The notes under the pieces were generated by a model that saw only the letters and a program-made list of their open reading frames with translations, made no database searches and had not been told where the DNA came from. The translations under genes were made by a program, and so were the position numbers. From the NCBI GenBank assembly GCA_945902075.1, contig CAMDMA010000021.1, forward strand, positions 1 to 56,262: 56,262 bases of DNA. The letters run 5' to 3'. This document shows positions 1-56,262 of the stretch, piece after piece (positions within the stretch are counted from its first letter, which is position 1; the number at the start of each line of letters is the position of its first letter). This stretch comes from Candidatus Kuenenia stuttgartensis (lineage in GTDB: Bacteria > Planctomycetota > Phycisphaerae > Phycisphaerales > SM1A02).

Positions 1-17
1 TGCTCGCGATCAGAAAC

Positions 18-1382
18 GTGCGCTCGCTCCGACGCTTCGCCCGTGCGGTCGCGCGCGTGCGCGTGGAGTGCGGCTGTGTCTGTCCGACGTGCGGCGATGC
101 GTGCGCGCCGCGCGACGCCGATGGCTTCGCGCCGGGCTGCCGTCACGGAGTTTCCCGCGATGCGCAACCCGCGCTCATCGAGTGTTGGCAAGCGATCGCG
201 CGTCGTGACATCTATGCCGTTGGCCGTCTCAACGCAAGCCTGCCCGCATCCGACGCACCGCGAGGCATCCGTGCAAGAATCCAACGCGTCGTGCTGCGAG
301 CAGCTTCGACCGCAGCCGACACGGAGCGACCATTCCGACAACGCTATCGCGCGGGACTCGTTTCATCGCTCGCCTTCATCCCTGTGATACTCATGATGAC
401 AGGGATGCCCATGCTCATGGGCGGGCCATTCCTACCGATGATGACGATTCCGTTCGCGGCGGGCCTCTTCGCAGCCGCACCCTTCTTCGCGATGTCGGGC
501 GCGACGCGGCCGACAACCCAGGAACGCTGCCGCGCATGTCGACAACTGCTCGCACGTGTTCGCCCATCACGCTGTTCCGAGTGCGGCGCGGATCTGTCGC
601 GCCCTGCCGCAATCGAGAGTATTGCGCATGCCAAACAGTGGAAGTTCCTGGGAGTTGGTCTCGCGATCGTCATGCTCTCGTTCGTCGGTTCGATCGTTGT
701 GTCGCTTGGATTGGGAGTTTCCATGCTGCCAACGCCTGTCTTGCTCGCGGTTGCTCCGTACTCCGATTCTTCGATCGCGCTCAGCGAACTCGAGACCCGC
801 ACGCTCTCACCAGAGGACCGTTCACGACTCGCCCAGATGCTCATCAGCCGCGCGGCGCCGGATACGAACTTCGGCATCGGAACCGGGCGACGGTCTCATC
901 GCTCGAGCAATCTCGTGCTGCCTGCGGTTGCCGCGGGTGACCTGCCCGCATCCAGCATCGACGACGCACTCCGCGCGACGGTTGCACTCGACGACACGTT
1001 CAAGCAATCACCTGAGGGCGCCGATTTCGTGCTCACACCACACTTCGGAGACAATCTCTTCGATCGCTCAGGCGACGTCTGGGTGGTCTTCCTCGGCGCG
1101 TCGTTCGACGGTGCAGAACCCATCGGCGCCTCGACGAATCCGATCGACCGTTGGTCGGTCGACCCGATTTGGAGAAGTGGTTTCCAACGCGAGAGTCATC
1201 CAACCGAGTTTCGTGAGCCCTGTCCGACAGGCGCACGCACCGCACGGTGGCGGGTAACGCTGGTGCTCCTCCCGTTTGCACAGCGGCCCATCTTTGAGTT
1301 CGCATCAGACGGAAGCCTCACGCTCCCGGCCGGCACGATTCGGTCGATCGAGGTCGAAGGCACGACGGTGCTCGATGGCTGA
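18..1382 (+). CDS. Zinc-ribbon, two-membrane-region hypothetical protein (5' end may lie outside window)
   Basis: I do not recognise a named family. The 454-residue product has a Cys-rich N-terminus (CGCVCPTCGDAC near residues 19-30), a hydrophobic stretch at about 110-160 that could form two membrane helices, a second Cys4 ribbon (CRAC...CSEC, about 172-190) and another hydrophobic region at about 208-240. A soluble C-terminal half of about 210 residues follows. Two short zinc ribbons flanking membrane helices are common in uncharacterised planctomycete proteins. The GTG start at 18 is only the first possible start in the window: the frame is open back to base 3, so the real start may be upstream. 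The gene converges on the RsbW-like gene. Existence as a gene is likely; function is unknown. Confidence 0.7.
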   Translation: MRSLRRFARAVARVRVECGCVCPTCGDACAPRDADGFAPGCRHGVSRDAQPALIECWQAIARRDIYAVGRLNASLPASDAPRGIRARIQRVVLRAASTAADTERPFRQRYRAGLVSSLAFIPVILMMTGMPMLMGGPFLPMMTIPFAAGLFAAAPFFAMSGATRPTTQERCRACRQLLARVRPSRCSECGADLSRPAAIESIAHAKQWKFLGVGLAIVMLSFVGSIVVSLGLGVSMLPTPVLLAVAPYSDSSIALSELETRTLSPEDRSRLAQMLISRAAPDTNFGIGTGRRSHRSSNLVLPAVAAGDLPASSIDDALRATVALDDTFKQSPEGADFVLTPHFGDNLFDRSGDVWVVFLGASFDGAEPIGASTNPIDRWSVDPIWRSGFQRESHPTEFREPCPTGARTARWRVTLVLLPFAQRPIFEFASDGSLTLPAGTIRSIEVEGTTVLDG

Positions 1383-1415
1383 ACCACGAAACCGAAGACT
1401 TGTCGCGCAATATGA

Positions 1416-1449
1416 CAGACCGAAATTTGCCAGACCGAAACTTGGCAGA
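1416..1449. repeat. Tandem 15-bp repeat, about 2.3 copies
   Basis: CAGACCGAAATTTGC is followed directly by CAGACCGAAACTTGG and a partial CAGA. It lies in the 89-base gap between two converging genes. The second copy can also fold into a weak TGCCA/TGGCA hairpin. No T-run follows, so a terminator role is not well supported. Confidence 0.6.
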
Positions 1450-1471
1450 GCACGGGAAGTCGGTGGGTCCC

Positions 1472-1894
1472 TCAAGTGGGCTTGCGGTACACCATGCGCA
1501 GCGTGTTCCCTGGCGGCACATACTCAACGTCCGCCATGTAGGCGCGAATGAGCATGACGCCTCTGCCGGAAGGGATCTCAAGATTCTCATCCTCAGTTGG
1601 ATCGGGGATCGATGCAGGGTCGAAACCCGGCCCCTGATCCTCGACCTCGAAGGCCGCGTGCGCCGCGTCGATCGCCGCGCGAAAGAAGACCGACTTGTTG
1701 GGATCGCTGCGGTTCCCGTGTCGAAAGGCATTCACAACTGCTTCTTCGATCGCGAGACGGATCGCGAATTTCGCGCCATCGTCAAACCCGTGAGCATCGA
1801 GCGCATCCTGCACCTCCGCATGGACAGCCTCAAGCCCCGCGCGCAACTCGCGTAGCGTGTGTTCACATCGGAAAGCTCGGGCAGATTGCGTCAT
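1472..1894 (-). CDS. RsbW/SpoIIAB-type anti-sigma factor serine kinase (HATPase_c)
   Basis: The 140-residue single-domain GHKL ATPase has an N-box (EEAVVNAFRHGN), a G1 box (EDQGPGF) and a G2 box (GRGVMLI), the arrangement of RsbW/SpoIIAB/BtrW switch kinases. In such partner-switching modules the kinase binds a sigma factor or other target and phosphorylates a STAS antagonist. The STAS gene lies immediately upstream, 29 bases away from the chosen ATG (14 from an in-frame GTG at 1909), so the two are probably co-transcribed. Neither start has a clear ribosome site, so 1909 remains possible. No PP2C phosphatase or sigma factor is adjacent, so the target is unknown. Confidence 0.9.
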   Translation of the reverse strand: MTQSARAFRCEHTLRELRAGLEAVHAEVQDALDAHGFDDGAKFAIRLAIEEAVVNAFRHGNRSDPNKSVFFRAAIDAAHAAFEVEDQGPGFDPASIPDPTEDENLEIPSGRGVMLIRAYMADVEYVPPGNTLRMVYRKPT

Positions 1895-1923
1895 CGTGCG
1901 TCGGCGCACTTGGCGCCGCCATT

Positions 1924-2280
1924 TCAGGCGAGACTGGCGATCGCCGTCTCATAGGTATCAGAGATCGAGAAAATCCGATTGAGCTTCGTCATCACGAATG
2001 CCTCATGGATGCGCGGTTGAATCTGGCAAAGCCGAAGTTGCCCATCACGAGCCTTGATCCGCTCGTTCACCTTCATCAGCGTTCCAAACGCCGCCGATGA
2101 CATGTGCTCGACGTTCTTGAAGACGATGACCACCTTTGGCCTGAACTCAGTCTCAATCACCTTGAGCATCTCTTCGCCAATCTGATGGATGTTCAGTTCG
2201 TCGAGGATATTGCGATCGATGAAGTCGATCCGGATGAGGTTGTCGGTCTTGCGGACGCTGATGTGTGATGCCGATGCCAT
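1924..2280 (-). CDS. STAS-domain anti-anti-sigma factor (RsbV/SpoIIAA type)
   Basis: This 118-residue protein is a single STAS domain. The conserved loop before helix 2 reads EHMSSAAFG, placing the expected phosphoacceptor serine at Ser61 or Ser62. In this family the unphosphorylated antagonist binds the cognate RsbW-like kinase and releases its target; phosphorylation by the kinase resets the switch. The ATG at 2280 is preceded by GGAG with a 6-base spacer, which supports this start. The gene sits directly upstream of its likely kinase partner. Confidence 0.9.
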   Translation of the reverse strand: MASASHISVRKTDNLIRIDFIDRNILDELNIHQIGEEMLKVIETEFRPKVVIVFKNVEHMSSAAFGTLMKVNERIKARDGQLRLCQIQPRIHEAFVMTKLNRIFSISDTYETAIASLA

Positions 2281-2351
2281 CGATTGCTCCAGGCGGAATG
2301 CTCCGCGCGGTGCACCATAGCAGAGCGGGAACTGAGAACGAAAACGGGTCG

Positions 2352-2384
2352 AAAAACAGAACGGCGGCGATTGCTCGCCGCCGT
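2352..2384 (-). terminator. Intrinsic terminator downstream of the secretin gene
   Basis: A perfect 10-bp stem (2361-2370 with 2375-2384, ACGGCGGCGA/TCGCCGCCGT) closes a 4-base loop. Read on the minus strand it is followed by a T5 run (2356-2352). It lies 37 bases past the stop of the secretin gene and ahead of the STAS/RsbW pair, separating the two units. Confidence 0.85.
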
Positions 2385-2420
2385 CCTGAAAGTTGTGTGT
2401 CGAACCGCGCCTCGCGCGAA

Positions 2421-5400
2421 TCAGCCGCCGATGTTGTTGAGCTGATCCATCAAGCCCGGGAAGAGGAGATCCTCGTTCTCACTCTGGATCACAATCTCAG
2501 GCCGCATGAGCATGACGACGGTGAGCTCAGTCTCGGCGTCAATGCGATTCGTGAAGAACCGGTTGACGATCGGGATCTTCGAAAGGACCGGCACGCCGGA
2601 CTCAATCTCAACCTCTTCGAAGCGACGCTGTCCGCCCATGAGAATCGTTCCCTTGTCGGGGACGCTGACCGTCGTACGAATCGATTCGACCTGAATCTCG
2701 GGAAGCTGGATCTGCGCGTTGAATTCGCCCGCGCGGCCGCCACCAGTACCGGTGCCACCGACTGCACCACCGACATCTTGGGTATCAAACCCGAGCACGG
2801 TGCTGGTATCAAACTGCACGGTCATCGTCACGTAACGGCGGTCTGCCGAGATAACGCCCTCGACGTCGAGGACGAAGCCGTCTTGAACGACGCCGACCTG
2901 CGGCTGGAAGGCACCGCTCGCATCACCAGCGACGGGAGTCAGGCCGGAGATGAACGAAATCTGCTTGGCAATCGTGATGAACGAACGCTGGCCGTTCATG
3001 AGCGTCAGTCGCGGTGCCGTGAGGACGACGCCACGCTGATCGGCCTGCGTCGCCTTGATGAGAAGGTCGACCTGGATGTCATCCATGTAGCTGAAGCCAG
3101 TGGTCGCAGCAGCAGCACCGGACGCGAGGATGGTTCCACCGATGCCGGGGACCGATCCGCTCAGCGAGTCGGTGATGCCGATCGAGTCCTGAGAGAACCC
3201 AATCGGCGCCCAACCCTGCTGACGGCGCACGGGAGATCCGACTGGTCCGAAGACGTAATCGATACCGCCATCACCATCCGGAACGCCGAAGGCCGCGCCC
3301 GTTGCGGGCGTATTCTCCGGAAGATCCGGATCGGTGCCCGCATCAAAGCCTCCGAAGATGACCGGATCCTTGAGCTCACCCTTCGCGGAGCCGTCCTGAA
3401 AGAAGAAATCGCTCAGATTGAAGTTCGGATCAGCACCACGTGCCTGATTGAACATCTTGTTGTTGGTGTTGAAATACACATCGAGATCGACGCCGATCTG
3501 CTCGAACCAGTCGCTCGTGACGCCGATGATGCGCGCCTCGTAGTTGATCTGGAGCGCGCGAATCGAACGGAGCTGCGTGAGCAGGCCCTCGATGTCGCGG
3601 TGGTTGCGCGCAGTGTTTGTGATGATCAGGTTGCCGTTGAGCTCCTGAATCTTGCCGGTATCGCCACCCGCATCAACCCAGTTGTCTGGATCGACTTGGT
3701 CTTGGATGATTTCTGTGATTTGGTCGATCAGCTCCTGACGGGTCTTGCGGTCTGGATCCTCGCCGGGCTCGCCAAGGATGCCGCCGCCGCCGCCCGAGCC
3801 ACCGCCCGAGCCGCCGCCGCCGCCACCACCAAAGCCACCACCGCCGCCGCCGCCGAAGCCGCCGCCGCCACTACCGCCACCACCGCCGCCTTGACCGCCT
3901 TGGCCCTGGCCGCCTTGCGACAGCGCGGAGCTCAAGTTGAAGTCAGGGGCGTTGTCGAAGTACGGGACCTCGAACAAGAGGTCGCGAATGTCATAGACAA
4001 TCGTGATCGTCTTCTTCCGGAGCTGCTCTGCCGAACTCACGACGATGACGCCGTCCTCAACGGAGTAGTCGGGGCGATCGCCCTCGTCACCGAGCTGCTC
4101 GACGACGCGCTTGAGCGCGACCTCCGCAGGGACGTTGTCAAGGGTGAGGGTGATCGTGTCTTCCGGACGAACGCCAACAGCCTCGAGTGCCTTCCAATCC
4201 GGATAGAAATCGACACCGCTGACCTGGTTCATGTAACTGAAGACCTGGTCGAGCTGGTTGTTGTTGAAGTTGACCGACACGCCCTTTTGGAGCGCAGCCA
4301 TCGCCTGACGGTTGACCGCGCTCTCGCGGTAGCCGCTGGCGCGATCGCGCATGCGCATGTCGGAGAGCGCAGGCCAATCCTCTGGGTACTGCAGCACGCC
4401 AGTGGTCGACTTTGGACCGGGGCCGGTGAGGTTCGGCATCGGCGGGACGGAGCGCTCGTGCATCTCTTTCGAGAAATTCGTGAGACCCTCGCTGCGCGCC
4501 ACTTCGGTCGCGCTGTACTGACGGTAAACGAGGCTTGACTTGAGCGCTGCGCGGAGCGCCTGCGCCGCCGGGTTATTCGGATCGATGTAGAGGATTTCCT
4601 CGCAGACCTGAATTGCTTCCTCGTACTTCAACTCCATCTGGAGCTGGCGCACACGGAGGAGGCGCTCATTGATTGCCTTTTGACGAGCCTCAAACTCAGC
4701 CTTCTGCTTCTCGGAGCTCGCAGCGCTTGCCTCGCGGCGGGCGGCGTCAGCCTTGGCGAGCGCGTTGGTTGCCTCGCCGACTTCAACCTGCTCAAGAAGC
4801 GTGTCAAGTTGGCCCAAGAGGTTGCCGTACTCGGCGGCTGGGAAGACCTTTTGATCGCGATCAAGGCGGATCTTGGCGCCGAGTGCCTCGCGCTTGGCAC
4901 CAGCGTAATCGCCGGCACTGATTGCCTGGCTTGCGTTGGCGATCGCGGCGGTGACTTCGACCATTGCACGCTGCTTGCGGAGCGCGAGATCGGTGCCAAC
5001 GTCATTGATCAGCGAGCCCTGGTCAAGCGCGGCCTGAGCGCGGGCCATGCCTTTGACGGCCTCGGCGTCGCCCGGCACGGCGGTCTGGAGAGTCGACCAC
5101 AGATCGATCGCCTTCTTCCAGTCACTGTTGCTCATCGCCTCGCGGGCGGAGTTGCGCATCGAGTCGACTTCGGCCGCAGTTGGGCCGGTCGGAGATTCTT
5201 GAATGGGAACTGCGGGCGCGGTTTCCGCCGCGGGAGTCGGCTCGGCCGCGGGAGTCGGCTCGGCGGCTGGAGTCGGCTCGGCGGCTGGAGTCGGCTCGGC
5301 GGCTGGGGTCGGCTCGGCGGCTGGCGCTGGCTCAGGCGGCGCATCTTGCGCGAGCGTGCTGTTCGACCACGCCGCCATCCAGGGCGCGGTTCCGACGAGG

Positions 5401-5492
5401 GCGACTGCGACAAGTCCGGCCACCGTCCTTGTGAAGAGCGGCCCGCTCTGCGTCGTGATGAAAGTCGCCTCGATCTTCGTGCTGCGCTGCAT
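2421..5492 (-). CDS. TPR-containing secretin (type II/III secretion outer-membrane channel family)
   Basis: The 1023-residue protein is predicted to form or belong to an outer-membrane secretin ring. In order it has a signal peptide ending near LAQD (residue about 49), an Ala-Glu-Pro-Thr-Pro repeat linker (about 53-88), a helical TPR-like and coiled region with an LYIDPNNPAAQAL-type repeat (about 100-320), a secretin N-domain (about 400-490), a Gly-rich linker (about 530-571), further N-domain sequence, and a C-terminal secretin domain with the typical VPVLSKIPIVNRFF signature (about 965). The upstream in-frame start at 5555 would add 21 residues ahead of the signal peptide; the ATG at 5492 has AGGAG with good spacing and is preferred. 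No other secretion or pilus gene is adjacent. Confidence 0.93.
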   Translation of the reverse strand: MQRSTKIEATFITTQSGPLFTRTVAGLVAVALVGTAPWMAAWSNSTLAQDAPPEPAPAAEPTPAAEPTPAAEPTPAAEPTPAAEPTPAAETAPAVPIQESPTGPTAAEVDSMRNSAREAMSNSDWKKAIDLWSTLQTAVPGDAEAVKGMARAQAALDQGSLINDVGTDLALRKQRAMVEVTAAIANASQAISAGDYAGAKREALGAKIRLDRDQKVFPAAEYGNLLGQLDTLLEQVEVGEATNALAKADAARREASAASSEKQKAEFEARQKAINERLLRVRQLQMELKYEEAIQVCEEILYIDPNNPAAQALRAALKSSLVYRQYSATEVARSEGLTNFSKEMHERSVPPMPNLTGPGPKSTTGVLQYPEDWPALSDMRMRDRASGYRESAVNRQAMAALQKGVSVNFNNNQLDQVFSYMNQVSGVDFYPDWKALEAVGVRPEDTITLTLDNVPAEVALKRVVEQLGDEGDRPDYSVEDGVIVVSSAEQLRKKTITIVYDIRDLLFEVPYFDNAPDFNLSSALSQGGQGQGGQGGGGGGSGGGGFGGGGGGGFGGGGGGGSGGGSGGGGGILGEPGEDPDRKTRQELIDQITEIIQDQVDPDNWVDAGGDTGKIQELNGNLIITNTARNHRDIEGLLTQLRSIRALQINYEARIIGVTSDWFEQIGVDLDVYFNTNNKMFNQARGADPNFNLSDFFFQDGSAKGELKDPVIFGGFDAGTDPDLPENTPATGAAFGVPDGDGGIDYVFGPVGSPVRRQQGWAPIGFSQDSIGITDSLSGSVPGIGGTILASGAAAATTGFSYMDDIQVDLLIKATQADQRGVVLTAPRLTLMNGQRSFITIAKQISFISGLTPVAGDASGAFQPQVGVVQDGFVLDVEGVISADRRYVTMTVQFDTSTVLGFDTQDVGGAVGGTGTGGGRAGEFNAQIQLPEIQVESIRTTVSVPDKGTILMGGQRRFEEVEIESGVPVLSKIPIVNRFFTNRIDAETELTVVMLMRPEIVIQSENEDLLFPGLMDQLNNIGG
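3775..3905 (-). repeat. Gly/Ser-rich low-complexity coding stretch in secretin
   Basis: About 43 codons of nearly pure Gly with a few Ser, Gln and Phe, made of imprecise GGN triplet repeats. It separates two periplasmic parts of the secretin. Such a stretch may be flexible in protein and prone to length variation in DNA. Confidence 0.85.
5227..5334 (-). repeat. Six tandem 18-bp units encoding Ala-Ala-Glu-Pro-Thr-Pro
   Basis: Six consecutive 18-base units, the middle four nearly identical, encode a Pro/Glu linker directly after the secretin signal peptide. The last unit is diverged. It is a coding minisatellite and could vary in copy number between strains. Confidence 0.85.
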
Positions 5493-6062
5493 TCTTAAAC
5501 TCCTGAAGCACCCGCGAAAGCGGATGTCTGCTGATGGCTGCTGAACGACACACACGCTGAACCAACCAAACCGAGCAACAAGATTTCAGGGATCGTTCCG
5601 CAAAGAAGCGGTTGCGAGTTCGTGTCTTGAGGTCGAGTCTGCCACGCACCGAGGTTGTGAAGCCGCCGGGACGTGGGTGGGGCAAGTTACCCCCCGCGTT
5701 CAAGTCTCGCAAGGAGCGGAGCCTGTGAAGGGTCAGGAATCAGATGGGTTTCCGCGCGGCCTTCCGCACTCTGCCGACGCACTCATAGAGCGCGAAATCT
5801 AGGGTCTGCGCGCAAAAGCTGAGGTCGCAAGTGGCCGCGCGCAGAAAGACAGCGCGGGCTCCAATGAAGTTTGAAAACGATTGATGTCCAACACGACTGA
5901 GTGGGGAACCTGTCGATTGCGCGAACAATCACACCACAGCCCGCACGCCGATGACCAAACCCTAGGGAGCTGAAACGAACGAACCAGGCATAAAGGATCC
6001 GGTCACGACATGCAGTCTGGGCGATGTCAATCCCCGACTCCGATCCGGGCACATCTGTTGCG
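5493..6062. other. 570-base gap between carA and the secretin gene; no gene recognised
   Basis: Short open frames exist (for example minus 5783-6076 and 5740-5928), but their translations are compositionally random and lack a ribosome site or recognisable domain. The minus-strand promoter for the secretin gene should lie here. I could not pick a convincing -35/-10 pair. The only clear signal is the AGGAG ribosome site ahead of 5492. Confidence 0.5.
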
Positions 6063-7310
6063 TCAAATCGCGGCAAGCGCGGACTGCGCTCGCTCCATCT
6101 CCTGCGCTCCCACAGGTTTGCGCGACAGCATCATCTCTACGAATACGTCGAAGAGGTACGCGGAATCATGTGGACCCGGGCTTGCCTCCGGGTGGTATTG
6201 CACACTGAAAATCGGCTTCGCCGTGTGGCGAAAACCGGCCAAGGTGCCGTCGTTGAGATGGACGTGGGTCGGCTCGCCACCGACTGCACGGAGGCTCGCC
6301 TCATCGACGCAGAAACCGTGGTTCTGGCTTGTGATCTCGATGCGCCCAGTGAGCAGGTTTCGGACTGGCTGATTCGCGCCGCGATGGCCGAACTTGAGCT
6401 TCCACGTCGATGCACCGAGGGCCAGTGCGAGGAGCTGGTGTCCGAGGCAAATGCCGAAGGTCGGAATCTCGCCAGCGACCTCGCGCAGCGTTTCGATCAC
6501 ACTCTTCACGACCGCCGGATCGCCGGGGCCGTTCGAAATGAAGAGCCCATCCGGTCGGAGAGCCCGAATCTCGGCTGCAGTCGCCGTGTGCGGAAGAAAG
6601 TGGACTTCGCAATTTCGCTCGACAAGATGGCGGTAAATGTTGCGCTTGGCACCGCAGTCGATCGCGACAACCTTGAACGCCGAACCAAGCGCGCGCCCTG
6701 CAGGCGTGGGCTTCGTTTCGACAAACATCCCCCCTCGTGGCGCCCACTCTCCAAGCGCCTCTTCGTAGCGGCCTCCGCAGCGTGGCGACACCTTGGCGGC
6801 GAGGTTTGCACCGGCCATCGACGGAATCGCGCGTGCGCGAGCGACGAGTTCAAGGTCGCTGGCGTCGGCGAGCGAAACCGACGAAATCACACCACGCATC
6901 ACGCCGCCGACGCGCAACCGGCGCACCAAGGCGCGGGTGTCGATGCCGTGGATCGCAGGAATTCCCGCCTCTTCAAGCCAATCAGAGAGCCCGCGCGTCG
7001 CGCGTTGGTTGGACACGATTTGCGAGAGTTCGCGCACCACAAAGCCGGCCACACACGGACTGGCGCTCTCCATGTCCTCTGGCGCCACGCCGTAATTGCC
7101 CACCTCCGTCGCGGTCATCGTGAGAATCTGCCCGGTGTACGAGAGATCCGTGAGCGCTTCCTGATAGCCATACATGGCGGTGTTGAAGACCACTTCACCA
7201 GCGCCTTCGAGGCTTGTCCCGCCGAGATCTCGGAGAGAACCGCCGAAAGCGCGACCGTGGAAGACCGTCCCGTCCTCGAGGGCGAGGCGTGCCAATTTCG
7301 TCGTGGGCAT
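6063..7310 (-). CDS. carA: Carbamoyl-phosphate synthase small (glutaminase) subunit
   Basis: CarA hydrolyses glutamine and channels ammonia to CarB for carbamoyl phosphate, feeding pyrimidine and arginine synthesis. The 415-residue product has the N-terminal CPSase small-chain domain (GTSLEGAGEVVFNTAMYGYQ, HGIDTRALVR) and a C-terminal class I glutamine amidotransferase domain. The nucleophile Cys lies in FGICLGHQLL (about residue 288) and the His/Glu pair in YHPEASPGP (about 373). The frame extends upstream to 7469, but that part is unrelated Arg-rich sequence; ATG 7310 begins MPTTKLARLALEDG, the normal CarA N-terminus. carB is not in the window. pyrB is 29 kb away on the same strand. The PSD1 gene starts divergently only 37 bases upstream. 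Confidence 0.97.
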   Translation of the reverse strand: MPTTKLARLALEDGTVFHGRAFGGSLRDLGGTSLEGAGEVVFNTAMYGYQEALTDLSYTGQILTMTATEVGNYGVAPEDMESASPCVAGFVVRELSQIVSNQRATRGLSDWLEEAGIPAIHGIDTRALVRRLRVGGVMRGVISSVSLADASDLELVARARAIPSMAGANLAAKVSPRCGGRYEEALGEWAPRGGMFVETKPTPAGRALGSAFKVVAIDCGAKRNIYRHLVERNCEVHFLPHTATAAEIRALRPDGLFISNGPGDPAVVKSVIETLREVAGEIPTFGICLGHQLLALALGASTWKLKFGHRGANQPVRNLLTGRIEITSQNHGFCVDEASLRAVGGEPTHVHLNDGTLAGFRHTAKPIFSVQYHPEASPGPHDSAYLFDVFVEMMLSRKPVGAQEMERAQSALAAI

Positions 7311-7347
7311 AGTCCCGAAGTGTAGCGGAAGGTATTCTCGCCGCACT

Positions 7348-10300
7348 GTGATTGCGCGCGCGATTCTCTTCCTCGCTGCGACGACCACGCTCGCACAACC
7401 GATCGTGGACCTTATCGTCAACCCGACGCCGCCGACTGACGCGCCCGCTGTTCGCGCCATCGACTTCAATCGTGATATCCGACCGATCTTGTCGGACCGT
7501 TGCTTCGGTTGCCATGGGCCTGACGCGGGAAATGGAAGAAAGGCAGGACTCCGACTCGACGGCGCGGAGTGGGCGCACGCGGTGCTTGAGAGCGGTCATC
7601 GCGCGATTGTGCCTGGCGACCTTGAGGCGAGCGAGGCCGCGAGGCGGATCACATCGGATGATCCCGATGAGGTGATGCCACCGCCCGAGCTCAAGCGGCC
7701 GCTTTCTGCGGACGAGCGCGCGCTGATGCTGCGATGGATCGCCGAAGGTGCGGAGTACCAGCCGCACTGGGCATTTGTCGCGCCGGTCGCAGCCACGATG
7801 CCTGTCGAACAGAGCGACGCGTGGGTGCGCGATCCGCTTGATGTGTTTGTGCTCGCACAGCTGAAGGCCGCAGGGCTTATGCCTGAACCTGAGGCCGACC
7901 GCGCGACGCTGCTGCGACGCGCGTCGCTTGCACTCACTGGGCTTCCACCGACACCCGAGGAAGTCGATGAATTCGTCACCGATGCCGCGCCGCACGCCTA
8001 TGAGCGCCGTGTCGACGCGATGCTTGCAAGCGACCGCGCAGCCGAGCACCGTGCGACCGTCTGGCTCGATCTCGCACGCTTTGCCGACACGTTCGGATAC
8101 CAGTCGGATGGCGACTCGTTCACTTGGCCGTGGCGCGACTGGCTGCTCGAGGCGTTCCGCTCGAACGTGACGTACGAGCGCTTTGCGACCGCATTGATTG
8201 CGGGCGATCTCGTGCCGGCGCAGTCGCGCGCGGAACAACAAGCAAACGCCGTCGCGAGCGCGTTTAACCGCTTGCACCGCGTGACCGAAGAAGGCGGATC
8301 GATTTCCGAGGAGTTTCGCCAGGAAGGCATCGCTGACCGCGTGTCAACCTTTGGCACAACATTCCTAGGACTCACGCTCGAGTGCGCGCGTTGTCACGAC
8401 CATAAGTACGACCCGGTACCGACGCGCGAGTTTTATGGGCTTGCCGCGATGTTTGGCAGTATCGATGAGAACGGATTGAAGTCATACGCGCATCAGTTCA
8501 GTGCGCCGCCACCGTTCGTGCGGCTTCAGACCGACGCAGCGGCCGCGCGGACCACGCAACTTCGTACGGAGATGCTCGCAGCGATGCGCGCGCGAATCGA
8601 GGCATCGCAGCGCGCCAGCATCGTGACCGACGATGCGCGCGACATCGGTGCGATCACGCTTCCGACGGCGGACGCGTCGTATGGATTCGAAACTCTTGCA
8701 AATGGCCAAACACCAAATGCGATTGCAGATGGCCTGCCGGCGACTACCGATCGCGCGCGGCCGGACCAACTTGGCTCGGTCACACTCGGCAGCGGAGTAT
8801 CGGGAAACGCAATGTGTTTCGACGGAGATGGCGGACTTGCGCTCGCAGGCCTTGCAGGATTGACAAGACATGATCCAGTGAGTTTTGCTTTCTGGATCAA
8901 GCCCAGCGAACGCAATACACGCTCTGTGCTGCTCCACACTGCTGGGTTTTACACCAACGACGCAGACGGCTCAGGGATTGAGCTGTTGATCGTCGATGGA
9001 CGGCTGCGATGGAGCGTCATTCAGCTTTGGCCAGGGAGCGCAGCGAGCATTGAGATGCACGCGGAACTTCCGATCGGCGCGTGGACGCACGTCGTCGCGA
9101 CCTACGACGGGCTCTCGAGCGCTGAAGGGCTCCGTCTCTTGATCAACGGACGCACGGCGCTCACAAGCACCGTGCGCGACGAGCTCGACGGACCAATCGC
9201 AACGGCGACCATCGAACTCGGATCGCGCTCTCGTGACGCTGGTTTCCGCGGCGGATCGATCGATGAGCTTTTCGTGTGGCGCACCGCGCTCACGCCTGCG
9301 GAAGCAGCGATGGCTGCGAATGTCGCACCAGACAGCGATGCGCTGCGCTCCCATCATCTCACGACGGCAATGAACGCCGAGACGTCACGATTTCGCGATG
9401 CACAACGCGCGCTTGCCGCGCATCTCGACTCCCTTCCGGCGTTCATGACGATGCGTGATTCGCGGTTTGCGCCGCCGACCTATGTGCTGACGCGCGGAGC
9501 GTATGACCAACCAGACCGCTCGCAACCTGTGACTCCTGGCGCAATCGCTGCGGTTTTCCCAACAAATTTCTCGCCAACCGCCAATCGCCTTGATCTCGCA
9601 CGTTGGCTCTTCGACCCCGCGAATCCACTCGCGGCGCGTGTCGAGATCAACCGTTTGTGGACGCAAGTTTTCGGTCGAGGACTGGTTGAGACGAGCGAGA
9701 ACTTCGGCGTGCAAGGTTCGTCACCAACGCATCCCGCGCTCCTTGATCTTCTCGCGAGTGACTTTACGCGCGGCCCACATGCGTTCGACTCGAAGCACAT
9801 GCTGCGACGACTCGTACTCAGCGCAGCCTTTCGACAGGATTCTGCGACGAGCGCATTGAAACGTGCACGCGACCCACGCAATGAACTGCTTTCGCGTGGA
9901 CCAAGCGTGCGAGTTTCCGCAGAAATGCTGCGCGATTCTGCACTTTTCGCTTCGGGGTTACTCATCGAAAAACTCGGCGGACCAAGTGCGAAGCCGTACC
10001 AACAACCGACTCTTGTCGCCGACTCTGGTGTAAGTGGGGGCTACACCGCCGACACCGGAAGCAGTGCACATCGACGCAGTCTGTATTCCTATCGAAAGCG
10101 CACCCTACCGCCGCCGACCATGCTCGCGTTTGACGGCGGGTCGCGCGAGGCGTGTCAACCGCGGCGTTTCGCGACGAACACGCCGTTGCAAGCACTCGCG
10201 TTGATGAACGATCCGATCTTCACTGAATGCGCACGTGCGCTTGCGGAACGCGCGAGTCGCGAGGCCAACACCACGGACCAGCGCATTCGCCGTGCGTTTC

Positions 10301-10497
10301 GTCTCGCCTGTTCGCGCGAACCTCGCGCCGCGGAACTTGAAGCACTCAGTACGCTCGCCGACGCACTCATCACGGAATACACGGACAAACCCGCAGAATG
10401 CACGGCAATCTGCGGATCTCCCGACCCCGAACTCGCAGCTCTCGCCCTCACCTGTACGACAATCTTTGCAAGCGATGCTGCCATCATGTCGCGATAG
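7348..10497 (+). CDS. Planctomycete cytochrome c / DUF1549 / LamG / DUF1553 (PSD1) protein
   Basis: The 1049-residue secreted protein starts at GTG 7348 with a short signal peptide (VIARAILFLAATTTLAQ). A PSCyt1 domain with a CFGCH haem motif lies at residues 52-56, then DUF1549 (about 150-390) holding a second CARCH motif at 346-350. A concanavalin/LamG-like domain (about 485-650) and a C-terminal DUF1553/PSD1 domain (about 780-1030, with NRLWTQVFGRGLVETSENFG-type sequence) follow. This architecture is characteristic of Planctomycetota and nearly always precedes a DUF1501 gene, as here. The biochemical role is unproven; redox or polysaccharide-related functions have been proposed. The frame is open upstream to 7174, but that part overlaps carA and is not protein-like. 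Confidence 0.93.
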   Translation: MIARAILFLAATTTLAQPIVDLIVNPTPPTDAPAVRAIDFNRDIRPILSDRCFGCHGPDAGNGRKAGLRLDGAEWAHAVLESGHRAIVPGDLEASEAARRITSDDPDEVMPPPELKRPLSADERALMLRWIAEGAEYQPHWAFVAPVAATMPVEQSDAWVRDPLDVFVLAQLKAAGLMPEPEADRATLLRRASLALTGLPPTPEEVDEFVTDAAPHAYERRVDAMLASDRAAEHRATVWLDLARFADTFGYQSDGDSFTWPWRDWLLEAFRSNVTYERFATALIAGDLVPAQSRAEQQANAVASAFNRLHRVTEEGGSISEEFRQEGIADRVSTFGTTFLGLTLECARCHDHKYDPVPTREFYGLAAMFGSIDENGLKSYAHQFSAPPPFVRLQTDAAAARTTQLRTEMLAAMRARIEASQRASIVTDDARDIGAITLPTADASYGFETLANGQTPNAIADGLPATTDRARPDQLGSVTLGSGVSGNAMCFDGDGGLALAGLAGLTRHDPVSFAFWIKPSERNTRSVLLHTAGFYTNDADGSGIELLIVDGRLRWSVIQLWPGSAASIEMHAELPIGAWTHVVATYDGLSSAEGLRLLINGRTALTSTVRDELDGPIATATIELGSRSRDAGFRGGSIDELFVWRTALTPAEAAMAANVAPDSDALRSHHLTTAMNAETSRFRDAQRALAAHLDSLPAFMTMRDSRFAPPTYVLTRGAYDQPDRSQPVTPGAIAAVFPTNFSPTANRLDLARWLFDPANPLAARVEINRLWTQVFGRGLVETSENFGVQGSSPTHPALLDLLASDFTRGPHAFDSKHMLRRLVLSAAFRQDSATSALKRARDPRNELLSRGPSVRVSAEMLRDSALFASGLLIEKLGGPSAKPYQQPTLVADSGVSGGYTADTGSSAHRRSLYSYRKRTLPPPTMLAFDGGSREACQPRRFATNTPLQALALMNDPIFTECARALAERASREANTTDQRIRRAFRLACSREPRAAELEALSTLADALITEYTDKPAECTAICGSPDPELAALALTCTTIFASDAAIMSR

Positions 10498-10504
10498 GAA
10501 CACA

Positions 10505-11959
10505 ATGCCTGAACGTACGCGCGACATCCCCACCTACGACGGATTGATGCGCTTCACCCGACGCCATTTTCTCGGGACATCGGCGCTTGGACTTGGAGCA
10601 GTTGCCCTTAGCGACATCATCGGTGTGCGTCCGGCATCAGCGGCCCCTCCGCTTCTTGCGGCGCCGCATTACAAGCCGCGCGCAAAGCGAATCATCTACC
10701 TCTTTCAGTCAGGCGGACCGTCACAGTTTGAGACGCTTGATCCGAAGCCTCTACTCCGCGACATGCACGGCCAACCACTTCCAGACAGCGTTCGCGCCGG
10801 CCAACGGTTGACAGGAATGAGCGGATATCAAGCCGTTTTACCGATCGCAGGATCGTTCACGGGCTTCGCGCGACACGGCCGCGCGGGTATCGAGTTGAGT
10901 GATCTTCTTCCGCACACCGCTCGAATTGCTGATGACATCTGCGTCGTGCGCGGCATGCATACCGAAGCAATCAACCACGATCCTGCGATCACCTTTTTTT
11001 GCTCAGGAAATCAAATTGCCGGTCGCCCTTCCATGGGCGCGTGGATGAGTTACGGCCTCGGCACGATGAATGCAGACTTACCGTCTTTCATCGTGCTCGT
11101 CTCGAAAGATGCGTCCCGCGATCAACCGCTTTATGCCCGGCTCTGGGGCTCAGGCTTCTTGCCGAGCGAACATCAAGGTGTGCAGTTTCGCCCAGGAAAA
11201 GAGCCGGTTCTCGCTCTTGCGAACCCCGAGGGAGTTTCGCCACACGCGCGACGCGGCATGCTCGACGCCTTGGCGCAGCTCTCGCGCGACGCGATGGCGC
11301 GGGAGAATGACGCTGAGATCGACGCGCGGCTCGCACAAGCGGAGATGGCGTATCGCATGCAGTCGAGCGTGCCGGACGCAGCGGATACCTCCGGCGAATC
11401 GGAGGAAACGTTCGAGCTCTACGGCGCGGCCGCGCGTGAACCTGGCACCTTTGCCGCAAACTGCCTTCTCGCCCGTCGACTCATCGAGCGCGGCGTGCGC
11501 TGCGTGCAACTTTTCCACCAAGGCTGGGATCAACACGGCGGCCTTCCTGCCGGAATCTCGCGTCAGTGTTCGCAAACGGATCAACCGTCCGCAGCACTCG
11601 TTGCGGATCTCAAGCGACGTGGGCTTCTTGAGGACACCCTCGTCGTCTGGGGCGGCGAATTTGGCCGCACCGCATACTGCCAAGGCCGAATGACTGCCAA
11701 CGACTACGGCCGCGATCACCACCCGCGTGCGTTCTCGATTTGGATGGCCGGCGGCGGTGTCAAGGCAGGTCACGTCCACGGCGCAACCGACGACTTCGGC
11801 TACAGCGTGGCCGACGGTGGCGTGCATGTGCACGACCTCCACGCGACGATTCTCTACTTGATGGGCGTCGACCACGAACGACTCACCTACCGCTACCAAG
11901 GCCGGCACTACCGACTGACCGACATCGCGGGAAATGTCGTCAAGGGAGTCATCGCGTAG
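10505..11959 (+). CDS. Tat-exported DUF1501 protein
   Basis: The 484-residue product begins with a twin-arginine signal (TRRHFLGTSALGLGA, Arg19-Arg20) and then matches the DUF1501 fold, a member of the alkaline phosphatase/sulfatase-like superfamily (IIYLFQSGGPSQFETLDPKP near the start, VVWGGEFGRTAYCQG in the C-terminal half). DUF1501 genes are the standard partner of PSD1 cytochromes in planctomycetes. It starts 7 bases after the PSD1 stop with AGGA upstream, so co-transcription is very likely. ATG 10547 is an alternative start that would still keep the Tat motif. The substrate is unknown. Confidence 0.93.
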   Translation: MPERTRDIPTYDGLMRFTRRHFLGTSALGLGAVALSDIIGVRPASAAPPLLAAPHYKPRAKRIIYLFQSGGPSQFETLDPKPLLRDMHGQPLPDSVRAGQRLTGMSGYQAVLPIAGSFTGFARHGRAGIELSDLLPHTARIADDICVVRGMHTEAINHDPAITFFCSGNQIAGRPSMGAWMSYGLGTMNADLPSFIVLVSKDASRDQPLYARLWGSGFLPSEHQGVQFRPGKEPVLALANPEGVSPHARRGMLDALAQLSRDAMARENDAEIDARLAQAEMAYRMQSSVPDAADTSGESEETFELYGAAAREPGTFAANCLLARRLIERGVRCVQLFHQGWDQHGGLPAGISRQCSQTDQPSAALVADLKRRGLLEDTLVVWGGEFGRTAYCQGRMTANDYGRDHHPRAFSIWMAGGGVKAGHVHGATDDFGYSVADGGVHVHDLHATILYLMGVDHERLTYRYQGRHYRLTDIAGNVVKGVIA

Positions 11960-11962
11960 TCT

Positions 11963-14272
11963 GTGCTCGTGTCGCTCTTCGCGTCTACTCCTCTCTCAGA
12001 CGATTCTCCGCTTGTCGTCGTTGCGGTCGAGCGGGCGGTGGATCTTTCGCCAGACGGCCTCACCTACGCCTTGCCGCCGGAACTGGCGGCGCTCCCCGAG
12101 GGCGCCCGTGTTGAGGTTCCGCTCGGCCGTGGTGGTACACCTACGGCGGGATGGATCGTCGAACGACTTCCCGTAGGAGAAACCAAGGGAATTGCGCGCG
12201 ATCGGATCAAATTCGTCCTCGCGCGCGACCCGTCCGGTGCAGTGCTTCCGGGCGAATTGGTGCAATTCGCGCGTTGGATGAGCGGCTATTACGCGTGTCC
12301 AATCGGTATGACGCTCGCATCGATCCTTCCGGCAGCCGTGCGCAAGTCGATCGGTCGCACCGAGCGGACACTCGTCGATCTTCCCCCGATCGCGCCGACG
12401 GCGACCGCAAGCATCACGAAGCGACAGCAGCACGCGCTTGATGTTTTTGCAACGCTCACGCGTCCGATGGAAATCAGCGATGTTGCAAAGGCTGCGGGCT
12501 ATTCCTCCATCGAGCCGCTCAAACGGCTTGTTGCGTCGGGGCATTTAGTGGCGGTAAAGAAGACTTCCATCGAGGCTGGCTTTATCGCGCGCGCGGGCAA
12601 TATCGCGCCTGCACCCCAACCGACCGCCGAACAGCAGAAGGCAATCGACGTTATTTCCGGTGATTTTGGCCGATTTTCGCAGCACCTCCTCTTCGGTGTC
12701 ACCGGATCGGGGAAGACCGAGGTGTACATTCGTTTGCTTGAACAATGCATTCTCCTCGGAAAACGTGCGATTCTTCTCGTCCCCGAAATCGCGCTCACCC
12801 CACAGACCGTCGGTCGCATATCAGCGCGGCTTGTGCATGCCAAGGTTGCCGTCCTTCACTCCGGCCTCACCGAAGCGCAACGCAACCAGCAATGGATGCT
12901 GCTCGCTGAGGGAGGAGCTGATGTTGTGGTCGGAGCGCGAAGTGCGATTTTCGCGCCAATTCCCGACGAATCACTCGGCCTTGTGATCGTCGATGAGGAG
13001 CATGAGCCCGGCTACAAACAGGATTCGGCTCCGCGCTACCACGGTCGCGACGCGGCCATTCGTCGCGCCCAGATCGCGCAGTGCCCGATTGTGCTCGGGT
13101 CGGCCACACCAAGCCTCGAAAGTTGGATGAACGCCGTCGAACGGCGGATCTCGTCACTGCATAGGTTGCCGACGCGCGCGCCCGGACTCAACACGCCGAA
13201 AGTCACCGTTGTCGATTTTGGCGCAGAACGCCGAGAAATCCGTGATCGCCGGGTCAACCTCATCGGACCAACGCTGCGCGCCTCAATGGAGCGAACGCTT
13301 GCGGAAGGCGGACAGGTGCTTCTGCTCCTCAATCGCCGCGGATACGCCAACTACATCGCCTGCAGCGATCCGCGCTGCGACTGGATGCTCACCTGCAGCG
13401 ACTGCGACGCTGGCATGGTCTGCCATGTTGACGCGACCGGTGTGTCGCGGCGCAATTACGTGCGTTGTCACCACTGTCTCGCCGAGCAACGACTCCCGAA
13501 AAACTGTCCCGACTGCGGTAAGCCTGTGACCGTCTTCGGGCTCGGTACCCAACGGGTCGAGGAAGAACTCACCCGGCTCTTCCCGTCGCTGGTAGAGGGC
13601 GAGACGATGCTGCGGGTCGATGGCGACACCATGCAGACCGCCGCGCACTTCCACGACGCGTTGGAGCGTTTCGGTCAAGGCGAGATCCGCGTGCTCTTGG
13701 GGACGCAAATGATTGCGAAGGGGCTCGACTTCCCCAATGTGCGGCTCGTGGGCGTGGTGTCGGCTGACACGTCGCTTGCGATGCCGGACTTTCGCGCCGC
13801 CGAGCGCACCTTTCAGCTTGTCAGCCAAGTCTCCGGCCGCGCGGGTCGCGGCGAGAAGCTCGGCCGTGCGGTGATCCAGAGCTTCGAACCCGATACCCCC
13901 GCCATCCGACTTGCCGCGAGCCACGACTACGAGCGCTTCGCGACGCTCGAACTTGCCGACCGCAAGCAATTTGGTCTCCCTCCGTACCGGCGACTGGCGC
14001 GGCTGGTCCTTCGCCATCCGGGCGAAACGGAGTGTGCCAACCGCTCGGCTGCTCTGGCGGACGCGATTCGCTCGTTCTCGGGCGTCGTTGAGGTGCGCGG
14101 TCCATCGGTCTGCCCGATCGCGCGAATCGCTGGGAAATACAGGCGTCAAATCGAACTTCTCGCCGACTCGCCAGCCGAAATCTCTCGTGTTCTCGCCGAG
14201 GCGCGATCGCGTGGACTGCTCCGACTCGGCGAGGAACTTGCTGTGGACGTCGATGCACTCAGCGCGGTCTGA
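11963..14272 (+). CDS. priA: Primosomal protein N' (replication restart helicase)
   Basis: PriA recognises stalled forks and reloads the replicative helicase. The 769-residue product has the N-terminal fork-binding domain, Walker A GVTGSGKT (about residue 245), the DEEH box (IVDEEHEPGYKQ, about 343), and the paired zinc-binding Cys clusters typical of PriA (about 467-520: CSDPRC, CSDC, CHHC, CPDCG). A C-terminal helicase domain follows (GTQMIAKGLDFPN, VSGRAGRGEK). The GTG start lies 3 bases after the DUF1501 stop, so it may be read from the same message, an unusual pairing. Confidence 0.96.
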   Translation: MLVSLFASTPLSDDSPLVVVAVERAVDLSPDGLTYALPPELAALPEGARVEVPLGRGGTPTAGWIVERLPVGETKGIARDRIKFVLARDPSGAVLPGELVQFARWMSGYYACPIGMTLASILPAAVRKSIGRTERTLVDLPPIAPTATASITKRQQHALDVFATLTRPMEISDVAKAAGYSSIEPLKRLVASGHLVAVKKTSIEAGFIARAGNIAPAPQPTAEQQKAIDVISGDFGRFSQHLLFGVTGSGKTEVYIRLLEQCILLGKRAILLVPEIALTPQTVGRISARLVHAKVAVLHSGLTEAQRNQQWMLLAEGGADVVVGARSAIFAPIPDESLGLVIVDEEHEPGYKQDSAPRYHGRDAAIRRAQIAQCPIVLGSATPSLESWMNAVERRISSLHRLPTRAPGLNTPKVTVVDFGAERREIRDRRVNLIGPTLRASMERTLAEGGQVLLLLNRRGYANYIACSDPRCDWMLTCSDCDAGMVCHVDATGVSRRNYVRCHHCLAEQRLPKNCPDCGKPVTVFGLGTQRVEEELTRLFPSLVEGETMLRVDGDTMQTAAHFHDALERFGQGEIRVLLGTQMIAKGLDFPNVRLVGVVSADTSLAMPDFRAAERTFQLVSQVSGRAGRGEKLGRAVIQSFEPDTPAIRLAASHDYERFATLELADRKQFGLPPYRRLARLVLRHPGETECANRSAALADAIRSFSGVVEVRGPSVCPIARIAGKYRRQIELLADSPAEISRVLAEARSRGLLRLGEELAVDVDALSAV

Positions 14273-14385
14273 CGAGCTCCGTAACGGACCGGTCGAAACG
14301 CGTGAAAGTCGAGGGCTTCTCCCTTACAATCGCCTCGCTCTGCGCTTCGCTGTTGCGGCGTGCGGTGCTTACTCGACGGGAGTTC

Positions 14386-17280
14386 ATGAAGATGGCCCAC
14401 ACGGGTCCCCACGCCGAAGGTTCTCACCCTCTCGCACCGCAGTCCGTGAATGGCTGGCAGCCCGACTACGTTGACTCGCTGTTTGCGCAGTACCGCGCAG
14501 ATCCGGAGTCGGTCGGATCGGAATGGCGGAACTTCTTCCGCGGCTTCGAACTTGGTCTCAGAGGCGAAGGCGAAGCGACTCCGATCGAACAGGTGCTTTC
14601 TGCGACCAGCGTCCGCACAAGCACTCCTGTCGCATCGGAAGCGATCGGTGGGCGGCGCCAGATTCCTGCGGCCCAACGTCAGGTCGACGAACTCATCCTC
14701 CGCTACCGCACCTACGGCCACCTTGCCACCCAACTCGACCCGCTCGGCACGGTGCGGCCGTTCCCCGACATGCTCACGCTTGAGGCGGTCGGCCTTGATG
14801 ACGCTGCGCTCTCTGCGACATTTGACCCGGGCTCCCTTCCGCTCGACAACCCCTCTTCGCTCGGTGAGATCATTTCGTGCCTTGAGCAAACCTACTGCAG
14901 CACGATGGGCGTGGAGTACATGCACATCGGCTGCGCCGAGCGCCGAGCATGGATCGCCAAGCGACTCGAGGGCACACGCAACCGCCCGCAGTTCTCTGCG
15001 GACACGAAGAAGCGCATCCTGTCCAAACTTCTTGAGGCGGACAGCTTCGAGAACTTCCTCGCCAATCGCTACGTTGGCAAGAAGCGTTTCGGCCTCGAAG
15101 GTGGCGAGTCGCTCATTCCGCTACTCGATGCAATCATCGAGTCTGGACCCGCGCTCGGGGTGCAAGAGTTCACTTTGGGAATGGCCCATCGTGGCCGACT
15201 CAACGTTCTCGCAAACATCGTCGGGAAGGATCTCCAACAGATCTTCACCGAGTTCGACGAGGCTTGGACGGCGGCGTTCGCGTCTGGCGGCGGCGATGTC
15301 AAGTACCACATGGGCTACTCGAAGGAGCACACGACTTCCACGGGCCAGAATTTGCGCGTCGTGCTCGCAGCCAATCCATCACACCTTGAGTTTGTGAACT
15401 CCGTCGTGATGGGTCGGTGCCGCGGTAAACAGCGGCTCCTCGGCGACGAAGCGCGCAAAGCGGTGGTTCCCCTCGTTATTCACGGCGACAGCGCATTCCC
15501 CGGACAGGGCATCGTCGCGGAGTGCTTCAACATGATGCACCTCGACGGCTACACCGTCGGTGGAAGCATTCACGTGATCGTGAATAACCAAGTTGGGTTC
15601 ACAACCAATCCGCGCGACACCTTCTGTGGCAACTACTGCACCGATGTTGCGAAGGGCTACGACTGCCCCATCGTCCATGTCAATGGCGACGATCCCGAGG
15701 CCTGCGCGTGGGCCGCGAAGCTCGCTCTGGACTGGCGTCACGCGTTCGGCCATGACGTCGTCGTCGAGATGTGGTGCTACCGCAAGAGCGGCCACAATGA
15801 AACCGACGAGCCAATGTTTACGCAGCCAGTGCTCTACAGCCGCGTGAAGAAGGCTCGTCCTGCGTTCAAGACGTATCGAAGCAAGCTTCTCGCCGAAGGT
15901 GTCGTCACCGACGCAGAGGTCGAAGCCATGCTCGCTGCGCGCATCGCGGTGATGGACGAGGCGCAAGGCGCTGCGAAGAAGCAGCCGATCGACCCGGTGA
16001 TTGATCCGTTCAAGAGCGTTTGGAGCGGGCTCACGGGCCAGTACTCGCACGAGCCGGTTACGACCGGAGTTGCGCTCGAGACTCTCGACGCGCTTGCGAA
16101 GAAACTCGGTGCGTCGCCTGATCACGCCACAGTGCACAAGACTGTTGCCCGACTGCTTGAGCAGCGCGCAGGCGCCATCGCCTCCGGTCAAATCGACTGG
16201 GCGCTCGGCGAGTTGCTTGCGTATGCCACCCTTCTTGCCGAAGGTCATCCTGTGCGCCTCTCGGGGCAGGACGTTGAGCGCGGCACATTCAGCCATCGCC
16301 ACTGCGTCGTCAACTGCCAAGAGACCAACGAGGGCTACTGCTCGCTCAACGACCTCGGAACCCAGCAGGCTCGGTTCTGCGTGCACAACTCGCCGCTCAC
16401 GGAGAGTGCCGTGCTCGGATTTGAGTACGGCTACTCGCTCGGTGACCCGCGCATGCTTGTGATTTGGGAGGCGCAGTTCGGCGACTTCGTCAATGGCGCG
16501 CAGGTCATTATCGATCAGTTCATCGCGTCTGGCGAAGCAAAGTGGAAGCGCGCGACTGGCCTCGTGATGCTGCTTCCGCATGGCTACGAGGGTCAAGGTC
16601 CTGAGCATTCGAGCGCACGACTTGAGCGCTTCCTGCAGCTTTGTGCTGACGACAACATGCAGGTCGTCTACCCGACGACTTCGGCGCAGATCTTCCACCT
16701 CATCCGCAAGCAGATGAAGCAGTCGTTCCGCAAGCCCCTCGTAGTGATGACGCCAAAGTCGATGTTGCGACTCCCGGCGGCTGCGAGTCGCGTCGAAGGT
16801 TTCGTGCACGGCCACTTCCGTCAGGTGCTCCCGGATGTGTCCATCGCCAAGGGTGGCGAAGACGCGGTGAACAAGGTCCTCCTGTGCTCAGGCAAGATCT
16901 ATCACGAACTCTGCGCGCAGCGTGAGAAGAGCGGACAGGTCACCACCGCAGTGGTTCGGCTTGAGCAGCTCTATCCCTTCCCAGATGGCGCACTGACCAA
17001 GGTGCTCGCGATGTATCCCAACGCGAAGAAGTTTGTTTGGGTGCAAGAAGAACCGCGCAACAAGGGCGCGTATCGCTTCGCTCAAACGCAACTCAAGGAA
17101 CTCATGGGGATCGACGTTGACTACGTCGGTCGCCAAGATTGCGCGAGCCCCGCCGTGGGAAGCCAGAAGCAACATGCGATCGAGCAGGAGAAGATCCTCG
17201 CGCAAGCGATCGGTGCGGCAAAGGCAGGCGACGGTCCTGCAGGCGGACCGGGTACGAAGAAGGAAGCCGCGCAGAAGTAA
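14386..17280 (+). CDS. sucA: 2-oxoglutarate dehydrogenase E1 component
   Basis: This ThDP-dependent E1 decarboxylates 2-oxoglutarate and transfers the succinyl group to the lipoyl domain of E2 (TCA cycle). The 964-residue product has the short N-terminal E2-binding segment (YVDSLFAQYRADPESV...WRNFFRG), the dehydrogenase core with LGMAHRGRLNVLANIVGK, the ThDP-linked region GDSAFPGQG (about residue 367) and VNNQVGFTTNP, and the transketolase-like C-terminal half (LPHGYEGQGPEHSSARLERF). Length fits OdhA/SucA (about 930 in E. coli). The frame opens at 14302, but the first good starts are ATG 14386 and ATG 14392, both near a GGGAG site. sucB follows after 66 bases. Confidence 0.97.
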   Translation: MKMAHTGPHAEGSHPLAPQSVNGWQPDYVDSLFAQYRADPESVGSEWRNFFRGFELGLRGEGEATPIEQVLSATSVRTSTPVASEAIGGRRQIPAAQRQVDELILRYRTYGHLATQLDPLGTVRPFPDMLTLEAVGLDDAALSATFDPGSLPLDNPSSLGEIISCLEQTYCSTMGVEYMHIGCAERRAWIAKRLEGTRNRPQFSADTKKRILSKLLEADSFENFLANRYVGKKRFGLEGGESLIPLLDAIIESGPALGVQEFTLGMAHRGRLNVLANIVGKDLQQIFTEFDEAWTAAFASGGGDVKYHMGYSKEHTTSTGQNLRVVLAANPSHLEFVNSVVMGRCRGKQRLLGDEARKAVVPLVIHGDSAFPGQGIVAECFNMMHLDGYTVGGSIHVIVNNQVGFTTNPRDTFCGNYCTDVAKGYDCPIVHVNGDDPEACAWAAKLALDWRHAFGHDVVVEMWCYRKSGHNETDEPMFTQPVLYSRVKKARPAFKTYRSKLLAEGVVTDAEVEAMLAARIAVMDEAQGAAKKQPIDPVIDPFKSVWSGLTGQYSHEPVTTGVALETLDALAKKLGASPDHATVHKTVARLLEQRAGAIASGQIDWALGELLAYATLLAEGHPVRLSGQDVERGTFSHRHCVVNCQETNEGYCSLNDLGTQQARFCVHNSPLTESAVLGFEYGYSLGDPRMLVIWEAQFGDFVNGAQVIIDQFIASGEAKWKRATGLVMLLPHGYEGQGPEHSSARLERFLQLCADDNMQVVYPTTSAQIFHLIRKQMKQSFRKPLVVMTPKSMLRLPAAASRVEGFVHGHFRQVLPDVSIAKGGEDAVNKVLLCSGKIYHELCAQREKSGQVTTAVVRLEQLYPFPDGALTKVLAMYPNAKKFVWVQEEPRNKGAYRFAQTQLKELMGIDVDYVGRQDCASPAVGSQKQHAIEQEKILAQAIGAAKAGDGPAGGPGTKKEAAQK

Positions 17281-17346
17281 TTCTTGCGCGGATCAACGAC
17301 CGGTCGTGCGGGACACGCGCGACCATCACCTCAGAAGGCATATGAC

Positions 17347-18561
17347 ATGGCTGTCGACATCACGATTCCATCCCCGGGCGAATCCATCACCGAAGTCTCG
17401 TTGAGCGGCTGGCTCAAGGACGACGGCTCATACGTCGAGAAAGACGAACTCCTCGCGGAAATCGAGTCGGACAAGGCAACGCTCGAACTGCGCGCGCCTG
17501 CCTCGGGCACTCTCATGATCGTGACGAAGAAAGGTGATGGCATCAAGGTCGGCGCGGTCGTTGCTTCGATCGATGCGACAAGCGCGAAGCCCGCAGGCGC
17601 ACCTCCCGCCAAGCAAGTCGCATCAGGCACCACCACACCTGCTGCCACAGCGGCGAGCGATAGTGTGCGGGCCTCAAGCGTTGCGAAGAAGGTCGCCGCC
17701 GAGAAGGGTGTCGATCTCGCGCACCTCGCCGGAACTGGTCCCTCTGGCCGCGTGATGAAAGATGATGTTCTTGCCGCAAGCGCAAAGCCCCAGTCCGCTG
17801 TTCCAGCTGCGAAGCCGGTGGTCACCGCGCCGCCGGCCGGATCGCGCGGCGTGCGTCGTGAAAAGATGACTCGACTTCGACAGAAGATCGCGGAGCGTCT
17901 TGTTCATGCACAGCACACCGCTGCAATGCTCACGACATTCAACGAATGCGACATGACAGAAGTCATGCGTCTTCGCGCGGAGCATAAGGAAGCGTTTGAG
18001 AAGCAGTTCGGTATCGGCCTTGGCTTTATGAGCTTCTTCGTCAAAGCCGCGACGAGTGGACTACGGAAGTATCCACGCGTGAACGCGTATATCGTCGGCC
18101 AGGGCGCAGAGATGGAAGTCGAGCTCCACGACTATTCCGACATCGCAGTCGCGGTCGGAACCGAGAAGGGGCTGGTCGTTCCCGTTCTTCGCAACACTGA
18201 AACGATGACGTTTGCCGGGATTGAAGCGGCGATCAAGGACTTCGCGATCCGTGCCAAGGATGGGAAACTCTCCGTCGATGAGATGACCGGCGGAACATTC
18301 ACCATCTCAAATGGCGGCGTCTATGGCTCGCTGATGTCCACGCCGATTCTCAATCCACCGCAGTCTGCGATTCTCGGCATGCACACGATTAAAAAGCGCG
18401 CCGTCGAAGATCCGAAGAACCCGGGACAGGTTGCGATTCGCCCGATGATGTACCTCGCGCTTAGTTACGACCATCGCATCATCGATGGCGCCGAAGCGGT
18501 CGGGTTCTTGGTGCACATCAAGGATCTCATCGAGAAGCCGGAACGGCTGCTCTTCGCGTGA
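17347..18561 (+). CDS. sucB: Dihydrolipoyl succinyltransferase (E2 of 2-oxoglutarate dehydrogenase)
   Basis: The E2 core transfers succinyl from lipoyl-lysine to CoA. The 404-residue protein has one lipoyl domain with the attachment site ESDKATLEL (Lys43), an Ala/Pro linker, a peripheral subunit-binding domain (about 105-140, [20 protein letters not shown]), and the catalytic domain ending in the [16 protein letters not shown] signature (His376, Asp380). The ATG at 17347 is preceded by AGAAGG at 8 bases; the extra 21 codons upstream are dismissed. It lies just downstream of sucA, and a strong terminator follows. No E3 (lpd) gene is in the window. Confidence 0.97.
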
Positions 18562-18582
18562 GAATCGTCGGGCAAATGCCGT

Positions 18583-18622
18583 AAAAATCAAAATCAACGC
18601 GCCGCGAACTTCGCGGCGCGTT
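18583..18622. terminator. Bidirectional terminator between sucB and the PBP gene
   Basis: A perfect 13-bp inverted repeat (18596-18608 with 18610-18622, AACGCGCCGCGAA/TTCGCGGCGCGTT, one central base) sits between two converging genes. The A-rich stretch at 18583-18595 becomes a T-rich tail on the minus strand; the plus side is followed by the weaker GTCGTTTC. It probably ends both transcripts. Confidence 0.85.
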
Positions 18623-18656
18623 GTCGTTTCATCGGAGAGCAATCACTCGCTCCGCA

Positions 18657-20726
18657 TCAGTTGGCGCTCGCGACACGACCAGTTGCTGGCTTGTCTGACG
18701 CCTTTTTCTCGCCGTACACCAACTCGCCCTTGGTCGGGACACCGATGTATTCGAGTGCCTCATTCATGATCTCCGCAGCGCACGGTCCCGCGAGCGCTCC
18801 GCCGCCGGTGACGCCTTTCGACTTGTCCGGATCCTCAATGGTGACCAAGATCGCGAGCTCAGGTCGCTCGAACGGCGCACCCAACAGGAAACTTGCCATG
18901 TATCGATCCTGGAAGTAACCGCCCTTCGGGTTCACGAGCTGAGCGGTGCCTGACTTTCCGAAGCCGGAATAGACGAGGATGTTCTTCAGTTTCTTTCCAG
19001 TGCCATCGGTGATGACGTCCTGCATGACCTCACGCGTCGTCATCGCGACTTTTTCACTGACGACAAGCTGCGATCCGCTGAGCGTTCGTGTGCCAAGCGG
19101 CACGATACTCAGCGGAACCATCGAACCATCACGACAGAAAGCCGTAAATGCGTGCACGAGTTGAAGTGGCGTCACCGCGATGCCTTGGCCGAAGCTGACC
19201 GACGTGAGTGCGCGTGTCTTGTTGGTCCACTCGTCTTTAGGCGGCAGAATTCCGCGGGTCTCGCTCTTGAAACCGATGCCTGTCGTCTTATCGAAGCCGA
19301 AGGTCGAGATGCATGACTTCATCTGGTCGTTTGTCATGCGCATCGCGACCGTCGCCATTCCGGCGTTCACTGATTTCGTGAGACAGTCGTGCCAACTCTT
19401 CGTTCCGTAACTCGACGAGTGCGCCTCGCGAATAGTGCGACGCGCTCGGCCGTCGACAACAGTCAGAGGACCGTCGGGGAGATGGATCGTTTCATTCGGA
19501 CGCGCTTTCCCGAGTTCGATCGACCAAGCCCAGACAAACGGCTTGAAAATAGAACCCGGCTCAAACGGATCGGTGACCCAGCGAAGCCGCGCGAGTCGCG
19601 GATCGGTCGCGGCGAGTTTGTCTTGAACGGCCATCGCATACGACGAGCCTGCTCGTAGCGTGTCGTAGGCGGCAAGGATCTCGCCATTGTCGACATCGAC
19701 CACGATGCAGCGGGCACCGCCAGCGTTCGATTTCGTGACAGTCTCTTTGATGCGACGCTCAACGATTTCCTGAATCACGATGTCGATGGAGAGGCGGACA
19801 TCATCGCCCGCGCTCCCAGGCACGTGGCTACTCGCAGGAACCGCCATCACAGAACCACTGCTGTCGACGATCGCCGCCGTCTGTCCAGCCGTGGACGCGA
19901 GACGCTTGTCGGCACTCGACTCAACACCACTGAGGCCGCGCACCCTCTCGCCACCGATTGCTTCCTTTGTGACCGGATCGCGCTGCACATCGAAACCCGT
20001 AAAGCCGATCAGAGCCGCCGCCGTCGCCCCGTAAGGAAGCACCCGCTCAGGCCTTGTCTCGACGTGCGCACCGCGAAGGATGCTTGATGGACCGCCTTCA
20101 CGCTTCGCGTTCGCGAGCGCGTCAATCTGTACTTCGTCGAGGTCCTTGGTGAGCACGACATACCGCTTGAGGCGCTGCCAATCATCTTCGTTCATCGTGC
20201 GCCGCAGCGTGCGGAGATCTTCTGGAACGCGCGCAAAGACAAGTGCCGCGATCTCGCTCCGGCTCATACCAAGCGGAGCCTCAAGTGCCGCCGCGAGCTC
20301 GCCAATCGGATCGAGGTCGTGATCAAGTGAGGCGAGCGTGATAGCGCCGCGCTCTGACGTTTCGTCGCTCGTCCGTCGTACTTTTTTCTCCGCTGCAATT
20401 GCCCTCGCGAGCGCATCACGATAGAGGTCGCGCACATCGATAAACAGCGTGCCCCCGACGGTATCGACCGCGAGAGGACGCCCTCGCGAATCAAGCACCG
20501 CACCACGCGGATGACTGGCCACGCTTGTCCGTTCCTGCACAGGGCGACCAGACTCGCGCCGCATGGAGGACACCAGTTGTGGCGAGGGATACGCCTTGAG
20601 TTGGTACACACGGGCAGTGGTTCCGATGATCGCAAATGCAATCGAACCAACGAGAATGCGCGCTCCGAGCGTGATGCCCCGAGCGCGCGTTTTGCTGCCA
20701 TCTTTGCTTCGTTCTTGCATCGTCAT
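18657..20726 (-). CDS. ftsI: Class B penicillin-binding protein (FtsI/PBP2-like transpeptidase)
   Basis: Predicted septal peptidoglycan transpeptidase. The 689-residue protein has one N-terminal membrane anchor (about 18-40), a PBP dimerisation domain (GRPVQERTSVASHPRGAVLDSRGRPLA onward, in short pieces), and a transpeptidase domain with SIFK (Ser392-Lys395), SVN (Ser452-Asn454) and KSG (Lys591). KSG instead of KTG is a tolerated variant. FtsI is usually about 590 residues, so this one is somewhat long; no PASTA domain is seen at the C-terminus. Its ATG overlaps the FtsL-like stop codon (ATGA), and rsmH is two genes upstream, which supports a division role over an elongation (MrdA) role. Confidence 0.9.
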   Translation of the reverse strand: MTMQERSKDGSKTRARGITLGARILVGSIAFAIIGTTARVYQLKAYPSPQLVSSMRRESGRPVQERTSVASHPRGAVLDSRGRPLAVDTVGGTLFIDVRDLYRDALARAIAAEKKVRRTSDETSERGAITLASLDHDLDPIGELAAALEAPLGMSRSEIAALVFARVPEDLRTLRRTMNEDDWQRLKRYVVLTKDLDEVQIDALANAKREGGPSSILRGAHVETRPERVLPYGATAAALIGFTGFDVQRDPVTKEAIGGERVRGLSGVESSADKRLASTAGQTAAIVDSSGSVMAVPASSHVPGSAGDDVRLSIDIVIQEIVERRIKETVTKSNAGGARCIVVDVDNGEILAAYDTLRAGSSYAMAVQDKLAATDPRLARLRWVTDPFEPGSIFKPFVWAWSIELGKARPNETIHLPDGPLTVVDGRARRTIREAHSSSYGTKSWHDCLTKSVNAGMATVAMRMTNDQMKSCISTFGFDKTTGIGFKSETRGILPPKDEWTNKTRALTSVSFGQGIAVTPLQLVHAFTAFCRDGSMVPLSIVPLGTRTLSGSQLVVSEKVAMTTREVMQDVITDGTGKKLKNILVYSGFGKSGTAQLVNPKGGYFQDRYMASFLLGAPFERPELAILVTIEDPDKSKGVTGGGALAGPCAAEIMNEALEYIGVPTKGELVYGEKKASDKPATGRVASAN

Positions 20727-21097
20727 CCCCCGAGCTCCTGTTCGTGAGCGTTGCCATCATTGCGCTCATTGTTGAGCCGCTCGCCATCGAAGCCATCGCG
20801 GTACGGCTCAATCACAAGTTGCGGGATCTCAAGTGCTTCCTCCGTCGCGCTCAAGGGATCGGCGCGGAACGGAATCGGCTTCGATTCCACCTTGACGAGT
20901 AACTCTCGGATGCGATCAGGCATGAGCGCCGTTGCAACTTTGGCCTCGCGGCGCGTGCGTTCGCGCTCATTGCGCTCAAGTTTGAAGTGGATGCGACTGA
21001 CCTCGGCTGCTGTGTCGATGCGCTCTTGTCGATTGACGAGTAGCGCTCCAAACATTGCACCGAGAATGATGATGACTGTGGCGAGCTTCGCGAACAT
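20723..21097 (-). CDS. FtsL-like single-pass division protein (by position and topology)
   Basis: The short product (124 residues from ATG 21097) has a very short cytoplasmic tail, one membrane helix (about 6-22, LATVIIILGAMFGALLV) and a charged helical region (IHFKLERNERERTRREAKVATAL) that could form a coiled coil. FtsL proteins are weakly conserved and recognised by exactly this layout and by lying between rsmH and ftsI. The frame is open to 21127, but ATG 21097 has GGAGG with a 5-base spacer and puts the helix at the N-terminus. Its stop overlaps the PBP start by 4 bases. Without a structural comparison the FtsL call is inference. Confidence 0.7.
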   Translation of the reverse strand: MFAKLATVIIILGAMFGALLVNRQERIDTAAEVSRIHFKLERNERERTRREAKVATALMPDRIRELLVKVESKPIPFRADPLSATEEALEIPQLVIEPYRDGFDGERLNNERNDGNAHEQELGG

Positions 21098-21147
21098 TGA
21101 GGCCTCCATGCCTTCGTTCGGACCCATCGGTCACGGCGCTGAACGCG

Positions 21148-21936
21148 TCACTCCGCGAGGGCATACTTGATTTCCATGCCCGGCTGGAGCGCCTTACGCT
21201 TATCAAGCTTGTTCAGCTTGGCAATTTCTTCCCAACGCGCACCATTGCCATAGACCTTCTTCGCGATACCGAAGAGCGTGTCTCCATCGCCAACCTTGAC
21301 GGTGCCAATCTTCGGAGTTGCAACCGGGATCGGTGTAGCTTCGCCCGGGAGAGTTGTGGTGTCCTGCACCAGCATCTCAGGCATCAGCCCAGTACCTTCA
21401 AGTACTCCAGCAGATTCGACTTTCGGCGCGAGTGATGGATCGAGCACCGCGATGTCAGGAATCTTGAGCTCCTGACCAATCTTGAGTTTGGATGGGTTGA
21501 CCTTGTTGTACTCCGCAAGCTTCGCGCCGAGCGCGCGCTTCTTGTAGTACTTGAGCGCGACGTCCTCCGGATACTCGCCCTTGGCGAGCTTGTGGACGCG
21601 CTCCTTCATCGAACCCGTAGTGGCGCCTTCGCTGCCGGTCAGGCCATTCAACTGACCGCCGGGAATTCCATTCGAGAGCCCACTGGTTTCGAAACCACCA
21701 TCGCGAACGATGTCGATGCGAGCCTCGTCACGCGGGAGACCGATCGGGCCGATCGGCAGCGCAACAGTCCCAAAAGGCTTGTTTTCACCCGGAAGCGCAT
21801 CGGGCTCGATCTCGTACTTGACGAGTTCCTGCTTCAACGGAGTGGTGTTTGCCGCGAGATGATCGGAAACAAGAATGCCCAAGAAGAGCAGAAATCCGAA
21901 ACCAATCACCATCACAAGCTTGTTTTCGCGCGTCAT
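21148..21936 (-). CDS. Membrane-anchored protein with two LysM domains
   Basis: The 262-residue protein has one N-terminal membrane helix (about 8-28, VMVIGFGFLLFLGILVSD) and two LysM-type modules. The first is around YPEDVALKYYKKRALGAKLAEYN...KIGQELKIP; the second and more canonical is at the C-terminus (VGDGDTLFGIAKKVYGNGARWEEIAKLN...LQPGMEIKY). LysM binds N-acetylglucosamine glycans, so it probably contacts peptidoglycan in the periplasm. ATG 21936 has GGAAG at 7 bases; the 35 extra upstream codons are dismissed. Lying between rsmH and the FtsL-like gene, it may be an additional division or wall-anchoring component. Confidence 0.85.
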   Translation of the reverse strand: MTRENKLVMVIGFGFLLFLGILVSDHLAANTTPLKQELVKYEIEPDALPGENKPFGTVALPIGPIGLPRDEARIDIVRDGGFETSGLSNGIPGGQLNGLTGSEGATTGSMKERVHKLAKGEYPEDVALKYYKKRALGAKLAEYNKVNPSKLKIGQELKIPDIAVLDPSLAPKVESAGVLEGTGLMPEMLVQDTTTLPGEATPIPVATPKIGTVKVGDGDTLFGIAKKVYGNGARWEEIAKLNKLDKRKALQPGMEIKYALAE

Positions 21937-22041
21937 GACTGAGCTTCCTTGCTTCAGTCTTGCTGCGTCAGCACCCACCGCCATGCGCAAAGCGCTGCCT
22001 AAGGCGGTGAAGGCGACTCTCGCACCAAGATGTTCTCGCAC

Positions 22042-23025
22042 TTACGGACAAGTCGCGCGGCCGACCGTGACCGCGCGCAATTTCGCTGACCTCGCCCGCG
22101 GGTTGTCCGCGGATTCGGCCTCGGATGATACCACCAGTCCATTGGTGTTCTCATCGCAAAGCCCGTTCTTCCGCAGCCCCGCGAAACACTGCTTCACGAG
22201 TCGATCCTCGAGGCTGTGAAACCCGATGATCGCGATCCGCGCGCCTGGCTGCAACCAGCTCGGTCGCCCATCATGAATGCGACGCGCAGCGGACTGAATC
22301 GAGTCGAGCAGTGCAGAGAGCGCACCGAGTTCGTCGTTCACCGCGATGCGAAGCGCCATGAAGGTCTTCGTCGCCGGGTGGAGCCGTGAGGTCCGTGCGC
22401 GGGAGCCGTAGGCATCCCGAACAAGATCCGCCAGCTGCACCGTCGTAAGAATCGGCGCAGAGAGACGGTCGGCAACAATTTTTGCAGCGATCTTCCGCGC
22501 AAGTGGCTCTTCTCCGTACCGACTGATGATGTCAGCGAGTTCCCTCTCGTTTGTTCCGTTCACGAGGTCTGCCGCGGTCATGCCACGACTTGGATCCAGT
22601 CGCATGTCGAGCGGTCCCGCGCGCATGAAACTTAATCCGCGTGCGGGATCATCGACCTGCGTAGAAGCGAATCCAAGATCGGCGAGAACCAGATCAGCGC
22701 GGAGAGAACGCGCGTCAAGCTCACGCGCGACCGAGGCGAAGGAACCATGAACGGTGATCGGCGTGATTCCCGCCTCGCGGAGAATGCGCTCAGCGGCGTA
22801 CGCGAGGTTGGCTGCGTCAAGATCAAAGAGCACCACTGTGCCCGTCGGGCCCAACCTTCGCGCAATACCAAGCGCGTGGCCACCTCGTCCAGCAGTCAAA
22901 TCGACGTACACCAAACCTGCATCAGGCTGAAGTGACTCGATGACCTCTTGGTACAGCACAGGGATGTGCCCAACACCGATTTCCGTGTGCGAAGGCCATT
23001 CAAATGGTGATTCTGACTGATTCAC
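22042..23025 (-). CDS. rsmH: 16S rRNA m4C1402 methyltransferase
   Basis: RsmH (MraW) methylates N4 of C1402 in 16S rRNA and is the classic first gene of the division/cell-wall cluster. The 327-residue product begins with the family hallmark GHIPVLYQEVIESL, followed by the SAM-binding loop YVDLTAGRGGHALGI, then DLGFASTQVDDPARGLSFM and GARIAIIGFHSLEDRLVKQCF near the end. The GTG start at 23025 overlaps the preceding stop by 4 bases (GTGA); there is no later Met before the conserved region. It lies downstream of the WecA-like gene and upstream of the LysM gene. Confidence 0.96.
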   Translation of the reverse strand: MNQSESPFEWPSHTEIGVGHIPVLYQEVIESLQPDAGLVYVDLTAGRGGHALGIARRLGPTGTVVLFDLDAANLAYAAERILREAGITPITVHGSFASVARELDARSLRADLVLADLGFASTQVDDPARGLSFMRAGPLDMRLDPSRGMTAADLVNGTNERELADIISRYGEEPLARKIAAKIVADRLSAPILTTVQLADLVRDAYGSRARTSRLHPATKTFMALRIAVNDELGALSALLDSIQSAARRIHDGRPSWLQPGARIAIIGFHSLEDRLVKQCFAGLRKNGLCDENTNGLVVSSEAESADNPRARSAKLRAVTVGRATCP

Positions 23026-24359
23026 GGCTGTTCGACGACTTCCGCAGCGCTCGATTGCGCCACCTGAGGCTTCATCGGTGCGGGATGAATTGCTCGTGCG
23101 GTGCTCTGTGCGTTCCAGCGGTTTCGCAAGGCACTCTTGAGGGCGACTGCACCGATGCCACCAAAGGCAACAAGCGCGCCCGCATACACGATTCGGAGCC
23201 GCACGACCTGTTCAATCGCGAGGACTCCAAGAGTGATACCGAAGAGCCCGAACAAGATGGTCACACCGTACAGCGCAACCACCGCAGACTTGACGCCGCC
23301 AAGGGAGCGCTTCGCGAGATGGTGGATGTGGTTGGCGTCTGCCTGGGACATCGAAACCCCGGCGAGCTTACGCCGGAGGATCGCAAGCGACGTGTCCATG
23401 ATTGGAAGCGCGAAGATGACAAGCCCAGCCATCACGAGGTGGGTCTCTCCCTGTTCACCAAGGAGCAGAATCACAACGACCAGCAGGTAGCCAACCAAGA
23501 GGCTGCCGCAGTCGCCAAGAAAAATGACCGCAGGGTTGAAGTTCCACGGTAAGAATCCAAGGAGTGCGCCAAGGAGTGCCAAGCAAAGGACGATGCGGAC
23601 GCCCGCCATTGAGTCGAGGGGATCCACAACATCGAGCCCTGCCACCATGACCAATGAGAGCACAAGCAGACCGGTTGCCATGATGGCACCGACTCCGGAG
23701 CAGAGCCCATCGAGCCCGTCGATCAGGTTCATGGAGTTACAGCCGCCAAGAACGAAAAACGCGATCAGCGCGGTTCCGACCCAGTAGAACACATCACCAG
23801 AGTGCATCGCCATCGGGCCGACTGAGACCAGCAGCGTTCCCGCGTCGCCAAAAATTGGTGCGAGCGCACCCTCTGCGACACGTGTCCCGATGTCTTGAAC
23901 CGCGAGTGCCGCGGCCGCCACCAACTGCCCGGCGATCTTCAGGCGCGGATCCCAGCCCCAAACATCATCTGCCAAACCAGTGAAGGTGATTGCCATGATT
24001 CCGATGAGGATCGACATCGGAACTGGACCCAACAGTCCGCCGGGCCCATCGATCATGAAATAGCTGTAACCGATCGCAGCCATGATGCCAGCGAATACCG
24101 CGAACCCACCGAGATACGCGATCGGAAATTTGTGCTGCTTCCGCGCTTCGTCGGGGCGGTCAATGATGTCCATTGCAATGGCGAGCTTGCGAACAAACGG
24201 CGTCGCCACCAGCGTCACAAGAAACGCGACAAGGAAGACACCCGCATATCCATTGAGAAACTCAGTCGCAGAAAATGTCGCTGATCCAACGAACACACTC
24301 TCGCCCACGGGCGGGAGAAGCGGAAACTCAACGGAAACCGGAGTCGTGATCGGAGGCAT
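23022..24359 (-). CDS. WecA/TagO-type undecaprenyl-phosphate sugar-1-phosphate transferase (GT4)
   Basis: This polytopic membrane enzyme (about 10 hydrophobic segments, 445 residues) should transfer a HexNAc-1-phosphate from UDP-sugar to undecaprenyl phosphate, starting a surface glycan. Motifs are GLADDVWGWDPRLK, NLIDGLDGL, FLGDCGSLLVGYLL and a HIHHL motif. The HIHH form is typical of WecA/TagO; MraY has HHHxE, so this is not a standard MraY. The ATG at 24359 overlaps the epimerase stop as TGATG; a TTG at 24362 would add one residue. The stop overlaps rsmH. Placement between EPS and division genes is noteworthy. Confidence 0.9.
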   Translation of the reverse strand: MPPITTPVSVEFPLLPPVGESVFVGSATFSATEFLNGYAGVFLVAFLVTLVATPFVRKLAIAMDIIDRPDEARKQHKFPIAYLGGFAVFAGIMAAIGYSYFMIDGPGGLLGPVPMSILIGIMAITFTGLADDVWGWDPRLKIAGQLVAAAALAVQDIGTRVAEGALAPIFGDAGTLLVSVGPMAMHSGDVFYWVGTALIAFFVLGGCNSMNLIDGLDGLCSGVGAIMATGLLVLSLVMVAGLDVVDPLDSMAGVRIVLCLALLGALLGFLPWNFNPAVIFLGDCGSLLVGYLLVVVILLLGEQGETHLVMAGLVIFALPIMDTSLAILRRKLAGVSMSQADANHIHHLAKRSLGGVKSAVVALYGVTILFGLFGITLGVLAIEQVVRLRIVYAGALVAFGGIGAVALKSALRNRWNAQSTARAIHPAPMKPQVAQSSAAEVVEQP

Positions 24360-25405
24360 CAAAGCGCCTCTCCAGATGGAAGCACAACAGAGCCGCGTTG
24401 GCTCCCGAGCACAATCCGGGATTCAAGTTCGGCAGCAAGATCACGAATGGTTTGCACCAACGAAATCACTGGCGAGAACCCAATCGCCTCGCGGATTCGC
24501 GTGAGATTCGGTTGACGCACCTGAAGATCGTCAAAGCCATTGGTAAATGCATCCTGATACGCAACAAACCGGACTCGACTGCGCGAACTGAGCGTCGCAA
24601 TCACGAGTTCTGCGAGCTCGCGAATGGAGATCTGTTCATCACGACCGATGTTGAATACGCGCCCGTGGCATGACTTCGACTCAAGGAGCTTCGGAAGTGC
24701 CTGAACGACATCACGCACATCACAAAAGCAACGCGACTGGCTGCCGTCACCATGGACCTCAAGATCGGTTCCGTCGAGTGCCGCTCGCACGAATCTCGGC
24801 AGCACCATTCCATACTCCCCCACTTGCCGCGGACCAACGGTGTTGAAGAATCGCGCAATGATGGTTGGAAGCCCAAACTCGCGGTGATAGGCCAACGCGA
24901 GATACTCGTCGATTGCCTTAGAACACGCGTAACACCAACGGCTGTAGCCCGTCGAACCGTAAACGACGTCGTCATCTTCGGACATCGGAACGCGCACACC
25001 TTTGCCGTATACCTCACTGGTCGAGGCAATCAGAACTGGGAGTGCATGAGACGCCGCAAAGCGGAGCACCACACTCGTCTCGTGCACATTGGTTTCGATG
25101 GTGTGAATCGGCTTCTCAAGTACAAGTCGCACGCCGACCGCAGCAGCGAGGTGATACACGCAATCAAATGCGGATGGTTCGAGCGATGGGAGAACGCTCG
25201 ATACATCGCCCTCGATGACGCGATATCGCGACGCCGCGTCGACGGTGGCTCGCACGATCCCTGGATTTTCGCGTCGACCTGTCGAGAAGTTGTCCACCAC
25301 CGTCACATCATCGCCGCGATTGAGAAGCAATTCGGAAAGGTGCGACCCGATGAATCCCCCACCTCCGGTGATGAGCACACGGAGGGGTTGATGGCTCGGT
25401 GGCAT
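24359..25405 (-). CDS. NAD-dependent nucleotide-sugar epimerase/dehydratase (extended SDR)
   Basis: The 348-residue extended SDR has the NAD-binding GGGGFIGSHL (residues 14-23) and VVDNFSTGRR, and a catalytic YACSK (Tyr159, Lys163), then FFNTVGPRQVGEYGMVLPRFV. It resembles UDP-glucuronate decarboxylase and UDP-glucose/GlcNAc 4-epimerase families; the exact sugar cannot be decided by eye. It probably supplies an activated sugar for the polysaccharide. ATG 25405 starts just before the Rossmann fold; a TTG at 25468 overlapping the upstream stop (TTGA) would add 21 unconserved residues and cannot be excluded, given the other overlaps in this operon. Confidence 0.88.
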   Translation of the reverse strand: MPPSHQPLRVLITGGGGFIGSHLSELLLNRGDDVTVVDNFSTGRRENPGIVRATVDAASRYRVIEGDVSSVLPSLEPSAFDCVYHLAAAVGVRLVLEKPIHTIETNVHETSVVLRFAASHALPVLIASTSEVYGKGVRVPMSEDDDVVYGSTGYSRWCYACSKAIDEYLALAYHREFGLPTIIARFFNTVGPRQVGEYGMVLPRFVRAALDGTDLEVHGDGSQSRCFCDVRDVVQALPKLLESKSCHGRVFNIGRDEQISIRELAELVIATLSSRSRVRFVAYQDAFTNGFDDLQVRQPNLTRIREAIGFSPVISLVQTIRDLAAELESRIVLGSQRGSVVLPSGEAL

Positions 25406-25464
25406 GCAGAGACTCGCTGTCGACACAGGGCCTAATCCGACTCTTACGACGACCGCCAGTTCGC

Positions 25465-27657
25465 TCAACTCTTCGCCGAGTAACCGGCCATTGCCTCGTA
25501 GTTCTTTCGGAGATAGCCGCCCGCTGTATTGCGTGGACGGTTCAGGACGACGCCGATCAACTGTGCACGACAGTCATGGAGCTGTGAAGCGATACGTCCA
25601 ACAAGTCCGCGCTGCTCTTGGAATGCGCGCACCACCATGATGGTGCCGTCAACCTTGTTGGCAACTGCAAGCGCGTCACCAGCAACAACGATCGGCGGCA
25701 CATCGATAATGACGAAGTCGTAGAGCGGCGACAACTCGGCCAAAAGCGTGTCGAACTTCGGCGTGGCCAGCAACTCAAAGATTCGGTTCTCAACACTACC
25801 AGCGGCAATGATGTCTACATCCCCACCTGCCGGACGGATCACATCCGCAGCGATCGCGTTTCCGCGCAGCACGTCACCAAGGCCCTTCGCGTCAGGCTCA
25901 GTGCCCATCGCAGCCGCGAGATGGCTCCGCCGGAAGTTCGCATCGATGACAAGCACGCGAAGTCCGCCCGCAGCGAGTGAGTCGGCGAGATTCGTGATGA
26001 AGCCCGTCGTTCCCGCCTCGGGGAGTCCACTCACGCATGCGAGTGTCTTGATTGAGTTCTGGGAAGCAGCCTTCCGAACCTGGCCTGAAATCTGCCGACA
26101 GATTTCTGCAGCGACCGATTTGGGCGCGTCGCGGACAACGCGCTCAACCTTCTTTGGACCCATTGGATCATCGGAAAGATCAGGGATCGAACCGAGGAGC
26201 CGGAGGTTCGGAATCGCCGCGAAGTCTGTGGCGTACCGAATGCGGGTGTCGAGGAATTCACGGACGAAGACAAAGCCGAGTACGGCGCCAAGGGTGAGAA
26301 CAGCGCCCAGCGGAATAAACAGCTTGAGCAGCGGGAAGCTCAGTTCACGGGGAGTCGCCGCGCTTTTCGCAATCGACACGGATCGCGCGTCATCGCGAGC
26401 CTTGAGCTGATCAAGGTCTGCGAGGACGTCAAGTTGCTTAGAGCGTGCCTCGAGAAGGCGCTCTCGGCGTTCCTTGAGTTCCTGCATCGAGCTGATATTT
26501 GCGGTGAAGTCCTTGAGCCGCGATGCTTGACTGACCAAATCAGCTTCGAACTTTTCGAGGAGTCCGGCATAGCTCTCCACTTGATCGCTAAAGGTCTTGA
26601 AGTCTGCGTTGAGGTTGCGTCGCAGAATGTCCTGGAGCTTTGCGTCGCGCTCAAGTTCCGCCGCAACCATGCGCTTTTCCATCGATGCAAGCGCGGGATG
26701 ATCAGATGCAAACTTTTTCCGGTAGGTCTCGAGCTCAATGCGGACTTCGCGGATAGAGCTATTCGCCTGCTGAATCTGCGGATCTTCTTCTGCAGTACGG
26801 ATGTCGTCCGGCGTCGGCTCGAGCAGACCTTCCATCTTCGCTTCGGTCTGTTGCTTCCGACTCTGAGCGAGCGAAAGCATAGACTTCGTTTCACCTGCGC
26901 GGCGTGATGTGTCCTCTACCGCAACAAGCACATTGTTTCGCTCTTCACTGGTTGAAGTGAGATTTTTATCCGCGACAAACTTGCTGATTTCCTTGCCAAG
27001 ACTTCCGAGCTGAGCGTCGAGATCATCGAGTTGACGACGGAATGTTTGGCGGTTCTGCTCGAAGCGTGCATCGTCGATTGATTTTTTACGCGCGATATAG
27101 GTTTCGGCGATTCGGTTGAGCACAACAGGAACGTCTTCAGCGACATGCGTCGACCAACTAAGTGCAAAGAATGTCTGCCGACGCACATGCCCGGCACTCA
27201 ATTCTTTCTTCAAATCATCGACCGCGTCTGCGACCACGAAGCGACCGTTTTCATCACGATACGACTCGCTCCATGTCGTCTGCTCGATGTCGCGCGAGTT
27301 CATCGCAGCTTCGAGCAGATCGCGAGCGAGAATACGGGCGGATTCTGTTTGACCAAGTCGTTCGACCGATTCTTCTGTTCGCTGATCGCGAACAATGACC
27401 TCGCTCACGCCTTCAGGTGCCGGGACCAGTTCGAATAGCACCGTGTCTGAGTACAGCGGATAGAGGTAGACCAACGCGAAGTTGGCCACCGCACCAAGAC
27501 CGCAGCCGACGAAGATCGATACGACAATTGCCGTAGCGTGCTGACGAAGGACCCGAATGGGATCGATCGTCGATGCTGGCGTCGGAGCCCCTCCACCTCG
27601 CGGGCGTTGAGGCTGCGTGCGGTTCTCGGTCGGCGTCCTGGTTGGTGCGGTCGTCAT
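25465..27657 (-). CDS. Wzc/GumC-like polysaccharide co-polymerase with degenerate tyrosine-kinase domain
   Basis: The 730-residue protein has a Wzz domain with a membrane helix (about 40-65), a long periplasmic coiled-coil region (about 170-420) and a second helix (about 440-465), then a cytoplasmic BY-kinase/CpsD-like domain. Wzc proteins control polymer length and export through an outer-membrane SLBB protein. The kinase domain is unusual. The Walker A segment reads GLPEAGTTGF, with Thr550 where ATP-binding Lys is expected. Walker A' reads VIDANFRR, with Asn574 replacing the second Asp. Walker B (FVIIDVPP, Asp652) is intact. Three tyrosines occur in the last 18 residues. The fold is confident; kinase activity is doubtful. 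Confidence 0.9.
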   Translation of the reverse strand: MTTAPTRTPTENRTQPQRPRGGGAPTPASTIDPIRVLRQHATAIVVSIFVGCGLGAVANFALVYLYPLYSDTVLFELVPAPEGVSEVIVRDQRTEESVERLGQTESARILARDLLEAAMNSRDIEQTTWSESYRDENGRFVVADAVDDLKKELSAGHVRRQTFFALSWSTHVAEDVPVVLNRIAETYIARKKSIDDARFEQNRQTFRRQLDDLDAQLGSLGKEISKFVADKNLTSTSEERNNVLVAVEDTSRRAGETKSMLSLAQSRKQQTEAKMEGLLEPTPDDIRTAEEDPQIQQANSSIREVRIELETYRKKFASDHPALASMEKRMVAAELERDAKLQDILRRNLNADFKTFSDQVESYAGLLEKFEADLVSQASRLKDFTANISSMQELKERRERLLEARSKQLDVLADLDQLKARDDARSVSIAKSAATPRELSFPLLKLFIPLGAVLTLGAVLGFVFVREFLDTRIRYATDFAAIPNLRLLGSIPDLSDDPMGPKKVERVVRDAPKSVAAEICRQISGQVRKAASQNSIKTLACVSGLPEAGTTGFITNLADSLAAGGLRVLVIDANFRRSHLAAAMGTEPDAKGLGDVLRGNAIAADVIRPAGGDVDIIAAGSVENRIFELLATPKFDTLLAELSPLYDFVIIDVPPIVVAGDALAVANKVDGTIMVVRAFQEQRGLVGRIASQLHDCRAQLIGVVLNRPRNTAGGYLRKNYEAMAGYSAKS

Positions 27658-27696
27658 AGCGGTTCTCTGCGTTTGACTATCGGGACTTGGCGGCCG

Positions 27697-30600
27697 TCAC
27701 TTGAGTTCTGATAGCAACTGCTCAGCACTGCGCTTAGTGATGGGATCCGGATTCATCTTGAGAGCCTGTTCCACCGCGTCACGGGCGTCGGCTGTCCGGC
27801 CCATTGCTTGGTGGACCTGAGCGAGGTGGAGTTGAACGGTTGCGCTGTTGGCGAGCTTGGCGGCACGCTTCAGCACGGATAACGCCTCCTCATTTTGCTT
27901 ATCGAGGAGCAGGAGTGAGCCAAGGGTGTCGAGATACTCGGGCTGCCCGGGGTTGATCTGCACAGCGAGCCGAGCAGACGGAAGTCCGCGCTTTGCGTCT
28001 TTGAGGCAATCGCCGCAGAGATAGGCATAGTTGTTGAGAATGCCATCCGCGTTCGGGGCGAGCGTCAAGGCCTTCTGAAATGCTGCGACGGCCTTCTGAC
28101 AATCGCCTGCCATGTAGAGAAACGAACCGAGTTTGTCGAGAAGCATGGCACCGATGAGCGGCCACTTCGTCATATCGCGCGATTCGATTGGTGCGAGGAG
28201 CTCCACAGCTTTCGCCGGGCCACCCGATGGACTCGACATCGCAAGCGTGGCGAGGAAGCTCCGACCGATTGGATCAAGCTCGCCCTTTCCAAGCTGCGCC
28301 AGGAATCCCTCTGCGTCCGCGAGATCTTTGGGTTGATACAAAAGTTCAACCGCCTCATACCACTGCATCAGAGGCGCGCTGTCCCCAGCATCGAACGCCT
28401 TTAGCGCATCGGTATAGGTTTCACCAAGCGTCTTCAGGCCTTCCGATCGCTCATTGCCACCAATGAGCGCAATGCCGACGTAGGTTCGTGCTGTGCCGTT
28501 CGAGCGCACAAGATCAGCACGGCGACGCGCGCTTTCCACCACACCGCGATAGTCTTTGGCACGGAGGCGCGCGTTCATCTCGCGGAAGAAAAGGGTTTGG
28601 TCAGGCTGCAGAACATCTGCCCGCTGGTAAGCGATTGCTGCGTCCGCATACTTTCCTTGACGAACAAGGATGTCGCCAAGCAGGATCTGCCAGGCCGGGT
28701 CGCCAGGCATCAGACTGATCGCCGAGCGCACCGAATCTTCCGCTCTTGGAAGGTTCCCGGTCAGCGCAAAGATCTCGGTGATTCGGCGACGTGCATCAAT
28801 TGATGTCGGTGCGATGCGAAGGTAACGATCGAGCTCCGCGATGGCCCCCGCTGGATCACCGAGGCTCACGAGCACTTCGGCACGAATCGCGCTTGCCGGC
28901 AGCAATGAAGCGCCGAGCGTAACAGCGCGATCTGCCGCAGCGAGCGCCTCCTGACCGCGGGCAGTTGATCCGCTCACTTCAAACAACTTGCGCTTGAGCA
29001 TGGCGTCCTGGATGAAGGGTTGCGGCGCATACGGCGCAAGAACCTTGGCTCGGCTGTAGGGCGCAAGAGCCGACTCGTACGCAACGACTGCATCGTCTAC
29101 GCGGCCGGTCTTACGAAGATCATCTCCAAGCGCAACAAAGATTGCGCCATCGAGCATCTCCATTCCCATGTCACGCGTCGCTCCGCTGCTCGCGGCCGTA
29201 AAGGATTTCCGTGCCTCGTCAGTACGCCCGCTCCTGAGTTGGCACTCCGCCAATCGGAGGAGCAACCCCTTGTCAGTCGACCCTTCCATAAGCGGAGTGA
29301 AATAGGAGAGCGCGAGTTCATATTGCTCGCCGTCGAAGAGGATGTCGACGATCGACTTGGTCGCATCGCGTTCCTTGGGGTCCTCACGCTTGATCGCTTC
29401 GGCGAAGGCGCCTTGCGCATCCTCCTTCATTCCCATCATTGTGTAGAGATTTCCAAGCATCGCGTAGCCGCGCCAACCTGCGTCGGTGCCTGCAGCCTTT
29501 ACGGCCGCAGAGAGCACTTTGCTCGCATCCTCACGACGCCCGAGCACACGCAGCATGTTCGCGTACGAACTCGCGATGTCAAGATTCTCAGGCTCACGCT
29601 TCAACGACGACTGATAGATTTCTTCTGCGAGCTTGCGCCAACTTGTGCGTGTTTTCTCGAGTGCGCCAAGCCGTGGCAATGGATCAAGTGCCTGCCATTG
29701 CTCATTGGAGTATGCAAGTTGACCCTTCTCGTTCAACACATCCTCGCGGTCTGGAGCAGTGACTGAGTAGAAGTTCGCGAGAGCCAACGCGTTTTTCAGG
29801 TCCATTGGAGCGATGCGGTACTGATTCTCGCGAAGTCGCTGGGCCATCCGTCGATCACCGAATTGCGCCTCAAGGCTCATCCAGATTTCGGAGATTTCTT
29901 CGTCGAGTCCGGCAAGTTGCCGAGCCTCGCGCAGTACTTCGAGCGAGCGCTGCGTGTTTCCGCTACGAATCATCGCGCCAACGAGCTGCCGCACCGTCTG
30001 CATGTCGCTCGGACGACGCTTGTAGGCCTCCTCATACTGACGGAGCGCTGCTTCCATGCTGCCAGATTGCTCAAGCACTGAGCCAAGCGCACGGAACACA
30101 ACGGAGCTGTCGATTCCCGATTGAATCGCCTGCTCAAGCACGGATGCTGCTTCGCGAAACTTGCCCTGCGTGCTCAACAGCTGCGACTCAAGAAGAACCA
30201 CCTGAGAGGGATCGCGATTCGATTCGCGCGCAATGCGGATCACTTCCGCTGCTGCTGTGAAGTCGGACTTCTCAATCGCATCGCGGAAGTCTGCCTCGAT
30301 CAGAATCGGGCTTGCCCGATCTTCCGCCTCAGCCTTCGCGCGCCAAACTTTGATTCCTGCCTCGAGCTTATTCGCAGCCTCTTCCGTTGCTGCCGCGCTC
30401 GCCTGCCCAAGTCGACGCTCACGCACTGCAGCCTCGCGCACCGCAGCGCCCGATTGGAGCAGTCGAAGGTATGTCACGATCGTGCGGGTCGCCGGATCCT
30501 CGACGGTGCCCTCAGTAAGAATGACGATGCGCTCCACCGGATCTGTCGTCGCAAAGAGCGCATTGAACCGTTGCAGTGCCGCATCACGCGGGTACTTCAC

Positions 30601-32424
30601 GATCGCCTCCTGCACGAGTTGCTTCGCACGCTCCGTGTCGCCAGCTTGAACCTCAACCGCGATCGCGTATCGCTCAAGGCGAATGTCGGGATCGGTTGTT
30701 GCCGCGCGCATGGCAGCAACCATGCGACGCGCCCCATCGAAATCATTCTCATCGATTGCAGCCTGCACTTTGGTGAGGGCGTCGATCGCGTTCGCGTTTT
30801 CAACATTCTGCACCGCTGGATCGGCTGACATCACGAGCGTCATGCGTCGCTCAAGTTCGGCAGCCTCGGCATCGTCAGGCGCGCGCTCGCGGAGTTCTCG
30901 CACCGTCGCGGCTGCATCAGTCATGCGCCCTGCACGAACTTCTAGCTGGGCGCGCATCTTGAGAAGCTGCACATTTCCAGGCGCAAGTTGTAAGCCACCG
31001 GACACGAGATCAAGCGCGCGTCCCGCCTCGCCGAGCTGAAGATTTGCAAAGGCTGCCAACAAGTAGAGTTCAAGATCGACTTCACTGCCGCGCTTGAAAA
31101 CCTCATTGAACTTGATCGCTGCGTTGGCGAAATCACCCTTCGCGGCCGCGATCTTTCCGTCCGCACGCAAAAGCGAGGAATTGTCGGACGCGGATGCGAG
31201 AGCTCTTTCGACGTCGGCTCGCGCAGCGACCAGCTTCTCTACCGCCGCCGGGCGCGATTCGGGAGCAGACTGCTCCACGATGTCGTACAGAATGTCGAAG
31301 CGTGTGAGCGCTGCCGAAATTTGATTACCTTCGAAAGATGCTGCGAGCAATCCAACCGTTGGACGCTGACCGGCAAGAATCGATTCAATCTCCGCAAGCG
31401 CCGCGTCGCGTTCGGTGAAACGCAGCAACGCGGCGAGCATGCGTCGATGCAACATCTGCTCGGGATGCGTCGCGAGGTAACTGCGGCCGAGGAGGACAGC
31501 GTTGTTAAAACCACTTGGCCCGCGATTCGCCAAGACATTCATGGCAGCGAACACAGCCATGGGCTGGTCAAGTTTCATGGCAGCCGCAGCAAGCTCATCA
31601 CTTCGCTGCTTCAACGCCGGGTCGTTACTGTTACCGTTCGCATCGACCACAGCTCGCTCAAGAATCGCGGTTGCTGTGTTGATGCCGTCCGGCGACAGGC
31701 GTGTAGCCTCCGCGAGTGCCGCATCGGCAGCAGCCAGCGCGGCCTCCAGACGGTCGGCTCGACCAGCACCCTTTGCGCTGGCCAAATCGTCGACTGCGAG
31801 AAGTGCGAGCGACCCATAGACACGATCGAGCTCGATCGGATTGAGGTCCTTGCAGGTCGCGGCGGCCTTGAGATCTTCGATCACTTTCAGGCGCTGTTGC
31901 TCGTCGAGAGAGTCCATGCGCCGGGCGCCCGCGTATCCACGGAACGCCTTCGCCAACTGCGCCTCAGCGCCGTCCGGGCGCACAGTTGCGAGCATGTCTT
32001 CCGCACGATCTGCGAGACTCTTCCAACCTGCCGCGCTCGAGAGCGCTTCGCATTGCTCGGTGATGTTCTCGAGATAGGTCCGCCATCGCGAGATGTTGTC
32101 ACGATCGGCGCGCGCAAGCATCTGCAGCGTGCCGAGATACTGTGTGTAACGCTCGGTCGCCTCGTTTTGGGTTTCTGGAACGACTTTGAGCAACGCCGCG
32201 CTGTACTGTTCGAGATACGCGATGTTGTTCGGCTTCTTCGAGACAGCACGGCCGTACGCATCCGCTGCCTTTTGGAAGTCGCTTTCAGCTGTCAGCTTGT
32301 CGCCCATACGAATGAAGCGATCTGTATCGAGGCGATACAGCAACGCGACGACCACAAGTCCCGCAAGAGAAAGGCCGAGCGCGCTGACGACGAAGATGAG
32401 CTTCTTGTTGAGCTTCTGTGCCAT
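27697..32424 (-). CDS. Giant TPR-repeat protein of the exosortase/EPS locus
   Basis: The 1575-residue protein has an N-terminal membrane helix or uncleaved signal (about 8-30, IFVVSALGLSLAGLVVVALLY), after which almost the whole length is helical TPR-like repeats (many A-x-x-x-Y/L-x-x-A-L patterns, for example FQKAADAYGRAVSKKPNN and YADAAIAYQRADVLQPDQ). It resembles the large TPR proteins (PrsT-type) encoded beside exosortase systems, thought to scaffold export or sorting. ATG 32424 has AAGG at 8 bases and is preferred over 32457. It lies 87 bases downstream of the EpsI gene and 39 bases upstream of the Wzc-like gene. Exact role unknown. Confidence 0.85.
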   Translation of the reverse strand: MAQKLNKKLIFVVSALGLSLAGLVVVALLYRLDTDRFIRMGDKLTAESDFQKAADAYGRAVSKKPNNIAYLEQYSAALLKVVPETQNEATERYTQYLGTLQMLARADRDNISRWRTYLENITEQCEALSSAAGWKSLADRAEDMLATVRPDGAEAQLAKAFRGYAGARRMDSLDEQQRLKVIEDLKAAATCKDLNPIELDRVYGSLALLAVDDLASAKGAGRADRLEAALAAADAALAEATRLSPDGINTATAILERAVVDANGNSNDPALKQRSDELAAAAMKLDQPMAVFAAMNVLANRGPSGFNNAVLLGRSYLATHPEQMLHRRMLAALLRFTERDAALAEIESILAGQRPTVGLLAASFEGNQISAALTRFDILYDIVEQSAPESRPAAVEKLVAARADVERALASASDNSSLLRADGKIAAAKGDFANAAIKFNEVFKRGSEVDLELYLLAAFANLQLGEAGRALDLVSGGLQLAPGNVQLLKMRAQLEVRAGRMTDAAATVRELRERAPDDAEAAELERRMTLVMSADPAVQNVENANAIDALTKVQAAIDENDFDGARRMVAAMRAATTDPDIRLERYAIAVEVQAGDTERAKQLVQEAIVKYPRDAALQRFNALFATTDPVERIVILTEGTVEDPATRTIVTYLRLLQSGAAVREAAVRERRLGQASAAATEEAANKLEAGIKVWRAKAEAEDRASPILIEADFRDAIEKSDFTAAAEVIRIARESNRDPSQVVLLESQLLSTQGKFREAASVLEQAIQSGIDSSVVFRALGSVLEQSGSMEAALRQYEEAYKRRPSDMQTVRQLVGAMIRSGNTQRSLEVLREARQLAGLDEEISEIWMSLEAQFGDRRMAQRLRENQYRIAPMDLKNALALANFYSVTAPDREDVLNEKGQLAYSNEQWQALDPLPRLGALEKTRTSWRKLAEEIYQSSLKREPENLDIASSYANMLRVLGRREDASKVLSAAVKAAGTDAGWRGYAMLGNLYTMMGMKEDAQGAFAEAIKREDPKERDATKSIVDILFDGEQYELALSYFTPLMEGSTDKGLLLRLAECQLRSGRTDEARKSFTAASSGATRDMGMEMLDGAIFVALGDDLRKTGRVDDAVVAYESALAPYSRAKVLAPYAPQPFIQDAMLKRKLFEVSGSTARGQEALAAADRAVTLGASLLPASAIRAEVLVSLGDPAGAIAELDRYLRIAPTSIDARRRITEIFALTGNLPRAEDSVRSAISLMPGDPAWQILLGDILVRQGKYADAAIAYQRADVLQPDQTLFFREMNARLRAKDYRGVVESARRRADLVRSNGTARTYVGIALIGGNERSEGLKTLGETYTDALKAFDAGDSAPLMQWYEAVELLYQPKDLADAEGFLAQLGKGELDPIGRSFLATLAMSSPSGGPAKAVELLAPIESRDMTKWPLIGAMLLDKLGSFLYMAGDCQKAVAAFQKALTLAPNADGILNNYAYLCGDCLKDAKRGLPSARLAVQINPGQPEYLDTLGSLLLLDKQNEEALSVLKRAAKLANSATVQLHLAQVHQAMGRTADARDAVEQALKMNPDPITKRSAEQLLSELK

Positions 32425-32511
32425 GTGATTGACCTTAGCCGTGTTCGGCGTCTCCAAACTTGCGCAATACTTGACTGGGAAGAAACTTCGCTTGCGCGAT
32501 ACCTGACACTC

Positions 32512-33423
32512 TCACAAACCGCCGTCCCCATCCTCCAAGTCGGATGGAACACGCACAGATTGAGGACGATCGACAGAATCACGGCCACTCGCGCCGGCCG
32601 CTGCGTTTTCCCACGACGGCCAATCCGGAAGGCATTTCATGACCTCGGGGATTAATGCTGTAAGCAAGTCCGTTGCGTCGGCGCAGAAGGGTTCAAGGAG
32701 CGACCCATCAGCAGAGGCAACCTTGCCGGTCTTCGTAATCTGGATCTTGCAGTAGTACGCGTAACGATCGGTGAGATTGAATGCCGCTCTACGCACGCCG
32801 TAACTCGTGGACTCGATGCGGCCATTTGCGATGAAGAAGTATCCACCGACCTGTCGAATCTGCGGGTTCTTCGGATCCTGAAACTCGATCGTCGTTGCGA
32901 CGACATCACCCAACGGCATCGTGATCTGCTCGACCTCTGCGGTCACTGGGTCGACGAGGTCGACGACTGAGTACGGGGATGACCCGTCGGTCGTGAGTGC
33001 GCGCCACTTCGATCGATCGATCGGTAGCGGCGTCCCTTCGGAGTTCCGCGTGAGTTCGAGGCCGCCGACCGCCCAACACCGCTCAGGGATGTGCGGTACG
33101 GCATCGATGGTTCCGGTGTAGTACGCGACGTGCACATGCATCGCTCCGGCGGCAGGATCACCACCGATCGCGTAAATGCGATCGAGATAGCTGCGCGTTC
33201 CGAGTTCCTCAATCAGGATGTCCGTGAAAGCAGAATCGCTTCCGACGCGTTCCCATCGACCAATGCGTGTGGGTACCGAATCGAGCGGGCGCCGCAGCGA
33301 AACTGGTTCCTTGCTCAAGTAGATGTTGAGTTGGCTGACCAAAATGTAGAAGCCGAGGCCGCTCGCTGCGAGTGCAGCGATCGCGGTCCAATACGAGGCG
33401 ACCACGCTGCGTTCAATCTTCAC
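32512..33423 (-). CDS. Exosortase-associated EpsI-family protein
   Basis: The 303-residue product has an N-terminal membrane helix (about 10-30) and the EpsI domain signature: a tryptophan-rich entry (RIGRWERVG), VHVAYYTGTIDAVPHIPERCW (in pieces) with conserved Pro/Cys, and a C-terminal region on the periplasmic side. EpsI domains are found as separate proteins or fused to exosortases in polysaccharide/protein-sorting loci. Here its start overlaps the exosortase stop by 11 bases, which strongly implies coupled translation. The molecular function of EpsI is not firmly established. Confidence 0.92.
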   Translation of the reverse strand: MKIERSVVASYWTAIAALAASGLGFYILVSQLNIYLSKEPVSLRRPLDSVPTRIGRWERVGSDSAFTDILIEELGTRSYLDRIYAIGGDPAAGAMHVHVAYYTGTIDAVPHIPERCWAVGGLELTRNSEGTPLPIDRSKWRALTTDGSSPYSVVDLVDPVTAEVEQITMPLGDVVATTIEFQDPKNPQIRQVGGYFFIANGRIESTSYGVRRAAFNLTDRYAYYCKIQITKTGKVASADGSLLEPFCADATDLLTALIPEVMKCLPDWPSWENAAAGASGRDSVDRPQSVRVPSDLEDGDGGL

Positions 33424-34411
33424 GTGTCGCTCCCTTTGCTTTGTCGGGAGTACCGACGGAAGTCGCCTTCACTGCAGTCGGGCTGTCCACGAAGATATTG
33501 GAGAGGAACCACAAGATTCCGAGGTAGAAGAAGAGCGCTGGCACGAGCCACACGAGTCCGATGAAACTGTGGAAATCACCCGTTGCGAAGTCGGTCGACC
33601 AAAGCGAAAGCACGCCGAGCGTGAAGACGCGCAGCACATTTACGCCGAGTGCGACGGGGAATCCAGCAATGATGAGTATCGCCCGCTGCCAATTGCGGGC
33701 GAGCCCGGTGTATGCAATCGCAACGCCGAGGGCAAGAAACGCAACCAACATACGCATGCCACTGCACGCCTCCGCCACGTTGAGTTGTCGCGGGTCGCCG
33801 TTCACGTAAACCGAGAGCACATTGCCGCTGCGGTCGACATCGATTCCGAAAACGGAAAGCATGCCCCACGCGCCAATCGCAGACCAATCCTGCATGCGCT
33901 GGGTCACAAGTTGCAGCAGTCGATCACTCACCGACTGACCGAAGACGACCCAGTACGCCAAAGGAAAGAGCAAGATCTTCGTCACGCGCCAGCCACAAAT
34001 TTGGAGCGCAAGGCCCAACAGCGTCATACCCATCGCGAGTCCGCGAGCGTTGTGGTGAAGCACGAACCATGATGGGCCGAACGTGGCAGCGATATACGAC
34101 GCAACGCCGAGGAGAATGATCGGGAACCCGAGCCAATTTGCCTTGAGCGGCGATTCGGCGAGCTCCGCGCGACGCAGGTAGACAAAGTAGCCGGAGATAA
34201 ACGGTACGACCAGGGTGTGCCCCCAGTCAGCAGGTTCGTCGAAGGCCCAGATGACCTGCGTTTCAATAAACTTGTAGAAGACTGCACAGAGAACAGCGAG
34301 CAGCAGCATGCCTGCGAGAATCGCGCGTGACTGTGGGATATCTCGGGCCGACCATCCAGATCGGACGGCGGTTGACTCGGGCGGTCGGGTGATTCCGTCG
34401 GCTGCACTCAT
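33413..34411 (-). CDS. Exosortase/archaeosortase-family transpeptidase
   Basis: The 332-residue polytopic membrane protein (about 8 helices) carries the exosortase triad: Cys216 in EACSGMRML, Arg261 in NVLRVFTLG, and His281 in FHSFIGLVWL. Exosortases recognise a C-terminal tripartite signal (PEP-CTERM or variant) and process the protein at the outer face of the inner membrane, usually in bacteria with exopolysaccharide loci. The frame extends to a GTG at 34450, but ATG 34411 (MSAADG) is a better start. EpsI overlaps downstream. No protein in this window ends with an obvious cognate sorting signal. Confidence 0.94.
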   Translation of the reverse strand: MSAADGITRPPESTAVRSGWSARDIPQSRAILAGMLLLAVLCAVFYKFIETQVIWAFDEPADWGHTLVVPFISGYFVYLRRAELAESPLKANWLGFPIILLGVASYIAATFGPSWFVLHHNARGLAMGMTLLGLALQICGWRVTKILLFPLAYWVVFGQSVSDRLLQLVTQRMQDWSAIGAWGMLSVFGIDVDRSGNVLSVYVNGDPRQLNVAEACSGMRMLVAFLALGVAIAYTGLARNWQRAILIIAGFPVALGVNVLRVFTLGVLSLWSTDFATGDFHSFIGLVWLVPALFFYLGILWFLSNIFVDSPTAVKATSVGTPDKAKGATRED

Positions 34412-34691
34412 GCGGACTGGTCTCGGCGACACGACAAAGATCCGCGGCACATTGCCACGGCCCCGCCCTGCCTCCCGATTCGCGACCCCAAGCTCCGACC
34501 TGGAGCGGGGAGGCGCGATACGGTGGGCCGTTTGGCCCGGTTCGTGATTTCGTCCAGAAACTGCAACATGTTTATCGTTGGTCGAGAGGAATCTCAGCCA
34601 TCACGGCCCGCGCATCCGATGCCACGCTGGCCGGCTGGCTCCATCGCACGGATTTTCATTGCTTCACCCTGTCTTCACGCGCGTTCGCGGT

Positions 34692-36329
34692 TTAGTTGAA
34701 GGTGAAGTTCTCCGGCGGCGGTCCGAAGACGTCGTTACCGAAGTTCCGGTCGAGGAGGAAGCCGAAGCCGTATGTCGCACGGAATCCGTTGCGGATCACA
34801 GCGAGAGGCAGCGCGAAGAAGTTCGTTCCGATGATGACATGGTCATCGGACTGCATGTAGATATCGGGTTCAGCACGATTGCGAATTGCCTGAAGATCGA
34901 CGCGGATCGTGGCTTCACGATCCTTGCCGACCACGCGCACCAAATCGACCCGATTCGGAATTGCCGTCGGAGCGAGACCGCCGGCTGCGGACACGAGACG
35001 ACTGAGCGTGAGCCGACCGTTTGTGTTTTCCAGTTGGTACACGCCGATGCGGTTGACTTCGCCATCCACGTAGAGAAAACCCGTCTCTGGCGGCTCGATG
35101 TAAACCTGGTCGCCGGGGCGGATCACGATATTGAGGTTTGGATCACCCTTCACGAGTGCTTGGTAATCGATCTCAATAATGCGCGTGGCGTACATCGAAT
35201 CGGGGCCATCAGCCTGGCCCTTTCGAGCAATGCGCGTGGCCGTCCCGGAAGTCGTGGTCCCACGAACCCAACGGCCGGTCACCGTATCGAAGACCCAGCC
35301 CGTCGCGGGTGCTTGTGTCGGCTTTTCGCCCGCAGCACCGGTGTCGGTGACCTTCGGTGTTGCAAGGTCATCGACGTCAACTGCTGGCTGCTCATCCTGA
35401 CCGAGCACGCGCGTGGTGTCCCCGATCATTCCGGGTGCGGGTGCTGCGGAGTTGTCCGGGGCTGGCGCCGCTTCCGGCGTGTTTGCCTCGGGCTCACCGG
35501 CTTCGAGTTGATTGATGAGGTCGTCGATATCGACGGTTGGCTTCGTGCCGGGCTCAGTCGACGGCTTGGTGGAAGGCGAGGTAGAAGACGCAGCATCTTC
35601 CGCGCTCCGACCGGCTTGCCGCTCGGGGTAGATCGGATTGAGCGTGTCATCAAGCGGGGCAGCACGAATCACCTTCACCAGTTGCGTCGTCGGAAGCGTT
35701 CCGCCCGCGAGCGCGATGGCTTCGGTGAGGCGGAAGTCAGGTCGCTGCAACGCGAAAACGCCGGTTGATTGCACCGAGCCACCGATTGAGAACTGGAATC
35801 CTTGACCGCGCTCAAGCGAGACGGAGACGAGCGGGTTCTGAATGATTCGCGCGGCCTTCGACTCGATCTCGCGCTGGAACTCCTCAACCGTCAAGCCAGC
35901 GGCGACGACATCACCGAGCTGCTTGATCGGAATGTTGCCGGTCTGATCGATCGTGCGCTCAAGCATCTCTGTCTGACCGGGCGTGATCAGTTCGAAAATC
36001 TCGATTCGAACCGCGTCTCCCGGCGAGAGCCGGTACTTCAGTTCGCTTGGAACGAGATCCTCCGGAGTAGGCTTGGACATCTTGGAGCCCTTGATTCCGG
36101 ACTGATCAATCACGTCGAGCCTTGAGAGGATCGGCATCGTGGTTGGCGTCGTCTCGAAATAGCCGGTGCGACTCGGATCGAGGTAGGAGTCCACCTCGCA
36201 TCCAACAAGCGTCGCAGCGAGAGCTGTTGCCGCAAACAGTCGCCCTGCAGAACGAATAAACCTCGTTGCTGTGGGGAGTGCAGTCTGCGAGTTCGAAGAG
36301 AGAAGATGGTCAGACTGGTTCGAATGCAC
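34692..36329 (-). CDS. Polysaccharide export outer-membrane lipoprotein (Wza/SLBB family)
   Basis: The 545-residue lipoprotein has a signal peptide and lipobox (AATLVGC, Cys44), a polysaccharide export domain (YRLSPGDAVRIEIFE, GNIPIKQLGDVVAAGLTVEEF), a first SLBB (FSIGGSVQSTGVFALQ), an inserted Pro/Thr/Ala-rich linker (about 280-390), and further SLBB domains (IVIRPGDQVYIEPPETGFLYVDGEV). Wza-like proteins form the outer-membrane channel for capsule or EPS and work with a Wzc protein, present downstream. The GTG start at 36329 has GGAG at 8 bases and places the lipobox sensibly; the longer frame to 36413 is not needed. Confidence 0.92.
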   Translation of the reverse strand: MHSNQSDHLLSSNSQTALPTATRFIRSAGRLFAATALAATLVGCEVDSYLDPSRTGYFETTPTTMPILSRLDVIDQSGIKGSKMSKPTPEDLVPSELKYRLSPGDAVRIEIFELITPGQTEMLERTIDQTGNIPIKQLGDVVAAGLTVEEFQREIESKAARIIQNPLVSVSLERGQGFQFSIGGSVQSTGVFALQRPDFRLTEAIALAGGTLPTTQLVKVIRAAPLDDTLNPIYPERQAGRSAEDAASSTSPSTKPSTEPGTKPTVDIDDLINQLEAGEPEANTPEAAPAPDNSAAPAPGMIGDTTRVLGQDEQPAVDVDDLATPKVTDTGAAGEKPTQAPATGWVFDTVTGRWVRGTTTSGTATRIARKGQADGPDSMYATRIIEIDYQALVKGDPNLNIVIRPGDQVYIEPPETGFLYVDGEVNRIGVYQLENTNGRLTLSRLVSAAGGLAPTAIPNRVDLVRVVGKDREATIRVDLQAIRNRAEPDIYMQSDDHVIIGTNFFALPLAVIRNGFRATYGFGFLLDRNFGNDVFGPPPENFTFN

Positions 36330-36461
36330 GTTCTTGACTCCGGCAGTGCCGACACAGCGTTCAGGACCATCCACCCGGAGGGACTCTGCGACGCGTGGGT
36401 GTCTTATCGGCACGCACGGAGTTTCAATTTGAGGATTCGCGAGACGATCTTCGCAACAAAC

Positions 36462-37424
36462 TCAGCGATCGATCGCGCGGAGCAGAACTGCCATGCGCGC
36501 AGCGACCCCACAGGAAACCTGCGCCAAAATGACGCTATCCCTGTTGTCGTCGGCCACGATGTCGTCAATTTCGACACCTCGGTTGACAGGTCCGGGATGG
36601 AGAATCGGTGTCCCTGGGCGGAGCTTGTTTCGCCGCACTGCCGTCAAGCCGTAGGTCGAGCGATAGTCGGGAGCAATCCCGTTTCCGGCGGCTCGTTCCA
36701 TCTGAACTCGAAGCATCATGATCGCATCAATATCGCCAATAATGGAATCAATATCGTGAGAGATCGTGATTGAACCGGGTCCCGTCGCGAGTTCTTCGAA
36801 CCCTACTGGGACAAGTGCTGGCGGGCCAACGACCACCACATGGCTGCCCAAAGTCACGAGTGCATGCGTCGCGGAACGGGCGACCCGACTGTTCGCAATG
36901 TCGCCGACAATCGCGACCCGCTTCCCAGTGAGGTCGCCGAGTCGAATCCGAAGCGCGAGGGCATCAAGGAGCGCCTGCGTTGGATGCTCATGTCGGCCGT
37001 CACCCGCGTTGATCACCGGGCACTCCACATGACGAGCAACAAGTGCCGCGCCACCCGAGATTGCGGTCCGGACGACGATCGCATCGACCCCCATCGCCTC
37101 GATATTGCGTGCGGTATCAACAAGCGTCTCGCCCTTCGAGGCACTGGACCCGCTCGCACCGAGGTTGACGATGTCGGCACCGAGCCGCTTTGCCGCGATC
37201 TCAAAGCTCACACGCGTGCGGGTGGAATCCTCGAAGAAGAGGTTCGCGACGACACGGCCCGCGAGGCGAGCCTCGGCGCGCACATCTCCCACCGCCGCCG
37301 GCAGCAATGCTTCCGCATGGTCAAGCAGTCTGCGAAGTTCCGACGCAGGCAAACCCTCGATCGCAAGAAAGTCGCGACCAGGGCTCGAGAGTTCGGTTCC
37401 GTTCGTTCGTTGGATCAGGCGCAC
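36462..37424 (-). CDS. pyrB: Aspartate carbamoyltransferase catalytic subunit
   Basis: This enzyme condenses carbamoyl phosphate and aspartate to carbamoyl-aspartate in pyrimidine synthesis. The 320-residue protein shows the carbamoyl-phosphate loop FFEDSTRTRVSFE (about 63-75), INAGDGRHEHPTQALLD (His/Gln active-site segment), a C-terminal aspartate-binding region, and HPGPVNRGVEI. Length is normal. It lies between the lipoprotein gene (32 bases upstream) and the EPS genes. No regulatory PyrI or dihydroorotase is adjacent. Confidence 0.96.
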   Translation of the reverse strand: MRLIQRTNGTELSSPGRDFLAIEGLPASELRRLLDHAEALLPAAVGDVRAEARLAGRVVANLFFEDSTRTRVSFEIAAKRLGADIVNLGASGSSASKGETLVDTARNIEAMGVDAIVVRTAISGGAALVARHVECPVINAGDGRHEHPTQALLDALALRIRLGDLTGKRVAIVGDIANSRVARSATHALVTLGSHVVVVGPPALVPVGFEELATGPGSITISHDIDSIIGDIDAIMMLRVQMERAAGNGIAPDYRSTYGLTAVRRNKLRPGTPILHPGPVNRGVEIDDIVADDNRDSVILAQVSCGVAARMAVLLRAIDR

Positions 37425-37456
37425 GACGCGCAGAATAGCGTGCGGCGCGCGCGAAT

Positions 37457-38965
37457 TCAGTCGCCAACCGCGGCCATCGCCGGGTCAGCGACGATCTGGA
37501 TCGGATGGAAGGCCGTCGCGACAACTCCGGTCGCCTCGTCCCGAATCTCCACCTTCAGGCGGTAGCTCCCGATCGAAAGGTATTCGGAGACCGGCACGAT
37601 CTCGCCTACGAAGAAGTCTTCTCGGCGAACCGGACTGGCGTCCACAACCGCCGTCCACTCGGGCGAGCGCGCCCAAACCTCAATCCCATCACGCTCCGAC
37701 TCGATCGCAATGCGCGTGGCCAAGCGTGTGACATATTGGCCGTTCTCAAGCCCACTGCTGAAGCCTTGAAGTTCGCTGTAGACAATGAAGCGCGCGTTCG
37801 AGCGTGGAAGAAAGCGATTGTTTCCGAGTGGCGAAAAACGTCCGAAACTCTCGACCTTGGTGCACAGTTCGACCTTCGGAATGATGAGCTTGGGCCCGCC
37901 AGCGAGTGCGGCGACAAGCGCATCCGTCGTCGCGGTATCAATGGCTCCGCCCTCCGCAAGAATGCGGCCAATGGTGGCGAAAGCTGCGTGCGCGTTCGTA
38001 ATGCGCTCCCGCTCTGCGGGGAGCAGATCGGCACCAAACTCTCCTGGCAGGGCGAGTGAGGGATTTGCGAGGGCGAGCGCCGCGAAGGCGAGCCAGTCGC
38101 GCACAGGCTCGGTACTGGTGAGGCTTCGTTTCACGAGGCTCTCCGCGAGCAACTTCGCGAGTTCGCCCGGATCAGTCGGCACCGGAGGCTGGATTTCCAG
38201 GGCGCTATTGGCTTGGGTCGGCCCGGAAAGAAGGGTCGGAGTCGGAACCACAGTCGCAACGGGCGCAGCACTCGCTGCCGTTGCCGTTGGCGGGTTGGTC
38301 GTCGGAGGAACCGCGGCAGTTGACGCGGCGACCGAAGTCGATGGCTGCGAGGGCTCCGCCTGAGCACGGGGCTGCGGCTGCGCCTGTTGGATTGGCTGTT
38401 GCGCCTGAATAGCCGTTTCGGTCGCACCGTTCGCGGGAACGGGTGCGGTGCTTGCGGCGGTGCTTGCGACTGGACTTGCGGCGGTGCTTGCGACTGGACT
38501 TGCGACTGGACTTGCGGCCGATTCGCCCTCAAACGCAACCTGTGCCGAAACCGGCGCCCTTTGACGCGCCGCCTCGCGCTTGGTTTGCATTTCTGACAGC
38601 GCCTGCATGTCTGCGGAGTAGCTTGAGGCAAGCGCATCGACGAGACCATCGCCACCAGACTGCCCCTGTGCGAGCGTCGCGGCATCCAAGCCACCGGACG
38701 CGTCTGTCGCTTCGTCGGAAAAAACAACCCGATCTGGTCGACTCGCAGTTGCCGGCGGGTTTGATCGCACGGCCTCCGGTCGAACCATCTCGCTCTGCGC
38801 AGTCGGCGGCGCGTTGCCGTCGCCGCCAAAGGATGCGCAACCAAACCCGGAGAGCGTCCACACTCCGAGAAGCATCATTGGACTCGACCGCGCCCAACTG
38901 AGCGCGAGTTCGCGGAGCGCAGGATGCAGCACGGGAAGCGTGCGCAGAGGCACGATCGACCGCAT
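37457..38965 (-). CDS. Hypothetical lipoprotein with Ala/Pro/Gln-rich linker
   Basis: I do not recognise a family. With ATG 38965 the product is 502 residues. It has a lipoprotein-like signal (MMLLGVWTLSGFGC, Cys43), a long low-complexity linker of Ala-Ser-Pro-Val-Ala and Gln/Pro repeats (about 140-230), and a folded C-terminal half that looks beta-rich (FIVYSELQGFSSGLENG, YLSIGSYRLKVEIRDEATG). The frame is open to 39283, and ATG 39097 has an AAGG site. That start would put 86 residues before the lipobox, so 38965 is preferred on signal-peptide grounds, though its ribosome site is weak. It lies between holA and pyrB on the same strand. Confidence 0.7.
   Translation of the reverse strand: MRSIVPLRTLPVLHPALRELALSWARSSPMMLLGVWTLSGFGCASFGGDGNAPPTAQSEMVRPEAVRSNPPATASRPDRVVFSDEATDASGGLDAATLAQGQSGGDGLVDALASSYSADMQALSEMQTKREAARQRAPVSAQVAFEGESAASPVASPVASTAASPVASTAASTAPVPANGATETAIQAQQPIQQAQPQPRAQAEPSQPSTSVAASTAAVPPTTNPPTATAASAAPVATVVPTPTLLSGPTQANSALEIQPPVPTDPGELAKLLAESLVKRSLTSTEPVRDWLAFAALALANPSLALPGEFGADLLPAERERITNAHAAFATIGRILAEGGAIDTATTDALVAALAGGPKLIIPKVELCTKVESFGRFSPLGNNRFLPRSNARFIVYSELQGFSSGLENGQYVTRLATRIAIESERDGIEVWARSPEWTAVVDASPVRREDFFVGEIVPVSEYLSIGSYRLKVEIRDEATGVVATAFHPIQIVADPAMAAVGD
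38440..38520 (-). repeat. Imperfect tandem repeat encoding Ala-Ser-Pro-Val-Ala units
   Basis: Copies of a GCTTGCGACTGGACTTGCGG-like unit, some with an extra GGCGGT, recur here and encode the flexible linker of the lipoprotein. Probably a length-variable coding repeat. Confidence 0.7.
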
Positions 38966-39263
38966 CGAGCTTGGGCTACCGCCTCGCCTCGCCGAATCGG
39001 CAGAGCAGGCGTCCATGGACAACGAATCGTGATTGAGCGGGGTTTCCACGCGAAGTTCCTCTTCGAATTCCGCACGCTTGCGCGCGGGGGCGGTCATCCT
39101 GACCTTCGTGAGCATCCAAAAACCGACAAACGGCGCACCCGACGGGGGAAGGCGTTGTTGGCCGGTACCAGACAACCCCGCGACACGGGCCAAGCTTTCG
39201 ACGATGGGGTGGCATCGGTCTTTCGGACGAAAAAACCGCAGTTTCGCTGTGAGATTTCGGGCG

Positions 39264-40274
39264 TCAGCGTCGACCCGAAGCAAGTTGGGCGCTGAAGCTG
39301 CTCACGAACGCTTCAAGCGTGCGGGGAAGTTCGCCAGCGAGTCCACTCTTCGATCGGCGGTCGAGATCGACGGCCTCGGCAAAGATCCGCGCGGCGCGGG
39401 TTGCTCCCAGCACGCGCGCAGCTTTGAGCGTGGGCGCGGTCGACGCGCCCCAAAGTTTCGCCTGCCGCGCGACCGCGGCGTCGGGCGAACCGTCCGCAAG
39501 CATGCGTGCGCAGTCATGGAGCTTGCGTGCTAAGTCAACGAGCGACCAAAGGATCAGCTGCTCGGGTGCCTGAGAAATCTCGACCAGTTCACGCACCTTT
39601 CGCACCGCGTCCGCTGGTCGACCGCCGAGCACAGACTCTTGCACCTCCCACGCGGCCTCTTCGCGACTCTGCCCGGTGAGCATCGAAACGAGTTCACGCG
39701 TGACGTGCCGCTTGCCTGCAGGCTCCGTCGCGAGATAGGCGCCGTACTTCGCAAGCTCCGTGTCGAGACGCGCAAGATCGTTGCCGACGCGGTCGACCAG
39801 CGCTTCCGCCGCTTTGCCGTCGAGCTCGATTCCGTGCGCTTTTTCAGCACGCATCGAGCACCAGGACATCGCGTGCCCCGCGTCGGGGGGCTCGCACTTC
39901 AGAACAGCGCCAACCTTGGCCACAAGTTTGTCGAGGTTCCCCGGACGCCACGATTCACTGCGGAGCACAAGCGTTGCGTGCTCCATCGGCTCCTCGGCAT
40001 AACGCTCAAGCGCGCGGCGTCGCTCCTCACTCGCGACGAACTGATCGGCCTTGTCGACGACGATGAGTTTGTGGGTGGCGAGCAAGCCGAAAGTGCGCAA
40101 CTCGTCGAAGACATCGACCATCTGCACAGACCCACCATCGAAGTCGAAGCGGCTGACCTCACCAAACTGCTCGCCAAGCAACTTCTGAAAACGCTGCAGC
40201 CGCTCCACGATTTGGAAGGAGTCCTTTCCGTGGAGGATTACGAAGCGCATCGACGAGTTCGTCGGCTCAGCCAT
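39264..40274 (-). CDS. holA: DNA polymerase III subunit delta
   Basis: The delta subunit opens the sliding clamp as part of the clamp loader. The 336-residue protein begins FVILHGKDSFQIVERLQRFQKLLG, typical of HolA, followed by a region with FGLLATHKLIVVDKADQF, and a helical C-terminal collar domain (VDRVGNDLARLDTELAKYGAYL, SQAPEQLILWSLVDLARKL). It lacks a Walker A motif, as expected for delta. ATG 40274 (MAEPTNSSMRF) is chosen over the longer frame to 40355, which would overlap the divergent FHA-kinase gene. The intergenic gap to that gene is only 37 bases. Confidence 0.9.
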   Translation of the reverse strand: MAEPTNSSMRFVILHGKDSFQIVERLQRFQKLLGEQFGEVSRFDFDGGSVQMVDVFDELRTFGLLATHKLIVVDKADQFVASEERRRALERYAEEPMEHATLVLRSESWRPGNLDKLVAKVGAVLKCEPPDAGHAMSWCSMRAEKAHGIELDGKAAEALVDRVGNDLARLDTELAKYGAYLATEPAGKRHVTRELVSMLTGQSREEAAWEVQESVLGGRPADAVRKVRELVEISQAPEQLILWSLVDLARKLHDCARMLADGSPDAAVARQAKLWGASTAPTLKAARVLGATRAARIFAEAVDLDRRSKSGLAGELPRTLEAFVSSFSAQLASGRR

Positions 40275-40311
40275 CGGCGCATGGTAGAGCGGCCTGCCGT
40301 ACGATGCGTGG

Positions 40312-41862
40312 ATGCTTGCGCTCGTCGTCGTGAGGGGTCCCGACAGAGGACGCACGTTCCCGTTGCCGGAACGCGAGCCGCAACTCGTCGGTCGCTCGAG
40401 CGAGGCACTCCATCTCGTGGACCAGACCGTGAGCCGTCGTCACGCGGAACTCACGCCAGATGGTCGCACATGGACCGTCCGCGACCTCGATAGCCGACAT
40501 GGGACATTCGTCAATGGTGTGCGCATCGCGGGAGCAGTTGCACTTCACGCCGGGGATCGGCTGCGCTGTGGCGACACCGAAATGCTTGCCATCCGCGAAG
40601 GTGAGACCGCTGTGCGCACGCATGACGATGGATCGGCGAGTGCCCTTCGCGTTGCAGATGCGGTCGGGGAGGATCCCACTTCAGACGCTGCTACGGTGAC
40701 CCTCGCGCTCGTCACGCGTGCAGCCGAGCCGACCGACACCGACGCGTTTCTCGCAGAGGCCGCGGGCGTTCTTGAGGCGCGGCTCGGCTCGTCGATCACC
40801 GCGCTGCGCGCAACTGATGCGCAACTCTCGTCATTTGTTGCGCTCTCGCATGCGGAGGGTCGCATCGCGCACGCACCGCTCGCGCTCGTGCGCCGCGCAA
40901 TCGACGAAGGAGAAATGCTCGCCACAAACGACGGCGCCTTCGCGCTGATTGTGCCTTTCGGCGCGATCGGAGCCACGCGCGGTGCGTTCATCCTCCACCG
41001 AACCGAACATTTCGCTCCAAGCGCCCGCGAGATCGCGTGTCTTGCTCGCGCTTCTGAGGTTGCTTCACTTGCCACCGCCGCGCGCGGTGTGCGGGATTCC
41101 CGCGGTCACCAGCATCGACTCGCACTGATCGGCGAGACGGTCGCTGCGCTCAGCCACTCGATCAAAAACATGCTCCAAGGCATGCGATTTGGCGCGGACG
41201 CCGTCGAGCTCGCACTCATCCGTGGGGAACTTGCCAAGGCGCAGGAAGGTTGGCCGATTCTTCATCGCAACCTCGATCGAATCCATGCGCTCGCGCTGAA
41301 CATGTTGGCGTGGGCAAAGGAGCGCCCGCTTGAGCCTGAAGAGTCTGACGCCAACGCGCTCCTTCGCGAGGTGCGCGAACTCCTCGCGCCAGCCGCCGGG
41401 CGTCGGCGTGTCGGGGTGGTGTTGGAGCTTGACGATGCCCTTCCGCCCGTCTCGCTTGACGCGCCCGCTGTCCATCAGGCGCTTATGAATCTCGTCCTCA
41501 ACGCCATCGAGGCTGCTCCGGAACGGGTGGGACTTGTTACCCTTGGCTCGCGCTACCTAGCACAGGGCGACGAAGTCCACCTCTCGGTGCGGGACAACGG
41601 CGCCGGCATCCCCGACGGAGTCCGCGCGCGTCTCTTTGAGCCATTCGTCTCCTCAAAGGGCCAGCGAGGGACCGGGCTTGGACTCGCGGTCGCCCGGAAA
41701 ATCGCGCTCCGCCACGGCGGTCGGCTTGAAGTCGCCAAGACTTCGGGAGCAGGAACCGAGTTTATTCTGGTACTCCCGGCAACAAGCGAAGGCGCAGATC
41801 CGGCCGAAACACGCGCGCCAAAGGGACTTCGGCCAGGCGAGTTCGGTTGGAAATTTGAGTAA
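40312..41862 (+). CDS. FHA-domain sensor histidine kinase
   Basis: The 516-residue soluble kinase has an N-terminal FHA domain (LVGRSSEALHLVDQTVSRRHAEL, then SRHGTFVNG; about 20-80), which binds phosphothreonine. A GAF-like region (about 130-255) comes next. The dimerisation helix has LSHSIKNMLQG (phosphoacceptor His282), and the HATPase_c domain has an N-box (NLVLNAIEAA), G1 (DNGAGIPDG), F-box (FEPFVSSK) and G2 (GTGLGLAVARKIA). No membrane segment is seen. FHA plus His-kinase suggests cross-talk between Ser/Thr phosphorylation and two-component signalling. No response regulator is adjacent; the three clpP genes follow. Confidence 0.92.
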   Translation: MLALVVVRGPDRGRTFPLPEREPQLVGRSSEALHLVDQTVSRRHAELTPDGRTWTVRDLDSRHGTFVNGVRIAGAVALHAGDRLRCGDTEMLAIREGETAVRTHDDGSASALRVADAVGEDPTSDAATVTLALVTRAAEPTDTDAFLAEAAGVLEARLGSSITALRATDAQLSSFVALSHAEGRIAHAPLALVRRAIDEGEMLATNDGAFALIVPFGAIGATRGAFILHRTEHFAPSAREIACLARASEVASLATAARGVRDSRGHQHRLALIGETVAALSHSIKNMLQGMRFGADAVELALIRGELAKAQEGWPILHRNLDRIHALALNMLAWAKERPLEPEESDANALLREVRELLAPAAGRRRVGVVLELDDALPPVSLDAPAVHQALMNLVLNAIEAAPERVGLVTLGSRYLAQGDEVHLSVRDNGAGIPDGVRARLFEPFVSSKGQRGTGLGLAVARKIALRHGGRLEVAKTSGAGTEFILVLPATSEGADPAETRAPKGLRPGEFGWKFE

Positions 41863-42087
41863 CCAACCGATGCCCTTGGGCGGGGACCGAAGAAACTCCC
41901 AATCGTTTCCGAAGTTCCGCGGGTCGCTTGCCGATCAACGGCGCACCGATACGATCCCGCCGCTGTGCGGATGGCACCTGTGTGCGCAAGCGCCAGAAAT
42001 GCCGCATCCTCCAGCGACTCCCGTCGGTCCGTCCGTCCGCTCCCGAGCATTCCGCTCGCTCTCCCGAGTCCAAAGGCCCATCCGCGC

Positions 42088-42738
42088 ATGCTTCCAACCC
42101 TCGACGCGCACCTACCGCACATCGTCAACTCGCTTCCCCCCGCCCGGCGCCACGAAGTCCTCAACTCCGTGAGCTACCAGCGCACGCGCGAGATGTCGAT
42201 TGACGAGCTTCTCCTCGAGAACCGCGTCGTCTTTCTCATTGGCGAGATCAACTACTCCTCCGCGGCGCGCGTGATGATGCAGATGCTCTACCTGGAGAAC
42301 CAGAAGAAGGGCCAGGACATCAACTTCTACATCAACTCGCCGGGCGGCTCGGTGGACGACACCCTCGCCGTCTACGACACGATGCAGTTCATCTCCTCGG
42401 ATGTCGCGACCTTCTGCATTGGCCGTGCATATTCGGGCGGCGCGGTGCTGCTCTCGGCCGGTCAACCTGGCAAGCGCACGATCCTGCCACACGCGAAGGT
42501 GATGATTCACCAGCCGCTTGGTGGAGTGACTGGTCAGACCACGGATATTCAGATTCAGGCTGAGCACATCAGCAAGATGAAGCGCACGCTCAATGAGATC
42601 CTCGCCCGGCACTGCAATGCGCCGGTCGAGCGCATCGCAAAGGATGTTGAGCGTGACAAGTTCTTTAGCGCTGAGGAGGCGAAGGCGTATGGCCTCGTCG
42701 ACGAGGTTGCCGTCTTCCCGGATAAGAGCAAGAAGTGA
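42088..42738 (+). CDS. clpP: ClpP protease subunit, diverged paralogue 1
   Basis: ClpP is the serine peptidase ring fed by ClpX/ClpA/ClpC. This 216-residue copy keeps the triad Ser116, His141 (VMIHQP) and Asp190 (ERDKFF), and the oxyanion-strand motif YINSPGGSV. The serine neighbourhood is GRAYSGGAV instead of the usual GxAASMG, a marked change beside the nucleophile. It lacks the usual [21 protein letters not shown]-terminus that forms axial loops, starting instead with a different helix (SYQRTREMSIDELLL). ATG 42088 gives normal length; the frame extends to GTG 41965 without conserved sequence. It overlaps the next clpP gene by GTGA. Confidence 0.92.
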   Translation: MLPTLDAHLPHIVNSLPPARRHEVLNSVSYQRTREMSIDELLLENRVVFLIGEINYSSAARVMMQMLYLENQKKGQDINFYINSPGGSVDDTLAVYDTMQFISSDVATFCIGRAYSGGAVLLSAGQPGKRTILPHAKVMIHQPLGGVTGQTTDIQIQAEHISKMKRTLNEILARHCNAPVERIAKDVERDKFFSAEEAKAYGLVDEVAVFPDKSKK

Positions 42739-43409
42739 TTCGATCGCGCGACCAGTACGGCGGCGCAGGCTCGCCGATGGCGGAGGACGACGACGATATT
42801 CCGTCGTTCGTTCCGTATGTCATCGAGTCAACCGGTGGTCGCGAGCGCCAGTGGGACATGTGGTCGCGGTTGCTCGCGGACCGCATTGTCATGTGCTCTG
42901 GCGAGATTCGCGACGATATGGCCAACTCGATCTGCGCACAGCTTCTTTATCTTGCCGCTGAGGATCCGGCCGCGGAAATCGCGATCTACATCAATGGTGC
43001 TGGCGGCAGCATTACTGCGGGTATGGCGATCATCGACACCATGAGGTCTCTCCCCGGTCCTGTCGCCACGTATGTTCTCGGCTGTGCTCCAAGCATGTCG
43101 AGCCTCATCGCCTGCTGTGGAACCAAAGGCCGCCGTTTCGCAACCCGTAACGCGTGGAATCTCATGCACCAGGGTCGAATCTCCGGCACGATCGAAGGGC
43201 AGAGCACCGATCTCGAGATTGAAGTGCGGCGCATGCTTGTGATCGAAGATCAATGCAACACGCTTTATGCGGAAATGACTGGTAAGACGAAGGAGCAGAT
43301 CGCTGCGGACTGTGACCGCGACCTCTGGCTCAACGCGGAAGAGATGCTCGCGTACGGACTGATTGACGCAATCATCACAAGCGCGCCGCTCGCACCGAAG
43401 CACGGCTAA
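42735..43409 (+). CDS. clpP: ClpP protease subunit, diverged paralogue 2
   Basis: The second ClpP is 224 residues with triad Ser120 (CAPSMSS), His145 (LMHQGR) and Asp196 (DCDRDLW). Two normally invariant sites are altered: the oxyanion-strand loop reads YINGAGGSI (usually INSPGG), and the residue after SM is Ser (usually Gly). The N-terminal segment (FVPYVIESTGGRERQWDMWSRLL) is recognisable but diverged. The GTG start overlaps the clpP1 stop; ATG 42777, which would shorten it by 14 residues, is an alternative. It probably assembles with one of the neighbouring copies. Activity cannot be judged from sequence. Confidence 0.92.
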   Translation: MIRSRDQYGGAGSPMAEDDDDIPSFVPYVIESTGGRERQWDMWSRLLADRIVMCSGEIRDDMANSICAQLLYLAAEDPAAEIAIYINGAGGSITAGMAIIDTMRSLPGPVATYVLGCAPSMSSLIACCGTKGRRFATRNAWNLMHQGRISGTIEGQSTDLEIEVRRMLVIEDQCNTLYAEMTGKTKEQIAADCDRDLWLNAEEMLAYGLIDAIITSAPLAPKHG

Positions 43410-43477
43410 GAGCACACGACTTCTACCCAACAAGATCAACAACGGGCGCCAGCGCCCTCAACCCATAGGTTCGCGCA

Positions 43478-44104
43478 ATGACCATCATTCCCATCGTCAT
43501 CGAGAAGACCGGCCGCGGAGAGCGCGCCTACGACATCTATTCGAGGCTGCTCAACGACCGCATCATCTTTCTCGGCGGCGCAGTCGGCGACCAGATGGCG
43601 AATCTCGTCGTCGCGCAGTTGCTGTTTCTCGCCAACGAGGACCCGCGCGCCGACATCTCGCTTTATGTGAACAGCCCCGGAGGCAGCGTGACCGCAGGTC
43701 TTGGCATCGTCGACACGATGAACTTCATCCCGTGCGACGTCTCGACCTACATCATCGGCTGCGCAGCGAGCATGGGCTCGGTCATCGCGTGCTCGGGTAC
43801 CAAGGGCAAGCGTTATGCGCTGCCGAACTCGGAGAACCTCATGCACCAGCCGCTGATCGGCGGCGTGCTCGAGGGCCAGGCCACCGACCTTGAGATTGAG
43901 GCTCGGCACATCCTCCGCATGCGCGACCAGCTCTACGAGATCTATTCGAAGGCCACCGGCCAGTCGAAGGAAAAGATCACTGAGGACTGCGACCGCAATA
44001 ACTGGCTCACCGCGAATGAAATGCTCCAGTACGGCCTCGTCGACAAGGTGCTGGAGAAGTTGTCGATGCCAAGTGCTGCCGTGAAGCCCAAGTCGGACGC
44101 CTGA
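43478..44104 (+). CDS. clpP: ClpP protease subunit, canonical-like paralogue 3 with Asn in the triad
   Basis: The third ClpP (208 residues) is closest to the standard sequence: [22 protein letters not shown] at the N-terminus, [16 protein letters not shown] (Ser98), LMHQPLIGG (His123) and [16 protein letters not shown]. The catalytic Asp position, in the usual ERD(R/K)F segment, reads CDRNNW, putting Asn174 where Asp is expected. Listeria ClpP1 is a known natural Asn-triad ClpP with conditional activity. A 68-base gap with a GGGCG/CGCCC hairpin precedes the ATG. It ends the clpP run. Confidence 0.95.
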
Positions 44105-44457
44105 CGACCCCAGTCCAGGCAGCGGATGTTGTCGGCCGCTTGAGGGATCCGACCATCTGGTTTGATCCGGTTCTCGGTCTCACCGTTCTGCACTGTGGTT
44201 TCATGGGCTTTTGAACGGAACTCGTTTGTCGAAAGCCACTTGACCAAAAAACGCCCCATGCGGGTCAGTTGGTCGACACGGCCTCACGTCCGCGTACAGC
44301 GATGGTTTGAATCGAAACCTGAGAATGGGATTGCAACTGCCGCGATAGGGTGCATTCTCCATTGGAATCTGCACTGTCCCTCTCTCGTCTGAAAGCCCAC
44401 GCGTGGTGGGTGGAAGGATGAGTGGGTGCCGATTCCACCCTGTCCCTCGGCGGTTCC
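44105..44457 (+). promoter_or_regulatory. 353-base leader region of the ECF sigma factor with two hairpins
   Basis: No gene is seen. Two inverted repeats lie close to the sigma gene: GAGAATG (44321-44327) with CATTCTC (44353-44359) across a 25-base loop, and CCCAC (44396-44400) with GTGGG (44406-44410), which ends just before a GGAAGG purine tract (44412-44417). They could structure the 5' leader and mask the ribosome site. A TTGACC at 44240-44245 could be a -35, but no good -10 was found. Regulatory use is inference. Confidence 0.3.
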
Positions 44458-45057
44458 ATGTCTGTTCATAAGAAAGAGCGCCTCGACTCCGGGGCTGCTT
44501 TGGCGTGTCCATCCGCCATCCAGTCGATCTCGCTCGGCTTTGGGATGATCTATCCCCAGCTTCGTGCGATTGCGTCTGCCATGATGAGTCACGAGCGCAG
44601 TGCGCACACGCTTCAACCCACCGCTGTCGTGAGTGAGGCCTTCCTACGCCTCGTGCACCGCGACGGAACGAGCTTCCAGAGCGAGGCCCATCTGTTGGCC
44701 TACGCCGCAACGGTCATGCGTTCGGTGCTCGTCGACCACTCACGCAAGCGCCGGTCGAAGAAGCGCGGAGGTGGCGCGCAGGTCAGTTCCGAAGCACTGC
44801 TTGGCATCGTGGGGCAAGTCGGACCCGGTGTCGACTTTCTCGAGATCGATGATGCACTCTGCGCCCTTGAGTCTGCGGACGAGCGGGTTGCACGGGTCGT
44901 TGAGGCTCGCATTTTCGGTGGTCTCACCATCGAAGAGGTTGCTGAGGCCCTTCACATTTCCCTGTCCAGCGTGGCGCGCGATTGGCGCTTTGGGCGAGCA
45001 TTTCTTGCCGGACAACTTTCATGCGACGGCACCCTGCCGGAGTTGGAGGCTCCATGA
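44458..45057 (+). CDS. ECF-type RNA polymerase sigma factor (PF07638, planctomycete type)
   Basis: The product (199 residues from ATG 44458) carries sigma region 2 (MIYPQLRAIASAMMSHERSAHTLQPTAVVSEAFLRLV) and region 4 with a helix-turn-helix (LTIEEVAEALHISLSSVARDW). The HTLQPTAVV and LVDHSRKRR strings are typical of the PF07638 ECF family frequent in planctomycetes and acidobacteria. GTG 44422 has a nearby purine tract and is an alternative start adding 12 residues. No anti-sigma gene is next to it; instead a Ser/Thr kinase overlaps its stop, the usual partner for this type, suggesting control by phosphorylation. Confidence 0.93.
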   Translation: MSVHKKERLDSGAALACPSAIQSISLGFGMIYPQLRAIASAMMSHERSAHTLQPTAVVSEAFLRLVHRDGTSFQSEAHLLAYAATVMRSVLVDHSRKRRSKKRGGGAQVSSEALLGIVGQVGPGVDFLEIDDALCALESADERVARVVEARIFGGLTIEEVAEALHISLSSVARDWRFGRAFLAGQLSCDGTLPELEAP

Positions 45058-46136
45058 ACATCGGTCCGACATCGCTTCGGCGCGCCCGCGCTGTGTTTCA
45101 CTGTGCACTTGAACTCGAAGGTCTCGAACGCGATCTCTTCGTGAGTGACGCGTGCGGGGTTGACCCTCAACTCGAGTCCCTTGTTCGACGGCTGCTCGCC
45201 GCGGACAGCCTCGAAACAAACTCATTCGGCGGCAGCGTCGCAGCAGAACTTTGCGCGCAAGCCAACAGCGGCCCCTCCCACCATCACCCCGTTCCTCTCG
45301 GCTACACAGCACTCCGCGAACTCGGCGTCGGTGGCTCCGGCAAGGTGGAACTTTGCCGCGAAGAGAAGAGCGGGGCATTGGTCGCCGTCAAAACGATCGA
45401 CCTCCGCGGGCTCGGCCAAGGTGGTGTGGATCGCGTTCGCCGCGAATGGCGCATCCTCAGTTCGATCGAGCATCCCGCGTTGGTGAAGTTGCGCGCTGCG
45501 GGAACAATCGAAGACCGGTTTGCCTATCTCGTGATGGACTTTATCGATGGTCTAGATGTTCGAAGTCATGCGGAAGTCTTCCGACTCAACGCGCGTGATG
45601 TGGTCGGGCTACTTCTCCCAGTTGCGGAAGCGCTCGCACTCGCGCATGGGCGCGGCGTGATCCATCGCGACATCAAGCCGTCAAACATTCTCGTCGGCGC
45701 AGATGGCCGTGCACGACTTCTTGATTTCGGCGCGGCACGAATATCGCTCGATGGAGCAGTGAGCGTCCATCACCACACGCTCACCGGCGAAATGGTCGGC
45801 ACGCTCACCTACATGAGTCCTGAGCAGGCGGCTGGGCGCGCGCGTGATGTGGATGGTCGTACCGATGTCTACCAACTCGCCGTCGTCCTTTACGAACTCA
45901 TCGAGGCAAGGGCTCCCTATGAACTCGATGGCATGACACTTGCGGAGACGATCGGAGCGATCGTGAGTTCGCGACCCGCGCCAATGGCACGCCTCACTGA
46001 AGAAGGCGGCGCCTCACCGGCACTCGCGCGCGTCATCATGAAAGCGCTCAGTAAGAAGCCCGATGCTCGGCAGCGAGATATGGAGGCGTTCATCCGCGCG
46101 TTGGCTCGGGCGATGCGCGAAACGCACTGCGTTTGA
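45054..46136 (+). CDS. Hanks-type Ser/Thr protein kinase paired with the ECF sigma factor
   Basis: The 360-residue kinase has an N-terminal helical segment typical of sigma-linked planctomycete kinases (ARAVFHCALELEGLERDLFVSDACG in short form). The kinase domain follows: Gly loop LGVGGSGKVEL, Lys113 (VAVKTI), HRDIKPSNIL (Asp206), DFGAAR (Asp224) and GTLTYMSPEQA. Unlike many bacterial kinases it shows no membrane helix or sensor domain after the catalytic domain, ending shortly after LARAM. Its ATG overlaps the sigma stop (ATGA). All catalytic residues are present, so activity is expected. The likely substrate is the sigma factor or a linked regulator. Confidence 0.95.
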   Translation: MNIGPTSLRRARAVFHCALELEGLERDLFVSDACGVDPQLESLVRRLLAADSLETNSFGGSVAAELCAQANSGPSHHHPVPLGYTALRELGVGGSGKVELCREEKSGALVAVKTIDLRGLGQGGVDRVRREWRILSSIEHPALVKLRAAGTIEDRFAYLVMDFIDGLDVRSHAEVFRLNARDVVGLLLPVAEALALAHGRGVIHRDIKPSNILVGADGRARLLDFGAARISLDGAVSVHHHTLTGEMVGTLTYMSPEQAAGRARDVDGRTDVYQLAVVLYELIEARAPYELDGMTLAETIGAIVSSRPAPMARLTEEGGASPALARVIMKALSKKPDARQRDMEAFIRALARAMRETHCV

Positions 46137-46206
46137 AGTTCTGTGCCTCACCAACTTCGATGCCCCTGTGATCAACTGATTCACGGCCGGTTGGATGCAG
46201 ACCTCG

Positions 46207-46225
46207 CAAACCAGCGGTTGGTTTG
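46207..46225. terminator. Possible terminator hairpin between converging genes
   Basis: A 7-bp stem (CAAACCA/TGGTTTG) closes a 5-base loop between the kinase stop and the stop of the minus-strand hypothetical gene. There is no T-run on either side, so the call is weak. Confidence 0.35.
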
Positions 46226-46237
46226 GGCACACAGCTC

Positions 46238-46759
46238 TCAACCTGCGCGAGACTTCGTACGGACACGCTTCGTTGCGGCGACAGCGGGACGGAGTTTCAC
46301 GGAAATTGAGGATGATTCGGTGAGATGCGCATCGACCGAGTAACGGCCAGACTCAACGCTGAACGCGATCGTCGGGACGCACGCCGGGATTCCAGGGATG
46401 ACTTGGAGCATGTCCGTGCCGAAGGCATCCCGAAGCACAACCGAAGCACCGGGAGCAAGATCGGAGCCCAGGGAAATCTCGCAGGGCGCGCGATCCACGC
46501 GAAAAATCGCTCGGAACCGGACCTCAGTGGACCGAGCAACGGCAGTGCAACTATCGGGCATGGCGGAGAGCATGAAGACCCCGCCCTTCGAGACGGAGAC
46601 GCCGTCCACTGGCACCTCAAACCACTCCGTCTCACAGTCGAGGCCGACCCAGAATTGGAGCCGTTCGAGCTGCGCCGTTGAAGTACACGAGGGAAGTGCT
46701 TTGAGATCTTGTTGCATCGGGTGTCGCATCGGGTGTTGCATCGGGTGTTGCACGACCAT
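46238..46759 (-). CDS. Hypothetical protein, about 173 residues
   Basis: No family recognised. The product begins with a His-Pro-Met repeat (QHPMQHPMRHPMQQ) encoded by a 12-bp tandem repeat, then a compact, beta-rich-looking region (EWFEVPVDGVSVSKGGVFML, EVRFRAIFRVD, FSVESGRYSVDAHL) and a basic C-terminus (KRVRTKSRAG). There is no signal peptide or membrane helix. ATG 46759 has GAGG at 6 bases; the frame extends to 46789 without a site. A plus-strand frame at 46325-46681 overlaps but is Arg/Glu-rich and less protein-like, so the minus strand is favoured. Moderately confident. Confidence 0.5.
   Translation of the reverse strand: MVVQHPMQHPMRHPMQQDLKALPSCTSTAQLERLQFWVGLDCETEWFEVPVDGVSVSKGGVFMLSAMPDSCTAVARSTEVRFRAIFRVDRAPCEISLGSDLAPGASVVLRDAFGTDMLQVIPGIPACVPTIAFSVESGRYSVDAHLTESSSISVKLRPAVAATKRVRTKSRAG
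46711..46746. repeat. Three tandem 12-bp units (GTTGCATCGGGT)
   Basis: Three adjoining copies, the middle with one change (GTCGCATCGGGT). On the minus strand they encode the His-Pro-Met-Gln/Arg repeat near the start of the hypothetical protein. Confidence 0.85.
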
Positions 46760-47179
46760 TTGTCGCCTCAATTGCCCGGCTCCGGACATCTAGGAGCCAG
46801 CCATCCACGGTTACGCCAACGGCCCCCTGTTCCTGTCACGATCCTGAGAGAAGTGCCGAATAAAAGATTTTCATGATGCCAATGAAGTCAAGCTGCTTGG
46901 AGCAACGAGCCGACGCGGGAGCGTTTCACCAAAACTCAGCAACGCGCGAGGCTCTGAAGGAAGCAGTAAAAAGCCGCGCGAACGGGCTCTCTCGAATCCG
47001 TTCGCGCAGCGTTGCGTGGCTTGTTTGAAGCGAAGGAAGCGCCTCACTTGAAAGAACGCAAACGATGGACAAAACCTGTCACGCAACTTCGAAAATTTCT
47101 TTCCTCCGCCGAATCTGCGAGAATCTTCGGTGCCGCAGCTCGCCCGGCGACCGGCTGAACACCCGCGATTGATCGAAAC
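46760..47179. other. 420-base gap upstream of the DUF72 gene; no gene recognised
   Basis: I see no credible coding frame. It must hold the promoters of two divergent genes (the hypothetical at 46759 and DUF72 at 47180), but no clear -35/-10 pair was found. Its one clear element is the minus-strand terminator-like hairpin at 46968-47007, listed separately. Confidence 0.4.
46968..47007 (-). terminator. Terminator-like hairpin with T5 tail on the minus strand, no matching gene
   Basis: GCGCGAACGG (46976-46985) pairs perfectly with CCGTTCGCGC (46998-47007) around a 12-base loop. On the minus strand it is followed by GGC and T5 (46972-46968). No minus-strand gene ends here. It could end an antisense or small RNA, or block read-through into the 46238-46759 gene. 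Confidence 0.6.
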
Positions 47180-48244
47180 ATGAGCCAACCAGTCATCCCA
47201 CCCAGCGCTGAGAATGAACCGCCGACTGGCGAACCGGCAGCAACTCTTTTCGGTGATGCGTGGGCAGACGCCCAACCGTCGATGCAGACACAGCAACCCG
47301 CGCTCGGCGGGAAAGTCGGGCTTTGCCCTGAAGCAGCGGCACTGGCTGCGCTTGGTGCGGCGCTGCCGCGAGAGCTTTACCTCGGTACTTCGAGTTGGAG
47401 CTTTCCTGGCTGGAAGGGGCTCGTCTACGACCGCGATGCGAGCGAGGCGGTTCTCGCGCGCACCGGGCTTGACGCGTACGCGCAACATCCGCTGTTTCGG
47501 TCCGTCGGCGTTGATAAGACGTTTTACCGACCTGCGCCGCGACTCGAGTTTGAGCGGCTTGGCGCGCAGGTCCCCGCGGACTTTCGCTTCCTCGTGAAGA
47601 TGTGGCGCGGTACCGTCGAGCACGGCGTTCGCGGCCCGGCGGCATTGTCGGCGGGCGATGATGGATTTCTCAACGCGCGCGTCGCGGAAACCGAATGCAT
47701 CCGGCCCGCGATCGAAGGACTCGGGGATAAAGCCGGTCCGCTTCTCTTCCAGTTTCCGCCGATGCGCTTCGCTGGCGCACGGGCACAGCGTGCGTTTCTC
47801 GCGCAACTCGCGCAGTTTCTGAAGGCACTTCCAAAGGGCCCGCTCTACGCGGTCGAACTCCGAAATCGCACGCTGCTGTCACCAGACTGCGCCCCGCGGC
47901 TCGGTGCACTTCTCGCAGAGAATGGTGCTGTGCCATGCCTCTCCGTGCATCCAACAATGCCGAGCCTCGACATCCAGGCGCGCGAACTCGTACTCGACGA
48001 GACGAAGCCGCGCGTCATGCGGTGGATGCTGCGCGGGAACCATGCGTATGCCGAGGCGAAGGATCTCTATGCGCCGTTTGACGCACTCGTCGAGTCCGAC
48101 GATGCGAGCCGCGATGCACTTGCGCGACTGGCAAAAGCTGCGATTTCCGCCGGGATCGGCGCGTGGGTGATCGTGAACAACAAGGCTGAAGGCTCAAGCC
48201 CACTCTCCGTCGAGCGATTGGCGCGTCGCATAGTCGGCGAGTGA
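47180..48244 (+). CDS. DUF72 family protein (TIM-barrel, YecE-like)
   Basis: The 354-residue product has an unconserved N-terminal extension of about 65 residues. The DUF72 domain then starts with LYLGTSSWSFPGWKGLVYD, followed by VDKTFYRPAP, FRFLVKMWRGTVEHG and QFPPMRF, ending with VIVNNKAEGSSPLSVERL. DUF72/YecE proteins adopt a TIM-barrel resembling xylose isomerase/endonuclease IV folds; no reaction is established. The start at ATG 47180 is the first in frame. It converges with the hydrolase gene, stop to stop 13 bases apart. Confidence 0.92.
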   Translation: MSQPVIPPSAENEPPTGEPAATLFGDAWADAQPSMQTQQPALGGKVGLCPEAAALAALGAALPRELYLGTSSWSFPGWKGLVYDRDASEAVLARTGLDAYAQHPLFRSVGVDKTFYRPAPRLEFERLGAQVPADFRFLVKMWRGTVEHGVRGPAALSAGDDGFLNARVAETECIRPAIEGLGDKAGPLLFQFPPMRFAGARAQRAFLAQLAQFLKALPKGPLYAVELRNRTLLSPDCAPRLGALLAENGAVPCLSVHPTMPSLDIQARELVLDETKPRVMRWMLRGNHAYAEAKDLYAPFDALVESDDASRDALARLAKAAISAGIGAWVIVNNKAEGSSPLSVERLARRIVGE

Positions 48245-48257
48245 CACGCAGAGCGCC

Positions 48258-49223
48258 TCACTCAAAAAACGCGCGCATCCGCTCGGCGACAATGTCGGGG
48301 CGGTCGTAAAGCAGCACGTGGCCCGCGCCTTCGAGCACCTCGCCCTCGAAATCGGCGATGCCGTTTCGCCAGACCTCAATCATCGAGGGATCAGTCAACT
48401 GATCGTGCGCTCCGTAGAGCACGAGGGTTGGGGCACGGATGGAAGAGAGCATCGGCTCGCACCCACGCACGAGGAACGCGCGGAGGTCGTCCACGATTTC
48501 GAGAAACGCCGCGCGTCGCTCGACCGCGCGCGCCACAAACTCGCGCCGAACCGGTTCGGGCATCGCGGGCGGATTGGGAAAGTTCAGTCGCAAGACCTCG
48601 TCGAAACTCGCGTCATCCTTGATATCGAGTGGAAGCTCACCTGCCGCGACGCGCGTCATGAACGCATTTTGCTTCGGCGCGACCACGCCAGCTGGCGAAA
48701 GGAGCGCGATCCGGCGCACGGAGTCGGGGTAGGTCGCGGCGTACGCGGCTGCAAACGCGCCACCCATGGAAGTTCCAACGACATCCACGACTCCCAACTG
48801 TTCATGCACACGGAACCGCTCAATGCAATCGATGTACAGCCGCCAATCGTGCGGCGCCTCACCGTGCATGGCGTGCTCGCCGAAACCGGGAAGATCGGGA
48901 ACGACGACACGGTGCGCATCGCTCAGAATTGGCGCAACTCCCATCATGGCCTCGGCTGATGTCCCAAGGCCATGCAGCACAAGCACCGTCGTCGCCCGCG
49001 GCAAGGAAGCGGCAGTTTCCGCCGGAGGATCGGTGTCCAACACCCTCCACCGATGCCCGTCGACCTCGACAAAGCGCTCCGACACGCCGGCATTCGCATG
49101 GCCAGCGATCATCGCGAGCCGAAACGCGTTGCCCGGGTCGTTCCAAAGCCAAACCGCCGCCGCAACGGTGGTCGCAAGGAGGACGGCAAGGGCAACGAGA
49201 ATCCAACGGAACATACGCTTCAT
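48258..49223 (-). CDS. Membrane-anchored alpha/beta hydrolase
   Basis: The 321-residue protein has an N-terminal helix (about 6-25, WILVALAVLLATTVAAAVWLW) that may anchor it or act as a signal. The alpha/beta-hydrolase fold follows: oxyanion HGLGTS, nucleophile elbow VGTSMGGAFA (Ser in GTSMG), the acid near LYGAHDQLTDPS, and catalytic His in EGAGHVLLYDRP. The substrate cannot be told. ATG 49223 is chosen because the longer frame to 49664 runs through the divergent MoxR gene. The gap to that gene is 57 bases. Confidence 0.92.
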   Translation of the reverse strand: MKRMFRWILVALAVLLATTVAAAVWLWNDPGNAFRLAMIAGHANAGVSERFVEVDGHRWRVLDTDPPAETAASLPRATTVLVLHGLGTSAEAMMGVAPILSDAHRVVVPDLPGFGEHAMHGEAPHDWRLYIDCIERFRVHEQLGVVDVVGTSMGGAFAAAYAATYPDSVRRIALLSPAGVVAPKQNAFMTRVAAGELPLDIKDDASFDEVLRLNFPNPPAMPEPVRREFVARAVERRAAFLEIVDDLRAFLVRGCEPMLSSIRAPTLVLYGAHDQLTDPSMIEVWRNGIADFEGEVLEGAGHVLLYDRPDIVAERMRAFFE

Positions 49224-49280
49224 GCCCGGAGCGTATGCCGAGCACCTCGCCACGTCTCGACTCACCGTAGGATGCGCGCC

Positions 49281-50279
49281 ATGTCTTCCGACGGCAACAT
49301 CGATGCACGGGTTCAGTCCTTCCGCGAGACCTTCGAACGCACGCGCGCAGAAATCGCGAAGGCCGTCGTCGGCCACACGGAAATTGTGGATGGCGTCCTG
49401 ATTTGCCTTTTCGCCGGTGGACACTGTTTGCTTGAAGGCGTGCCTGGGCTGGGCAAGACGCTTCTCATTCGCTCGCTCTCGCAGGCACTGCACCTCAAAT
49501 TCAGCCGCGTGCAGTTCACGCCCGACTTGATGCCTGCGGATGTGACAGGCACAACAATCGTTGTCGAGACCGAAAATGGCCGCGATTTTCAGTTCCGAAA
49601 GGGACCGATCTTCGCGCAGATCGTGCTGGCGGACGAGATCAACCGGGCAACGCCTAAAACGCAATCATCGATGCTTGAGGCGATGCAGGAGCGCAGCGTC
49701 ACAGTCGGCGGTGTCTCGCATGAACTCGAAAAACCGTTCTTCGTGATGGCGACGCAGAATCCAATTGAGCAGGAGGGAACCTACCCCCTGCCCGAGGCGC
49801 AACTCGACCGTTTCTTCTTCAAGCTCGTCGTGGGATACTCATCGCGTGCGGAACTTTCGACGATTCTCGACCGCACGACAACCGGCGAGAGTCCACGGAT
49901 TGAGCGCGTGCTCGACGCAGCAGGCATCGTCGAAGCGCAGAAACTCGTGCGTAGCGTCGCGATCGCGCCTCATGTGCAGGACTATGCGGTGCGCATGGTG
50001 CTCGCGACCCATCCCGGCGGCCAGTTTGCCACGCCGATGACGAACCAATTCCTCCGCTTCGGCGCGAGCCCGCGCGCCGCGCAGACGCTCGTGCTCGGAG
50101 CGAAGGTAAAGGCGCTTCTTGCGGGCCGTTCCGCGGTGGCGTTCGAAGATATCAAGGCGGTTGCGCTGCCGGCGCTCCGCCATCGTGTGCTGCTCAACTT
50201 CGAGGCGGAGGCGGAGGGCCGCGCCGCCGACGATGTCGTGCAGAACATCATTGACACGCTCGTACTCGACGCGCATTGA
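49281..50279 (+). CDS. MoxR-family AAA+ ATPase
   Basis: The 332-residue AAA+ protein has Walker A EGVPGLGKTLL, Walker B IVLADEINRATPKTQ, the sensor region FFVMATQNPIEQEGTYPLPEAQLDRF (in short form) and a C-terminal lid domain (FGASPRAAQTLVLGAKVKAL). MoxR ATPases are thought to act as chaperones in assembly of protein complexes. ATG 49281 has AGGA at 8 bases; ATG 49272 is an alternative. The usual neighbours (DUF58 and von Willebrand A proteins) are not downstream; an outer-membrane barrel gene follows 18 bases later. Confidence 0.95.
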   Translation: MSSDGNIDARVQSFRETFERTRAEIAKAVVGHTEIVDGVLICLFAGGHCLLEGVPGLGKTLLIRSLSQALHLKFSRVQFTPDLMPADVTGTTIVVETENGRDFQFRKGPIFAQIVLADEINRATPKTQSSMLEAMQERSVTVGGVSHELEKPFFVMATQNPIEQEGTYPLPEAQLDRFFFKLVVGYSSRAELSTILDRTTTGESPRIERVLDAAGIVEAQKLVRSVAIAPHVQDYAVRMVLATHPGGQFATPMTNQFLRFGASPRAAQTLVLGAKVKALLAGRSAVAFEDIKAVALPALRHRVLLNFEAEAEGRAADDVVQNIIDTLVLDAH

Positions 50280-50297
50280 CACCGGAAGGAACACCCT

Positions 50298-51266
50298 ATG
50301 CAACTCATCGCAGCCTCTCTCGCGGCGGTATTCGCCGCCACCGCTCTCGCTCAAGACACCGGCGGAGTAGAAAGTCCAGTCGTCGCCATCGACCCTGCCG
50401 CCTCAGCTGCAGAGGGCGCGAAGAGCGACCTACGGTTCGTGCTCGCCGGCGGATACGCGCACTTTTTCGACACCGATTTTGATACCGGCGGCGGCAGTGT
50501 CGCAGTCGACCGCGGATTCGGCTCACTCAATATTGGCGCGGCACCGAATGACCACTACGCGTGGGACATCGAGCTCGGATGGGAAGGCTCGTGGTACGGA
50601 TTTGAAGACGGCGGCACGCTTGCGACCGCCGCTGGCGGTACGCCGTGGGATGCGGTGCAGTCGATCGTGTTTGCACCCGGTGCCGCTTTCCGGCTCGACG
50701 AGCGTTGGCGGCTCAACACGCGATTCTTGCTGCAATTCGCAGGTGAAAATGATGCTGATGTCGGCGAGAGCGCCACGTATGGCGGCATCGTCGCCGCGTC
50801 GTACTCGTTCTCCAAAGAGTTCACCCTTGGTGCTGGCGTACTCGCGACCTCGCGCATCGAGGAAGATGTCCTCGTCGTGCCGCAGATCATTGTCGACTGG
50901 CGACCGTGCAAGGAGTTTCGTCTCTCGAACTTTGCGGGACCAGAAGCGTTTCCTGGCGCCGCGGGCCTTGAGGGCATCTGGGTGCTCTCTGAGGAGTTCG
51001 AGCTTGCGCTTGGCGGCCGCTATACCTACCGACGATTTCGCCTCGCGGAAGATGCCGCGATTTCGAGTGGTGTTGGCACCGATCAGGGCCTTCCCTTGTG
51101 GCTTCGTGCGACGATGCGCGCGAAGTGCGGTGCGCGTATCGATCTCGTCGGTGGATTCCAATTGATGGGCGAAATGCGCCTCGATGATTCCACTGGGCAG
51201 CGACTCGCGAAGGCGGACGTGGAGGCTGCGCCATTTCTCGGCGTGTTCTTCAGTTGGAGATTTTAG
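50298..51266 (+). CDS. Predicted outer-membrane beta-barrel protein
   Basis: The 322-residue product has a short signal peptide (MQLIAASLAAVFAATALAQD). Alternating hydrophobic strands such as WDIELGWEGSWYGFED, WRLNTRFLLQFAG, FELALGGRYTYRRFRL and RIDLVGGFQLMGEMRL follow, and it ends in a terminal aromatic (FLGVFFSWRF), the usual insertion signal of outer-membrane barrels. No family name can be given. It is 18 bases behind moxR and 18 bases ahead of the SDR gene, so it may be in the same transcript. Confidence 0.85.
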   Translation: MQLIAASLAAVFAATALAQDTGGVESPVVAIDPAASAAEGAKSDLRFVLAGGYAHFFDTDFDTGGGSVAVDRGFGSLNIGAAPNDHYAWDIELGWEGSWYGFEDGGTLATAAGGTPWDAVQSIVFAPGAAFRLDERWRLNTRFLLQFAGENDADVGESATYGGIVAASYSFSKEFTLGAGVLATSRIEEDVLVVPQIIVDWRPCKEFRLSNFAGPEAFPGAAGLEGIWVLSEEFELALGGRYTYRRFRLAEDAAISSGVGTDQGLPLWLRATMRAKCGARIDLVGGFQLMGEMRLDDSTGQRLAKADVEAAPFLGVFFSWRF

Positions 51267-51284
51267 TTCGAGAAACCGCTACTT

Positions 51285-52133
51285 ATGAGCATGTCGCCAA
51301 AACACAACGAAGCCAAGGATGCAGCAACCGATCGGCCACGTCCGATCGCGCTGGTGACTGGCGCGAGTTCCGGTATCGGCCGTGAATTCGCGCTTTTTCT
51401 CGCAGAGCGCGGACACGATCTCGTCATCGTCGCCCGACGCGAGGATCGACTTGTCGACCTCAAGCGCACCGTGCTTGATCGCTTTGGTGCGCGTGCGATG
51501 GTGATCACGGAGGATCTGTCGCACGCTGCCGCACCGAGGCGTATCGTTGACGTCGTGCGGGCGTCGGGTATCGAAGTCGATGTACTCGTCAACAACGCTG
51601 GATACGGAATGCGCAGCCGCTTCCTCACCACGGAATGGACCTCGTATGCCGACTTCCTTCAGGTCATGGTGATGTCGTGGCTCCACCTCACGCACCTGCT
51701 TGCTCCGTCGATGGTGCGGCGTGGACGCGGGCGAATTCTGAATGTGTCGAGCCTCGCTTCGCTTGGTCCTGAGCCGCCAGGAAGCTTGTATGCGCCGTCC
51801 AAATGCATGATGACGAGCGCGAGCCGTTCCCTGCGACTCGAGTTACTCGGGACTGGCGTGCATTGCACTGCACTGTGTCCAGGATTCACCTTCAGCGAGT
51901 TCCACGACACACTCGGTTGCCGAGAGCAAATGAACACGCTGCCGGGCATCATGTGGCAACAGGCGAGACCGGTGGTCGAAGCAGGTTGGGCAGGAGTCGA
52001 GCGCAATACGCCGGTTGTCGTTCCGGGGGCGTTCAATAAATTTGCCGCTTTTGCCTGTCGAATGCTGCCATATGTGGTGACGAGCAAGCTGATTCCCCGC
52101 GCCGTGCTTGAGGAAAACGCGCCGAAGCGCTGA
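51285..52133 (+). CDS. Short-chain dehydrogenase/reductase
   Basis: The 282-residue classical SDR has the cofactor loop VTGASSGIGREFAL, NNAGYGMRS, catalytic Ser in LNVSSLASLGP, and YAPSK (Tyr/Lys). An Arg-rich strand end (VARRED) after the second beta strand hints at NADP(H) preference. It resembles the DltE/YqjQ-like branch of SDRs, whose substrates vary. It begins 18 bases after the beta-barrel stop and lies 8 bases upstream of aroDE. Confidence 0.93.
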   Translation: MSMSPKHNEAKDAATDRPRPIALVTGASSGIGREFALFLAERGHDLVIVARREDRLVDLKRTVLDRFGARAMVITEDLSHAAAPRRIVDVVRASGIEVDVLVNNAGYGMRSRFLTTEWTSYADFLQVMVMSWLHLTHLLAPSMVRRGRGRILNVSSLASLGPEPPGSLYAPSKCMMTSASRSLRLELLGTGVHCTALCPGFTFSEFHDTLGCREQMNTLPGIMWQQARPVVEAGWAGVERNTPVVVPGAFNKFAAFACRMLPYVVTSKLIPRAVLEENAPKR

Positions 52134-52141
52134 TCACACCG

Positions 52142-53740
52142 ATGTCACTCATTTGCATTCCAATCGTTGTCGAGGCCGCGGCTGAGATTCCTGCGGCACT
52201 CGACCGCGCCGCGCGCGCACGGGTGCTTGGTGCGCGCATGATCGAGTGGCGCTGTGACGGACTCGCGAGTGACGCAGATGCTGGCGCCGCAATCGCGCGG
52301 CTCGTGCGTGAATCAGCATTGCCGTCCATTGTGACCGTGCGTTCGGAAGGCGAGGGCGGAACATGTGCGCTTGAAGAAAACGCGAGGCTCGCGCTTTTGG
52401 CACGCGTCGCGCGATCGGACGACGCACCGCGGATGCTCGACGTCGAGTTCGCATCGCTCTCGAATGATCTTGCCCGCGGACTCTTCGCCGCTGCGACCGC
52501 GTCGAAAGACGGTGAGACTCCGTCGGTACGGATCGTCGGGAGTTCGCACGATTTCTTAGGCCGCCCAGCTGATCTGATGCGGCGCGTGGCGTCGATGCAG
52601 GAAGATCCGCTTCTCGCTGTGGTCAAACTCGCGTGGACCGCACGCAGCGTACGCGACAACCTCGAAGCTTTCGACATTCTCGCTACGCGCACGAAACCAA
52701 CCATCGCACTTTTGATGGGCGAATTTGGGCTGATGAGTCGCGTACTTGCGCCGAAGTTCGGCGGATTTCTCACCTTCGCATCGGATGCCACCGGAACCGG
52801 AACCGCGCCAGGTCAGCCGACAGCGCGCGAACTCCGCGACCTCTACCGCTTCGACGCTATTCGGCCCGCAACGCGCGTCTTTGGCGTGGTCGGTTGGCCT
52901 GTGACCCACTCGCAGTCACCTGCGTTTCATAACGCGCGCTTCTCGGAAACGGCGTATGACGGCGTCTATCTGCCGATTCCGGTACCACCGGAATGGGAGC
53001 ATTTCAAAGCGACTGTTGGCGCGCTGATCGACCACGAAAAACTCGACTTTTCCGGCGCAAGCGTCACCATTCCGCACAAGGAGCACCTCGTGCGTTTCGT
53101 GCGCGAGCGCGGTGGAACAATTGATGCCGACGCTGCGTGGATCGGCGCGGCGAACACACTTGTGGTGGGGCCGCATGGAAGTACGGCGCACGAGCGACTG
53201 TTCGCAACCAACACCGACATGCCCGCGGCGGTCGAAGTACTAACGGCCGCGCTCGCCACTCGCGGACACACGCTGCCGTCCACGCGAATCGCTGTGATTG
53301 GCGCAGGCGGCGTCGCGCGTGCGGTGGCTGGTGGACTGGCGGCGGCGGGCGCGACGGTGGTTGTCTTCAATCGCAATCTTGCCCGTGCTGAGGAACTTTC
53401 CGCAGCGCTCGATGGTCGACAGATCACAACCGCAGATGGCCGCACCCGCACGACAAAGGTCGTCGCTGGTCGTCTCGATGCGCTTGCCTGCGGCTGCTTT
53501 CATGCGTTTGTCAACTGCACACCGATCGGCATGATTGGCGGCCCAGATCCCACGGGCTCGCCGCTTCCGGACGAGGTGCACCTTGACGACTCGGTTGTCG
53601 TGATGGACACGGTTTATACCCCGAAGGACACGCCGCTCGTGCGCGAGGCGCGATCACGTGGAGCGCATGTGGTTGATGGCGAAGCGATGTTCCTCCGACA
53701 AGCTGAGTTGCAGTCGTCCCTCTTCCGCGCGCGCTGGTGA
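52142..53740 (+). CDS. aroDE: Fused 3-dehydroquinate dehydratase / shikimate dehydrogenase
   Basis: A bifunctional shikimate-pathway enzyme of 532 residues. The N-terminal type I DHQ dehydratase (about 1-225) has the active-site His136 (GSSHDF) and Schiff-base Lys162 (AVVKLAW). The C-terminal shikimate dehydrogenase (about 240-532) has FGVVGWPVTHSQSPAFHN, Lys313 (VTIPHKEH), the NADP fold IGAGGVARAVAGGL and NCTPIGMIGG. Similar AroD-AroE fusions occur in plants and Chlamydia. Both active sites look intact. It follows the SDR gene closely; a DUF2470-like gene follows after 19 bases. Confidence 0.96.
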   Translation: MSLICIPIVVEAAAEIPAALDRAARARVLGARMIEWRCDGLASDADAGAAIARLVRESALPSIVTVRSEGEGGTCALEENARLALLARVARSDDAPRMLDVEFASLSNDLARGLFAAATASKDGETPSVRIVGSSHDFLGRPADLMRRVASMQEDPLLAVVKLAWTARSVRDNLEAFDILATRTKPTIALLMGEFGLMSRVLAPKFGGFLTFASDATGTGTAPGQPTARELRDLYRFDAIRPATRVFGVVGWPVTHSQSPAFHNARFSETAYDGVYLPIPVPPEWEHFKATVGALIDHEKLDFSGASVTIPHKEHLVRFVRERGGTIDADAAWIGAANTLVVGPHGSTAHERLFATNTDMPAAVEVLTAALATRGHTLPSTRIAVIGAGGVARAVAGGLAAAGATVVVFNRNLARAEELSAALDGRQITTADGRTRTTKVVAGRLDALACGCFHAFVNCTPIGMIGGPDPTGSPLPDEVHLDDSVVVMDTVYTPKDTPLVREARSRGAHVVDGEAMFLRQAELQSSLFRARW

Positions 53741-53759
53741 AGCCGGTAGCATTTGCGTC

Positions 53760-54422
53760 ATGTCCGCGACCAAAGCAGCAATCATCGAAGCGCGCGAATA
53801 CCTGCGCGCGCACCTCTCGGGAATCATCGGCTTTGACGGCGAGTATGTCCCGATCAAGGTGGTGGTCGCACCCGATGGCACGCTCGTAGCTCCCGCCATG
53901 GTGGCAATGCTGCGCTCGTTTGATAACGCGCTTTTTCTTCCAGACGAAGGCGATGATTCGATGCACATGCAGATCACGATCGAGGAGATCGCCGATCGCG
54001 GAGAACATGCAGCGCTCTGCGACCGCTGGCGCATCTACCACGGCGAGCCGGAAGATGTGCGATGGGCGCGACTATCGATCGACGCTGCCAAGTTCCGCGG
54101 ACGCATGTTTGACGGCGCGGTGATGATGGAGCCCAACGCGTTGGCCAGTGCTGAGGCGCAACTTTGCCGCGAGATCAATGGCGGAATGATCGACATGCTC
54201 AAAGCTGCTGTGGCAGCGGTCGCCGGGCTCGAGGTCGAATCTCCTCGGTTGGTCGGGATTGATCCGCTTGGTTTCGATGTTCGCGGACGCTTCGACGTGG
54301 TCCGTCTGCCGGCCAATCCGCCGATCACGGACGAAGAGGATGCAATTGCGGCACTTGAAGAGATCGCCGGAGTCGCGGGCAGTGACGATGATGGGGCTGC
54401 GGACGCACCCGACCAGGGTTGA
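53760..54422 (+). CDS. DUF2470/HugZ-like protein (putative)
   Basis: The 220-residue product has a beta-barrel-like N-terminal half (IIGFDGEYVPIKVVVAPDGTLVAP) and a C-terminal part resembling DUF2470 (LVGIDPLGFDVRG, then VRLPANPPITDEEDAIAALEEI), as seen in HugZ-type haem-degrading flavin-reductase-fold proteins. The His-containing helix usual in DUF2470 (HMNxDH type) is instead REINGGMIDML, without histidines. It may have lost haem binding or belong to a related family. ATG 53760 is chosen; the frame upstream overlaps aroDE. The DUF2470 call is by eye and tentative; the gene itself is likely real. Confidence 0.65.
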   Translation: MSATKAAIIEAREYLRAHLSGIIGFDGEYVPIKVVVAPDGTLVAPAMVAMLRSFDNALFLPDEGDDSMHMQITIEEIADRGEHAALCDRWRIYHGEPEDVRWARLSIDAAKFRGRMFDGAVMMEPNALASAEAQLCREINGGMIDMLKAAVAAVAGLEVESPRLVGIDPLGFDVRGRFDVVRLPANPPITDEEDAIAALEEIAGVAGSDDDGAADAPDQG

Positions 54423-54519
54423 ATTTCTCGCGCAAGCTGTACTTTCACTCGGCCGCCTAACCGCGTGCGTGCTCTAGGATGCGCGTGCATATTTCACGCC
54501 GAATCCCGCGAGGTTTCCC

Positions 54520-55416
54520 ATGGCATCGACCGAAGGTGACAAAAAGTCCAGCGAGTCCAAGTTTGAGGGCAGTCTCAACCACGCGATGATCGATGGCCCC
54601 GAGGGACGCACCGCGCAGGAGTACGCAAACCACTTCGGCGAGCCCGGCTTTGATGACATCACCAAGGTGTACATCTCGCAGCGCTATGCAGGCTATACCG
54701 AGGAAAATCAGCAGAGTTGGCGAACGCTGTACGACCGCCAGATGGTGTACCTCGCCACGCATGCGTCGTCGGTGTATCTCTCGGGCGCACGCGCGATCAA
54801 TCTTGTGCGCGACCATATTCCGTATCTTGAAGGCTCGAAGAGCGTGAACCATTTCCTCGAGAAGCTCACGGGTTGGCAAAGCCGCGCGGTACCGGGATAC
54901 CTTCCGGCCAAGGCGTTTTTCGCCTGTCTCGCGCGGCGCGAGTTTCCGACGACTGTGGTGATTCGTCCGAAGGAGTCGCTCGACTACCTGCCGGAACCCG
55001 ACATCTTCCACGACATCTTCGGACATGTGCCGCTGCATGCGGATCCGATCTTCGCTGACTTTCTCCAGACCTACGGCAAGGCCGCGCTGCTCACCGACGA
55101 CCCGTATCACACCGAGCGCCTCGCGCGACTCTTCTGGTTTACCGTCGAGTTCGGGCTGATCCGTGAAGCCGGTGAGATCAAGCTCTACGGCTCAGGGCTC
55201 ATTTCGAGCCCAGGCGAATCGCTGCACGCGCTCACGAGCGACAAGGTTGATCGCAGGCCTTTTGACCTTGAAACCGTGTGCAACACAAGCTTCGAGATCG
55301 ACCACTACCAGCCGATTCTCTACGTGCTCGAGAGTTTCGAGCAGCTACGTGACGCGATGAACAGCTATGCCAACCGCCTGATCGAAGACGCCAAGCGCGC
55401 TCCCGCGCACGCGTGA
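54520..55416 (+). CDS. phhA: Phenylalanine 4-hydroxylase (aromatic amino acid hydroxylase)
   Basis: A pterin- and Fe(II)-dependent monooxygenase converting phenylalanine to tyrosine (or a related hydroxylation). The 298-residue protein is the catalytic domain alone, without an ACT domain, as in bacterial enzymes. Iron ligands are His164 and His169 in PDIFHDIFGHVPLH and Glu210 in WFTVEFGLI; GYLPAKAFF and YGSGLISSPGE are also typical. Residues 1-30 are a charged, unconserved lead. The context with aroDE hints at aromatic amino-acid metabolism, but 97 bases separate it from the previous gene. No pterin-recycling gene is seen. Confidence 0.96.
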   Translation: MASTEGDKKSSESKFEGSLNHAMIDGPEGRTAQEYANHFGEPGFDDITKVYISQRYAGYTEENQQSWRTLYDRQMVYLATHASSVYLSGARAINLVRDHIPYLEGSKSVNHFLEKLTGWQSRAVPGYLPAKAFFACLARREFPTTVVIRPKESLDYLPEPDIFHDIFGHVPLHADPIFADFLQTYGKAALLTDDPYHTERLARLFWFTVEFGLIREAGEIKLYGSGLISSPGESLHALTSDKVDRRPFDLETVCNTSFEIDHYQPILYVLESFEQLRDAMNSYANRLIEDAKRAPAHA

Positions 55417-55434
55417 GACCGAAACAATTGGAAG

Positions 55435-55461
55435 AGAAGCCACGCTCGCGTCGTGGTTCTC
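55435..55461. terminator. Possible terminator between phhA and the dockerin gene
   Basis: An imperfect hairpin (CCACG/CGTGG core extended by AGAA/TTCT with a bulge) lies between converging genes. T-richness on the minus side is modest, so the call is weak. Confidence 0.35.
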
Positions 55462-55549
55462 CTTGATCACAGCATCGACATGACCACAGTGCAGGGCGCA
55501 ACGCCCGTGCTGTTTCTTCTCGCGCTCAAACGAAACACACTCGTCTGCG

Positions 55550-56260
55550 TCACGGACACGCGCCCCAACCGGAGAGCACGATCGCAAGATCCGCTCCGTT
55601 CACTTCGCCGTCGCCGTTCGCGTCGGCCTCGGGATACTTAGGGCTTGGCGCGCCCCAATTCGTGAGAATGATCGCGAGGTCGACGCCGTCGACGAAGCCG
55701 GACGCATCAACATCGCCATCGCAGAGAATGGCCTCAATGGACACATTGTCGAGATCGCCACTCGCGCAGCCACCGGTCAGCCCTTCGAAACGGAGGAGCG
55801 ATTGGGTCGACGTCGCCGTCACGATGAATTCGTGCGCCGTGATGCCTTCGTCCTCTTGAATCGCGATCGTTTCGACGAACGGCCCAAAGGTCACCTGCAC
55901 CAAACGCGCCGCGGGCGTGCAACCGCTGAACTCGCCCGATCCAAGTAAGAATCGCAGACGGTACTTCCGATCAACGACCGTCGGTACGGTTTGCTGAATC
56001 CACCCAGCGCTGCACTGATTGAGATCAACCCACCACTCGCCGGCGGGCGCTTCAGGAGCGCGAAGCTGATCGACAAAGTTTGCACTCCAACCGGGAATCG
56101 TGATGCCACTTCCACAGATCGGACAACAGTCATCCTCGTAGTCCGACTGCTCAAATCCGCCGTTGACGACGAGTTCCTGGCCGAGCGCAATGCTTGAGGC
56201 AGCAAGACCCAATCCGCCCGCCGCGACCGCCACAAATCCAGTACGACCAAGTACTCGCAT
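55550..56260 (-). CDS. Secreted protein with DUF642-like beta domain and C-terminal dockerin-like repeat
   Basis: The 236-residue product has a signal peptide (VAVAAGGLGLAASSIALGQ), a galactose-binding-like domain beginning ELVVNGGFEQ with a Cys-rich CCPICGSG insert, and a C-terminal pair of calcium-binding-like loops (GDVDASGFVDGVDLAIIL and ADANGDGEVNGADLAIVL), each ending in NWG/GWG, typical of planctomycete dockerin-type repeats. No PEP-CTERM signal follows the repeats. The ATG at 56260 is within three bases of the window edge, so its promoter is not visible and an earlier start cannot be ruled out. Function unknown; probably surface or extracellular. Confidence 0.85.
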   Translation of the reverse strand: MRVLGRTGFVAVAAGGLGLAASSIALGQELVVNGGFEQSDYEDDCCPICGSGITIPGWSANFVDQLRAPEAPAGEWWVDLNQCSAGWIQQTVPTVVDRKYRLRFLLGSGEFSGCTPAARLVQVTFGPFVETIAIQEDEGITAHEFIVTATSTQSLLRFEGLTGGCASGDLDNVSIEAILCDGDVDASGFVDGVDLAIILTNWGAPSPKYPEADANGDGEVNGADLAIVLSGWGACP

Positions 56261-56262
56261 GC

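Follow-up and report, generated by a model that had tools for sequence, protein, structure and literature searches.

Three diverged clpP genes, here called P1, P2 and P3, follow one another head to tail along the plus strand of the window (the whole 56,262-nucleotide stretch of planctomycete DNA that was analyzed), as had originally been predicted. We lean, with some confidence, towards reading them as a two-ring hetero-ClpP in which P3 would dock the motor, P1 would cut, and P2 would join or replace P3 and alter specificity. The usual view of ClpP is of a machine built from one or two kinds of subunit that prefers to cleave at hydrophobic residues. The distinct, conserved changes of each subunit suggest one mixed machine in some freshwater planctomycetes, with separate motor-holding and cutting subunits. 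A bolder proposal, doubtful as it stands, would be a three-subunit core with a proteasome-like division of labor: a Ser-His-Asn docking ring activated by its partner, a full-triad ring that does not dock, and P2 with a charged S1 pocket (Arg125, Glu146) that prefers residues beyond the hydrophobic ones. Hetero-ClpPs as a kind are already known. What appears unusual here, judging from the alignments, is an Asn-bearing docking subunit in several families and, second, an optional third subunit whose charged substrate pocket is fixed.

Locus and family assignment

P1, P2 and P3 cover PF00574 (cut-off 20.2 bits) almost end to end and are thus full-length members of the ClpP family; P3 also exceeds the cut-off of NCBIfam NF001368, 249 bits (Table 1). 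They are the only PF00574 matches found in the source assembly (3.3 Mb, 97% complete), and the block is proposed to encode the whole ClpP core of the bacterium as a hetero-oligomer. With the P2 start taken as the ATG at 42777, gaps of 38 bases (P1-P2) and 68 bases (P2-P3) separate the genes; an alternative upstream GTG at 42735 would make P2 overlap P1. The P1 start is backed by the aligned N-termini of relatives. Pairwise identity is 39.6% for P1/P3, 53.5% for P2/P3 and 31.8% for P1/P2. Promoter-like sites were not found at the block (0.8 expected), and the two terminator-like sites there (1.9 expected) are both on the minus strand.

Table 1. Features of the clpP block (42088-44104) and of one neighbor; positions are those of the window
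Feature	Position	Strand	Evidence or remark
clpP paralogue P1	42088..42738	+	216 aa; PF00574 236.7 bits
clpP paralogue P2	42777..43409	+	210 aa; PF00574 199.8 bits
clpP paralogue P3	43478..44104	+	208 aa; PF00574 248.0 bits; NCBIfam NF001368 291.7 bits
P1 nucleophile site Tyr-Ser-Gly-Gly (P3: Ala-Ser-Met-Gly)	42430..42441	+	alignment
P2 Asn-Gly-Ala-Gly-Gly replacing canonical Asn-Ser-Pro-Gly-Gly	42993..43007	+	alignment
P2 His-Gln-Gly-Arg replacing canonical His-Gln-Pro-Leu (P124G, L125R; S1 pocket)	43167..43178	+	
P3 Asn codon at catalytic Asp171 position	43997..43999	+	alignment
FHA-domain histidine-kinase-like neighbor (context, outside block)	40312..41862	+	FHA + HATPase_c (Pfam)

Residues are numbered, and sequences aligned, by reference to E. 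coli K-12 ClpP. Active-site and docking residues were counted in 79 P1, 29 P2 and 86 P3 rows (194 in total), after removal of the duplicate loci L074-L076 and of three P1 fragments from G001 and G005 that fell below 170 aa. All 194 rows retain Ser97 and His122, in line with the earlier claim for the three proteins of the window, so that none has lost these catalytic residues in the manner of a ClpR.

A non-docking subunit and a docking subunit

Departures of P1 had been predicted around the nucleophile and at the N-terminus, and both are borne out: the window P1 reads Y96-S97-G98 and its N-terminus differs from that of E. coli K-12 ClpP. Position 98, Met in the canonical Ser-Met, is Gly in 76 and Ala in 3 of the 79 P1 rows. 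The catalytic acid is Asp in 79/79 rows, which preserves the Ser-His-Asp triad. Positions 22, 82 and 114 are what we take to be docking residues, and F82 presumably belongs to the pocket that binds ADEP. Arg22 of the docking face is missing from all 79 P1 rows and likewise from 29/29 P1-like rows of a phylum sample (7 of these are the same genes as in the first set). Every P1 N-terminus aligned (14 + 29 rows) has another sequence in place of the canonical axial loop. Ala stands at position 189 in 42 of the 79 rows, the window P1 among them, but 29/29 P1-like rows of the phylum sample are hydrophobic there (Leu, Ile or Val), so that loss of the pocket at this position is not phylum-wide. As the alignments stand, the general docking difference between P1 and P3 is confined to the axial loop and Arg22. 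The AlphaFold model of P1 is poor (pLDDT 69.7) and was left unused. P1 is predicted from these residues to form the catalytic, non-docking ring.

P3 keeps Arg22 and Leu114 in 86/86 rows and Leu189 in 82/86, and its N-terminus is canonical, 21 residues of it aligning with 21 residues of the E. coli protein. With axial loop and pocket intact, it is the predicted ATPase-docking ring. The departure of P3 that had been predicted lay at the catalytic acid, and Asn indeed stands at the Asp171 position, giving the window P3 a Ser-His-Asn site. Across the P3 rows the acid is Asn in 63/86 and Asp in 23/86, the latter belonging to families f5 and f6 and to genus g60. Asn-bearing P3s come from families f1-f4 of the order; Asn was further seen in three genomes of family f9, which belongs to another order of the same class, and in 11/11 additional family loci from further genera. 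The docking subunit thus carries Asn in four of the six families of the order that were read and in one family of another order. Asp was further seen in L131-L138 and in 14 phylum-level loci. P3 does not look like a decaying gene, because Ser and His are constant (86/86) even though 63 of the same rows carry Asn at the acid position. This constancy speaks for sites that still function, perhaps only with P1 holding the active state. Asn triads occur in rare ClpPs, and the third triad residue is described as not absolutely essential in the ClpPs of Pseudomonas plecoglossicida (PMC12900304), so the Asn of P3 may matter less than assumed. Asn docking subunits offer a natural test of whether the Asp is required for catalysis itself or serves to switch assembly.

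P1 and P3 occur together far beyond the window. ClpP is present in 60 of 61 genomes (the source genome and 60 relatives), and P1-type and P3-type genes are adjacent in 55 of these 60, the source included; three of the pairs reach a contig end. The genes lie apart in 5/5 genomes of family f6. In the phylum sample, P1 was matched in 147/148 genomes. The best 29 of the 147 loci, besides the window, comprise 24 with P1-like and P3-like genes and 5 with P1 alone; 11 of these 29 genomes overlap with the first set, and of the 18 new ones 4 share the class of the source while the other 14 share no more than its phylum.

Comparison with known hetero-ClpPs

The pair has the gene signature of an asymmetric ClpP1P2, namely diverged paralogues of which one (P3) has and the other (P1) lacks the axial loop and Arg22. 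In Mycobacterium and Streptomyces, too, two clpP genes form one operon (PMC3280978) and a single subunit docks the ATPases (PMC6889138, PMC9765437). The mycobacterial ATPases are reported to dock one ring only (PMC6889138), and the Streptomyces account assigns catalysis to ClpP1 and ATPase docking to ClpP2 (PMC9765437). Unlike the planctomycete pair, Streptomyces ClpP1 and ClpP2 are both Ser-His-Asp in that account, and the extra copies form a separate clpP3clpP4 operon (PMC9765437), whereas the third planctomycete gene lies inside the pair. Chlamydia trachomatis ClpP1P2 likewise has one subunit without an axial loop and another that binds ClpX (PMC6773864, PMC9823225). However, the chlamydial genes occupy separate loci, both triads are Ser-His-Asp and there are two subunits only (PMC6773864). 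Mutating the equivalent of E. coli Leu189 is reported there to impair work with ClpX in the docking subunit only (PMC6773864).

The closest precedent for the Asn is Listeria monocytogenes, in which an Asn-for-Asp subunit is also paired with a Ser-His-Asp subunit, and ClpP1 with Asn172 is reported to be active only together with ClpP2 (PMC5361862). Changing that Asn to Asp reportedly lets Listeria ClpP1 assemble into active tetradecamers by itself. The roles are distributed differently. The Listeria Asn subunit is described as lacking the N-terminal chaperone-binding motif (PMC5361862), whereas the planctomycete Asn subunit P3 keeps its docking features, so P3 is not a ClpP1 of the Listeria type; it is the planctomycete Ser-His-Asp subunit, P1, that lost them. 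Also unlike Listeria, no canonical ClpP was found in the source genome besides P1-P3. Cyanobacterial ClpP3/R and plastid ClpPR resemble the block in having more than two ClpP-type subunits, which there form mixed cores (PMC7966870), but ClpR is without the catalytic triad, whereas the three planctomycete proteins all keep Ser and His. A literature search returned no open-access title or abstract on a planctomycete ClpP pair or triple; most subscription papers fall outside such a search.

Assignment of P3 to the docking ring and of P1 to the catalytic ring follows from their bearing the same signs as these studied two-subunit systems. In the model that we favor, ring composition, docking side, activity and specificity being its predictions, a P3 ring would dock the ClpX and ClpC motors, and an opposite P1 ring, to which motor docking would be impossible, would supply full Ser-His-Asp triads. 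The Ser-His-Asn sites of P3 would probably be active only or mainly when the partner ring holds the active state, as in Listeria ClpP1. P2, derived from P3, would in four genera join or replace P3 subunits in the docking ring and contribute active sites whose S1 pocket is polar and charged, so that cleavage would be widened or retuned. The original prediction had been of a mixed two- or three-part peptidase. Its two-part form is well supported by inference, because docking features are lost from P1 and kept in P3 as in ClpP1P2; the three-part form is plausible, and weaker, because P2 is optional.

P2, an optional subunit with an altered S1 pocket

P2 was found in at least 29 of 181 family genomes (the best 30 loci were read directly, the rest judged by score or from readings of the pair), and more diverged P2s may exist elsewhere. 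These belong to four genera, with at least 3/16 genomes in g1 (the genus of the window), 3/4 in g17, 11/19 in g41 and 12/14 in g60. Wherever a copy was seen (29 genomes), it is flanked by P1 and P3; in 13 of the 16 genomes of g1 it is not found between them. The order P1-P2-P3 recurs in 28 of 37 loci returned from a named genome collection, most of which bear titles of planctomycete MAGs, with lakes, Baikal among them, as the origin of several. Eleven further family loci, of 12 fetched from additional genera, have P1 and P3 only.

The catalytic Ser, His and Asp of P2 are each present in 29/29 rows. Around them, the window P2 reads N-G-A-G-G for N-S-P-G-G, P-S-M-S-S round the Ser, and HQGR for HQPL. 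The loop of the oxyanion strand, to which its departure had been ascribed, is truly changed in the window but is not the most constant difference: position 65 is Gly in 17/29 rows, and Ser-Pro is kept in the 12 P2s of g60, so that NSPGG is normal in 12 of the 29. That place belongs to HQGR (29/29). The NSPGG and ASM changes are probably later ones, since they are absent from the 12 g60 P2s. Fixed in 29/29 are Gly124, Arg125, Glu146 and Cys149. For comparison, position 124 is Pro in 86/86 and position 125 Leu in 85/86 P3s, and position 146, Glu in all P2s, is Lys in all P1s and Arg in all P3s. Positions 124, 125 and 149 correspond to Pro125, Leu126 and Met150 of Mycobacterium tuberculosis ClpP1, which a docking study lists among the residues lining S1 (PMC5404560). 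Arg125 and Glu146 might form a salt bridge within the P2 pocket. P2 thus offers a natural case of a re-engineered S1 pocket with fixed, testable residues, and a comparative series is at hand: the pair without P2, the pair with P2, and genus g60, which has Asp in P3.

Docking features of P2 are mixed. Arg22 is kept in 29/29 rows, F82 is lost in 28/29 without one constant replacement, and L114 is lost in 10/29, the window P2 among them. From the losses of F82 and L114, P2 may dock motors poorly. The handle is P3-like, equal in length or, in g60, one residue shorter, and with such a handle P2 would most simply join or replace P3. An AlphaFold model of P2 has a normal ClpP fold (pLDDT 82; handle residues 135-142 below 50), its best PDB match being M. 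smegmatis ClpP1, 6pbu.

Clp partners and genomic neighbors

The source genome encodes one IGF-bearing ClpX, one ClpC-type and one ClpB-type ATPase, and ClpS; the ATPase labels were assigned from sequence within the PF10431 matches. The ClpC-type ATPase carries an FGF tripeptide, which we take to be its ClpP-docking loop. An alternative reading has P1 and P3 form a housekeeping protease and P2 a second, separate one for special substrates, either homomeric or built together with P1. In its favor, cyanobacteria are described as running ClpP1P2 with ClpX and ClpP3R with ClpC (PMC7966870), and P2 has a full triad and a constant Arg22. We consider this unlikely, as P2 never leaves the interval between P1 and P3 in the copies seen, its docking pocket is partly eroded, and ATPases are no more numerous where it occurs: PF10431 matches number 2-3 in the 8 P2-bearing genomes tested and 3-4 in 7 without P2.

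Sufficient sequence ahead of P1 was available in 71 loci, and 29 of these have an FHA/histidine-kinase-like gene on the same strand, no more than 400 bases upstream of P1 (four of the 29 are second copies of a genome); in many loci an opposite-strand holA follows beyond it. Upstream of the block, g1 and g17 have the kinase, g41 has holA directly, and g60 has neither. The FHA-domain histidine-kinase-like neighbor is a possible regulator of Clp. Eight neighbors were scanned with Pfam and no biosynthetic gene was recognized among them (two of the eight had no match). This counts against a role for P2 in regulation or self-protection, in which it would weaken the effect of natural products aimed at ClpP, or limit activity, while specificity changed little. 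Such a role could be read into the changes in the S1 pocket and, in part, the ADEP pocket (F82), and into the optional, patchy occurrence of P2; a mechanism of ADEP self-resistance is the topic of a Streptomyces paper (PMC12607617). Since the F82 replacement is varied and the S1 changes are fixed, we hold it to be quite unlikely, and prefer a P2 that alters specificity within the docking ring.

Phylogeny and selection

A tree built from 78 planctomycete rows and E. coli, spanning several orders and lineages outside the class, separates 40 P1 rows from 38 P3/P2 rows by one branch (SH-aLRT 100). Because one fully supported branch splits all rows, the divergence of the paralogues P1 and P3 is an old one across the lineages read. 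P2 forms a single clade among the P3s of the family (bootstrap 100, SH-aLRT 99; column 171 masked), and is, on these trees, a later offshoot of P3 that arose once. The copies are therefore diverged, as first supposed; recent local duplication of three clpPs is ruled out by the trees together with the distribution, P2 keeping a fixed order in four genera. With column 171 masked, an AU test rejected a tree that unites the Asn-P3s of f1-f4 to the exclusion of P2 and g60 (p = 0.021). This points to an origin of P2 from an Asn-bearing P3, with Asp regained afterwards, and it disfavors an ancestral Asp171 in P2, a result that rests on the long branch of P2 and on a clade named after the first tree was seen.

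Mapped on a P1+P3 tree of 71 genomes, from which eight near-duplicates were excluded, the presence of P2 requires at least six changes, three of them forced by well-supported branches, so that P2 has been lost or moved more than once. P2 could be a horizontal newcomer in genus g1, but the unrooted branching order of its genera (g1, g17 / g41, g60) is just as compatible with inheritance followed by losses, and g1, g17 and g41 all have it at one and the same site on the holA side. In the window and in G010, P2 has a lower third-position GC than P1 and P3; in G004 it does not.

P2 is under purifying selection. Its dN/dS is at most 0.09 in nine of ten genome pairs, ratios that are rough because dS exceeds 1 in eight of the ten; in the tenth pair, G188/G194, dN/dS is 0.246 for P2, 0.266 for P1 and 0.197 for P3. 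A neutral or slowly decaying duplicate retained by chance would account for the patchy record of P2, including its absence from the pair in most genomes of its own genus, but it is very improbable given these ratios, the constancy of the triad and of the P2-specific residues, and the single origin and long persistence of the gene.

Further ClpP-like genes in other genomes

Third PF00574 matches in other genera were considered as possible hidden P2s; of the 11 genomes searched, two were known P2 carriers. In six genomes of g55, g40 and g43, the third match is a distant protein of about 500 aa (74-89 bits) and not P2. A protein of this size with a distant ClpP-like domain occurs in G133:C17, G134:C4, G142:C14, G128:C8, G078:C69 and others, matching at about 82-91 bits in most, over profile positions of about 15-158; it is present as well in g41 genomes without a detected ClpP block. 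An intact block was not found in eight g41 genomes (G066, G070, G075, G077, G079, G081, G082 and G083) or in G151 of g18. These nine genomes have three PF10431 ATPase matches in seven cases, two in G066 and one in G075, and G079 reaches 95% completeness with about 50 contigs. Either real loss of ClpP or contig drop-out could explain them.

Extra copies were also seen. G118 holds two P1/P3 pairs, G182 a second pair, and G094 an extra P1-like piece. The pairs of G118 are on separate contigs (G118:C2 and G118:C6; contamination 5%), and may reflect a second copy or a mixed bin. Finally, two records titled as other bacteria, L104 (Limnohabitans) and L126 (Chitinophaga pinensis), carry a planctomycete P1-P2-P3 block and are probably mislabeled or contaminated MAGs, and L139, titled Oscillospiraceae, has a single ClpP.
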